A stretch of 38,152 bases of DNA from positions 1 through 38,152 of the IMG/VR virus record IMGVR_UViG_3300036781_000830. One strand, 5' to 3'. A program made the translations under genes and the position numbers. The notes under the pieces are model-generated. The model worked only from the letters and a program-made list of their open reading frames with translations. It was not told where the DNA came from and searched no databases. This document shows, in pieces, positions 1 through 38,152 of the stretch; within the stretch, counting starts at the first letter, position 1, and each line of letters opens with the position of its first letter. The stretch comes from a virus.

Positions 1-132
1 GGCAGCTACTGTTTCCGCTCAAACCCTCAATTAACCTCTGTCAGCTTACCGGCATTAACGACAGCAGGCAGCTACTGTTTCAGCTCAAACCCTCAATTAA
101 CCGAAATCAAAATCGGTAATACCTCATACCAG
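1..132 (+). repeat. Two 66-bp LRR-coding direct repeats
   Basis: Bases 1-36 and 67-102 agree at 35 of 36 positions and are spaced exactly 66 bp (22 codons). The second half of each unit has diverged more. More copies probably lie to the left of the window. Near-identity at the DNA level suggests recent duplication and possible copy-number variation. Confidence 0.85.
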
Positions 133-600
133 GCAAAAGACATCGACGGATATTGTTTCATAGTAGAAACTCAAAAAACATCTAAGGGAATTAAAATATA
201 TTCCGGATATACATTCCTGGATATGAAAAAAGGCTTAATTAATAAGTCAATAGGCTTCGCAGCTGAAAAAGAAAAGTTTTTTGCACACGGCGAAACCATT
301 AAACAGGCCGTTGGTGATCTGCAATTTAAGATTGTATCTGAAAAATTAAAATCAGAACCCATTAACGCTGATACAGAAATGACGGTTAAGCATTATCGTT
401 TAATTACTGGTGCCTGCAATACCGGTTGCAGAATGTGGTTAGAGTCTAACAATATTCCTTATCATTACGAAAAAGATTCTTCAGGTAATGAGATCGTCGT
501 TGAGGATATGCCAATAACGGCAGCTGACCTTAAAAAAATGTTTGAAAAATCAGGTGGAGCTTTCGGCTACGACAAATTCAAAACTCTGATTACGTTTTAA
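1..600 (+). CDS. Leucine-rich-repeat protein, 5' end missing
   Basis: The reading frame is open from the first base, so only the last 199 residues are seen. The first 44 residues are two 22-residue repeats built on GSYCFxSNPQLT, typical of BspA-type (LRR_5) leucine-rich repeats, which form a curved surface for protein contact. After the repeats comes a region of about 155 residues without LRRs, with a short GACNTGC motif near residue 140. I do not recognise that part. LRR proteins of this type are found in Bacteroidota phages and on cell surfaces; a signal peptide cannot be judged because the N-terminus is absent. The next gene begins about 30 bases downstream, after a palindromic motif. A methionine at base 223 could be mistaken for the start, but the repeats upstream in the same frame argue against it. 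Confidence 0.75.
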   Translation, partial: GSYCFRSNPQLTSVSLPALTTAGSYCFSSNPQLTEIKIGNTSYQAKDIDGYCFIVETQKTSKGIKIYSGYTFLDMKKGLINKSIGFAAEKEKFFAHGETIKQAVGDLQFKIVSEKLKSEPINADTEMTVKHYRLITGACNTGCRMWLESNNIPYHYEKDSSGNEIVVEDMPITAADLKKMFEKSGGAFGYDKFKTLITF

Positions 601-603
601 ATT

Positions 604-628
604 TATGTGAAACCACATATAGTACATA
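604..628. promoter_or_regulatory. Copy 1 of the TATGTG-N4-CACATM-N3-TACATA motif
   Basis: TATGTG (604-609) and CACATA (614-619) form a perfect 6-bp inverted repeat around AAAC. Three bases later comes TACATA (623-628), a near copy of the CACATA half. The motif fills the gap between the stop of the LRR gene and the ATG at 631 of the ParB-like gene. The same layout and spacing occur at 5170-5194 and 18647-18671. A dimeric regulator site is the simplest reading. Confidence 0.6.
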
Positions 629-630
629 CC

Positions 631-1176
631 ATGGCAGAAATAATATACCGTAAAACAATTGACCTTGACACGCTTTACAACAATCCGCGCTTTATCAAGG
701 ATGGAGACTTCGCAATATTATGCAAAAGCATAAAAGATAACCCGGAGCATTTCGAAGCCCGGCCGCTCATACTTTCAGACCGGACAGGCCTGTTAGTTGT
801 TATCGCCGGCAACATGAGACTGAGAGCTGCTATCCATCTAGGGATAAAATCAGTACCCACTATTTTGTTATCAGGCCTTACCGAAGAAAAGGAAAAAGAA
901 ATTATCATCCGCGACAACATTAACAACGGCGAGTGGAATTTTGACGATCTAGAAAAGGACTGGTCGGACCTGCCTTTATCTGAATGGGGACTAGACTTGC
1001 CCGAAAACACTTTTGGCGAGAAGATCGAACCTGAAATAAAGGAAGTGGAACTAACACCCTTCAAAAAAACTCATGTGCTGTTATCATTCAGCCCTGAAAA
1101 ACTCCTTGAATTAACCGAATTACTAGAACAAATTAAAAACATACCAGGCGTAGAGTACGAACAGGCCTCAAACTAA
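631..1176 (+). CDS. ParB/Srx-fold N-terminal-domain protein
   Basis: This 181-residue protein has the features of the ParB N-terminal domain: a beta-rich start leading to NPRF, then the conserved GNMRLRAAIHLG stretch, which corresponds to the GxxRxxA box. It is followed by RDNINNGEWNFDDLEKDW and WGLDLP. In phages the latter pattern is usual in ParB domains fused to or encoded beside DNA methyltransferases. There is no helix-turn-helix and no C-terminal dimer domain as in chromosomal ParB, so a role in plasmid-like partition is unlikely. I chose ATG 631; a GTG at 607 in the same frame would lie inside the palindromic motif. A methyltransferase-like gene follows 6 bases downstream, and a radical SAM gene and terminase come next. 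A role in DNA modification or packaging is inference from context. Confidence 0.75.
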   Translation: MAEIIYRKTIDLDTLYNNPRFIKDGDFAILCKSIKDNPEHFEARPLILSDRTGLLVVIAGNMRLRAAIHLGIKSVPTILLSGLTEEKEKEIIIRDNINNGEWNFDDLEKDWSDLPLSEWGLDLPENTFGEKIEPEIKEVELTPFKKTHVLLSFSPEKLLELTELLEQIKNIPGVEYEQASN

Positions 1177-1182
1177 TCAAAA

Positions 1183-1740
1183 ATGAAACCAGTAATTAAA
1201 ACAAACAACGACCCGATATTTTTACAGGGCAAAGTATTACTCCGCATCCAATCATTACCCGATAAGAAAGAAATCAAAGTACTTGAAGCTTTCGGCGGAG
1301 AGGGTGTCTTATGGGGTATGGTTAAAGAACGTTGCCCCGATAGAACAATCAGGATACTTTCAATGGATAAGAACCTATACAAAAAGGTCCAGCTGCAGGG
1401 TGATAACCTTAAATTCTTAAAAGGAATGAACCTCAACGAATTTGATATCATTGATCTTGATGCATGGGGATGCCCGGCGCCTCAACTGGAAATAGTATTT
1501 AAAAAGCAATACCGCGGCGTCATACATTGTACGATGATTCAAACCATGTTGGGCGCTTTGCCTAATATCGTGCTTGAGGCTAACGGATATAGCAAAGCCA
1601 TGTTCAGAAAGATCAAATCAATTTTCTATAAGGATGGCATCACTAAGTTTTTAAATTACCTGTCATTCAACGGGGTTAAGAAGGTAAACATTATTTCGCA
1701 CGATCGCAAAAATTATCTTTGGTTTAATTTGGATAAGTAG
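1183..1740 (+). CDS. Putative SAM-dependent methyltransferase-like protein
   Basis: This is a 185-residue protein with a Rossmann-type beginning: VLEAFGGEGVLWG around residues 33-45 resembles the glycine-rich SAM-binding loop. A later DIIDLDAWGCPAPQ stretch (about residues 88-101) resembles the D-x-D-P-F-G-x-P motif of Trm1-like tRNA methyltransferases. A standard DNA-methyltransferase DPPY or PCQ motif is not visible. The fold call is therefore tentative and the substrate unknown; RNA, DNA and protein are all possible. It follows the ParB-like gene by 6 bases and probably belongs to the same transcript. In related phages a ParB domain and a methyltransferase often form one polypeptide, so the pair may be a split version of that arrangement. 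Confidence 0.5.
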   Translation: MKPVIKTNNDPIFLQGKVLLRIQSLPDKKEIKVLEAFGGEGVLWGMVKERCPDRTIRILSMDKNLYKKVQLQGDNLKFLKGMNLNEFDIIDLDAWGCPAPQLEIVFKKQYRGVIHCTMIQTMLGALPNIVLEANGYSKAMFRKIKSIFYKDGITKFLNYLSFNGVKKVNIISHDRKNYLWFNLDK

Positions 1741-1762
1741 TTGATAATGAGTAACTTGTGAT

Positions 1763-2290
1763 GTGAAATCAAAACAGGAACTATCAAAAAGCGCAAAGAA
1801 AGCAGTATCAACCAGGTTAGACAATCAGTTAAACCGGTTAACTCCTGGTAAGTGCGAAGAGCTTAAATTACTGGTTGCAGAATATTATAGTTTGAAACAT
1901 AGCATTGATTTTATGCTTGACATTTCGACTATAATATTCCACGAATGCAGGAAAACAACATTACGATCATTTAGCCGGCATGGTGACGCTAACTACTTAA
2001 GCAACGAAATCAAAAGAAACTATATCGGTGATGATGGCATACCATTGGACATTCAGGCTATGTTCGCCAGCAACGAATACGGGATACACATTACCGAATT
2101 GGACTTTATAGATTTTATGGTTAGTAACCCATTTGGCAAACACTCATTTTATAAAAATGAAGTGGTTGAAACTGTAAAAGCTCAGATCAAAGAATATACT
2201 GGCTTTTACGCAACTCACAAGGTTATTGAAGCGATCGACAACAAATTAAACAACAAACAAATAGCAAATTATGATGACTTACCCTTTTAA
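1763..2290 (+). CDS. Hypothetical protein, 175 aa, GTG start
   Basis: I do not recognise this protein. It is soluble and rich in Lys, Glu and Asn, with a mostly helical look, and ends in NYDDLPF. That short acidic-hydrophobic tail resembles the C-terminal tips of single-stranded DNA-binding proteins (DDIPF), which bind partner proteins, but no OB-fold pattern is obvious. The only early start is GTG 1763; the next in-frame methionine is about 50 residues in. The GTG lies in ATGTGAAATCA, an 11-base match to the left part of the motif copy at 5171, although the right half is missing here. It lies 22 bases after the methyltransferase-like gene and 10 before a small membrane protein, so one operon is likely. 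Confidence 0.6.
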   Translation: MKSKQELSKSAKKAVSTRLDNQLNRLTPGKCEELKLLVAEYYSLKHSIDFMLDISTIIFHECRKTTLRSFSRHGDANYLSNEIKRNYIGDDGIPLDIQAMFASNEYGIHITELDFIDFMVSNPFGKHSFYKNEVVETVKAQIKEYTGFYATHKVIEAIDNKLNNKQIANYDDLPF

Positions 2291-2300
2291 TCTCAAAAAC

Positions 2301-2444
2301 ATGAAAAATTTAGAAAACACTAAACCTGGCAAAAGAATCAGCGATCCGCTGCTCTTCACCATTATCTTTGTATCGTTTTGGCTGACAATAGCAATATTGG
2401 GCTACTTTAAACTTCTTGACTTATCACATTTTAACGACAGATAA
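2301..2444 (+). CDS. Small single-span membrane protein, 47 aa
   Basis: ATG 2301 opens a 47-residue frame with a polar, basic first 16 residues followed by one hydrophobic segment (about residues 17-40, LLFTIIFVSFWLTIAILGYF), giving an N-in topology by the positive-inside rule. No family is recognised. It sits in a compact gap of 156 bases between two genes on the same strand and ends 2 bases before the radical SAM start. This spacing supports a real gene, although its size makes the call less certain. Confidence 0.5.
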   Translation: MKNLENTKPGKRISDPLLFTIIFVSFWLTIAILGYFKLLDLSHFNDR

Positions 2445-2446
2445 TC

Positions 2447-3271
2447 ATGGCAGCAATCTATCAACCCTCAGGCGCGGCCCGTGAGTATTCACCGCTTGCC
2501 CTCAATTACATCAAAGGCTGTGATCATGGCTGTGTTTACTGCTATGTTCCCCAAATGATGAAGCGTTTCGATGCCGGCTACGTGCATTCGAATGTTTACA
2601 TGAAAGAAGAAAAGTCTTTATTGCGTGAAATCGAAAACAGTGCTAAGAAGTATGCCAATTCAGAACAACAGGTTTTCTTATCATTCCTTACTGACCCGTA
2701 CAGCAGCTTCAACCGTGAAACAAAGTTAACCAGGCGCGTACTGGAAATTCTTTTGAAATATTCTATACCGGTATCAATCCTATCAAAAGGCGGTATGCAG
2801 GTCCTTGATGATATCGATGTTATCAAAGAGTTTGGCCCCAATATTCAAATTGGCGGCTCCCTGACATTCACAAATGTTACTGATAGTTTGAAATGGGAGA
2901 AAGGCGCTGCCATACCCGAAGAACGTTTTGGAGCGTTAGAATACTTACATAATCAGGGTATTAAGACCTGGGCCAGCATGGAACCAGTGATTTACCCGGA
3001 ACAGTCTTTGGAAATTATGGAAATAACTCATAATTTTATAGACGCTTACAAAATAGGCAAGCTAAACCATTTTCAAAAGCACGAACAGAAATTTGACTGG
3101 ACTAAGTTTTTAACTGATTCAGTTACCGTAATGCGCAAGCATAACAAACGTTTTTACATTAAGAAAGATCTGTTGGCTTATAAAGAGCCTGATTTGTTTC
3201 TTCACAGCTACGAAACAGATATGGATTACCTTGCTTTGAAAAACAATTTTAGACACCCTGTATTGATTTAA
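2447..3271 (+). CDS. Radical SAM protein, SplB-like phage family
   Basis: This 274-residue protein has the radical SAM cluster motif C-x3-C-x2-C at Cys25, Cys29 and Cys32 (GCDHGCVYC), which would bind a [4Fe-4S] cluster and cleave S-adenosylmethionine to a 5'-deoxyadenosyl radical. Later parts (FLTDPYS, SILSKGG, IGGSLTF, ASMEPVIYPE) follow the usual strand order of the partial TIM barrel of the SplB/COG1533 group. That group includes spore photoproduct lyase, but many members sit in phage genomes and have no known substrate. Here it lies 2 bases before the terminase small subunit and downstream of ParB-like and methyltransferase-like genes. This favours a nucleic-acid substrate, which is inference. 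The fold is secure, the reaction is not. Confidence 0.8.
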   Translation: MAAIYQPSGAAREYSPLALNYIKGCDHGCVYCYVPQMMKRFDAGYVHSNVYMKEEKSLLREIENSAKKYANSEQQVFLSFLTDPYSSFNRETKLTRRVLEILLKYSIPVSILSKGGMQVLDDIDVIKEFGPNIQIGGSLTFTNVTDSLKWEKGAAIPEERFGALEYLHNQGIKTWASMEPVIYPEQSLEIMEITHNFIDAYKIGKLNHFQKHEQKFDWTKFLTDSVTVMRKHNKRFYIKKDLLAYKEPDLFLHSYETDMDYLALKNNFRHPVLI

Positions 3272-3273
3272 AC

Positions 3274-3735
3274 ATGGCCACTAAATATAACAAGAAGATC
3301 GCGGAAACGATACTCGAGCTAAAAGCTTCGGGCAATCATTCCGTTACTTCTATTTGCAACCATGTTAAAATAAATCGTGATACGCTTTACGAATGGATAA
3401 AAGCCCATCCTGAATTTTCAGAACGATGGGAATCGGCTAAAACCGCATACCTTGACAACCTGGGCGAGCTCGCTCAATCCGGATTAGCCGTACTGCTGAC
3501 AAAGCATGAATATGAAGAGGTAACGACCGAATACGAAAACGACGGTACTAATCAACCTAAGATCAAGAGCGTTAAGAAAGCTAAAAAATTCGTTATGCCC
3601 AGTACTGCAGCCGTTATTTTCACCTTAACAAATAGATTACCTGAAAACTGGAAACAAAAACAAGCCGTCGAACACAGCGGTAAGAATGGGGAGCCAATCG
3701 AGATTAAGCAGATCACCGGTATAAGGGTTGAGTAA
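3274..3735 (+). CDS. terS: Terminase small subunit
   Basis: This 153-residue protein begins with a helix-turn-helix region: KIAETILELKASG, then VTSICNHVKINRDTLYEWIKAHPEF at about residues 24-48. This is the DNA-recognition module of phage small terminases that bind the packaging start site. A middle helical part is followed by a basic KSVKKAKKFVMPSTAAVIFTLTNR stretch, where LPENWKQK is the pattern found before the C-terminus in such proteins. It overlaps the large terminase by one base (TAATG), so coupling of translation is likely. The position directly before the motor ATPase is the strongest support for the call. It probably also helps determine where headful or site-specific packaging begins. 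Confidence 0.8.
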   Translation: MATKYNKKIAETILELKASGNHSVTSICNHVKINRDTLYEWIKAHPEFSERWESAKTAYLDNLGELAQSGLAVLLTKHEYEEVTTEYENDGTNQPKIKSVKKAKKFVMPSTAAVIFTLTNRLPENWKQKQAVEHSGKNGEPIEIKQITGIRVE

Positions 3736-5165
3736 TGGAAATTGTATTTAAAAGCCATGGCAACGAAAAGCAAAAGCTAGCTTACATCTATTGGGCTGAC
3801 AATGTTACTAAAGATATTGCGTATGGTGGTTCCAAAGGTTCGGGTAAATCTTATTTGGGTTGCTCTCTTATCTTCGGTGATGCTTTAATGTATCCCGGTA
3901 CCAACTATTTCATAGCCCGTAAAAAGCTTAACGATCTTCGTAAATTTACCGTTCCCACCATCTACGAAGTATTACAAAACTTCGGCATCACTGCTAACTA
4001 CTATAATTTCAATGGCCAGGATAATGTTTTCACCTTAGCCAATGGTAGTAAAGTATTTTTGCTTGAAGCTAAGTGGATGCCATCGGACCCGCTCTATTTC
4101 CGTTTCGGCTCAATGCAGATGACGCGCGGCATGATCGAAGAGGCCGGGGAGTTTGAAGAAGCTGCAAAGAATAACCTTCATGCAAGTATTGGCCGCTGGC
4201 GAAATGAAGAATACGGACTTATAGGCAAGCTGATTCAAACCTGTAACCCTGCAAAGAATTACTTATACCGGGATTACTACAAGGCTAATAAAGAAAAAAT
4301 ATTACCACTTTGGCGCAAATTCATACAGGCCTTACCACAGGATAATAAAAAGTTGCCGCCTGGTTATCTTGAAACCCTTAACGATATCTTAGACGATGAT
4401 CAGAAAGAGCGTCTGTTAAAGGGTAACTGGGAATATGACGACGACCCGGCTATTTTAATCCATTACGATAGCATCATTAATTCATTCAGTAATACCCACG
4501 TACAGGCCACCGGTAAACGGTTTATAACTTGCGACGTGGCCAGGTTCGGCAATGATAAAACAATTATCATTCCGTGGGATGGATGGAAAGCATTAACCAT
4601 TAGAGTTTACCCGCGGACTAAGGTTACGGAAACGGCAGACCACATTAAAAAGCTAAAAAAAGAGTATGGCGTTTTGATGAGTAATGTTATAGTGGACGAG
4701 GACGGTATCGGCGGCGGGGTAGTTGACATTTTGGGTTGCCGCGGCTTTGTTGCTAATAGCCGGGCGGTTGTAAACAAGAATGCACAAAAAATTGATAGCC
4801 GGGATAACAACACAGCCGGCATAGATATAAAGGAAAACTTCGATAACCTTAAAAGTCAATGTTACTTCAAACTGGCTGATAAATTTAACAATGGCTTGAT
4901 TGATCTATCTGAATTACGCAGCTATGCCGAACCTATCACCGAAGAGCTGGAACAGGTTAAACAAAAAGATGTTGACAGCGATCTAAAAAAGGGTGTCATA
5001 CCAAAAGATAAAGTAAAAGAGCTGATCGGCAGGAGTCCGGATTATAGCGATACGCTTATGATGCGGATGTGGTTTGATCTATTCATAGAAACCGGCAAGA
5101 TAAAAACTTCATTACCCTACGCTGGTGATGATCATTTCAAATCTGATTTTGATTTGGTACGCTAA
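3735..5165 (+). CDS. terL: Terminase large subunit (packaging ATPase and nuclease)
   Basis: This 476-residue protein is the DNA-packaging motor. A Walker A loop GGSKGSGKS is at residues 31-39, and an acidic GMIEEAGEFEE segment near residue 135 fits the Walker B region with its catalytic glutamate. In the second half, CDVARFGNDKT with Asp267 and VIVDEDGIGGG with Asp321 match the RNase H-like nuclease domain that cuts concatemers by two-metal catalysis. A third acidic position is provided near the C-terminal SPDYSDTLMM segment. The length is normal for the family. The gene shares one base with terS. After its stop come 64 non-coding bases with the second copy of the palindromic motif, which separates packaging from tail genes. 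Confidence 0.93.
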   Translation: MEIVFKSHGNEKQKLAYIYWADNVTKDIAYGGSKGSGKSYLGCSLIFGDALMYPGTNYFIARKKLNDLRKFTVPTIYEVLQNFGITANYYNFNGQDNVFTLANGSKVFLLEAKWMPSDPLYFRFGSMQMTRGMIEEAGEFEEAAKNNLHASIGRWRNEEYGLIGKLIQTCNPAKNYLYRDYYKANKEKILPLWRKFIQALPQDNKKLPPGYLETLNDILDDDQKERLLKGNWEYDDDPAILIHYDSIINSFSNTHVQATGKRFITCDVARFGNDKTIIIPWDGWKALTIRVYPRTKVTETADHIKKLKKEYGVLMSNVIVDEDGIGGGVVDILGCRGFVANSRAVVNKNAQKIDSRDNNTAGIDIKENFDNLKSQCYFKLADKFNNGLIDLSELRSYAEPITEELEQVKQKDVDSDLKKGVIPKDKVKELIGRSPDYSDTLMMRMWFDLFIETGKIKTSLPYAGDDHFKSDFDLVR

Positions 5166-5169
5166 AATA

Positions 5170-5194
5170 TATGTGAAATCACATCAATTACATA
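5170..5194. promoter_or_regulatory. Copy 2 of the TATGTG-N4-CACATM-N3-TACATA motif
   Basis: ATGTGA and TCACAT (5171-5184) form a 6-bp inverted repeat around AA, and TACATA follows at 5189-5194 with the same spacing as in the other two copies. It lies in the 64-base gap after the terminase, in front of the tail block. A weak promoter-like element TAACTTTA (5218-5225) lies between the motif and the GTG at 5230. Confidence 0.6.
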
Positions 5195-5229
5195 TTGCTA
5201 TTATCAAAATTAGTTCCTAACTTTATGCC

Positions 5230-5472
5230 GTGATAACCAAAACATTAACCAATTTATTCACAGGCATTTTCAAGAAGAAGCGTAAACCTGAACCGCTAAC
5301 ATATAATTACGCTAAAATGGTAGCAATCAACAAATACGGCCATGTTGTAACCAGTAAGGAAGTTATAGCTATAGCAGACCAAAACGGTATATTTATTTCT
5401 ATTCAACATGCTCCGGAAGTTACATGGTATAGAATTTATGGTGGGAAAACCGAAAATGTAGTAATAAAATGA
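5230..5472 (+). CDS. Hypothetical protein, 80 aa
   Basis: A GTG start gives MITKTLTNLFTGIFKKKRK, then a small domain ending in TWYRIYGG. The N-terminal 18 residues are amphipathic and end in a basic patch, which might associate with membranes. The family is not recognised. Its first 17 bases after the initial G are the same as those at the start of the following chaperone gene (5470-5486), and both proteins begin MITKTL. This suggests that the gene was added by duplication of, or recombination at, a start region. It overlaps the next gene by 4 bases (ATGA). Confidence 0.6.
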   Translation: MITKTLTNLFTGIFKKKRKPEPLTYNYAKMVAINKYGHVVTSKEVIAIADQNGIFISIQHAPEVTWYRIYGGKTENVVIK

Positions 5473-5486
5473 TAACCAAAACATTA
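5231..5486 (+). repeat. 17-bp duplicated gene start, copies 239 bp apart
   Basis: TGATAACCAAAACATTA occurs at 5231-5247 and at 5470-5486, each time as the first codons of a gene. The 17 identical bases frame the small gene at 5230 and are a possible trace of its insertion. Chance is unlikely for 17 bases at the two starts. Confidence 0.7.
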
Positions 5487-6200
5487 CGGACTACATCCGG
5501 CTCAATTAAGGTTACTATACCTAACAGCATAAACGAATACAAGATCAGCCAGTTAATAGAAATTCAGGAAGCGCAAGACCTGAACGATCTAAAAGTTATT
5601 TCTATCCTGTCAGGTATCAGCGAAGATGTTTTAAATAATATACTGGATTACCGGGACCTGTCACAATTTAATGATGCTGTTCAGTCATTAAGCTACCAGG
5701 TAGCCAATAATTATAAAGGAAGCGAGATACCTAAGTTCTTGGTATTCGGCACAAAGAAAATAAAGCTGTTCGGTGTTTTTCACATTGAACGTGATCATAA
5801 AATTGATGTTATTCATAATCTATCTATTGAGCCTGCAGGTGCATTTTTAGCAAGCAGGAATATTATAGTAGATGAAATTAACAAGCATCAAAAAATATAC
5901 GGTGAGGAAAATTGGAAAGAAAATTTCATGCCGTCTATTGATTCAATGGCCCAGGTGTTAGGCCATTATTTTTATTGCCGTGTTACTGGATTGCCTTATG
6001 TTGAACAGAAAGCAGAATCTTTCAAAGAAGAGATTTTAAAACTGCCGATACAACAGGTATTACCCATAGCAAGGTATTTTTTTTTGAATTATCAAAATTT
6101 ATTGAAACAGAAAACACCGCTTTGGCAGGCAGTACGTCAGATTTGGAAAGAAAAGCGGGCATTGCATCGTTTGAAAAGTTCTCGTTCATCAATACGGTAA
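5469..6200 (+). CDS. Tail assembly chaperone, unshifted product
   Basis: This 243-residue reading frame is interpreted as the short form of a siphovirus tail assembly chaperone. Such proteins wrap the tape measure before the tail tube forms. The N-terminus (VTIPNSINEYKISQLIEIQ, then ISILSGISEDVL) fits the helical, acidic domain seen in these proteins, although sequence similarity in this group is always weak. At codons 204-205 the mRNA holds a run of nine T. Past it, the zero frame gives a basic tail of 38 residues (ending LKSSRSSIR) that looks less like real protein than the -1 frame. The tape measure gene lies 7 kb downstream rather than directly next to it, which is unusual. A true assembly error in the T run would also produce this picture. 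Confidence 0.65.
   Translation: MITKTLRTTSGSIKVTIPNSINEYKISQLIEIQEAQDLNDLKVISILSGISEDVLNNILDYRDLSQFNDAVQSLSYQVANNYKGSEIPKFLVFGTKKIKLFGVFHIERDHKIDVIHNLSIEPAGAFLASRNIIVDEINKHQKIYGEENWKENFMPSIDSMAQVLGHYFYCRVTGLPYVEQKAESFKEEILKLPIQQVLPIARYFFLNYQNLLKQKTPLWQAVRQIWKEKRALHRLKSSRSSIR
6077..6085 (+). other. Slippery T9 run, probable -1 ribosomal frameshift site
   Basis: Zero-frame codons are TAT-TTT-TTT-TTG. The heptamer T-TTT-TTT (6077-6083) satisfies the X-XXY-YYZ rule for -1 slippage. The -1 frame is open from here through 6346. A hairpin 3' of the site is not obvious to the eye. Confidence 0.6.
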
Positions 6201-6349
6201 ATAGCATAGCCGGAGGCGACGCGCTGAAATGGAATGATGTTTTAAATCTGCCTTACGAAACATTCTTTTTAAAGCAATTATTAAACAAAACCGAAGCTGA
6301 GTATAATAAAAAACATACTGAGCTTTTGCACAAGCAGCAATTAAAATGA
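6083..6349 (+). CDS. -1 frame extension of the tail assembly chaperone
   Basis: Entering this frame at 6083 after slippage adds 88 residues (beginning FELSKFIETENTALAG) to the first 205 residues of the gene at 5469, giving a fusion of about 293 residues. The section GDALKWNDVLNLPYETFFLKQLL looks like a folded helical domain, as expected of the 'T' part that recruits the tape measure. A separate start would have to be TTG 6122, lying inside the upstream gene with no clear initiation signal, so a frameshift product is preferred. It overlaps the next small gene by 4 bases (ATGA at 6346). Confidence 0.6.
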   Translation, partial: FELSKFIETENTALAGSTSDLERKAGIASFEKFSFINTVNSIAGGDALKWNDVLNLPYETFFLKQLLNKTEAEYNKKHTELLHKQQLK

Positions 6350-6432
6350 GTGGTCTATATTGGGCAATAGCTTTTTATGTAACTGTGATACTGGTAAGCT
6401 ATTTAGTTTACGGCCGCAGAAATAAAAATTAA
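6346..6432 (+). CDS. Tiny membrane protein, 28 aa
   Basis: ATG 6346 overlaps the stop of the chaperone extension (ATGA). The 28 residues are one hydrophobic helix (LYWAIAFYVTVILVSYLVY) followed by the basic tail GRRNKN, so a cytoplasmic C-terminus is expected. No family is recognised. It is supported mainly by its coupled start and by two similar small genes right after it. Confidence 0.4.
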   Translation: MSGLYWAIAFYVTVILVSYLVYGRRNKN

Positions 6433-6433
6433 A

Positions 6434-6550
6434 ATGAGAGTAATGTTAGCTTTCCTGATTTTGATTAATGTTATTGAAACGGATAATCCGATGGGGTGGT
6501 TTATATTTTTAGTAGGATGGAAATTAATTGACATACTGACGGAAGAATAA
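6434..6550 (+). CDS. Tiny membrane protein, 38 aa
   Basis: ATG 6434 lies one base after the previous stop. The 38 residues include two short hydrophobic stretches (MLAFLILINVI and GWFIFLVGW) and a charged tail (LTEE). This may be a small hairpin-like membrane protein. The function is not recognised. It is followed by another membrane protein after one base. Confidence 0.4.
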   Translation: MRVMLAFLILINVIETDNPMGWFIFLVGWKLIDILTEE

Positions 6551-6551
6551 A

Positions 6552-6761
6552 ATGCAAATAGTGAAAGATATATTTATTGGTATCGTTGGCGCAAACTTGT
6601 TTATCCTGATGCTGTTAGCCTGCATTCCATGTTATATTTTCATTTATATTTTAATACAGGATAGTAACAATCACTTATTAAAGTCAGCATCATTCGAAGA
6701 GTATACGATAGCGTTTTTTACCTGTTATTGGGATTTATACCTAGCATTTTTAAAACAATGA
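6552..6761 (+). CDS. Small membrane protein, 69 aa
   Basis: This 69-residue protein has a strong hydrophobic segment at residues 8-35 (FIGIVGANLFILMLLACIP and onward), then a polar part and an aromatic C-terminus. It is the third small membrane protein in a row between the chaperone and the tail-completion genes. Its stop overlaps the ATG of the next gene (ATGA at 6758). No family is recognised; holin-like, anti-holin or superinfection-exclusion roles are possible but untested. Confidence 0.5.
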   Translation: MQIVKDIFIGIVGANLFILMLLACIPCYIFIYILIQDSNNHLLKSASFEEYTIAFFTCYWDLYLAFLKQ

Positions 6762-7228
6762 TAGTAACGCAGATACAAGCAATAGTTAATCAGCTTACAG
6801 AGGCGCCGGGTTTCTTGTACGGCACAGCTGATGAACTTAATTTACAACTGGATAGCCAAAAGACTTTCCCGGTTGTTTGTATGTATGCTTTACCGCCAAT
6901 TGAATCAAGCTTTACATTGAGCAACGCAATATCGAATAAATTCAACCTGCAAATCAAATTCCTTTATAAGTCTACATTTGATCAGAACACAGCCCAAAAC
7001 GAAGCGATTGCAGACCAGGCGCTAACTATGGCTAATGAATTTATGGTTACGCTGGCAAATTACCGTGATCAGATAATAGGCGGCAGATATTTCAAGGTCC
7101 ATCAAAAGGACAGAGCTCAGGTAAGTATCATGTATAATGATTTTGATATAAACCTTACCGGCGTAAAGCTGACTATGAATTTGAATACAATGTATAACGC
7201 AAACGTTCCAGTAATACCATGGCCATAA
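6758..7228 (+). CDS. Probable tail-completion/terminator-type structural protein, 156 aa
   Basis: I place the start at ATG 6758, which overlaps the previous stop, rather than at an in-frame TTG 30 bases upstream. The protein alternates beta strands and helices, with a central FPVVCMYALPP followed by FNLQIKFLYKS. This pattern is seen in tail terminator or minor tail proteins of siphoviruses that cap the tail tube. No diagnostic motif is present and the call rests largely on its position beside a gp10-like protein and the chaperone. It overlaps the next gene by 10 bases. Confidence 0.45.
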   Translation: MIVTQIQAIVNQLTEAPGFLYGTADELNLQLDSQKTFPVVCMYALPPIESSFTLSNAISNKFNLQIKFLYKSTFDQNTAQNEAIADQALTMANEFMVTLANYRDQIIGGRYFKVHQKDRAQVSIMYNDFDINLTGVKLTMNLNTMYNANVPVIPWP

Positions 7229-7458
7229 AAGACGATGACGGAATACATTTATGTCCTATTTGTCACGTCGTTGAAATGGAATTTCTTGAAAGAATACCAT
7301 CTAAACGATTTTTTAGAATGAGACGGTTTAAGTGCCCTGTTTGTGAACATACAGAATTATATTTTATGGGCGGTCCAAACGACAAAAAAACCGCGCAGGA
7401 GAAACGGGATTCGATCAGAAAGGAAAAGTTCTATAACGACGAATCAATTGATTCATAA
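7219..7458 (+). CDS. Small zinc-ribbon protein, 79 aa
   Basis: Two cysteine pairs, CPIC (residues 12-15) and CPVC (residues 39-42), are spaced as in a zinc ribbon, and a histidine (CPICHVV) lies next to the first pair. A basic region (KRFFRMRRFK) precedes the second pair, and a charged helical tail follows. Such small zinc proteins in phages can bind nucleic acid or transcription proteins. The specific role is unknown. It overlaps the upstream gene by 10 bases, which supports co-translation with the tail genes. Confidence 0.65.
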   Translation: MAIKDDDGIHLCPICHVVEMEFLERIPSKRFFRMRRFKCPVCEHTELYFMGGPNDKKTAQEKRDSIRKEKFYNDESIDS

Positions 7459-7463
7459 TTGTA

Positions 7464-7919
7464 ATGACTGAGACTGTAGACATATTAAATGAAATGATTG
7501 ATGCCTGTAAAAATGCAGTCATTCAGTCATTACAGGAAAGCGGTCGGTATGCGACCGGACACACAGTACAGGAATTGCAGGAACTAACAACGGATTTACA
7601 GGCTTTTCTGCTGGCTCCATTTTGGATTGATGCTTTAGAGTATGGCCGCAAACCTACAGCACCAGGAACACCGGCAAGTGAACCGCCGATGATTGAAAAT
7701 GTAAAGGCCTGGTGTCTTGTTCGTGGTATCCCTGAAAGTGCAGCATACGCCATAACAAGGCATATTCATAAATACGGGTATAAGGGAACGCCTGGAGTAC
7801 TTACAAAGCCCTTGAGTGATGAAAGTATAAATAGTTTGATTGGCCCGGGCGTCGATCGTATTGCTGATAATGTTGCTAAAGAGTTTGTTGCATTGTTCGA
7901 TGTTTTCGATAATAAATAA
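7464..7919 (+). CDS. HK97 gp10-like neck/tail-completion protein
   Basis: This 151-residue protein contains the layout of gp10-like head-tail joining proteins: an N-terminal helix, a central FWIDALEYGRKPT followed by ENVKAWCLVRGI, then AYAITRHIHKYGYKGTPGVL. The 'LEYGRxP ... P ... I..W...RGI ... A..I.R.I...G' arrangement is characteristic. Such proteins sit at the junction between head and tail or at the top of the tail tube. The gene lies in a series of small virion genes and ends 2 bases before the next start. I am fairly confident of a virion role, less so of the exact position. Confidence 0.55.
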   Translation: MTETVDILNEMIDACKNAVIQSLQESGRYATGHTVQELQELTTDLQAFLLAPFWIDALEYGRKPTAPGTPASEPPMIENVKAWCLVRGIPESAAYAITRHIHKYGYKGTPGVLTKPLSDESINSLIGPGVDRIADNVAKEFVALFDVFDNK

Positions 7920-7921
7920 AA

Positions 7922-8227
7922 ATGAAAAGAGATAAGTTAACGCCTGAATTTGTAACTACTATGCCTGACAAATTGAAAGAAGGCATATTATATATTTCTT
8001 TTAAATACCATACAGCTATTCATCTTTGCGCTTGCGGATGCGGCTATAAAACAATTACACCATTTGGGAGAAGTCCAAATTCATGGACATTGATTAATAA
8101 ACCAATTTGGATAGACGGACAAGACGCAAATTTAATAACACTTACGCCGTCGATTGGAAACTTCAATTTTCCTTGCAAATCACATTATTTTTTAACTGAA
8201 AATAATATACAATGGATTGGAAAATGA
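7922..8227 (+). CDS. DUF6527-like cysteine-rich protein
   Basis: This 101-residue protein shows HLCACGCGYKT near residue 35, a central W-x-L, then LTPSIGNFNFPC-x-SHYF near residue 80. These features match my recollection of the DUF6527 family (Cys-rich CxCGxK, 'TPSIGN', 'CxSHY'). The Cys and His residues are likely metal ligands. Family members are also encoded in bacterial ubiquitin-like (Bub) operons, but no E1, E2 or ubiquitin-like gene is visible here, so such a role should not be assumed. It is tightly packed between tail genes and overlaps the next small gene by 4 bases. Confidence 0.6.
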   Translation: MKRDKLTPEFVTTMPDKLKEGILYISFKYHTAIHLCACGCGYKTITPFGRSPNSWTLINKPIWIDGQDANLITLTPSIGNFNFPCKSHYFLTENNIQWIGK

Positions 8228-8376
8228 TAGAGGTTAAGTTAAAAAAACGCTCATTGTTTGGAAGAATAATATTGCTTCCTAAAATGATCGAAACTTTTTG
8301 GAAGTTTTCAGCTAACTGTAAATTTTTGGAAAGAGTTACTTTCTGCTTAGACAGTATAAAAATAATATTTAGATAA
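8224..8376 (+). CDS. Small basic protein, 50 aa
   Basis: ATG 8224 overlaps the end of the DUF6527-like gene, and its TAA shares a base with the next ATG (TAATG at 8374-8378). The 50 residues are basic and hydrophobic, without clear membrane spans, and contain two cysteines. No family is recognised. The precise coupling at both ends is the main support, since the gene exactly fills the gap. Confidence 0.4.
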   Translation: MIEVKLKKRSLFGRIILLPKMIETFWKFSANCKFLERVTFCLDSIKIIFR

Positions 8377-10829
8377 TGTCACTATACGCGCAATTATCCT
8401 ACGTAGGAACATTTTTCACCGGCACAACCTTAAACGGTCGTGTAATCGTTTCTATATTCGATGCCTCAACCGGTTTACCTACTAACGGTAATAATTGCGT
8501 TGTTGCCTATACCCAAAACATCAACGGCGCTGTAAGTAATTTAACAAGCGCAGTTCCCGGATTAGCTACGGAAATTTATTCCGGTGCTTTATCTGATTCG
8601 TCAACCGGATTTTTCACAAACTTTACTATTACTTCGGTAACGCCGGGAAGTGCACCCGGTCCGGACCCTGCAGCCGACGACCTTACAATCATTAATGTTA
8701 TTACAACCCCTGAAAGTGCAATAGGCGCGGATGATGGCCAGGTTGTAATAAACGCAACGTCATCATTTCCGGCAATTCAGTATAGCTTAGATAATGTTAC
8801 TTGGCAAGCCGGCAATACTTTTACCGGTTTACATTCAGGCGGTGGAACAGCTTATGTAAAAGATACTAACGGCGGTTTAAAGTCTGTAACCTATAACGTC
8901 GGGCTGATCGGTAATATTCTGCAAAGTGACCCTTCGGTTGATTTAGGTAACGGAAATTTAAGCCGTTGGAATGCCGCTTTTAATAATATTTGGTTTAAAT
9001 ATCAGCGCAAAGATTTTGAAATAACATCTATTATTCAAGGCGCCGCAAATACGATCATTATCGCTGTAAACGCGGATATGACCAATGTTACTGTTAGGAC
9101 ATTTATTACTGCCATAATCCCCGGTCAACCGGATATTACTTCACCTGGTGACTTTGTTTATATAAAAACCGCGCTCTATTCCGGCGTTTATGAAGTACTG
9201 GGGGTAACAGCAGGAACATTAAACCTTAATTGCCCATATACGGCAGATGATACCGTTGGATTTGTTAATATCAACAGCTTACGCCCATATTATAAAATCT
9301 TAACATTAATCAGCTATGTTGACCCGTTAACCGGAAAGTTAACCACCATCACCGGGACAAATCGCCCTGATAGTTCAGGATATTGTAAGGTTGACTTAAG
9401 TAGTTTACTGCAATCGTTAGTAATGCCGAAGGATAAAAGTAATTATACTTTGGTTAACTACCGTGACATGCAACTTTCTGCCAGCTATCAAATTCAATAC
9501 GCTGAAACGTGGAACGGAAATACAATACAATGGACAGTAATAAGCCGCCCTTATTATGTTCTTTATGCAGCGCGTCAGATACAGCAATTAGGCGGCGGTA
9601 ACATGCAGGAGTTTGTACCATATCTTTTAGGTTTCCAGCCTGCAAAATGGTTAACTGATTTTGTAAACCCTGTTTATAACCCAGGCTTTCCGTTCGACTT
9701 GGGTTTTATATTCAGCGAATACATGGTAGGATTAGCCAATTATTACGATATCGTTTTACTGGATATAAATAAAAACAAATTAGCCGGCCAATCTGACGGC
9801 ATAGGCTTTTTACTGAATGAAGATACAGGATTTTTATTAAATCAGGACGGAAGTAAATTTATAATAGCTGATCAGGGACTAGTAAACATTCCAATTGTTG
9901 AGCATGTAGGTTTAAACCGCCTGCTTATTAATTTTAGCATACCTGCACAATGTTGGTATTTTTCAGTACAGCTTAAATATAAATCCGGCTTACCTTCAAT
10001 AATTAATTATTCTTATACTGAAAACGCCCCGGGTGTTCATTTCGCTGATGGTGGTATTCAAATTTGGGATAACGGTAATTTGGCTTATTATGCTGAAATA
10101 AGCGCGAGCGGTTCTTTAAGCGTACCGGCATCACATCCAATTAAATTTATCGCTGTTTCAACCGGACCGTCAACCGCTGGAACTCCTTTGCTGACTATGA
10201 CGGTTACCAAAAACGGTACGACGGTATTTGCTCAAACTGTGCCATGTGTTCAGGGAACTGTAATAGAATATGATGCAATCGCCGATATCAACGCTACCTA
10301 TGTGCATACAGTAACAGCAACGGACGGTGGAAGCTCAGTAACGCCGGTAAATACAGCTGATACATCAACAGCCGGAACCGTTTACAACCTTACTAAGCCT
10401 TTAATTTGCCGTATCGATCAGAACACGCCCGACCGTTCAGTTTATTTACGTTGGATAGGGTTAACTGGCTCATGGAACTATTATCGTTTCGTCTATAATC
10501 AGCAAGTAGGCTTAGAAGTTAGCGACCCGGTTATTATAAAGAATTATATTACTGATTGGGCAAATACTGACACTATCGAAGATGTGATCATGAAAAGCGC
10601 CGGCCTTAAAATGAACGTTTACGCTGAAAATGTGAGCATAGATGACATTAAAGGTTTGCAATCTGTTAAATATAGCCCAAAAGTTCAGATGCTTACTTCA
10701 CAAAGCCCGGTTAAGTGGCAGACGATAGTAGTAGCATCCGGAAGTTTCAATGAATACGAAACGTTCATCGATCAGTATTCATTTGGTTTGACATTCAATT
10801 TACCAAGCATCAATATACAAAGACAATAA
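8376..10829 (+). CDS. Large virion structural protein with SprB-like repeat, 817 aa
   Basis: This long, beta-rich protein is typical in composition for a tail or baseplate structural protein of Bacteroidota phages (high Asn, Thr, Ser and Gly). Around residues 130-170 a YSLDNVTWQAGNTFTGL ... AYVKDTNG segment resembles one SprB repeat, a beta-sandwich module found in Bacteroidota surface adhesins. A middle section repeats FLLNEDTGFLLNQDGSKF. The C-terminal third (VYLRWIGLTGSWNYYRF) is a conserved-looking domain I cannot name. It could be a baseplate, tail-sheath-like or adsorption component; no enzyme motif is seen. It is coupled to its neighbours at both ends by 1-base overlaps. Confidence 0.6.
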   Translation: MSLYAQLSYVGTFFTGTTLNGRVIVSIFDASTGLPTNGNNCVVAYTQNINGAVSNLTSAVPGLATEIYSGALSDSSTGFFTNFTITSVTPGSAPGPDPAADDLTIINVITTPESAIGADDGQVVINATSSFPAIQYSLDNVTWQAGNTFTGLHSGGGTAYVKDTNGGLKSVTYNVGLIGNILQSDPSVDLGNGNLSRWNAAFNNIWFKYQRKDFEITSIIQGAANTIIIAVNADMTNVTVRTFITAIIPGQPDITSPGDFVYIKTALYSGVYEVLGVTAGTLNLNCPYTADDTVGFVNINSLRPYYKILTLISYVDPLTGKLTTITGTNRPDSSGYCKVDLSSLLQSLVMPKDKSNYTLVNYRDMQLSASYQIQYAETWNGNTIQWTVISRPYYVLYAARQIQQLGGGNMQEFVPYLLGFQPAKWLTDFVNPVYNPGFPFDLGFIFSEYMVGLANYYDIVLLDINKNKLAGQSDGIGFLLNEDTGFLLNQDGSKFIIADQGLVNIPIVEHVGLNRLLINFSIPAQCWYFSVQLKYKSGLPSIINYSYTENAPGVHFADGGIQIWDNGNLAYYAEISASGSLSVPASHPIKFIAVSTGPSTAGTPLLTMTVTKNGTTVFAQTVPCVQGTVIEYDAIADINATYVHTVTATDGGSSVTPVNTADTSTAGTVYNLTKPLICRIDQNTPDRSVYLRWIGLTGSWNYYRFVYNQQVGLEVSDPVIIKNYITDWANTDTIEDVIMKSAGLKMNVYAENVSIDDIKGLQSVKYSPKVQMLTSQSPVKWQTIVVASGSFNEYETFIDQYSFGLTFNLPSINIQRQ

Positions 10830-11209
10830 TGGAAAACTCATTTCATATAGAACAAGATTGGCAGTCGGGCAACATAAAAATATATTGGAAAGGTATAAAA
10901 GGTAATCTTTCCGAAGAGTGGTATCACTACGACGGGGAATATGTTGTTTCAACTCAGGTTGACGCTAAAAATGCGTTTAGACCGGAATCTATCAAACCAT
11001 TTTTGACTTTACCCCGTGAATTTGGGAATCTGTTTTTGACACTTATTTCTGATAAGGTAAACGAATTGGGTATTAATCAAAAAAAGGTTGATATGGAAGC
11101 TGGTAAAACAGAATTACTAAATCAGCAGCTTAAATTCTCACAAGAACAACTCGTTAAATTCATAGATCATTTTACAAACAAAATAAAACATGGCAACAAA
11201 AATTTATAG
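10829..11209 (+). CDS. Hypothetical protein, 126 aa, downstream of the 817-aa structural gene
   Basis: The protein has a small N-terminal beta-rich domain (IEQDWQSGNIKIYWKGIKGN) and a long C-terminal helix, roughly residues 75-126, that looks like a coiled coil (KVDMEAGKTELLNQQLKF). This layout suggests an oligomeric accessory protein. No family is recognised. Its ATG shares one base with the stop of the 817-residue gene, and it overlaps the next gene by 20 bases, so it is probably translated together with them and belongs to the tail module. Confidence 0.6.
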   Translation: MENSFHIEQDWQSGNIKIYWKGIKGNLSEEWYHYDGEYVVSTQVDAKNAFRPESIKPFLTLPREFGNLFLTLISDKVNELGINQKKVDMEAGKTELLNQQLKFSQEQLVKFIDHFTNKIKHGNKNL

Positions 11210-11501
11210 CCCGGATTTTATCGCCGGCATCAACGAATCGCTAAAAGCTTTGCAGATCGAAGCCAGCAGCGGCAAAAACATTACGGTAAAAGATATAGAA
11301 GATCTGCGTAGTTATTGGAACGCTCAACCTGTGGAAGAGAAAAGCAAAAATGAACTTGAAAAATTCGAGGTAGCTTCTAAAACTGCCCAAATTCGTGAGT
11401 TCAACAAAGCTTCTAAAGATGCTATTCAAAATGCAACTGACTTAATGTCAACTTTGGATAACCTCACCATTACGCTTTCAACCTTAAAAAGATCAAATTA
11501 A
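11190..11501 (+). CDS. Hypothetical helical protein, 103 aa
   Basis: Nearly the whole protein is predicted by eye to be helical and charged (ASSGKNITVKDIEDLRSYW, then EKSKNELEKFEVASKTAQIR). It ends in TLKRSN, an ending nearly the same as that of the next gene (HFKRSN). At the DNA level AAAAGATCAAATTAAT is shared by the ends of both genes. The function is unknown. It may be a small chaperone or tape-measure partner because of its position and helical nature, but that is only inference. Confidence 0.55.
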   Translation: MATKIYSPDFIAGINESLKALQIEASSGKNITVKDIEDLRSYWNAQPVEEKSKNELEKFEVASKTAQIREFNKASKDAIQNATDLMSTLDNLTITLSTLKRSN

Positions 11502-11512
11502 TAAATGAAGCA

Positions 11513-11722
11513 ATGGGAACTAAAATCGTCGGAATAGTTGCAGATAATTATAAAGTGGAGAAGTTCAAAGCTGAACTTACAAAACATGAATTTACGAATT
11601 TTGTAGAGTTTCCATTTAAGGGCAAGACCACCGCTATTAAAGTAACTATCGATGAGAAGCTATTTCCAAAACTTTCCGCTTTGATCTTAAAGGTTGAGGC
11701 TCATTTTAAAAGATCAAATTAA
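11513..11722 (+). CDS. Hypothetical small protein, 69 aa
   Basis: The sequence alternates strands and helices (TKIVGIVADN, KFKAELTKH, AIKVTIDEKLFPKLSALILKVEAHF), like a small ferredoxin-type alpha/beta domain. No motif allows a family call. The first ATG fits an AT-rich Bacteroidota start (TAATAAATGAAGCAATG); an alternative ATG just upstream would be out of frame. Its last codons and stop repeat those of the preceding gene over 16 bases. Confidence 0.5.
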   Translation: MGTKIVGIVADNYKVEKFKAELTKHEFTNFVEFPFKGKTTAIKVTIDEKLFPKLSALILKVEAHFKRSN

Positions 11723-11746
11723 TTTTTCACTTAAATAATTAAAATA

Positions 11747-11968
11747 ATGGCAACTGCCCATGCTACTGTTAAAAGAGTAGAGTTCATTATTGAAGATGAA
11801 TTAACTCACTGTAATTTATTTTACACAAGCGACGAGCCCGGGACACCCTGGGGCGGAGGCTGGAAAACAAAGACATTTCCAAAAAGTAAAAGTGCTATCG
11901 ATATTCTAAAAGATGATGTAAGCGATTTCATCATGTGGAACAACGGGCGCGAAGGTGCAACTAACTAA
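11747..11968 (+). CDS. Hypothetical small protein, 73 aa
   Basis: This small protein begins with a beta-rich part (HATVKRVEFIIEDE) followed by YTSDEPGTPWGGGWKTKTFPKS and a short helical end. The WGGGWKTKTFP section is distinctive but not one I recognise. The leader TTAAATAATTAAAATAATGG is a normal start context for this phylum. It lies in a run of small genes before the tape measure and may be a minor virion or assembly protein. Confidence 0.55.
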   Translation: MATAHATVKRVEFIIEDELTHCNLFYTSDEPGTPWGGGWKTKTFPKSKSAIDILKDDVSDFIMWNNGREGATN

Positions 11969-11991
11969 ATTTTTAACTTAAAAATAATACA

Positions 11992-12471
11992 ATGTCAAAA
12001 AACCATTTAACACTAGCAGACCTAAAAAGTAACGGTCTGAAATTGAATAAAAGTGATGCTATGGAGCTTCACAGCAATATTAACGATATCGCTATACGCG
12101 GCTCAGATGAACCAACAGTAATATTTGACCCGAAGGAAGATGACGAGCCGACCGGTGATCATTTCCCTGGTGATGATGACGACGACGATGACGAAACCGT
12201 TGAAGGTTTGAAAGCCCAAATAGTTGATCTGAAAAAAGCTTATGTAACGCTCTATCAATCGAGGCAGGAAAATAAAACTGCAGCAGCTGTAACCGGCGAA
12301 GAAAAAGCTAAACGAGGTCCTAAAAAAACAGCTGATGTAAAAGAAGATTCAAAAGTTGAAGCATCTAAGACTACCGACGCGGAAAACGAAAAATCAAATA
12401 CACCGGCAGCTGACGGCACGGAAGCTAATAACGGTGAAAACTCCGGGCCAGGCGGCGAACAACAAGCCTAA
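11992..12471 (+). CDS. Highly acidic, mostly disordered protein, 159 aa
   Basis: The central part has a stretch of aspartates (GDDDDDDDETV near residue 60) followed by a short coiled-coil helix (EGLKAQIVDLKKAYVTLYQSR). The last 70 residues are low-complexity Lys/Glu/Ala/Asn, likely unstructured. The composition resembles scaffolding or assembly factors, but the fused scaffold of this phage is encoded elsewhere (19071), so I do not assign that role. A terminator hairpin follows its stop, ending this transcription unit. Confidence 0.55.
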   Translation: MSKNHLTLADLKSNGLKLNKSDAMELHSNINDIAIRGSDEPTVIFDPKEDDEPTGDHFPGDDDDDDDETVEGLKAQIVDLKKAYVTLYQSRQENKTAAAVTGEEKAKRGPKKTADVKEDSKVEASKTTDAENEKSNTPAADGTEANNGENSGPGGEQQA

Positions 12472-12496
12472 TTATCTAATATATATAACTAAATCA

Positions 12497-12523
12497 AAAT
12501 CCCTGTTTCGGCAGGGATTTTTT
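12497..12523 (+). terminator. Rho-independent terminator
   Basis: AAATCCCTG pairs with CAGGGATTT around a TTTCGG loop, followed by a T run to 12523. It closes the series of small genes that begins in the tail region. Confidence 0.85.
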
Positions 12524-12530
12524 AAGTAAC

Positions 12531-12866
12531 ATGGATAATCAAAATAGTAAACTGGAAGCCCTGACCGTAATAGACGCGTTCGAAGCAACCGACAAGATAT
12601 TAGAGCAGATCGAGCAAACTGAAACTGACGCTCTTAAACGTGTTTTCCTTAGATTTTGCCTGATGAAAGGGTACCGCCCGGACTTTAGCCAAATACACGC
12701 TGAAAAGTTCAGTGAAAACGGAAACGAGTGCTCTTATTACTACGGATTTAACACACCTGATCATTTCCTTTTAATGACCAGGAACCTTACCGTAGGTGTA
12801 GAAGATGACGAGGTAAAATATAACCTTGACATAAGATTTAATAAATCAATCATAGACGAAGATTAA
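12531..12866 (+). CDS. Hypothetical protein, 111 aa
   Basis: The protein is acidic, with an N-terminal helix (LEALTVIDAFEATDKILEQIE) and a C-terminal beta part (VGVEDDEVKYNLDIRF). No family is recognised. Its ATG comes only 8 bases after a terminator, so expression must rely on readthrough or on a promoter inside the terminator area; I see no TAnnTTTG element there. It precedes a 51-residue gene by 4 bases. Confidence 0.55.
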   Translation: MDNQNSKLEALTVIDAFEATDKILEQIEQTETDALKRVFLRFCLMKGYRPDFSQIHAEKFSENGNECSYYYGFNTPDHFLLMTRNLTVGVEDDEVKYNLDIRFNKSIIDED

Positions 12867-12870
12867 TAAA

Positions 12871-13026
12871 ATGAATATAATACCTGAAACCAATCAAAAC
12901 ACAGCTAAGAAAGCTAGTCGGCCAACCGCTAAAGAAATAGCTGAATGGCTCAAACAAAAAAGTCAATCAGAAATAAGCGAAATATTCAGAAGTACTAACA
13001 TTTTCCCTCACAATTGGAATAGATGA
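12871..13026 (+). CDS. Small hypothetical protein, 51 aa
   Basis: ATG 12871 opens 51 codons ending at TGA 13026. The product is polar and basic with a KASRPTAKEIAEWLKQKS section followed by SEISEIFRS, likely helical, and ends in FPHNWNR. No family is recognised. The start is 4 bases after the previous stop, in a normal AT-rich context. It is the last gene before a hairpin at 13054-13090. Confidence 0.4.
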   Translation: MNIIPETNQNTAKKASRPTAKEIAEWLKQKSQSEISEIFRSTNIFPHNWNR

Positions 13027-13049
13027 TAAAACCTCTACTCACTTAAAAT

Positions 13050-13090
13050 AAAAAAGCGATTGTTAACTTTCCACGGCTAAACAATCGCTT
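13050..13090 (-). terminator. Hairpin oriented as a minus-strand terminator
   Basis: AAGCGATTGTT (13054-13064) pairs with AACAATCGCTT (13080-13090), an 11-bp perfect stem with a 15-base loop. On the minus strand it is followed by six T; on the plus strand only CTTAAAT follows. It may stop transcripts in both directions, but the stronger signal points left. Confidence 0.6.
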
Positions 13091-13133
13091 AAATCTAATT
13101 AGGGTACGGATAAATATACTAAAAATCTGTGCC

Positions 13134-16100
13134 ATGGCTGACGAAATTTCAAAAAAAGTTTTAATTGAAATCGACCTGTCGTTAGACGACGCAAGGGCGG
13201 CTATCAAATCTTATGCGGCTGACGTAAACGCTACAGCCACGGCAACCGATAATTTAAAAAAGGTTACCGAAAATTCAGAGGCGGCTATTGCTCAATACAA
13301 TGAGAAGCTGACACAAAGTAAGTTAAACGCTCAGCTCAACCGGGAAGAAATTTCCAAATTGAACCTCGAGCGTAAAAAAGAAGTTGACGCCACTAGGAAA
13401 GCAAAAGAATCTATACAAGCAGCAAACGGCAGCTATGCGGAAGCATCTGCCAAATTAGCGGCGTTGGGTAAGGCAATTAAAAACGCTGAAAATGGTTTTG
13501 CATCTACCACGCCAATAATCAAAGCACAGATCGCCGAATATAATAACCTGAATAATCAGCTTAAAAAGTTTGATGAACAGATGGGCAACCATCAGCGCAA
13601 GGTCGGCCAGTATGAAAACGCGCTAAAGGGATTTGCTGGAAGTATTATACCTGGTTTTAATCAATTCTCTACAGTACTGCAAAGTGTTTCGCAGGGTTTT
13701 AACGCAATGAAAGGTAATGCTTCAAAAGCTTCCGAGTCAATTGCAGAGGTTGGAACGGCTGCACAGGCAGGAGAGGCAGGCTTAGAGGGAATGTCTGCTA
13801 CTATGATAGGCATGGTAGCGGCAATTGCTTTGGTTGTTGCTGGCATCGGTGTTCTTATAAGCTGGTTTGCTAAACTTACACCACAGGCGGACGCTCTAAA
13901 AAGGCAAATATCAGGTATTGGTGGAGCTTACGAGGCTTTTATGTCTGACTTAGGTAAAGGTGTAGGCTTTTCAGAATTGTTCAATGATATGAAACAGGCG
14001 CACGACGAAGCTGTAAAGTTAACCGGCTCCATGCAAGATTTACGCCGGGCGCAAAGACAGGATGTCGTTGACGATGCGAAAGCAGATGCTCAAATAGCTG
14101 AAATCCAGTTAAAAATGAGAAACCGCCGAAATACTCCCGAACAGGAAAAGGCTTATTTCGATCAAATACAAAAAATAGCGGAAGATAAATATAAAGGCAA
14201 TAAAGAACTTGCCGACAAAGAATATGAACTGGCCGTGAAACGTGCGGTAAATGGGCGTAAATTTTCGGAAGAGGAGAAACAACGATTGATGCAAGATGGC
14301 ATCGATTACGCTATAATTTTGGACAAAGCCAAAGGCCTGGTTAACGGCGAAGATGATCTGAAAGCCATTACCGAAGCTCAGCAAAAACAAATTGCCACCT
14401 CGAGAGAGCGGGAAATGGTAGAAGAACGCGCACAAAATCGCCTCGATGCTATAAACGTAAAAGGTGAGGCAAATGCTGAAAAAGAACGTCAACAGATAGA
14501 TGAATTAAAGCGAGCAACCGATCAGGCAAATTCAGAACGTATCGCTTCTTTGGCGCGTACCCTGGCCTTTGAGAAACAATCTTTTGATAAAGAGTTAAGC
14601 GATTCCGAAGAACACTACCGACAGCTGATATTCAAACAGCAGGAATTTGTCGAAAAACAGCAATCACTACTCCATAGTGCAAAAGCTACGCCTAGAGTAA
14701 AAAGTGCGGCCCGTACAGCCATCGGAGCGGCACAAGGCGATATCGATCAGCTGCAGAAAGAAAGATACGCCGCTTCTGAAAAACTGGTTGAAGATCATAA
14801 TAAGAAAGTACTTGAAGAAACGCAAAAGGCGGCTGATGATTTAGCGTCATTGCAAATTCAATCAATAGATGGTGCCCAAGAAAGAGAGCGGCAGTCTGAA
14901 AATTTAGCCTACAGTGAACGTCGGGAAGCATTAGCAAAAGAGTTAGCCGACTTAAGGGAGAATCAATCAAAATTAAAGGCATCATTAAAAACCGCAACCG
15001 GTGATAAGGCTAAATTATTACAGTCTGAATTAGATCATGAAAACGAGCTGATAGCTATCGCCAATGACAAACAGACCGAATTACAAATACAGCATCAGCA
15101 AAAGGTTTTAGATGATCTTAAGAAATTCGAAGATGAACGGATCGCCTTATTAGACCGGGTTGCAGTATTAAAGGCAACCGGAGCGCGTGACCCTAAAGCA
15201 TTACTGGCCGCTGAGCAACAGCAGGCGCTAGATCAATATAACACCGAAGTTTCGATAAAAGGATTAACTGACGAAAGGAAACTTGAGTTAGAACAGGAAT
15301 ATCTAAACAAACGGGACGAGCTTAACCGCAATTATCAGCTAAGAAATAAACAGCAGGAATTGCAGCTGGCACAGCAAATTGAAAGCTCAGCGTTCACGAT
15401 TTTACAGCAATCACTACAACAGCAAAATCAGGCCGAGCAGGTGAACATGGAGCGTCAGAAAACCTTTGAATTACAAAACCAGGCGCTTACTGAAACCCAA
15501 AAATATGTTGTAAACGAGAAATATCGTGTCCTAGAAGGTAAACAAAAGCAAAAGCAGTTCAAGCAAGAACAGGAATTAAATATAGGAAAGGCCGTTATGG
15601 ATGGTGCATTAGCTATAATGAAGGCTTATGCCGAGGAAGGTCCAATAATAGCAACCGCGGAATTGCCGTTTTTACTTGCGGCAACTGCTTTGCAGATCAC
15701 AACTATAGGCGCACAAAAACCGCCTGCTTATGCATTAGGCGGTATTCACTATGATTCAGATGGACGCGGTGGAAGGTTGCCTGGTTATAGTAAAACTGAT
15801 AATACTAATGCCAATTTACGTTCAGGCGAGGGAATATTAGTTTCGGAAGCCATGCAAAATCCTTATGCGCGTAGCTTAGCGAGTTCAATAAATCAAGCTT
15901 TCGGCGGTCGCGCTTTCGATAGTTCTGTGCCTGTTCGTCCATGGATAACGCCAGGGTTTGCGGCCGGTGGTGTATTTAGTAATTATTTACCGACAGGTGA
16001 CAACGGTTTGCGCCCATCATTAAGCGGCGGTCCGGTTTCTTTGCATGGTAATTCTGTTAGTGATATCGTTAATGGTTTTGCCGGGGCAATTTCTAAAATG

Positions 16101-16181
16101 CCGGCGCCAGTTGTTGACGTTAAGGACGTGAACAGGCAGCAATCTTTATTATCATACGTACAGGATAGGAGCTCAAGGTAA
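13134..16181 (+). CDS. Tail tape measure protein, 1015 aa
   Basis: This protein sets tail length and passes into the cell during DNA injection. It has long coiled-coil stretches over residues 20-170 and 290-800, rich in Lys, Glu, Gln and Ala. One hydrophobic segment is at about residues 219-247 (GMVAAIALVVAGIGVLISW). A Gly-rich C-terminal part contains LPGYSKTDNTNANLRSGEGILVSEA, as is common at the end of phage tape measures. The length fits a siphovirus tail of roughly 150 nm by the usual rule of about 1.5 angstroms per residue, which is an estimate. It overlaps the next gene by one base. No lytic transglycosylase or peptidase motif is visible. Confidence 0.85.
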   Translation: MADEISKKVLIEIDLSLDDARAAIKSYAADVNATATATDNLKKVTENSEAAIAQYNEKLTQSKLNAQLNREEISKLNLERKKEVDATRKAKESIQAANGSYAEASAKLAALGKAIKNAENGFASTTPIIKAQIAEYNNLNNQLKKFDEQMGNHQRKVGQYENALKGFAGSIIPGFNQFSTVLQSVSQGFNAMKGNASKASESIAEVGTAAQAGEAGLEGMSATMIGMVAAIALVVAGIGVLISWFAKLTPQADALKRQISGIGGAYEAFMSDLGKGVGFSELFNDMKQAHDEAVKLTGSMQDLRRAQRQDVVDDAKADAQIAEIQLKMRNRRNTPEQEKAYFDQIQKIAEDKYKGNKELADKEYELAVKRAVNGRKFSEEEKQRLMQDGIDYAIILDKAKGLVNGEDDLKAITEAQQKQIATSREREMVEERAQNRLDAINVKGEANAEKERQQIDELKRATDQANSERIASLARTLAFEKQSFDKELSDSEEHYRQLIFKQQEFVEKQQSLLHSAKATPRVKSAARTAIGAAQGDIDQLQKERYAASEKLVEDHNKKVLEETQKAADDLASLQIQSIDGAQERERQSENLAYSERREALAKELADLRENQSKLKASLKTATGDKAKLLQSELDHENELIAIANDKQTELQIQHQQKVLDDLKKFEDERIALLDRVAVLKATGARDPKALLAAEQQQALDQYNTEVSIKGLTDERKLELEQEYLNKRDELNRNYQLRNKQQELQLAQQIESSAFTILQQSLQQQNQAEQVNMERQKTFELQNQALTETQKYVVNEKYRVLEGKQKQKQFKQEQELNIGKAVMDGALAIMKAYAEEGPIIATAELPFLLAATALQITTIGAQKPPAYALGGIHYDSDGRGGRLPGYSKTDNTNANLRSGEGILVSEAMQNPYARSLASSINQAFGGRAFDSSVPVRPWITPGFAAGGVFSNYLPTGDNGLRPSLSGGPVSLHGNSVSDIVNGFAGAISKMPAPVVDVKDVNRQQSLLSYVQDRSSR

Positions 16182-18415
16182 TGGAAAATAAACAGCTTAT
16201 TATTAATGATGTTTCGGTTGACTTTCTTAGTGAAGAGGACGGCGGCACAAATATTTCGTTAACATTACAGGTTAACGATTTAGGCGATCCGCAAAGCCTT
16301 CAAAATAATTATACAAAGTCGTTTCAATTGCCATTAACACAAAAAAACCGCGCGGTATTGGGTTTTCCGGATGATATAGCCATAACCAACAATTTACCCT
16401 ATACGCAACTATCAGCGACGTTTATAGAAGATGGAATCGAAGTTATTTCAAACGGAATAGCCGAAATTATAGATGTTCAAAACAACGTGGCTGATATTAC
16501 GGTACTATCCGGAAACTGTGATTTCTTAGATAAATTGGGCGGGCAGATTTATGATATGGGCGACAGTACAAGCCAATGGAGCGGATTCGGTACTAAAAAG
16601 GTTTTTGATCAATATAGTATGCCATTTCCTAACGACCCTAATAACTTGGCAAATTGTATTTTCGATGTACCGCATGCAGCACTATCACAGAAAAAAACCG
16701 ATGGCTGGATTTGGCCGATTGTTAATTATGGTGGCATTAGCACAATACCACCTTTTACCGGACATATCAACGTTAGAAATTTAAGGCCCGGGTTTTTCCT
16801 GCATACAGCAATAGGATTATTGGTACAATCAACAGGTTACAGTATCGATAAACAAAAAAGCTGTATTTACAATGACCCGCACTATGCCAACCTTTATCCA
16901 AAGCTAATAGTACAATTTGATAATAGCGATTTCGAACACGGTACCGACTTTCAGAATACACCCGACAACTTGAGTGCAACCTATACAAAAGGAAGTGATC
17001 AGGTTATAAGCCGTTCACGTGCCGATATCGGCGCTGCATGGGACACAACTAATATCTATCAGAATGACGCGCCTTTTAGTAATGTTATAGCGTTCGGCCC
17101 CAGTGATCACTTTATAGCAACGACAAACGTAGATTTTACGGCTACATTACAATTTGATCTATTTGTACGCGGACGTTTAGGCGGTAGTCAGGCAACGGAA
17201 GTAATTATTAAATTCACGTTACAGGACCCGGATAACACCGTTACCGATTTTGCGGCAATATCTTTTTTCTTAGATCAAAATTCAACGGTTACATCACATA
17301 ACCCGCTTATTTCACAGGAAACATTTTTAAGTCAAAAGCTCTCACAAGATTTTTCACTAGTCACGGGCCAAAAGCTTTACGTACGTTGCCATATAAACAA
17401 TATCGGGCAAAACCCTTCTACAGATACCTATGTGATATTTAAAAAGGGAGCTTCTTTTGATATCCTGACAAATGAAAAGTTAGTATTATGGGAACAGCCT
17501 ATACAATGCGAAAGAATATTACCGGATGTTGCTCAAATTGATTTCTTAAAAGACACCCTGCAGCGGTTCGGTTTAATTTTAATCAGCGACCCGAACGCCG
17601 GCACAATTATTTTCACAAGCTTTAAAGCTATCGTAGCCAACTTGCCTAATAAAATTGATTGGTCTGAAAAATGTGTAGATATTGGAAAACAGGTTTCCTA
17701 CCAATTAGGCAATTATAGCCAGGTTAACAAATTGAAATATCAGCAGGATACAGCCATACCACTAAACTACATGCCTAAATTCTTTGCTGATGATCAAATA
17801 AACATTAATGACAAAACGCTCAATCCGACACAACCAGAACAGGACTTATTTACAAGTATATTCGGGCCGACAATTAACCGGCCATATATCGGCGGCACGC
17901 TGGCGCAAATTAGTGACCCAACGGTAACAGATGAATTTTCAGTAGGAAGCCAGCCGCGTTTATTGATCGATGAAAAATTGAACATATCTAACATGGGCCC
18001 CAACGGTCAGCCAATAACGGTCATATTTTCTGACGCTGATCTTGGTTTTGAGACTGTAACAGTTCCTATAAACGATGTGATCAGCGTTCCTTTTTTCTAT
18101 AAACCGGACGCGCCTGATTTAAGCCCGGCAGCAAGTCAATTAGCGTGGAAAGATCTTCCTGGTAATGGTATAACTTTTAGTGGCCATCAAAGAATATTAC
18201 CAGGCCTTAAATCAAAATATTATTCTGAATTTGAAAATATATTAAACCAAACTAAGAAGGTTACCAGGTATTTTTATTTAACGCCTTTGGATATCGCCGA
18301 GTTTGACCCTACAATCCCGGTTTACATTCGTCAAGACGGCGCGGACTATTACGTTTCTAAAATTGATTCATGGGAAAAGGGTAAACCTTGCAAAGTTGAC
18401 CTAGTAAGATTATAA
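16181..18415 (+). CDS. Distal tail/baseplate protein, 744 aa
   Basis: Located directly after the tape measure, where distal tail and baseplate hub genes are found. The N-terminus (LIINDVSVDFLSEEDGG, NNYTKSFQLPLT, NRAVLGFPDD) and the repeated beta patterns resemble proteins in the same position of other Bacteroidota siphophages. Middle and C-terminal parts (SWEKGKPCKVDLVRL at the end) suggest hub-like beta domains. No hydrolase motif is visible. It starts with a 1-base overlap and ends one base before a small gene. Confidence 0.6.
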   Translation: MENKQLIINDVSVDFLSEEDGGTNISLTLQVNDLGDPQSLQNNYTKSFQLPLTQKNRAVLGFPDDIAITNNLPYTQLSATFIEDGIEVISNGIAEIIDVQNNVADITVLSGNCDFLDKLGGQIYDMGDSTSQWSGFGTKKVFDQYSMPFPNDPNNLANCIFDVPHAALSQKKTDGWIWPIVNYGGISTIPPFTGHINVRNLRPGFFLHTAIGLLVQSTGYSIDKQKSCIYNDPHYANLYPKLIVQFDNSDFEHGTDFQNTPDNLSATYTKGSDQVISRSRADIGAAWDTTNIYQNDAPFSNVIAFGPSDHFIATTNVDFTATLQFDLFVRGRLGGSQATEVIIKFTLQDPDNTVTDFAAISFFLDQNSTVTSHNPLISQETFLSQKLSQDFSLVTGQKLYVRCHINNIGQNPSTDTYVIFKKGASFDILTNEKLVLWEQPIQCERILPDVAQIDFLKDTLQRFGLILISDPNAGTIIFTSFKAIVANLPNKIDWSEKCVDIGKQVSYQLGNYSQVNKLKYQQDTAIPLNYMPKFFADDQININDKTLNPTQPEQDLFTSIFGPTINRPYIGGTLAQISDPTVTDEFSVGSQPRLLIDEKLNISNMGPNGQPITVIFSDADLGFETVTVPINDVISVPFFYKPDAPDLSPAASQLAWKDLPGNGITFSGHQRILPGLKSKYYSEFENILNQTKKVTRYFYLTPLDIAEFDPTIPVYIRQDGADYYVSKIDSWEKGKPCKVDLVRL

Positions 18416-18416
18416 A

Positions 18417-18644
18417 ATGGATATTGTAAAAGCAAATCAACTTTTCGACGATGGAACATTAACGGAAATGTTCAAAGCCGGTTTTATATCTGATAAGATT
18501 TTTACTTATCGTGAAATTTACTTGTGGGTGGATGCGCAATGCCGGGCGCGGAATATTTCACAGGAAAAGGCAGTACTGGAAGCTTCTGTGTTTTTTGATA
18601 AATCCCGGACGACTATTTATAAAGCGATATATATTTTCAATTAA
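18417..18644 (+). CDS. Small helix-turn-helix-like protein, 75 aa
   Basis: The sequence is helical throughout. The C-terminal part (NISQEKAVLEASVFFDKSRTTIYKAIYIF) has the spacing of a helix-turn-helix with SRTTIYKA as recognition helix. DNA binding is likely, but it could also be a small structural element. It is the last gene of the tail unit, one base after the baseplate gene. It lies directly in front of the third copy of the palindromic motif and the tRNA. A regulator of the next unit is therefore conceivable; this is inference. Confidence 0.55.
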   Translation: MDIVKANQLFDDGTLTEMFKAGFISDKIFTYREIYLWVDAQCRARNISQEKAVLEASVFFDKSRTTIYKAIYIFN

Positions 18645-18646
18645 AT

Positions 18647-18677
18647 TATGTGGTTTCACATACTTTACATATTTTTG
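18647..18677 (+). promoter_or_regulatory. Copy 3 of the 25-bp motif with overlapping TATTTTTG
   Basis: TATGTG (18647-18652) and CACATA (18657-18662) surround GTTT, and TACATA is at 18666-18671. TATTTTTG (18670-18677) matches the Bacteroidota -7 element TAnnTTTG and overlaps the last half-site. A start of transcription near 18684 would give an RNA running into the tRNA at 18742 and perhaps into the head genes. Confidence 0.55.
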
Positions 18678-18741
18678 ATTTCACCGGGATAATCGCAGGC
18701 AAAAACAAGAATCAACCTGAGTCTGAAAGGATGCCCAACAC

Positions 18742-18815
18742 TGTGAGATGGAGCAGATGGTTAGCTCGTCGGGCCCATAACCCGAAGGTCGCGGGTTCGA
18801 GCCCCGCTCTCGCTA
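18742..18815 (+). tRNA. tRNA-Met (CAT), initiator-like
   Basis: The cloverleaf fits by eye: acceptor 18742-18748 with 18808-18814, D stem GAGC/GCTC, anticodon stem TCGGG/CCCGA with loop CCCATAA and anticodon CAT (18776-18778), and T stem GCGGG/CCCGC with loop TTCGAGC. Three G:C pairs close the anticodon stem and the first acceptor pair is a T-T mismatch. Both are marks of initiator tRNA. Position 33 is C instead of the nearly universal U. The 3' CCA is not encoded (CAACTT follows the discriminator A). Confidence 0.9.
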
Positions 18816-18874
18816 CAACTTCAAAGCGGATTAAGCTAACGATGATTGCGCCTCGCAGGGGATCGCTGTAAATT

Positions 18875-18902
18875 AATCCCCCGGTAAATATTCCGGGGGA
18901 TT
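18875..18902 (+). terminator. GC-rich hairpin after the tRNA
   Basis: AATCCCCCGG pairs with CCGGGGGATT around an 8-base loop. The T run after it is short (TTTG within GGATTTG), so it may work as a processing or attenuation stem. It lies 60 bases after the tRNA. Confidence 0.65.
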
Positions 18903-18941
18903 TGTAAAATGCTCTTCTCATAATTTAGGTTTATAATTGGT

Positions 18942-18982
18942 AAAAAGTCCCTGGTCGCCCATCGTCCGGGGCTTTTTGTTTT
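18942..18982 (+). terminator. Second hairpin with T runs
   Basis: AAAAAGTCCC pairs with GGGGCTTTTT (one G-T pair), followed by GTTTTT. It is a good intrinsic terminator between the tRNA and the head genes. The remaining 88 bases before the protease gene show no other recognised element. Confidence 0.75.
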
Positions 18983-19070
18983 TAAAACCTTGTCGCAAAT
19001 AGCTGTAAAGCTCACCTCATTTTTAAGTGCGATTTTTATACCAATCCAAATAAAACTACTGGTTTAACCC

Positions 19071-20591
19071 ATGAACATTAATAAACTGGCATCTGCTATA
19101 AGTCGCGGTAAATGGTTGATTGAACCTCGTACCGCCCTGGTCGAAAGACAAAGAGCAATGCGGTTTTTAAGTCGTGATTTTACAGCCAGCGGAGACGAGG
19201 TAGAAACTGCCGAGATCGAGCAACCTTACGTAATCACCGCAAAAACTTATAGCAAAGTAGTTATTGATGATTGGTCAGGTGAGATAGTTGGTTTGGATAC
19301 AACCGGAAATGTGTGCGTTATTCCTATTGCCGGCACGATCATGAAATATGATTATTGCGGCAGTCCCGGTACTGATACATTGGGAGCATGGGTAAAAGCA
19401 GCTAACCAAAGCACGCAAATTGAGGCAATAGTTCTTTTAATTAATAGCGGTGGTGGAAGTGTTGAGGGTACGGGAGAGTTTGCCGACCTGGTTAAATCTT
19501 CTGAAAAACCTATCATGGCTTTTTGTGATGGCATGATAGCATCTGCGGCATACTGGATAGGTAGTAGTGCGAAAGAAGTTTGGGTAAGTCATGCAACTGC
19601 TGAAATTGGCTCTATAGGTGTCGCAGCTAATTTTTATGACGATTCAAAGGCCATGGAAGAGTACGGATATGTTGAGCATTATGTAAATGCCGATAGTTCG
19701 CCACAAAAGAACATGGATTTTTTAAATGCAATGGAGGGTGATTATTCGGGCTTAAAAATAAATAGCCTCAATCCATTGGATACGATTTTTATGTCATCTG
19801 TTATTGCAAACAGGGACGGTAAACTAAAACTAACTGATATTACCATTGGTGAAAAAACATATCAGGAACCATTAGCCGGCCAGGTGTATTTAGCTCAGAA
19901 CGCCATTGAAAACGGTCTTATCGACGGCATTTGCACATTAGAACAGGTTATTGATAAGGCAATTGAGCTTTCACAAAGTAAGTTAACCAACCAAAATACT
20001 GACAAATTAAATTCAAATCAAATGAGCACTAAAGCTGAAGATAAAAAAGAAGAGCAAACAAAGAAGAGCACTTCTTTACTTGAAAAATTACAAAATGCCC
20101 TTGCAAGCGTGTTCGGTGCTGAAAGCATGGATGACGATGACAAGAAATGCGATGATGATGACGCTGACGCCGCTAAAAAATCACCTGAGGACGACGACGC
20201 AGACGCTAAAAAGAAACAGGACGACCCGGAAGCTAAAAAGGCAGATGACGAGGATAATACTGATGATCAGGACGACGACGAAGATGACGAAATGGAGATC
20301 AACGGTAAAACGTTCAGCATGAAGGACCCTAAGCAGGCAAGAGCCGCAATTATGGAACTTGGCGGTATGTTGGTTGAGGCCAATAATACTATAAAGGCAA
20401 ACGTCGAAGCCATGAAACAATCGAATGAGGAAATAAAGAATGAGATAAAATCATCCTTTATTCCTGAGGGTTCGAAAAGAAGTGGTAAAACCGTAAGGGA
20501 AAAGAGCCCGCTTGTTGGTGAAATGGGTTCGATAGCTAAAGCAGCTGTTCAAAGATCAGTTGCCAACCCTGAAAACAAACACCGGTTATAA
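19071..20591 (+). CDS. Capsid maturation protease (S49 family) fused to a scaffold domain
   Basis: Residues 60-290 form an S49 (SppA/lambda C-like) serine peptidase. GMIASAAYW holds the nucleophile Ser158 and SPQKN holds the likely base Lys213, a 55-residue gap close to that in lambda gpC. LINSGGGSVEG near residue 125 is the oxyanion strand. The part after residue 318 is an acidic linker with several Asp runs, then a coiled coil and a basic end. This layout fits a scaffold that holds capsid subunits and is cut away by the protease. As in lambda C/Nu3, an in-frame ATG at 20022 with an AT-rich leader could give the scaffold alone. It lies 62 bases before the major capsid gene. Confidence 0.85.
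   Translation: MNINKLASAISRGKWLIEPRTALVERQRAMRFLSRDFTASGDEVETAEIEQPYVITAKTYSKVVIDDWSGEIVGLDTTGNVCVIPIAGTIMKYDYCGSPGTDTLGAWVKAANQSTQIEAIVLLINSGGGSVEGTGEFADLVKSSEKPIMAFCDGMIASAAYWIGSSAKEVWVSHATAEIGSIGVAANFYDDSKAMEEYGYVEHYVNADSSPQKNMDFLNAMEGDYSGLKINSLNPLDTIFMSSVIANRDGKLKLTDITIGEKTYQEPLAGQVYLAQNAIENGLIDGICTLEQVIDKAIELSQSKLTNQNTDKLNSNQMSTKAEDKKEEQTKKSTSLLEKLQNALASVFGAESMDDDDKKCDDDDADAAKKSPEDDDADAKKKQDDPEAKKADDEDNTDDQDDDEDDEMEINGKTFSMKDPKQARAAIMELGGMLVEANNTIKANVEAMKQSNEEIKNEIKSSFIPEGSKRSGKTVREKSPLVGEMGSIAKAAVQRSVANPENKHRL
20022..20591 (+). CDS. Possible internal start: free scaffold protein (189 aa)
   Basis: ATG 20022 is codon 318 of the protease-scaffold gene. Upstream bases (TTAAATTCAAATCAA) look like a Bacteroidota initiation region although they are inside coding sequence. 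The product would begin MSTKAEDKKEEQTKK and contain the acidic linker and the coiled coil. The analogy to lambda Nu3 is established knowledge; use of this start is inference. Confidence 0.45.
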   Translation: MSTKAEDKKEEQTKKSTSLLEKLQNALASVFGAESMDDDDKKCDDDDADAAKKSPEDDDADAKKKQDDPEAKKADDEDNTDDQDDDEDDEMEINGKTFSMKDPKQARAAIMELGGMLVEANNTIKANVEAMKQSNEEIKNEIKSSFIPEGSKRSGKTVREKSPLVGEMGSIAKAAVQRSVANPENKHRL

Positions 20592-20652
20592 TCGGCAAAA
20601 AACCAATAATCAATTAACAGAATTTTCATTTTAAAAATCAAATAATAAAAAA

Positions 20653-21873
20653 ATGGCACAATTCACTTTCACAAACAATACCTATGCCGGTGAAGCGCTG
20701 GCCGGGTTCATGGCCAGCACATTGCTTGAAGCGGATAGCGTAAAGCGTGGATTGCTGACAGTCATCAATGACGTAAAATCAAGAAAAATTATCCTTGACG
20801 TTGATGATAACGTAGTATTGCAAAATCCATCAGGTACTTTCGTTGATCAGGGTACAACAGCGCAACAAACTGAAAGCTACCTTGACCCGGTTACTTTCGA
20901 GTTCATGAAACAGGAGCAATGGGACAAGCTAATACAGTCTTGGGAATCTCAGGCTCTTAAACCTGGTTCTTTCATGGATTACGAGGGTATTGTTGATCTT
21001 TCTGATTTCATGGTGCAACGTTATTTGACCAAAATTCAGATTGCAAACGAGCGTTTATATTGGTTAGGTAAAAGCGCTACCAAAGAGGCTACTTTCACAG
21101 CTGCTTTTTTAGGTTTGTTACCCACAATTTCCGCAGCTTCGGGCGTATATAAAGTTAGTTTAAGTGCGAATGCAAATAACTTTATGGCTTCGACCGCTAT
21201 AAGTTCATCTGGTATCGTAACTGTAACAAGTACAACCAATCTTGCAGATGGTGACGTTGTAACCATAAGCGGCATTACCGGTAACATTGCTGAAACAACT
21301 GCCGGCGGTACAAATAACCTGGCTCTTTTGAATAATAACCAGTCTTACTTTATCCAAATAGCCAGCGCGACCACATTTAAGCTGGTTCGTAATTACAACG
21401 ATGTAAATACCCGCGTTCCTGCTACATTCTCAGGTACCGCAACCGCAGCAACTGTAAGCTTTATTAATGTAAGCAACGTCCTTGCGGTATTAGGTGCTGT
21501 TTATGCTCAGCTTGACCCTGCCGACCGTATCCAGGAAGATTTTAACCTGCAGGTTCCTTTGCACGTAGGTTATGCTTTTGCACAGGCACAGGCAAACAAA
21601 GCGTTAAACGTTATCAATGCATTTACTGATATTAAGAAAATGGATTACCTCGGTATCCCTTTACAGATCATGAACCATTGGCAAGCTAACACTATCCTTG
21701 GCGCCCGCACTTCAAACCTTTTCTTAGGTGTCGATCTGTTGGGTGATGCTTCGGAATTGTCAACCGTTTACCTGAAGCCTTATACCAATGATAACGTGGT
21801 AAGGATGAAAGCCAGGATGAAAGCGGCTGTAAACTTCAAGTTTGCAAACGAATTATTCTACCTATCTGCCTAA
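20653..21873 (+). CDS. Major capsid protein with inserted beta-domain
   Basis: This 406-residue protein stands after the protease-scaffold and has the size and pattern of an HK97-fold capsid subunit. The N-terminus (NNTYAGEALAGFMASTLLEADSVKRGL) is followed by the strand and helix order of the fold. The C-terminal half contains DRIQEDFNLQVPLHVGYAF and ends in KAAVNFKFANELFYLSA. Residues about 185-272 (IVTVTSTTNLADGDVVTISGITGN to TTFKLVRNY) look like an inserted FCCH-type beta-domain, which probably projects from the shell. The leader CAAATAATAAAAAAATGG is a strong AT-rich start. A hairpin follows the stop, so its mRNA may be stabilised. Confidence 0.88.
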   Translation: MAQFTFTNNTYAGEALAGFMASTLLEADSVKRGLLTVINDVKSRKIILDVDDNVVLQNPSGTFVDQGTTAQQTESYLDPVTFEFMKQEQWDKLIQSWESQALKPGSFMDYEGIVDLSDFMVQRYLTKIQIANERLYWLGKSATKEATFTAAFLGLLPTISAASGVYKVSLSANANNFMASTAISSSGIVTVTSTTNLADGDVVTISGITGNIAETTAGGTNNLALLNNNQSYFIQIASATTFKLVRNYNDVNTRVPATFSGTATAATVSFINVSNVLAVLGAVYAQLDPADRIQEDFNLQVPLHVGYAFAQAQANKALNVINAFTDIKKMDYLGIPLQIMNHWQANTILGARTSNLFLGVDLLGDASELSTVYLKPYTNDNVVRMKARMKAAVNFKFANELFYLSA

Positions 21874-21884
21874 AAAATTAACAG

Positions 21885-21904
21885 GGGCAGCCTTCGGGTT
21901 GCCC
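21885..21904 (+). terminator. Stem-loop after the capsid gene
   Basis: GGGCAGCC pairs with GGTTGCCC around a TTCG tetraloop, which is very stable. No T run follows, so partial termination or protection of the capsid mRNA from 3' decay is more likely than full termination. Confidence 0.6.
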
Positions 21905-21933
21905 TAATTAAATAACCTCAAAAAAATTTCGCA

Positions 21934-23163
21934 ATGAGCGTTTTCAATAAAATTGCCGGTAGCTACAAATTAGGAAGCAATACGCCAATTACAGCAGGGG
22001 TAGAAGATCTGATATATATCTATAATTCCAGTGAATTCATTGAAGTTTACGATATAAACAACCCGCTCGTAATTACTGGCTTGTTTCCGATAAACGGGGC
22101 GAATTTGTATAAATTCACCGGCACCAACAACAGCTTTAACACCGTTTCAAAGCTAGCAAAATCATCCGTAGGACCTCGTTTCACCGAGGAAATTGATTTT
22201 AATATCGCTAACGTTTCTACTGACATTAAAACCCTGATCATGCAAATGGGTTACGGCCGTGTAAAAGCGATTGCCGTAAACAACTATAAATCCGGCGACA
22301 GTGCTATTGAATTGTTCGGGGCTATTAACGGCCTTATCGTTACAGATAGCGAACGCAATGCGGCTGATGAAACGGTTGAAGGTGGTTACAAAATCAAGCT
22401 TACCAACCCTGATAAAATACGTGAGCCATACCCGCCTCGCGCGATAGGCTTAACCACTTTACCGGTTACGGCAACCGTTCCACTCGCAGGAAGTGCGACA
22501 AGTGCAACCATGGCGCCTGTGTTTTCAAGCTTGACACCAAATGCCGGCAGCGGTTCTTTGGCGGCTGTTCCATATTTCGTTAAAATTGTTTCAGTCGATG
22601 CATTAGGTACGACCGTTGGAAGTAACGAGTTGACAGCTACTGCAACCCTTAACGGAACGTTAACAGCTGTTTGGCTGGCTGCAAATGGTGCTGTGTCATA
22701 TCGTGTCTATATTGGAACAGTCACAAATACGCAAACATCGTATTTTACGACCTCGAGCCTGAGTTTTACAATAACTGCGCCTGCCGGTACTGGTGGTTCT
22801 GTGCCTGGTTCAAGTACTGCAACCCCGACAACAGCAATTCCGGGTACCGTTGCAGCCTCAGTCGTAGCAAGCGGAGCGTTAGCAAACGGCACTTATTACG
22901 CTAAAGTAACTGCTGTTGATCTTTTTGGTGAAACAATTGGTTCGACAGAAGTAAACGCCACAACCTCGGGAACAAACAACTCTGTACAGATCACTTGGGC
23001 ATCAACCGTTGGAGCTGTGAAATTCAGGGTTTACATTGGGACCGCTGCAGGTGCTGAATCCTTCTATTACGAAACGACTGCGTTAAGTTTTACTTATACA
23101 GGCGTAACCATTCCGGCAAGTTATCAAAATACATTAGCCAGGCTAAACGCTATAGCTGCGTAA
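21934..23163 (+). CDS. Probable major tail tube protein with two Fn3-like domains
   Basis: The first 175 residues resemble a tail tube fold: GVEDLIYIYNSSEF, a beta hairpin, a helix, then FGAINGLIVTDSE and GGYKIKLTNPDKIREPYPP. Residues about 205-285 and 310-395 are two related Ig/Fn3-like domains. Each has a YxxKxxxVDxxGxTxGSxE strand and a xxxRVYIGT strand, followed by SYFTT or FYYETT. Such add-on domains are known on lambda gpV and bind cell-surface sugars weakly. Alternatively it could be a head decoration protein, because it follows the capsid gene rather than the tail genes. A strong terminator follows. Confidence 0.55.
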   Translation: MSVFNKIAGSYKLGSNTPITAGVEDLIYIYNSSEFIEVYDINNPLVITGLFPINGANLYKFTGTNNSFNTVSKLAKSSVGPRFTEEIDFNIANVSTDIKTLIMQMGYGRVKAIAVNNYKSGDSAIELFGAINGLIVTDSERNAADETVEGGYKIKLTNPDKIREPYPPRAIGLTTLPVTATVPLAGSATSATMAPVFSSLTPNAGSGSLAAVPYFVKIVSVDALGTTVGSNELTATATLNGTLTAVWLAANGAVSYRVYIGTVTNTQTSYFTTSSLSFTITAPAGTGGSVPGSSTATPTTAIPGTVAASVVASGALANGTYYAKVTAVDLFGETIGSTEVNATTSGTNNSVQITWASTVGAVKFRVYIGTAAGAESFYYETTALSFTYTGVTIPASYQNTLARLNAIAA

Positions 23164-23191
23164 ATTGAATATCAAATATTAAAATAAAAGG

Positions 23192-23223
23192 GAGCGGAAA
23201 ATAATAAGTTCCGCTCTTTTTTT
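23192..23223 (+). terminator. Strong intrinsic terminator
   Basis: GAGCGGAA pairs with TTCCGCTC around a 9-base loop, followed directly by a T run to 23223. It ends the capsid-tube transcript; the portal starts 18 bases later with no visible promoter, so readthrough is likely. Confidence 0.9.
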
Positions 23224-23240
23224 AAGAATTAAATCGCATA

Positions 23241-24584
23241 ATGAAAAGCTATTTACCGCAGATCGAACGCAGGATTCTCGTTAGGCCGAATCAGACCTGG
23301 GGTATATTAAATTATGACCTTGATAACGCTTACCCTCAGAGAATGCTTGAACTGGTGGCCGCTTCTCCAACGGCTAAAGACTGCTGGAATAAACGTGCCA
23401 AATTTATTTGCGGTAACAGCTTTGAAGAGCCTGAACTAGGCAAAGTAATCATCAATGATAGAGGTTTAACGCTTGCCAAACTTTTAAAGTCGATCGCTAC
23501 AGATAAAGCATTGTTCACTGGCTTTGGTATCCATATCAATTACAATGCAAATTATACGATAGCTTCGGTTAACTATGTGAAATTTGAGGATATACGCGAG
23601 TGTGATCCTGATAACTTGGAAACCCGAAATAAATACGCCGTTTATTTTGATTGGGGACGCAAGACAAATAAGACTTTAACCAGGTCGAGAATAGCTTTCC
23701 TTAATAAATACAATCCGGACCCGGTAATTATAAAAAAACAGGTTATAGAAGCGGGTGGATGGGATGACTATAAAGGCCAGTTATATTATTTTAATCCGGA
23801 AGTTGACGACTATCCGCTAATACATGCTGACAGTGTTTGGGAAGATTTCGAGACAGAGGCCGGCATCAAAGTTTTCAATAACCGTGAGGTAACAACAGGG
23901 TTTTTGCCGTCAACTATACTTTTCATGAAGCAACGCCGTGAAGAGGTAGACAATGAAAATCCGGAATCAGGCGAAAGCTATATTAATCAGCCGACACAGT
24001 TAGAAAAGAATCTTGGAAAGTTTCAGGGAGCGAAGAGCGCACAAAAGATAATTGTCATTGAGTATGACGATATCGATAGCAAGCCGGAGTTTGAACCCTA
24101 TTCGATACAAAATAATGATAAACTTTTTGAGGTTACTGAAAAATCAGTTGAGTCCCGAATTATCAAAGGCTTTTCAATACCAAAGGAGCTGATCAATTCA
24201 GATAAGGCATCGGGCTTGAGTAATGGTGGCGAAAAGAAACAAGCCATTTTGGATTTTAACGATCAAACAGCGCCGGAGAGATTGGAACTTTCAGAAGTAT
24301 TTGAAGAGATCTTCAGTCATTTTTATTTCGAAGTAAACCCGAAGGGAAACTGGAATATTTTGGAGGTTCCCAGTAATGTTGCTGATGACACAGTCGGTAA
24401 AGTTTCGGGCGCAAATATCAATCAGCTGCTTTTAATGCCGATACCCAAAGAACGTAAGGTGGCCATTTTGGTAAACGCTTACAATTTTAAGCAGACCGAA
24501 GCCGAAGAAATGGTACCGGAAGATAATGAGATTGACAGAACCGCAATAATTCCTATTAATCCACCAAAACCAATAGATGAATAG
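23241..24584 (+). CDS. Portal protein
   Basis: This 447-residue protein has the pattern of siphovirus portal proteins. The N-terminus (WGILNYDLDNAYPQRMLELVAASPTAKDCWNKRAKFI) is typical of Bacteroidota phage portals, and the central part has RIIKGFSIPKELINSDKASGLSNGGEKKQ, which fits the long wing/stem helix region. The C-terminus is acidic. The portal forms a twelve-subunit ring at one vertex, through which DNA is packed by the terminase and leaves into the tail. Here it lies far from the terminase (18 kb), which is unusual. It is coupled to the connector gene with 2 bases between them. Confidence 0.8.
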   Translation: MKSYLPQIERRILVRPNQTWGILNYDLDNAYPQRMLELVAASPTAKDCWNKRAKFICGNSFEEPELGKVIINDRGLTLAKLLKSIATDKALFTGFGIHINYNANYTIASVNYVKFEDIRECDPDNLETRNKYAVYFDWGRKTNKTLTRSRIAFLNKYNPDPVIIKKQVIEAGGWDDYKGQLYYFNPEVDDYPLIHADSVWEDFETEAGIKVFNNREVTTGFLPSTILFMKQRREEVDNENPESGESYINQPTQLEKNLGKFQGAKSAQKIIVIEYDDIDSKPEFEPYSIQNNDKLFEVTEKSVESRIIKGFSIPKELINSDKASGLSNGGEKKQAILDFNDQTAPERLELSEVFEEIFSHFYFEVNPKGNWNILEVPSNVADDTVGKVSGANINQLLLMPIPKERKVAILVNAYNFKQTEAEEMVPEDNEIDRTAIIPINPPKPIDE

Positions 24585-24586
24585 TC

Positions 24587-25465
24587 ATGATGCAGTTTAT
24601 TAACAATTATATGTACCTGATTGACATTAACTCTATAATGTTATTCGAGGATATTTCCACAAATATTGACCCTAAAAGGATTAATAGTTGCATCAAGCAA
24701 GCTCAGGACCTTGACCTAGCTTTATTTATGAATGACGCTTTTTACTATGATTTTATCAAATGGCTTTCAAATTCGGGGCTTTCAACCATAACCATTTCCA
24801 CACCGGCAACGACTGCGGTGGACGGCACGTACACAGGGCAGGCAATCACGCCAACATCAGGAGCTGGAATAGGCGGCTCAGTTACTTTTACTGTCTTAAA
24901 CGGCGTCGTTACCTCGGCTGTTCAAACCGTACCAGGTAGCGGCTTTGCTGTTGGTGATACTTTCACCTGTGCAGCCATTACCGGAGCTGTATTTACAATA
25001 GCCACCCTGCAGGTGGTATTTTTACCGGGCACGCCTCAGCTTTATTTAAATTTCTTTAATGGTTGCGTTTACAACGACATTAACGGAAACCCTGTTTCTT
25101 ATCAGGGATTAGTACCGGCGTTAGCCTATCTGACATTTGCACGATTTATAGAGCTGGACCCGTTCAGGTTTACTTCAACCGGTGCCGTTCAAAAACATCA
25201 CGACTTGAGCGAACCTTTAAGCGCTAAGCAAATATCATTACTGATATCCGGAAAAAGATCAATTGCCAATGCTCATTTAAATAAAGTTGAAAAATTCCTT
25301 TATGTAAATCGTGCAAGCTTCCCGCTTTGGCGATATAACGAAAAGGAAAAGAACAGCAGACAACCAGGCGCAAGAATACGTGGCGTAGACAAAACAGATT
25401 ACAACCGCGCCGGGTATGGTTCGGATTATAACTATGGTTTTTTAAACGATTTAGGAGGCTTTTAA
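24587..25465 (+). CDS. Head-tail connector protein (DUF6712-like) with insertion
   Basis: The N- and C-terminal parts (LIDINSIMLFEDISTNIDP, YYDFIKWLS, then YLNFFNGCVYND, ALAYLTFARFI and KVEKFLYVNR) have the helical pattern of a Bacteroidota adaptor protein often found after the portal. Residues 66-141 are a beta-rich insertion (DGTYTGQAITPTSGAG to FAVGDTFTCAAITGAV), a type of domain seen in many phage tail and fibre proteins. Its removal would leave a protein of about 216 residues, a normal length. It was probably acquired by recombination without breaking the fold. It ends 3 bases before a collagen-like gene. Confidence 0.6.
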   Translation: MMQFINNYMYLIDINSIMLFEDISTNIDPKRINSCIKQAQDLDLALFMNDAFYYDFIKWLSNSGLSTITISTPATTAVDGTYTGQAITPTSGAGIGGSVTFTVLNGVVTSAVQTVPGSGFAVGDTFTCAAITGAVFTIATLQVVFLPGTPQLYLNFFNGCVYNDINGNPVSYQGLVPALAYLTFARFIELDPFRFTSTGAVQKHHDLSEPLSAKQISLLISGKRSIANAHLNKVEKFLYVNRASFPLWRYNEKEKNSRQPGARIRGVDKTDYNRAGYGSDYNYGFLNDLGGF

Positions 25466-25468
25466 ATA

Positions 25469-26686
25469 ATGGCGTCAGATAAAAAAATATCGCAATTACC
25501 ATTATTGTCAACGCCGATTATATCTAATGATATAATGGCCATGGTTGACGTAAACGGTAATATAACTTACCAGTTTACTTTTGCACAGCTACTTACTTTT
25601 TTATCATCGAATCTTTCTGTAGGAGCAACCATTTCATTTGGCAGCGGTTCAATACCTGCAAATACATCAGGCAACAATGGCGATCTTTTTATAAAAACAG
25701 ATACCGGCCAGTTTGCTCAAAAGGTATCAGGCACATGGACAGTATTTTTAACTATTATTCAGGGGGTAGTTGGGAGTACCATTTATTACGGTGCCATTGC
25801 GCCGACCGGTTCAACGCCTGGTGTCGACGGCGATACTTACATCAATACAATTGCGGGTACATTTTATGAAATGGTTTCGGGAACATGGACGCTTAAATTT
25901 ACAATGGCAAGCGGCCCGACCGGTCCTTCTGGCGCTAACGGTTCCAATGGTACAGACGGGATAGACGGCAACACTATTTTAAACGGCCCGGCAAACCCTT
26001 CAAATGTTTCCGATGGCGTAGACGGTGATTTTTTTATCAATACAACAACACAATTTATTTTCGGTCCAAAAGCAGCGGGGGTATGGCCTACAGGTGTTTC
26101 AATACAAGGACCCGCAGGCGCAGACGGTGTCGACGGTGCAATTATTGTAGCGGGTTCATCCACAAACTTATTATCAGGCGCGGTTGATCCAACTTCTGCC
26201 GATGGTATCGACGGCGACTTTTGGGAAAACACCGTAACCCGTATTTTATATGGCCCAAAAGCAAGCGGCGCATGGCCTACCGTTGGCGTTGTTTTAACCG
26301 GCCCCGCAGGTGCTGACGGCGCTGATGGTGCAACAGGAGCAACCGGCGCTACTGGCCCGGCTGGCCCCACTGGCCCGGCAGGTGCTGACGGCGCTGATGG
26401 CGCTACAGGTGCAACCGGCCCCACTGGCCCGACCGGCCCCGCAGGCGCTGACGGCGCTGATGGCGCGACAGGAGCAACCGGCGCAACCGGCCCGGCTGGC
26501 CCCACTGGCCCGGCAGGTGCTGACGGCGCTGATGGTGCAACCGGCCCTACAGGCCCGACCGGCCCAACTGGCGCAACCGGAGCAACCGGCCCTACTGGCG
26601 CAACCGGCGCAACTGGCGCTGCTGGAGCGGATGGCGCTAACGGTACAACTAAGGTTTCATTTAACTATTACCAAACGAGTTTATAA
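25469..26686 (+). CDS. Collagen-like fibre protein, 405 aa
   Basis: The first 150 residues hold an adaptor and GSxxGxDGDTYIN modules, of which three similar copies (about residues 107-145, 170-210 and 240-280) each end in a GPxGADG tripeptide start. Residues about 278-390 are a run of Gly-X-Y triplets ([19 protein letters not shown]) that can form a trimeric collagen-like stalk. A short hydrophobic end ([12 protein letters not shown]) follows. Collagen-like stalks are usual in phage tail fibres and hold the receptor-binding tip away from the shaft. The gene partners with the following two genes, probably as tip domains. Long open frames on other strands here arise from the repeat composition. 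Confidence 0.75.
26306..26640 (+). repeat. Collagen-triplet DNA repeats
   Basis: The unit beginning GCAGGYGCTGACGGCGCTGA starts at 26306, 26378, 26441 and 26513, that is at distances of 72, 63 and 72 bases, all multiples of 9. Copies are nearly the same over 20-30 bases, so copy-number change by slippage or recombination is likely. Fibre length may vary in this phage population. Confidence 0.8.
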
Positions 26687-27121
26687 ATGGATAGTTCATC
26701 AAATCAGTTAGGGTTTTGCACCCTTACACAAACCTACGACAACGTAGATATAGCCAGCGGTACAACGATCAATACTGATTCGCTGATAACAACAGGAGCC
26801 TCGCATGCTTCGGTTATTACTGATATAGTATTCAGGAATTTGGACGGCTCAAATGCCCGAAGCTTTGATATTATCATCTGCGCGACAGGATCAAACGCCA
26901 CGGCTAAATATAACGTTGCTCAAATCGCTATTCCTGCAAATTCAGGCAATAACGGAACTACGGCATTAGCCTCTCTCGCTGCACTCGCGCCGCAATTGTT
27001 TGATATTGACTTAGCAGGTAACAGGGTTATAACGCTGGAAAGCGGCATAAGTATCTATGTAAGGAACAAGGCTGCTTTAACTGCCGATATGATTGTAATG
27101 GCAAAACGAAGGAATTTCTAA
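26687..27121 (+). CDS. Putative fibre-tip or receptor-binding protein, 144 aa
   Basis: This beta-rich protein (SNQLGFCTLTQTYDNVDIASGTTIN, later NRVITLESGISIYVRNK) starts one base after the stop of the collagen-like gene. Its composition suggests a trimeric jelly-roll or similar tip domain, but no family match is known to me. The hydrophobic ends fit oligomer contacts. Its location between the stalk protein and a large adhesin-like protein supports a fibre role. Confidence 0.5.
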   Translation: MDSSSNQLGFCTLTQTYDNVDIASGTTINTDSLITTGASHASVITDIVFRNLDGSNARSFDIIICATGSNATAKYNVAQIAIPANSGNNGTTALASLAALAPQLFDIDLAGNRVITLESGISIYVRNKAALTADMIVMAKRRNF

Positions 27122-27123
27122 AA

Positions 27124-28977
27124 ATGGACATAGCTATATCAACATCACCAGCAGCAACATTTATGCTACGCAGAAAAAATGTGTGGTATACTATGTGTGA
27201 CGGCAATTGGAATGACCCGAACGTTTGGATTTCAAACGCATTGGACAGACGTTTAGTTACCGTTCCGCAACCTGGTGACGATGTATATATTAATCATACA
27301 ATAGATTATCCCAACACGCTTACAACGGCGTATCTTTTCAATACAACAATTGGGAATTTATTTATATCAGGTACGCTAACTTGTAATTCTGTACTTCCTC
27401 TTAATCAGTGTAGGTTGACAGTTACAGGTAATGTAATTTGTTCAGGGACTATTGATTTTTCTGCGGCTGTTAATGTGATGACTTTGGAATTAAGAGGTAC
27501 CGTAAACATGATAGCTAATTTCAGTGCTGGGGCGAATAGCACTGTTCAATACAATTCTCCTTTTTCGCAGGATGTTGCGCCAGTTACTTATAATAATTTA
27601 GAGATTACAAATACGAATACAAAATACATAGTAGGTGATTTAACTGTAAATGGTCAGTTGTCCTTAGATACAGGCGCAAGTTTAGAATTGGGGGCATATA
27701 ATAGCACGATAGCTACAGCGCTCTTACAAGGCATAGTAAAAAAATCTTCCTCTACTGGCGTTGTTAACTTTAATGGTAATGTGACGGTAAGTAATAGTAC
27801 GGGGGGTGTTAATTTTTCCGGTGTTAGTCCTACTGTTAATCTATCAGGCAACTTTGGCTATGGAACGGGCGATTTAAGAAGCGGTTCAAATTTTGGTAAC
27901 GGTACGCTTAACGTACTCACAAATCAAACTTGGACTATGAATACTAGCGGGAATAGCCCTGTATCTATGGGTAATCCGTCAGTAATAATAGCATCGGGTA
28001 AAGCGCTTACAATAGCCTTTATCGGCACCAATATAGGCGGCTGGTTATTAAATGGAACTGGGAGCGTTAACGGCGCAAGCGGGACTTCTACATTAAATAT
28101 AAACGGTCGTTTTGCTTATGGTAATTCCAGCACCATAATGGCAACAGGTGTATTTAACTATAATAACAGTGGCACTTCCGAAATAGCGGTGTGGACTGGT
28201 GTTACGATGACATTGCCTTTTACCTCTTTTTATGACTTGACAATTGTAGGAACCGCAACATTAAGCGGTAATACAACTGTTAGCCATACGATAATGATCC
28301 CTTCCGGTAGCCTGCAACTGTCAACCTATGATTTTTCTGTTACGGGCTTGACAACCTATGCGGGTGCTATCAATAAATCAGGCGGTGGAACGGTAAGTTT
28401 TGGAGCAATGACTTGTCAAAATAGCACAGGGGCAGTTTCTTTTTCAAGCAGTCCGACCGTTAATTTATCCGGCAATATATCAGGTGACGTGAGAGGCGGC
28501 TGGAATTTTGGTAGTGGCACAGTAAATATAACGGCGAATATGAGTTTTGGTGTTTGGACAAGCGGGAACGTAGGGCCTGTAATAAGTTGGAATATTGTTA
28601 TAACATCAGGAAAGACTTTGACCAATACAGGTATAAATGTTTCGTCGGGCGGGTTAACCACTTCCGGCACAATTACCGGGGCCAGCTCTACAGCTATACT
28701 GGATAACAGGAGTGTATTTACTTACAATAACGCCACAGCGCCAATGGCTACAGGGAAACTGTATTGTAACCAGTTAGCGAACAATACTTTTATTTATGGC
28801 GCATCAAGCAACCAGGATATAACTACACCTTCTGACGCTACGCCGGGCTATCAAAATTTAACATTAAACGGATCGGGAGCAAAGCGGCTGCTGGGAAATG
28901 TGTCTGTAAAAGCAACATACACACTTACAGGCCCAGCTACTTTAAACTCAAATGGGTTTGCGTTAACGAATCCTTAG
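27124..28977 (+). CDS. Large beta-helix-like adhesin/fibre protein, 617 aa
   Basis: Residues 20-75 resemble a G8-type start (GNWNDPNVW, VPQPGDDVYINHTIDY), typical of Bacteroidota surface adhesins and some phage fibres. The remainder is a long Ser/Thr/Gly/Asn-rich region, likely a right-handed beta-helix. Two similar modules (NSTGGVNFSGVSPTVNLSGN near residue 220 and NSTGAVSFSSSPTVNLSGN near residue 435) suggest internal duplication. No catalytic residues for a depolymerase are evident. Its 3' end overlaps by 41 bases with the convergent acyltransferase gene on the minus strand; the end may have been shaped by an insertion there. Confidence 0.65.
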   Translation: MDIAISTSPAATFMLRRKNVWYTMCDGNWNDPNVWISNALDRRLVTVPQPGDDVYINHTIDYPNTLTTAYLFNTTIGNLFISGTLTCNSVLPLNQCRLTVTGNVICSGTIDFSAAVNVMTLELRGTVNMIANFSAGANSTVQYNSPFSQDVAPVTYNNLEITNTNTKYIVGDLTVNGQLSLDTGASLELGAYNSTIATALLQGIVKKSSSTGVVNFNGNVTVSNSTGGVNFSGVSPTVNLSGNFGYGTGDLRSGSNFGNGTLNVLTNQTWTMNTSGNSPVSMGNPSVIIASGKALTIAFIGTNIGGWLLNGTGSVNGASGTSTLNINGRFAYGNSSTIMATGVFNYNNSGTSEIAVWTGVTMTLPFTSFYDLTIVGTATLSGNTTVSHTIMIPSGSLQLSTYDFSVTGLTTYAGAINKSGGGTVSFGAMTCQNSTGAVSFSSSPTVNLSGNISGDVRGGWNFGSGTVNITANMSFGVWTSGNVGPVISWNIVITSGKTLTNTGINVSSGGLTTSGTITGASSTAILDNRSVFTYNNATAPMATGKLYCNQLANNTFIYGASSNQDITTPSDATPGYQNLTLNGSGAKRLLGNVSVKATYTLTGPATLNSNGFALTNP

Positions 28978-29929
28978 TTTTTTTATAGAAGATGTGCTTT
29001 GACAGGCGCAATGATGGCTTTTCAATTAACAGGTAAAAGATATATGCAAAAAGAATCGCAAGTGAAAGTTCAATAAAAAGCCAAAATAGCAGATAGCTAT
29101 TAAGATCGAAATGCAATCTTTTTGCCGTCCCTGTAAAGACTATAAAAGTTAGGGGATGGGTAAGATAGAGCGAGTAAGATATATCGCCCAAAAATGAGAG
29201 CGGTTTAATAACCAGGTTAAAATAAAATATAGCTATGCAGCTAAAAAGAAGTAAGATAAAAATCGAAGCGCCAAACTTAAAAGCAATCATCGACAATAGA
29301 AATATTGGCAGCGCGGTATTGAGCCAGCTTCTTTTTTGATAGAGCGTAACAAGTGAAATTCCGAGCGCGAATATCGGAGCGTAGGTAAAAACAAGATAAT
29401 AGGAGTTTGAAAAGGGGATTAAGCTGCTTAAGCTAAATAAGATCAGGAATACAGATTTAAAAGCCGGATTCTTAGATAGAAAGTAGATAAGGCCGATGAG
29501 TAAGTAAAATTGAAATTCAACGCAAAGCGTCCAAAACACATGATTGTAAAAAGGATATTTTGTAAAAGGCACGACATAAAACACATGGGCTAAAAGCTGA
29601 CCCGGTACAAAGTCAATGACACTGCCTTTAAAGGTTGGAATGTAAGAAAGTAGCTTAAACAGGACTATGGTTAATAAAATGGTAGCATAGTAAGCCGGGT
29701 CGATTCGGATTGATCTTTTTAATAAAAATGTAAAAAACTTGGTTGGCGTATAACCTGCTTTAATTAATGAGTAAACAATTATAAAGCCGCTGATTAAAAA
29801 GAAAACATATACGCCTGTTTGACCAAAATTGAATATAGATGAAATATCAGAACCAAAATGACAAAACACAACTCCTAAAGCGGCTAAACCCCGCAGGTAT
29901 TGTATGCTCACAATTTTTGTTTTATCCAT
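28937..29929 (-). CDS. Acyltransferase 3 family membrane protein (lysogenic-conversion candidate)
   Basis: I place the start at ATG 29929 (330 residues), 10 codons after an upstream in-frame methionine. It is close to a TTACTTTG element on the minus strand and may yield a nearly leaderless mRNA. The protein has about ten hydrophobic spans and conserved family marks: YLRGLAALGVVFCHF near the N-terminus, FFLISGFIIVYSL, TLCVEFQFYLLIG and SYSLYLTHPL. This family transfers acetyl or other acyl groups to sugars of O-antigen, capsule or peptidoglycan on the outer face. It is the only minus-strand gene in the 25-kb late region. It sits next to the fibre genes, which suggests that it alters the receptor of the phage in a lysogen. 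That role is inference. Confidence 0.85.
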   Translation of the reverse strand: MDKTKIVSIQYLRGLAALGVVFCHFGSDISSIFNFGQTGVYVFFLISGFIIVYSLIKAGYTPTKFFTFLLKRSIRIDPAYYATILLTIVLFKLLSYIPTFKGSVIDFVPGQLLAHVFYVVPFTKYPFYNHVFWTLCVEFQFYLLIGLIYFLSKNPAFKSVFLILFSLSSLIPFSNSYYLVFTYAPIFALGISLVTLYQKRSWLNTALPIFLLSMIAFKFGASIFILLLFSCIAIFYFNLVIKPLSFLGDISYSLYLTHPLTFIVFTGTAKRLHFDLNSYLLFWLFIELSLAILFAYIFYLLIEKPSLRLSKHIFYKKTKDSLTQTHLSLK

Positions 29930-29974
29930 TCGGCAAAGTAACAACAAAGTCTTAAACAATTAAAAATACAAATC

Positions 29975-30304
29975 ATGTCATTACCAGTAAACGCATTAGT
30001 AAACATTCCTTTAACAACAGGCACCATATCAGTCTTTATTAAAGGTGAGGTTTTCGATTGGAGGAGCGGAGCCACTTCAATTCAATGGTACGAAATAACC
30101 GCCAACGCAAATCAAGTTTGGAATAAAAACCCAAACAACCCCGGCGATCAAACAGCCGTTTTTTTAAGCACACTTGCGGCCTCAAACGCTTATAGGGCAT
30201 TGTCAAACACCGCGCAATTAGCCCAGGTGACAGCCGCCGTACAGGCGTATTATAATAATTTACAAGGAATAGCAGCGGGAACCATCCAGCCTGTTTTAAG
30301 TTAA
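29975..30304 (+). CDS. Hypothetical protein, 109 aa
   Basis: The protein has a beta-rich first half (GTISVFIKGEVFDWRSGATSIQWYEI) and a helical second half (AYRALSNTAQLAQVTAAVQAYYNNLQGI). No family is recognised. It could be part of the fibre or a small assembly protein. It starts 45 bases from the acyltransferase start, in a divergent gap whose AT-rich region carries the leader for this gene. Confidence 0.5.
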   Translation: MSLPVNALVNIPLTTGTISVFIKGEVFDWRSGATSIQWYEITANANQVWNKNPNNPGDQTAVFLSTLAASNAYRALSNTAQLAQVTAAVQAYYNNLQGIAAGTIQPVLS

Positions 30305-30308
30305 TAAT

Positions 30309-31010
30309 ATGAAAAAGCTAATTTTAATCGCCTCTATAACGTGCTGCTTATTATGCGCAAAAGCGCAGGTTATTCCCGGCCCATCCGATGTTACTACGCC
30401 TCCGCCGAACACAACAACAAACGTTACGGTTGGTAAAGTGTTTGTCGCTGGTCAGACTATTGGCATAAACGATGATACCACATCGGTTAATAATGCCACA
30501 AATTCAACAACAGCAGGTTGGAAGTTCACCTGGTATAAGCAAAAGGCCGATGGCTCACTTAGTACATCTACCATAACAGCTGGTACTTATACCGAAGTTT
30601 CTACAACGCCTGGGTGGTATTATTATGGGTTGGCGGCTACCAATGTTAGTTCTGGCTGTAGTTCGCCTATGTCAAGCTTGTTCACGGTATATGTTGCTCC
30701 GCAAATCACCGGCAGCGTAACGGCAACAACCGCAACCGTCTGCATAAATAACGGATTTACGCTTACCGCCAATGTTATTTCACCTTCTATTGGCGTGGGT
30801 TACCTGTATCAATGGAAAAAGAATGGTGTTAATATTGACCGTGCAACAAATCAAACTTATACCGATACGGAGCCAGCTGTAGCGGCTATAGTGTTCACCT
30901 GTTCAATTTCCTACAACTGGGGTTTAGCGCCTGACCCGCTGCCCTACAGTGTGCAGGTATCGAAAACTATTAGCATAGTGGCTGCTGTAGGTAAACCAGG
31001 CATCAAATAA
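30309..31010 (+). CDS. Exported protein with Ig-like region, 233 aa
   Basis: The N-terminus is a classic signal peptide: MKK, a hydrophobic core LILIASITCCLLCA, and a likely cleavage site after AKA (AKA-QVIPG). The mature part contains a Thr/Asn-rich stretch and an Ig-like domain (YQWKKNGVNIDRATNQTYTD, later FTCSISYNWG). An exported phage protein with Ig-like domain may act at the cell surface. It is not expected for a virion protein, which has no signal. The cysteines in the signal core do not form a lipobox at the right place. Function unknown. Confidence 0.55.
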   Translation: MKKLILIASITCCLLCAKAQVIPGPSDVTTPPPNTTTNVTVGKVFVAGQTIGINDDTTSVNNATNSTTAGWKFTWYKQKADGSLSTSTITAGTYTEVSTTPGWYYYGLAATNVSSGCSSPMSSLFTVYVAPQITGSVTATTATVCINNGFTLTANVISPSIGVGYLYQWKKNGVNIDRATNQTYTDTEPAVAAIVFTCSISYNWGLAPDPLPYSVQVSKTISIVAAVGKPGIK

Positions 31011-31017
31011 ATTAAAA

Positions 31018-31200
31018 ATGACAAACGAAGAGATAGAGGACGCAATGTCGCCGGAAGAACTGGAATGGCTTAAAAAGTTTGACAGTCTCTTTTATATGGT
31101 TCCTGCTTTAGAAATCGACATAGCCCTACAAAAAGCTAGGGAAGCATTTATACAGTGCTTTAACACTTCGAAAAACACTAATAAAAATTCAAATAATTAA
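31018..31200 (+). CDS. Small acidic protein, 60 aa
   Basis: This 60-residue protein has an acidic helix (NEEIEDAMSPEELEWLKKF) and a polar tail rich in Asn and Lys. No family is recognised. It lies 7 bases after the exported protein gene and 19 before a holin-like gene. Its place at the edge of the lysis region may point to regulation of lysis, without direct evidence. Confidence 0.45.
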   Translation: MTNEEIEDAMSPEELEWLKKFDSLFYMVPALEIDIALQKAREAFIQCFNTSKNTNKNSNN

Positions 31201-31219
31201 TACTTAAAAACAAATCAAG

Positions 31220-31441
31220 ATGAAAACATCATCATTATTTACATTAAACTGGAACGACTTAGGAAAAGGTCTTTTGGTGGCAGTTGGCGGCGCTGTAATT
31301 GGCGCAATTGAAACGAGCGTTAAAGCTGGCTCATTAACATTCGATTGGAAATCAATAGGCGGTATAGCCCTTGCATCTGGCTTGGCTTACTTGAGCAAAA
31401 ATTTCTTTACCCCGGCTCAGACCGTTACGCCTGCTAAATAA
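31220..31441 (+). CDS. Holin-like small membrane protein, 73 aa
   Basis: Two hydrophobic segments (GLLVAVGGAVIGAIETSV and IGGIALASGLAYLSKNFF) separated by a short polar turn, with a polar N-terminus, give the layout of small phage holins. The lysozyme starts 71 bases after its stop. Holins form membrane lesions that release the endolysin to the cell wall at a set time. The family is not certain, and similar short proteins can have other roles. A second candidate lies at 31984. Confidence 0.55.
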   Translation: MKTSSLFTLNWNDLGKGLLVAVGGAVIGAIETSVKAGSLTFDWKSIGGIALASGLAYLSKNFFTPAQTVTPAK

Positions 31442-31512
31442 TTAACTTTTGATTGCCTGGTTACCCTAATGATCAGGCAATCAATAACTATTTGATTGCA
31501 AAACTTAAAACA

Positions 31513-31977
31513 ATGAAACTATCTGATCACGGCTTAGCCGTAATTAAAAACTTTGAGGGTTTGCGCCTTGAAGCTTACCGGGACATTGCCGGTGTTTGGA
31601 CGATTGGTTACGGTTCAACCCGGTACCATGATGGCAAAGCTGTTAAGCCAGGTGATAAACTTGCGAACGAAACACAGGCCGACTCATTGTTTAGAAACAC
31701 ACTTGGCCAGTACGAAGATGCGGTAAACAATAAGGTAAAGGTTCCTATTACCCAAAATCAATATGATGCTTTGGTGTCATTTACATACAATGAGGGAACA
31801 GGGGCGCTTGCTCAATCATCTCTATTAATCTTATTAAATGAAAAAGATTACGAGGGTGCAGCCGAACATTTTATGTTGTGGGACAAAATAACGGACCCTA
31901 AAACCGGTGATAAGATAGTAAGCCAAACATTAGTAAATCGTCGAAAAGAAGAAAGTAAACTGTTCTTAGCTGCATAA
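31513..31977 (+). CDS. Endolysin, T4-type lysozyme (GH24)
   Basis: I place the start at ATG 31513 (154 residues); the longer reading frame to an upstream TTG adds no conserved residues. Glu15, Asp24 and Thr30 in FEGLRLEAYRDIAGVWTIGYGST reproduce the catalytic triad and the 9 and 6 residue spacings of T4 lysozyme (Glu11, Asp20, Thr26). ALVSFTYNEG and a C-terminal VNRRKEESKLFL match the rest of the family. The enzyme cuts the beta-1,4 bond between MurNAc and GlcNAc. No signal or anchor is visible, so a holin is needed for release. It sits between two holin-like genes. Confidence 0.92.
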   Translation: MKLSDHGLAVIKNFEGLRLEAYRDIAGVWTIGYGSTRYHDGKAVKPGDKLANETQADSLFRNTLGQYEDAVNNKVKVPITQNQYDALVSFTYNEGTGALAQSSLLILLNEKDYEGAAEHFMLWDKITDPKTGDKIVSQTLVNRRKEESKLFLAA

Positions 31978-31983
31978 CCAACA

Positions 31984-32199
31984 ATGATAAATTTTTTAAA
32001 TCAAAAGCCCGTAGTCGGCATGTTAGGCGGTATGGGTAGTGGAATTTTATATGTTATAAAAACTCTGCTTACAGATGATGACATTTTAAAATGGATAGCC
32101 GGTGCCGGTATTTGGTTCGGGTTGTTTGTTGCCATTTTAACTGTTTGCCTGAGGGTAATGGAAATATGGAGAAAATTTAAAGAACCCAAAAAACAATAA
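31984..32199 (+). CDS. Second holin-like membrane protein, 71 aa
   Basis: This protein has two hydrophobic parts (VVGMLGGMGSGILYVI and WIAGAGIWFGLFVAILTVCL) with a charged loop TLLTDDDILK between them and a basic, cytoplasmic-type C-terminus (WRKFKEPKKQ). It follows the lysozyme by 6 bases and precedes the spanin candidate by 2. Either this or the 31220 product may be the holin and the other an antiholin; the sequence alone does not decide. Confidence 0.55.
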   Translation: MINFLNQKPVVGMLGGMGSGILYVIKTLLTDDDILKWIAGAGIWFGLFVAILTVCLRVMEIWRKFKEPKKQ

Positions 32200-32201
32200 A
32201 A

Positions 32202-32879
32202 ATGGAAAAGAAATATAAAGCCTGGAGTTATTTTGTTATATCTGTCTATCTTACTTTTGCGATTGTATTATTACTCTCGGGCTGTTCAACCTACATTCGA
32301 AATCATCAAATAACCAAACAGCATTTATTTAATTACAAATATCCTGATCAGCTGGCGGTTGATTGTGCAAAAACTTTCCCTGTTAAAGATAGTATTGGAA
32401 AAGCTACTGGCCCGGTTAATACCAATTACACCGGTAAGATTGATAGTCTACAGGGTTTGGCAAATAATTTAAATAATGTTATTGACGATTTATCATCACT
32501 TATTACAAGTACGCAGCCGGGTAAACCTTTGGATACATCAAAATATCTTGCGACAATAAAGTATTTACAGAATAAAATTAGCTTGTTGCAAAAATCTATT
32601 TCATCCCTGCAGGCGAGTTATAAGCCATGCAAAAATGATACGGTTCCGCATTATATCATAGATAATGCAAAGCTTACCGTTTTTAGGAATAAAAATAAAG
32701 CGGTGCATGATAGCCTTACCACTTCAAAAACAGATTTAAAATCAGTCACCCACGGCAGAAATATTTGGATGTATATCGCCATTGGATGTATAACGGTATT
32801 GTTCGGCGGTATAGTGATATCTGCTTATAAGTTTTTTTCAGGGGGTGCAATTACCGGGACAATTAAAAAAATACTGTAA
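32202..32879 (+). CDS. Unimolecular spanin candidate (lipoprotein with C-terminal membrane span)
   Basis: The N-terminus has a basic start, a hydrophobic core and a lipobox LLSGC with Cys28, so the mature protein should be anchored in the outer membrane by lipid. The region of residues 80-150 is helical with heptad-like spacing (IDSLQGLANNLNNVIDDLSSL, then IKYLQNKISLLQKSISSLQ). A transmembrane helix is present at about residues 188-209 (WMYIAIGCITVLFGGIVISA) before a basic tail. The combination of lipobox, periplasmic part and C-terminal span is the layout of u-spanins such as T1 gp11, which fuse the inner and outer membranes after lysozyme action. The genomic position is right. Two-component Rz/Rz1 genes are not seen. 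Confidence 0.7.
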   Translation: MEKKYKAWSYFVISVYLTFAIVLLLSGCSTYIRNHQITKQHLFNYKYPDQLAVDCAKTFPVKDSIGKATGPVNTNYTGKIDSLQGLANNLNNVIDDLSSLITSTQPGKPLDTSKYLATIKYLQNKISLLQKSISSLQASYKPCKNDTVPHYIIDNAKLTVFRNKNKAVHDSLTTSKTDLKSVTHGRNIWMYIAIGCITVLFGGIVISAYKFFSGGAITGTIKKIL

Positions 32880-33001
32880 TGTGGATGCCGCCTGAAATTC
32901 CTGCCGAATGGATATTAATTGCCACGATCGCAGGAATAATTCTTATTTGGGTACCTGTTTGGTTTCCTTATTTAAAAAGCAACAAGCGTTTTTTTCCATG
33001 A
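32879..33001 (+). CDS. Tiny membrane protein, 40 aa
   Basis: ATG 32879 shares a base with the stop of the spanin gene (TAATG). The 40 residues hold one span (WILIATIAGIILIWVPVWFPY) and a basic end KSNKRFFP. The coupling suggests expression with the lysis genes. No family is recognised. It could be an anti-holin or lysis modulator; that is only inference. Confidence 0.4.
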   Translation: MWMPPEIPAEWILIATIAGIILIWVPVWFPYLKSNKRFFP

Positions 33002-33084
33002 TCGAATTGTCAAAATCGTACATTAACGAGCAAGGCATTTTATTCCTATGGCTGAGCTATGGACATTACAAAGCTATTATCTAA
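32998..33084 (+). CDS. Possible tiny gene, 28 aa
   Basis: ATG 32998 overlaps the previous stop (ATGA) and gives 28 residues (MIELSKSYINEQGIL then FLWLSYGHYKAII). Only the coupled start supports it. The composition is not distinctive and it may not be translated. Confidence 0.25.
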   Translation: MIELSKSYINEQGILFLWLSYGHYKAII

Positions 33085-33218
33085 CGGCCATGTTTTACAA
33101 TCAAAAAAACTCAATTAGTTAAATGAAAAACCACTTATTATTTGCTTTTAAGACATTCAAAGAAAGCCTTTACCCAATGACGTTATTAAATCGTAAACAA
33201 ACATTATCTTTCATAAAA

Positions 33219-34040
33219 ATGCACAAGATATTTTATCAAAGAATAGGAATTTCAATAGTTGTGATTACCCTTTTTGCAGGTGTCTCAAATGCGCAAACTT
33301 ACAATGCTGCATACGTCAAAGCCTTATACGCAAAGTACCCGACAGAAAAGAGCGACTTTTGCGACGGTTGCAGAATTTGGGTTAATCCCTATTATACATC
33401 AATTGCGGATACCGTTAAAGGTTTCCCCGTCTGTGAAAAGGCAGTTGTTACAGCTGCTGACGTTGCAGATCAGGAAGCCGCTAATATTGATCGATCGGGA
33501 GTTTTTGCAAAATGGAACATCACACAAGGAGAACCCAGGTTTGATCAATTATATACCTATATTAATAAACAGATCAATAAACCATTGACTATTTATGAAA
33601 TTGTGTACGGGCATTGTGCTTTGGCGTGGGTATTGTCAGCCAGGAATAGAAACGGAGCGATATTCAGCAATACGCAAGTTTACGGGGAGTTTGGCGAATA
33701 TCAGGGACAGAACATAGGTACTATGATAGCCACAGAAGATACAACCCGTTTATTACTCGGGGCAACCTTGAATAAGGTTAAACATATCCCTGTTACCGAT
33801 TCCGTGAAAATATGGGCCGGTTGCATAAGCTCAGACACTTCAAAAGTCTATTCATTTAAAGGGCGTTCAATTACGATACCGGACGTGGTTTGGAAGATTA
33901 TAAAATTTAATGATCAAACTGTTTGTTACTGGATGCCAAACGAAGTTTCCGAAAGCCAGGCTATGTTAATTCACCGGCATATTAGTTATGGTTGTTTAAT
34001 AGTTAAATTGGGTTTTGACCCCGAAAAGGTTATTCCTTAA
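33219..34040 (+). CDS. Secreted nuclease-like protein (NUC/beta-beta-alpha-Me fold), diverged active site
   Basis: I place the start at ATG 33219 (273 residues), because a signal peptide (hydrophobic GISIVVITLFAGVSNA with cleavage before Q26) then has normal length; an upstream ATG at 33123 would add 32 residues. His132, Asn165, Glu173 and Arg177 follow the order and spacing of the Serratia nuclease residues His89, Asn119, Glu127 and Arg131. The SITIPDVVWKIIKF and CYWMPN ends also fit the family. The usual DRGH, however, reads VYGH, so Asp and Arg of that motif are lost. The protein may have reduced or altered activity. Several cysteines suggest disulphides. A terminator ends the late operon after it. 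Confidence 0.65.
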   Translation: MHKIFYQRIGISIVVITLFAGVSNAQTYNAAYVKALYAKYPTEKSDFCDGCRIWVNPYYTSIADTVKGFPVCEKAVVTAADVADQEAANIDRSGVFAKWNITQGEPRFDQLYTYINKQINKPLTIYEIVYGHCALAWVLSARNRNGAIFSNTQVYGEFGEYQGQNIGTMIATEDTTRLLLGATLNKVKHIPVTDSVKIWAGCISSDTSKVYSFKGRSITIPDVVWKIIKFNDQTVCYWMPNEVSESQAMLIHRHISYGCLIVKLGFDPEKVIP

Positions 34041-34082
34041 AGATAGTTTTTGTTTTGCTGTTCTAGTTTTGTTTAATGTTTG

Positions 34083-34112
34083 GCGCCTCGCAGCGATTGC
34101 GGGGCGTTTTTT
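34083..34112 (+). terminator. Intrinsic terminator, end of the late region
   Basis: CGCCTCGCA pairs with TGCGGGGCG (one T-G pair) around a 5-base loop, followed by six T. It is about 43 bases after the nuclease-like gene. Confidence 0.85.
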
Positions 34113-34125
34113 ATTTAATTGATAA

Positions 34126-34149
34126 TCTACTAATTAAATAATTAGTAGA
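34126..34149. other. 24-bp palindrome with 2-bp centre
   Basis: TCTACTAATTA and TAATTAGTAGA are perfect reverse complements, separated by AA. It is AT-rich, followed by ATTTTT. It may be an operator, a recombination or attachment core, or a weak terminator. Nothing else in 34113-34279 is recognised. Confidence 0.6.
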
Positions 34150-34279
34150 ATTTTTAATAACTATTTTAAAACATCACGATTTAAATTTTCGTAAAAAGTA
34201 ACAACCTAAGCATCTACCCAACTAATGAAGATGAGTTAAAAGATACACATATGAGACCAACCGGATAATCAATTTTTGT

Positions 34280-34287
34280 TACCTTTG
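34280..34287 (+). promoter_or_regulatory. Promoter -7 element TACCTTTG
   Basis: TACCTTTG is an exact match to the Bacteroidota TAnnTTTG element. A clear -33 TTG at the usual distance is not visible. Transcription would start near 34294 and run through the inverted repeats towards the JAB-domain gene. Confidence 0.55.
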
Positions 34288-34293
34288 ATAGGT

Positions 34294-34450
34294 AAATACT
34301 TCTTGTCGTTGCAGGTCTAAAATTCCGAAAATTAAAACAGCAACACAATGCAGGATGCGTCGAATATGGCGTGTGGCTGGCTATTTGTGTTGCATAGGGC
34401 CTCGGAACCCTTGACCTGGCAGATAGTTCAGTCCACGTCATATTTTTTTT
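34294..34450 (+). ncRNA. Candidate structured RNA
   Basis: Nested inverted repeats make a rod of three stems: CAGGTC/GACCTG (34312-34317 with 34413-34418), a symmetric 5x5 internal loop, TTCCGA/TCGGAA (34323-34328 with 34402-34407), a bubble of 11x8 bases, then GCAACACAA/TTGTGTTGC (34340-34348 with 34385-34393) and a 36-base apical part. A TACCTTTG element lies upstream and a run of eight T ends at 34450. The size and bubble recall 6S RNA, or it may be a leader that controls the JAB gene. No known family is established. Confidence 0.5.
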
Positions 34451-34456
34451 ATATCG

Positions 34457-34888
34457 TTGAAGCATTCGCGGTTAAGGGTAAGTTATAAACTTAATATTCT
34501 GTCTGATCATATAATATGTTCAAAAGACAGCCATTTGTTTTTTTCTGACATTTATGATAAATCATTACTTGAGCTTCAAGAACTTGTTTATATAATTTAT
34601 CTCAACAATAATAACAAAGTAATCAGCTGGATTCAGCTTAATAAGGGAACCTGTTCTGAAACTTTGTTTGATATAAAATTCGCTTTGGCTTGCGCTCTCG
34701 GCTGCATGGCATCTAAAATAATTATTGCACATAACCACCCATCAGGAAAGCTTACCCCATCCCCGGCAGATATCGAAATTACAAAGCGATTTATCAATAT
34801 TTCACGATTTTTAGATATCGTCGTCGAAGATCATTTAATCATTGGCCGTGATGGCTATTTCTCTTTTGCAGACCATGATTTGATATAA
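34457..34888 (+). CDS. JAB-domain RadC-like protein, 143 aa
   Basis: The motif H-x-H-P-S-G with PSPADIEITKRF (His92, His94, Ser96 and Asp105) is the metal-binding JAMM/MPN+ signature of RadC-type proteins. Full RadC proteins have an N-terminal HhH domain and about 220 residues; this one has only the JAB domain, as is usual for short forms in Bacteroidota phages and mobile elements. RadC has no agreed biochemical role, and any peptidase activity is unproven. The start is TTG 34457 because no ATG is found until residue 84. The gene lies right behind the candidate structured RNA and eight T bases, so translation or transcription may be regulated there. Confidence 0.75.
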   Translation: MKHSRLRVSYKLNILSDHIICSKDSHLFFSDIYDKSLLELQELVYIIYLNNNNKVISWIQLNKGTCSETLFDIKFALACALGCMASKIIIAHNHPSGKLTPSPADIEITKRFINISRFLDIVVEDHLIIGRDGYFSFADHDLI

Positions 34889-34903
34889 AAAAAGAAAAAT
34901 TAA

Positions 34904-34946
34904 TTTACATAAGTACTTGTAAATGAGATATTTATTCGTATATTTA
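34904..34946 (+). promoter_or_regulatory. Promoter for the early genes
   Basis: TTG (34917-34919), 19 bases and TATATTTA (34939-34946) fit the Bacteroidota promoter layout with one change in the -7 box. An imperfect inverted repeat TTTAC-AT-AAGTACTT-GTAAA (34904-34923) overlaps the -33 region and may be an operator. The first gene starts at 35000. Confidence 0.55.
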
Positions 34947-34999
34947 TATCAATAAACATAAGCAGTCTGGCGCAGGACTTTAAAATCTGCAAATTTAAA

Positions 35000-35236
35000 A
35001 TGTTAGCATTCAAAACCATTGAACTTGACGAGATCGAAACAGAGGTAGCAATTGACTTTAGCTACAATCATGGCGAAGTGCAGATCACAAACATGACCGA
35101 CGTTGTTACCGGTGACGCTATTTGCCCGGACTTATTAGATGCCGATTTGGAAAATAGTCTGATTGTCGAGCTTACCGAATATACATCAGATCTTTTCGCT
35201 GAAAAATCATACACCAAATACAACTATCAATATTAA
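35000..35236 (+). CDS. Hypothetical acidic protein, 78 aa
   Basis: This is a short acidic protein (TIELDEIETEVAIDFSYNHGEVQI then LLDADLENSLIVELTEYTSDL) with beta-rich appearance. No family is recognised. It is the first gene behind the predicted early promoter and is separated from the next by a hairpin. Its acidity could suggest DNA mimicry, as in some anti-restriction proteins, but that is a guess without structural support. Confidence 0.5.
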   Translation: MLAFKTIELDEIETEVAIDFSYNHGEVQITNMTDVVTGDAICPDLLDADLENSLIVELTEYTSDLFAEKSYTKYNYQY

Positions 35237-35246
35237 TTAATCATCC

Positions 35247-35270
35247 AGCCCGGCTAATAACCGGGCTTTA
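35247..35270 (+). terminator. Intergenic hairpin 1, attenuator-like
   Basis: AGCCCGG pairs with CCGGGCT around CTAATAA, then TTAAAAAAT. The T run is short. A related hairpin follows the next gene, and both are followed by CTTTAAAA and a start codon. Confidence 0.6.
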
Positions 35271-35282
35271 AAAAATAAAGTC

Positions 35283-35579
35283 ATGCAAGTTGCACAAACA
35301 ATATTAAATCAAATGGGCGGCAAAAAATTCATAGCCATGGTGGGAGCTAAAAACCTTACTGGCTCACAAGATGCCTTATGTATGCAGTTGCCAAAAAATA
35401 ATGCTGGCGCCAAGTATCTGAGAATCGAACTAAATGCTGATGACACCTATACGATGATATTCAGAAAGGGAATAACAAAAGATTGTACTTTCCCCGAAGT
35501 ATCAAGGACAGAAGGCGTTTACGCTGATATGTTACAGGAACTATTTACAGCAATCACAGGATTAGACACTAAATTATAA
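35283..35579 (+). CDS. Hypothetical protein, 98 aa
   Basis: The protein looks like a small alpha/beta domain (MQVAQTILNQMGGKKFIAMVG, YLRIELNADDTYTMIFRK, then a C-terminal helix YADMLQELFTAITGL). Similar short proteins are widespread in Bacteroidota phages and plasmids, but I cannot name a function. The gene is located between two hairpins and has an AT-rich leader. Confidence 0.55.
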   Translation: MQVAQTILNQMGGKKFIAMVGAKNLTGSQDALCMQLPKNNAGAKYLRIELNADDTYTMIFRKGITKDCTFPEVSRTEGVYADMLQELFTAITGLDTKL

Positions 35580-35583
35580 TTAA

Positions 35584-35612
35584 CCGGCCAGGTATCAAAG
35601 CCGGGCTTTAAA
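35584..35612 (+). terminator. Intergenic hairpin 2, attenuator-like
   Basis: CCGGC (35584-35588) pairs with GCCGG (35600-35604), and CCGGGCTTTAAAA (35601-35613) repeats the 13 bases at 35261-35273. The short T run makes full termination doubtful. Confidence 0.5.
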
Positions 35613-35624
35613 ACTTTATAAAAG

Positions 35625-35981
35625 ATGGATTTTTCTCATAGAACAACCGCTTATTTAGAATCTCTTCAAAGCAAATTAATTAAATCAGGTTATGAAATTG
35701 AACACATTGATTTCAATAAAGAGATTTTCTGTATTAATAAGGTGGAACATTGGAAAAAGCGTAACGGCAAAATAGCGAAGGTTTATCACCATTTCCGAAA
35801 ATATTACCAGTTACCTAAGGAAATGATTAAATATCGTCAAATCACAAAAACTGGCTACAGCAACAGTTGGGTATGGGCTGATGATCCTGAATATAAATAT
35901 CAAGTCAACCAAAAATACATAACCAAGGAAGACAGAGAAGAACTACTTACAATTTACAAATCACTCACACCTATTCATTAA
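35625..35981 (+). CDS. Hypothetical protein, 118 aa
   Basis: A basic protein rich in Tyr, Lys and Glu (VEHWKKRNGKIAKVYHHFRKYYQLPKEM, then SNSWVWADDPEYKYQVNQKYIT). Nucleic-acid binding is possible from the basic patch. No family is recognised. It is the third of four short early genes with hairpins between them. Confidence 0.5.
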   Translation: MDFSHRTTAYLESLQSKLIKSGYEIEHIDFNKEIFCINKVEHWKKRNGKIAKVYHHFRKYYQLPKEMIKYRQITKTGYSNSWVWADDPEYKYQVNQKYITKEDREELLTIYKSLTPIH

Positions 35982-36002
35982 TTAACCTTTTAACCAACAA
36001 CC

Positions 36003-36032
36003 AGCTCAACGCTCACAAGGCTTGAGCTTTTG
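36003..36032 (+). terminator. Intergenic hairpin 3
   Basis: AGCTCAA (36003-36009) pairs with TTGAGCT (36022-36028), followed by TTTTG. As with the other two, the stem ends in GCTTT, and the next gene begins 28 bases later. Confidence 0.55.
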
Positions 36033-36059
36033 CCAGTAAAAGACAAAAACAATTAAATC

Positions 36060-36161
36060 ATGAAAAAGACAACAGCAAAAGTAATCCTGTTTAGATTATC
36101 CGAATTAAAAGCCGGCCAGTCAACTTTTATTAATTTATGTGAAGTAAAAAGAATATCATGA
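36060..36161 (+). CDS. Small hypothetical protein, 33 aa
   Basis: ATG 36060 gives 33 residues (MKKTTAKVILFRLSELKAGQ, then STFINLCEVKRIS), basic and possibly helical. It overlaps the next gene by 4 bases (ATGA). Evidence is limited to the coupled arrangement and a typical AT-rich leader. Confidence 0.35.
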   Translation: MKKTTAKVILFRLSELKAGQSTFINLCEVKRIS

Positions 36162-36292
36162 CGCCTGAAAGAAATAATGATCAAATCATTGTAAATGATG
36201 TTTACCAGGATATAGCTAACAGAATACTTGAGGAAGGATGCCCGATAGAAAATGAATTTGAAGATGATTTGGACGATGAATTAAATTTTTAA
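36158..36292 (+). CDS. Small acidic protein, 44 aa
   Basis: ATG 36158 overlaps the previous stop and gives 44 residues ending in an acidic tail (EFEDDLDDELNF). A helix (VYQDIANRILEEG) precedes it. No family is recognised. It ends 9 bases before the XRE regulator, so a shared transcript is likely. Confidence 0.4.
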   Translation: MTPERNNDQIIVNDVYQDIANRILEEGCPIENEFEDDLDDELNF

Positions 36293-36301
36293 TTTTACGT
36301 T

Positions 36302-36538
36302 ATGAGATCACCAAATATAAGCGAGGACTTTATTATCAATCAGCGTAAAGAAATAGGAGCCAGGCTAAAAGCTATCCGGGAAACAATCGGTTACACACTT
36401 GAGCAAATTCAGGACCTTACAGGCTACGATACCTATACTTTAAGTAAGGTCGAAGCCGGTAAATGGAATTATCCTATAGAATACCTGATTGTTATTACCT
36501 CAGCTTTGGAGGTTGATATCAAACTAATATTAAAATAA
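36302..36538 (+). CDS. XRE-family helix-turn-helix regulator, 78 aa
   Basis: The protein is a single Cro/C1-type domain: IGARLKAIRETIGYTLEQIQDLTGYDTYTLSKVEAGKWNYP, in which YTLEQIQDLTG forms the first helix and turn and TYTLSKVEAG the recognition helix. The C-terminal helix (LIVITSALEVDIKLIL) completes the five-helix bundle. No dimerisation or LexA-like peptidase domain is present, so it is too short to be a CI repressor with RecA-stimulated cleavage. It could be a Cro-like switch protein or an orphan regulator. A hairpin terminator follows, within the 3' end of the convergent gene. Confidence 0.8.
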   Translation: MRSPNISEDFIINQRKEIGARLKAIRETIGYTLEQIQDLTGYDTYTLSKVEAGKWNYPIEYLIVITSALEVDIKLILK

Positions 36539-36555
36539 AAGCTCTCTTTACACCA

Positions 36556-36819
36556 CTATTCACCCCGGAAATCCGGGGTTTTATACGCTTTAATTGCTTG
36601 TATAAGCGCGTCTACCAGTTCAGACGGCAATTCGGGTTTTCCCTCACTCGTCCAGGTGTCACCATCTTGTTTAATATATTGAGGCGGTCTTTTTTTAAAT
36701 CTTAGCCAGTAATATCGTGGACCGTTGACGGTGAAAACTTCCGTTATTTCGGAAGTGCGATTTTGTCCATTATAAAAATAGGTGATTAAATATCGCTCCT
36801 GACTGCTGGCGCCATGCAT
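36556..36819 (-). CDS. Hypothetical protein, 87 aa, downstream of the integrase
   Basis: The reading frame begins at ATG 36819, about 10 bases after the integrase stop on the same strand, so it is probably transcribed with it. Its content (YLITYFYNGQNRTSEITEVF, RYYWLRFKKRPPQYIKQ, then LVDALIQAIKAYK) suggests a beta-rich domain with a C-terminal helix. The place next to an integrase would suit a recombination directionality factor, but a winged-helix or MerR-type motif is not visible. No family is recognised. Confidence 0.5.
   Translation of the reverse strand: MHGASSQERYLITYFYNGQNRTSEITEVFTVNGPRYYWLRFKKRPPQYIKQDGDTWTSEGKPELPSELVDALIQAIKAYKTPDFRGE
36563..36582 (+). terminator. Terminator of the XRE gene, overlapping a minus-strand gene
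   Basis: CCCCGG pairs with CCGGGG around AAAT, followed by TTTT on the plus strand. It lies within the last codons of the minus-strand gene at 36556. Confidence 0.75.
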
Positions 36820-36829
36820 ATTTTAAAAA

Positions 36830-38152
36830 TCAAATAGCTTTCATTTCCATCCTGTTCCACGCCTCCCGCATTATTTGTGCCTTTTCCTTTGAAGTGACCT
36901 TAATGTAATTAAAGAAGGCTTTCTCTGTCGTATGGCCGGTGATGCCCATGATAACCAATGTAGGTATTCCCATACGCCACATGTTAGATGCGAACGCCCG
37001 GCGCGCGGTATGAGTAGATATTAAATCGCTTAATGGTAACGTTAAAATGATTCGTTCACCTGCAATAGCTTTCTCTAGGCTAACAAGCTCATTAAAGCCG
37101 GTTTTTTCGGCGACATCCTTTATATATGCGTTAAGTTTAACATTTGATATCGCCGGTGGTAATGAGTTTGCAGTAATCCCGTTGTACCTGGTCATAATTT
37201 CTTTAACAGTTTTATGAATCGGAATAGCCACTAATTCCCCGGTCTTTTGAGTTTTTATTTCTATAAAATCCCCCTGAATATTTTGAGGCTTGATATTGGT
37301 AAAATCAGAAAAACGTAAACCGGTCCAGCAGCCTACTAAAAATAAATCCCGGACACGCTCAAGCTTCTTATTTTTTGATAAATCAAGTCCAGCCAATTTA
37401 ATTAACTGGCTTTCGTCTAAATAAACGTTTTCAACTTCGGCCTGCACTTTAATAAACCGTCGATTATTGTGATCTTCGTTAAGGTGTAATTTTTCCTCCT
37501 TGCTTTCGTTCATGCAGGTTTTAAGGAATTTTATAGTTGCTCCAAAGTAGTTGTCTGATAGGCCCTCAACTTTGTAAGCATAATCTTTCAGATCATTATA
37601 AAAATCGATGGTAACATCCGAAAACTGGAAAGTGGTTTTATTCTTGTGTTTAGCAAATCGTTTCAATACACCATAGGCACTATTATATGGCTTAATTGAA
37701 TCTTTCGCATATTTCGAACCATCTTTTTTTGTCCTGGCACCCGTTTTAGTATCCTCAATTAACTTTTCAATAAATTCAAATAAGGTATAACGCGGCTTTT
37801 TTTTTAATTCTGTAGGCAGCTGGCCACCGTTTTTAATTGCATCTTTGCAGAGCTGTTTTAATTCGGCTTCTTCCGGATAAGATTTATGTTTATCAATTAA
37901 ATAGTCAAAGGTATCAGTTACCCAACCTTTGATGTTTTCGAGATCAGTTTTTAACTTATCAGCGTTTAGAAGAGAGGCCTTTTGCCGCGGCTCATTTTTA
38001 TCAGAATTCCAATCAACCGGTTTAATGCTGACACCGGTACCGACAATTACTAAACGGCTGTCATACCTGATGTAACACCGTAGTTGTGTTGGCTCATTTT
38101 TGGGTTCCGACTTTTGTAAAAAAAATTTAACTGAATATCTGTAACCGGCCAT
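36830..38152 (-). CDS. int: Tyrosine recombinase / phage integrase, 440 aa
   Basis: The ATG is at the last three bases of the window (38152-38150), so an upstream start cannot be excluded. An N-terminal arm-binding region (YSVKFFLQKSEPKNEPTQLRCYIRY, GVSIKPVDWN) is typical of Bacteroidota integrases, followed by a SAM-like core-binding domain (YNSAYGVLKRFAKHKN) and a catalytic domain. Catalytic residues are visible in TGLRFSDF (Arg), KTQKTGELV (Lys), THTARRAF (His-x-x-Arg), GITGHT and FNYIKV (Tyr nucleophile). It should join attP and attB by way of a covalent 3'-phosphotyrosine intermediate. No attachment site can be fixed from this window, because no left-right repeat pair is visible. Confidence 0.9.
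   Translation of the reverse strand: MAGYRYSVKFFLQKSEPKNEPTQLRCYIRYDSRLVIVGTGVSIKPVDWNSDKNEPRQKASLLNADKLKTDLENIKGWVTDTFDYLIDKHKSYPEEAELKQLCKDAIKNGGQLPTELKKKPRYTLFEFIEKLIEDTKTGARTKKDGSKYAKDSIKPYNSAYGVLKRFAKHKNKTTFQFSDVTIDFYNDLKDYAYKVEGLSDNYFGATIKFLKTCMNESKEEKLHLNEDHNNRRFIKVQAEVENVYLDESQLIKLAGLDLSKNKKLERVRDLFLVGCWTGLRFSDFTNIKPQNIQGDFIEIKTQKTGELVAIPIHKTVKEIMTRYNGITANSLPPAISNVKLNAYIKDVAEKTGFNELVSLEKAIAGERIILTLPLSDLISTHTARRAFASNMWRMGIPTLVIMGITGHTTEKAFFNYIKVTSKEKAQIMREAWNRMEMKAI

Follow-up and report, generated by a model that had tools for sequence, protein, structure and literature searches.

A Bacteroidia family of structured RNA leaders with a predicted two-state fold, represented before a phage radC-type gene

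The closest described RNA by context is the radC RNA motif (RF01754), which was reported from Proteobacteria, is about 149 nt long and named for radC, and appears in Table 1 of its description as a certain RNA that is probably cis-regulatory (Weinberg et al. 2010, PMC2864571). Attenuators and the expression platforms of riboswitches resemble the element described here in another respect, that is, one strand has two partners, the downstream pairing is followed by a U-run, and masking of the start codon, predicted for this element, comes as a second output. Two further kinds of element are similar in shape or in company: 6S RNA and 6S-Flavo RNA (RF00013 and RF01685) are rod-shaped and about 150-180 nt long, and the STAXI motif and integron attC are structured DNA at mobile genes, near DNA-handling genes and with mobile cargo. 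6S RNA is the product of a stand-alone housekeeping gene, binds RNA polymerase and templates product RNAs. To our knowledge, few regulatory RNAs are known in the Bacteroidia. The leader described here belongs to a well-supported RNA family that is missing from Rfam, spread through the whole class and common to phages and chromosomes.

The window, meaning the whole 38,152-nt stretch of DNA that was analysed, corresponds to a viral record of 38 kb in which genes for terminase, portal, tape-measure protein, endolysin and integrase are present, and a tRNA gene (18742-18815, Rfam tRNA, 55.9 bits) is situated within its phage late region. The portal has relatives at 70-77% in many viral contigs, and the endolysin has relatives in Mucilaginibacter prophages; these Mucilaginibacter-type prophages are without the RNA and nearly all of them are without this RadC. 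The predicted regulated gene is a RadC-type JAB gene on the + strand (34457..34888, PF04002, E 5e-33), which starts with TTG and encodes 143 aa. The N-terminus MKxSxL(R/K)V is conserved from the TTG in RadC homologues of 52-57% identity. PADLOC gave no defence link for the RadC neighbours.

Three perfect stems are nested on the + strand 5' of this gene: the outermost stem 1 of 6 bp (CAGGTC 34312-34317 / GACCTG 34413-34418), stem 2 of 6 bp (TTCCGA 34323-34328 / TCGGAA 34402-34407), which a 5x5 loop separates from stem 1, and the innermost stem 3 of 9 bp (GCAACACAA 34340-34348 / TTGTGTTGC 34385-34393). Eight T (34443-34450) stand 5' of the TTG at 34457. The original prediction had located all of these elements correctly, and it had held that chance was unlikely to produce such an order of stems. 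The homologues decide this point in its favour, but the window sequence alone makes only a moderate case because 18 of 2000 dinucleotide-preserving shuffles also gave three nested perfect stems with a total of at least 21 bp (p ~0.01). The + strand folds with z = -3.28, none of 200 shuffles being as good, and the - strand, with z about -1 to -1.5, does not stand out from shuffles. The minus-strand coding alternative named with the original prediction was rejected: the frame there, of 83 aa, looks faintly XRE-like, but Pfam gave no match to it and neither of the leader-bearing RadC homologues keeps it open.

The minimum-energy fold of the full-length RNA is not the nested rod; strands of the rod are used instead in a long hairpin (34362-34445). 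When folds were predicted for a transcript growing at its 3' end, the rod was preferred as long as this end had not passed about 34435, and from about 34441 onwards the hairpin took its place; the rod outcompetes the hairpin until the final ~15 nt of the transcript are present. A long hairpin followed by a U-run is also what a simple intrinsic terminator, or a hairpin arisen by chance, would look like without any switch; this explanation is very improbable, as both the rod and the pairings that compete with it covary over 31 sequences.

A RadC search in 400 Sphingobacteriaceae genomes and viral contigs gave three loci with the MKxSxL(R/K)V start, namely L106/L180, L189 (the same as viral L218) and L190. 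Before the phage-type RadC genes of L189 and L190 this leader recurs at the corresponding position, and its stems have changed in a compensatory way: stem 1 is CAGGTC/GACCTG in the window and CTGATC/GATCAG or CCGCTC/GAGCGG in the two homologues, and stem 2 occurs in the three as TTCCGA/TCGGAA or TTCCAA/TTGGAA. The comparison of homologous loci proposed with the original prediction was fruitful in this way, in the two RadC leaders and again in the family of 31 sequences. At L106, the closest RadC (57%), a T-run and a TTG start are present, but a search for the RNA was negative there even with the filters off. No match came from a DNA search of the region against phage and plasmid collections, from scanning viral and genome contigs for exact patterns that included the loop as it stands in the window, or from single-protein scans with RadC and with the upstream nuclease-like gene. 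Among core-pattern matches in viral contigs, four of six proved to be one coding sequence matching by chance and were rejected.

A covariance model made from the leaders of the window, L189 and L190 (R1) found matches in 28 of the 400 Sphingobacteriaceae genomes. The model was rebuilt from 31 sequences (R2), and with R2 the window scores 114 bits (E 7e-24) over the rod-like fold at 34309..34422 on the + strand. R2 matched in 20 of 295 genomes sampled across Bacteroidia (~7% of the sampled genomes), with 1-6 copies per genome in 28 of 30 chosen genomes; about five copies were found in one further Bacteroidota genome and none in 28 genomes outside Bacteroidota. In total 74 distinct members were collected; the membership of a few that score only 32-41 bits (L259, L295-L297) is open to doubt. 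The conserved core of the family is GUACGCC..GGCGURGCUGURUCUUU, and RACGYCAU and the T-run end are among its best-conserved parts. Tandem copies of the RNA occur at L260 (1501-1649 and 1717-1867) and L262 (1217-1367 and 1501-1654), 216 and 284 bp apart from start to start, and at L219:1489-1636 the minus strand scores 27 bits with R1 because the element is sufficiently self-complementary.

No Rfam family matched at the gathering thresholds, relaxed thresholds gave nothing beyond chance, and no description of the family was found in open-licence publications. In particular, RF01754 gave no match by covariance search in the window or the L219 region at E up to 5-10, nor in 10 host genomes at E 0.1, where the control genomes themselves match only weakly; the present family is set apart from the radC motif by this covariance-model score. 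We therefore regard the feature as a member of a Bacteroidia family of ~150-nt structured RNAs, phage-borne and chromosomal and absent from Rfam, and hold the reality of the RNA family to be practically certain.

The original prediction had also compared the element, for its size and central bubble, with 6S RNA, which mimics an open promoter. Length, rod shape and internal loops do speak for 6S RNA or a phage mimic of it that binds RNA polymerase. In contrast to 6S and 6S-Flavo RNA, this leader family is without a model match: RF00013 and RF01685 gave none at the gathering score, nor at E up to 5-10 on the window and L219 (in a whole-genome search with RF01685 no control gave a match). Moreover, it is present in 1-6 copies in ~7% of genomes, lies in cis directly 5' of diverse genes, has a second conserved fold in competition with the first and, in chromosomal members, repeats its 5' arm at the start codon. 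Binding to RNA polymerase in the manner of 6S has next to no likelihood, and promoter mimicry is not supported.

The rod consists of S1 (34309-34317/34413-34422), S2 (34323-34328/34402-34407) and S3 (34340-34348/34385-34393), all on the + strand, together with an inner hairpin A/M (34355-34361/34368-34374). In the alignment of 31 sequences 94.8% of its cells are paired, both partners vary in 27 of the 30 pairs, and 185 double-change cells were counted against 48.7 after shuffling; the pattern is lost when the partners are slid. As this alignment had been fitted to the model, the test was repeated on an independent MAFFT alignment (A10, 31 rows), where S2 and the inner hairpin A/M gave 99.0% paired cells, 39 double-change cells against 10.8, and a score of 0.386 against 0.180 for shuffled. 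Since the shuffle control leaves the kinship between the sequences in, the covariation argument is carried by the slid control and by how varied the pair types are. In the rod, 101 cells are G.U and only 9 are A.C, so the structure is assigned to the + strand RNA.

A second set of pairings uses the same strands. Strand M (34363..34387, +) has A (34355-34361) as its partner in the rod, or strand T (34420-34444) in an alternative hairpin, so A/M and M/T are alternatives by their shared strand. The U-run comes directly after T, and T with the T-run (34420..34450, +) makes the terminator-like half of the alternative fold. The M x T complementarity covaries across the family and is also present in the three RadC leaders. 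In addition, most Sphingobacteriaceae members have a repeat of the 5' arm after the T-run, which ends 0-6 nt before the ATG (for example CTCAAATTACGACAAA|ATG), and with this copy the 3' arm (S2'/S1', 34402..34418, + in the window) can pair as well as with the 5' arm. The mean duplex energy of 3' arm and leader copy over the family is -17.9 kcal/mol, against -13.15 +/- 0.45 for re-dealt leaders. In A10, the M-T pairing and the pairing of the 3' arm with the leader copy together gave 93.0% paired cells, 59 double-change cells against 19.0 and a score of 0.369 against 0.182 for shuffled, and the signal collapses with slid controls. Both sets covary, and hence both are constrained, though strands are common to them. 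A target-site duplication as the origin of the start-codon copy does not agree with the covariation between this copy and the RNA's internal 3' arm, and was rejected.

Conserved structured RNA directly 5' of a co-oriented gene is the mark of a cis-regulatory leader, and two covarying pairings that share one strand, one of them followed by a U-run, are that of an attenuator. The leader is thus best read as a cis-acting two-state 5' leader which would act by attenuation and start-codon masking of the following gene, in the window the phage radC-type gene; judged from sequence, we give this reading a probability of about 0.7. It agrees with the second proposal of the original prediction, a riboregulator of the TTG-started JAB gene. 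The leader would be transcribed from its own promoter and the rod, with S1-S3 and the inner hairpin A/M, would fold first. As the 3' end emerges, M would leave A and pair with T before the U-run to form the terminator-like hairpin, and in chromosomal members the freed 3' arm would pair with the repeat of the 5' arm that lies 0-6 nt ahead of the start codon, and so mask this codon. The rod would then correspond to the gene being on, and M-T, plus the 3' arm-leader pairing, to the gene being off. Of the two halves of the model, attenuation has the better support in the window, because the three RadC leaders have M-T but a start-codon copy that is weak or missing (p = 0.056 in the window, 0.08 and 0.78); pairing of the 3' arm with such a copy is only weakly evident in the window. 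Outside the main group, too, many members have only a weak copy or none.

The predicted mean energies of the rod (-51.8 kcal/mol) and the masked state (-48.9 kcal/mol) are near-equal. Against the two-state reading, the rod is predicted for most members to be more stable than M-T alone (mean -50.8 vs -41.9), and the M-T loop of ~50-60 nt is long for a classical terminator; M-T may also form with the rod intact, as a pseudoknot that coexists with the rod instead of alternating with it. Unlike attenuators and riboswitches, the leader family has no recognised aptamer or leader peptide, and its conserved core points to no ligand; its arms are variable and one of them recurs at the start codon, and it travels as a block before unrelated accessory genes. 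The arms vary between copies, but in any one of them the 5' arm, the 3' arm and the start-codon copy vary in concert, which makes the predicted switch directly testable.

A promoter-like motif and the U-run bracket the RNA, and these, with the complementarity of the 3' arm to the start region and the several copies per genome whose similar arms could cross-talk, would suit a separate small RNA with its 3' end at the T-run and with targets in trans, among them the mRNA behind it, reached through the 3' arm and the start-codon copy, in an antisense or type III toxin-antitoxin-like layout. We consider this rather unlikely, since in most cases a gene in the same orientation follows the element directly (its first ATG usually stands 17-26 nt past the model end), the conserved block continues through the T-run up to the start codon, and the cargo genes are not a toxin family.

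The putative promoter of the leader (34273..34305, +) comprises TTTTTG (34273-34278), an 18-nt spacer and TACTTCTTG (34297-34305). The spacing TTG-N17-18-TA(C/T)TTC recurs in both leader-bearing RadC homologues, and the AATATTGTACT motif is conserved family-wide immediately 5' of the RNA. TACCTTTG (34280-34287) had been proposed as the promoter element; the promoter position that the homologues share, as read from their sequences, is TACTTCTTG and not TACCTTTG. Within the spacer of the putative promoter there is an inverted repeat, TTACCTTTGATAGGTAA (34279-34295), which could be an operator, similar 25-mers being present at promoters in three host genomes. The short DNA matches to the region among the 400 genomes are promoter fragments, one of which lies upstream of a gene with gyrase subunit B-like first residues. 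The same intergenic region contains an AT-rich palindrome, TCTACTAATTA-AA-TAATTAGTAGA (34112-34163), possibly a protein-binding or recombination site. A terminator-like hairpin with a T-run (GCGCCTCGCAGCGATTGCGGGGCGTTTTTT, 34083-34112) closes the upstream gene and would, in ending it, isolate the RNA's own transcription unit.

The radC motif RF01754 is a 5' UTR element of radC or DNA-handling genes. The RNA described here stands ahead of a radC-type gene at three phage-type RadC loci, and most members precede other small genes. The downstream genes have no common pathway; 46 of them were scanned, about a dozen gave weak or single family matches only, and many of their N-termini resemble, by eye, signal or lipoprotein peptides. 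BLASTN between loci reveals a common block of 72-88% identity from about -10 (the AATATTGTACT motif) to about +170-190, that is, from the promoter to the start codon, with different genes behind it. Furthermore, 17 of 73 copies (e.g. L224:420-1340, L234, L235, L238 and L239) have an IS1595 transposase (PF12762) no more than 1.5 kb away, against 1 of 200 control windows; the controls were partly prophage-bearing Mucilaginibacter contigs unmatched for island content, so the link is an association only. It suggests a passenger-gene relation for the modules of RNA and cargo.

The IS1595 link, the same block before unrelated genes and the position of the window copy in an integrase-bearing phage could also be accounted for if the element served recombination or transposition as folded single-stranded DNA, similar to attC or STAXI. 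Such a structure is improbable here: unlike STAXI and attC, the leader family is G.U-rich and strand-specific and is tied to the promoter motif, U-run and start codon at constant spacing. Moreover, 56 of the 73 copies are without an IS1595 transposase within 1.5 kb, and a scan for inverted repeats at eight IS1595-adjoining loci gave no clear shared transposon ends.

A common leader on unrelated orphan genes implies that accessory and mobile genes of Bacteroidia share a signal. As a tentative extension of the two-state leader, we propose that promoter, two-state RNA and start-codon copy of its own 5' arm may form a mobile self-contained cassette, moved intact, in the phages, transposons and islands of Bacteroidia, to positions before orphan genes that are not related to one another, as an on/off switch for the cargo under that signal. 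At several loci (L236, L237, L260 and similar ones) the second gene downstream encodes a recurrent protein of ~185-205 aa without a Pfam match.
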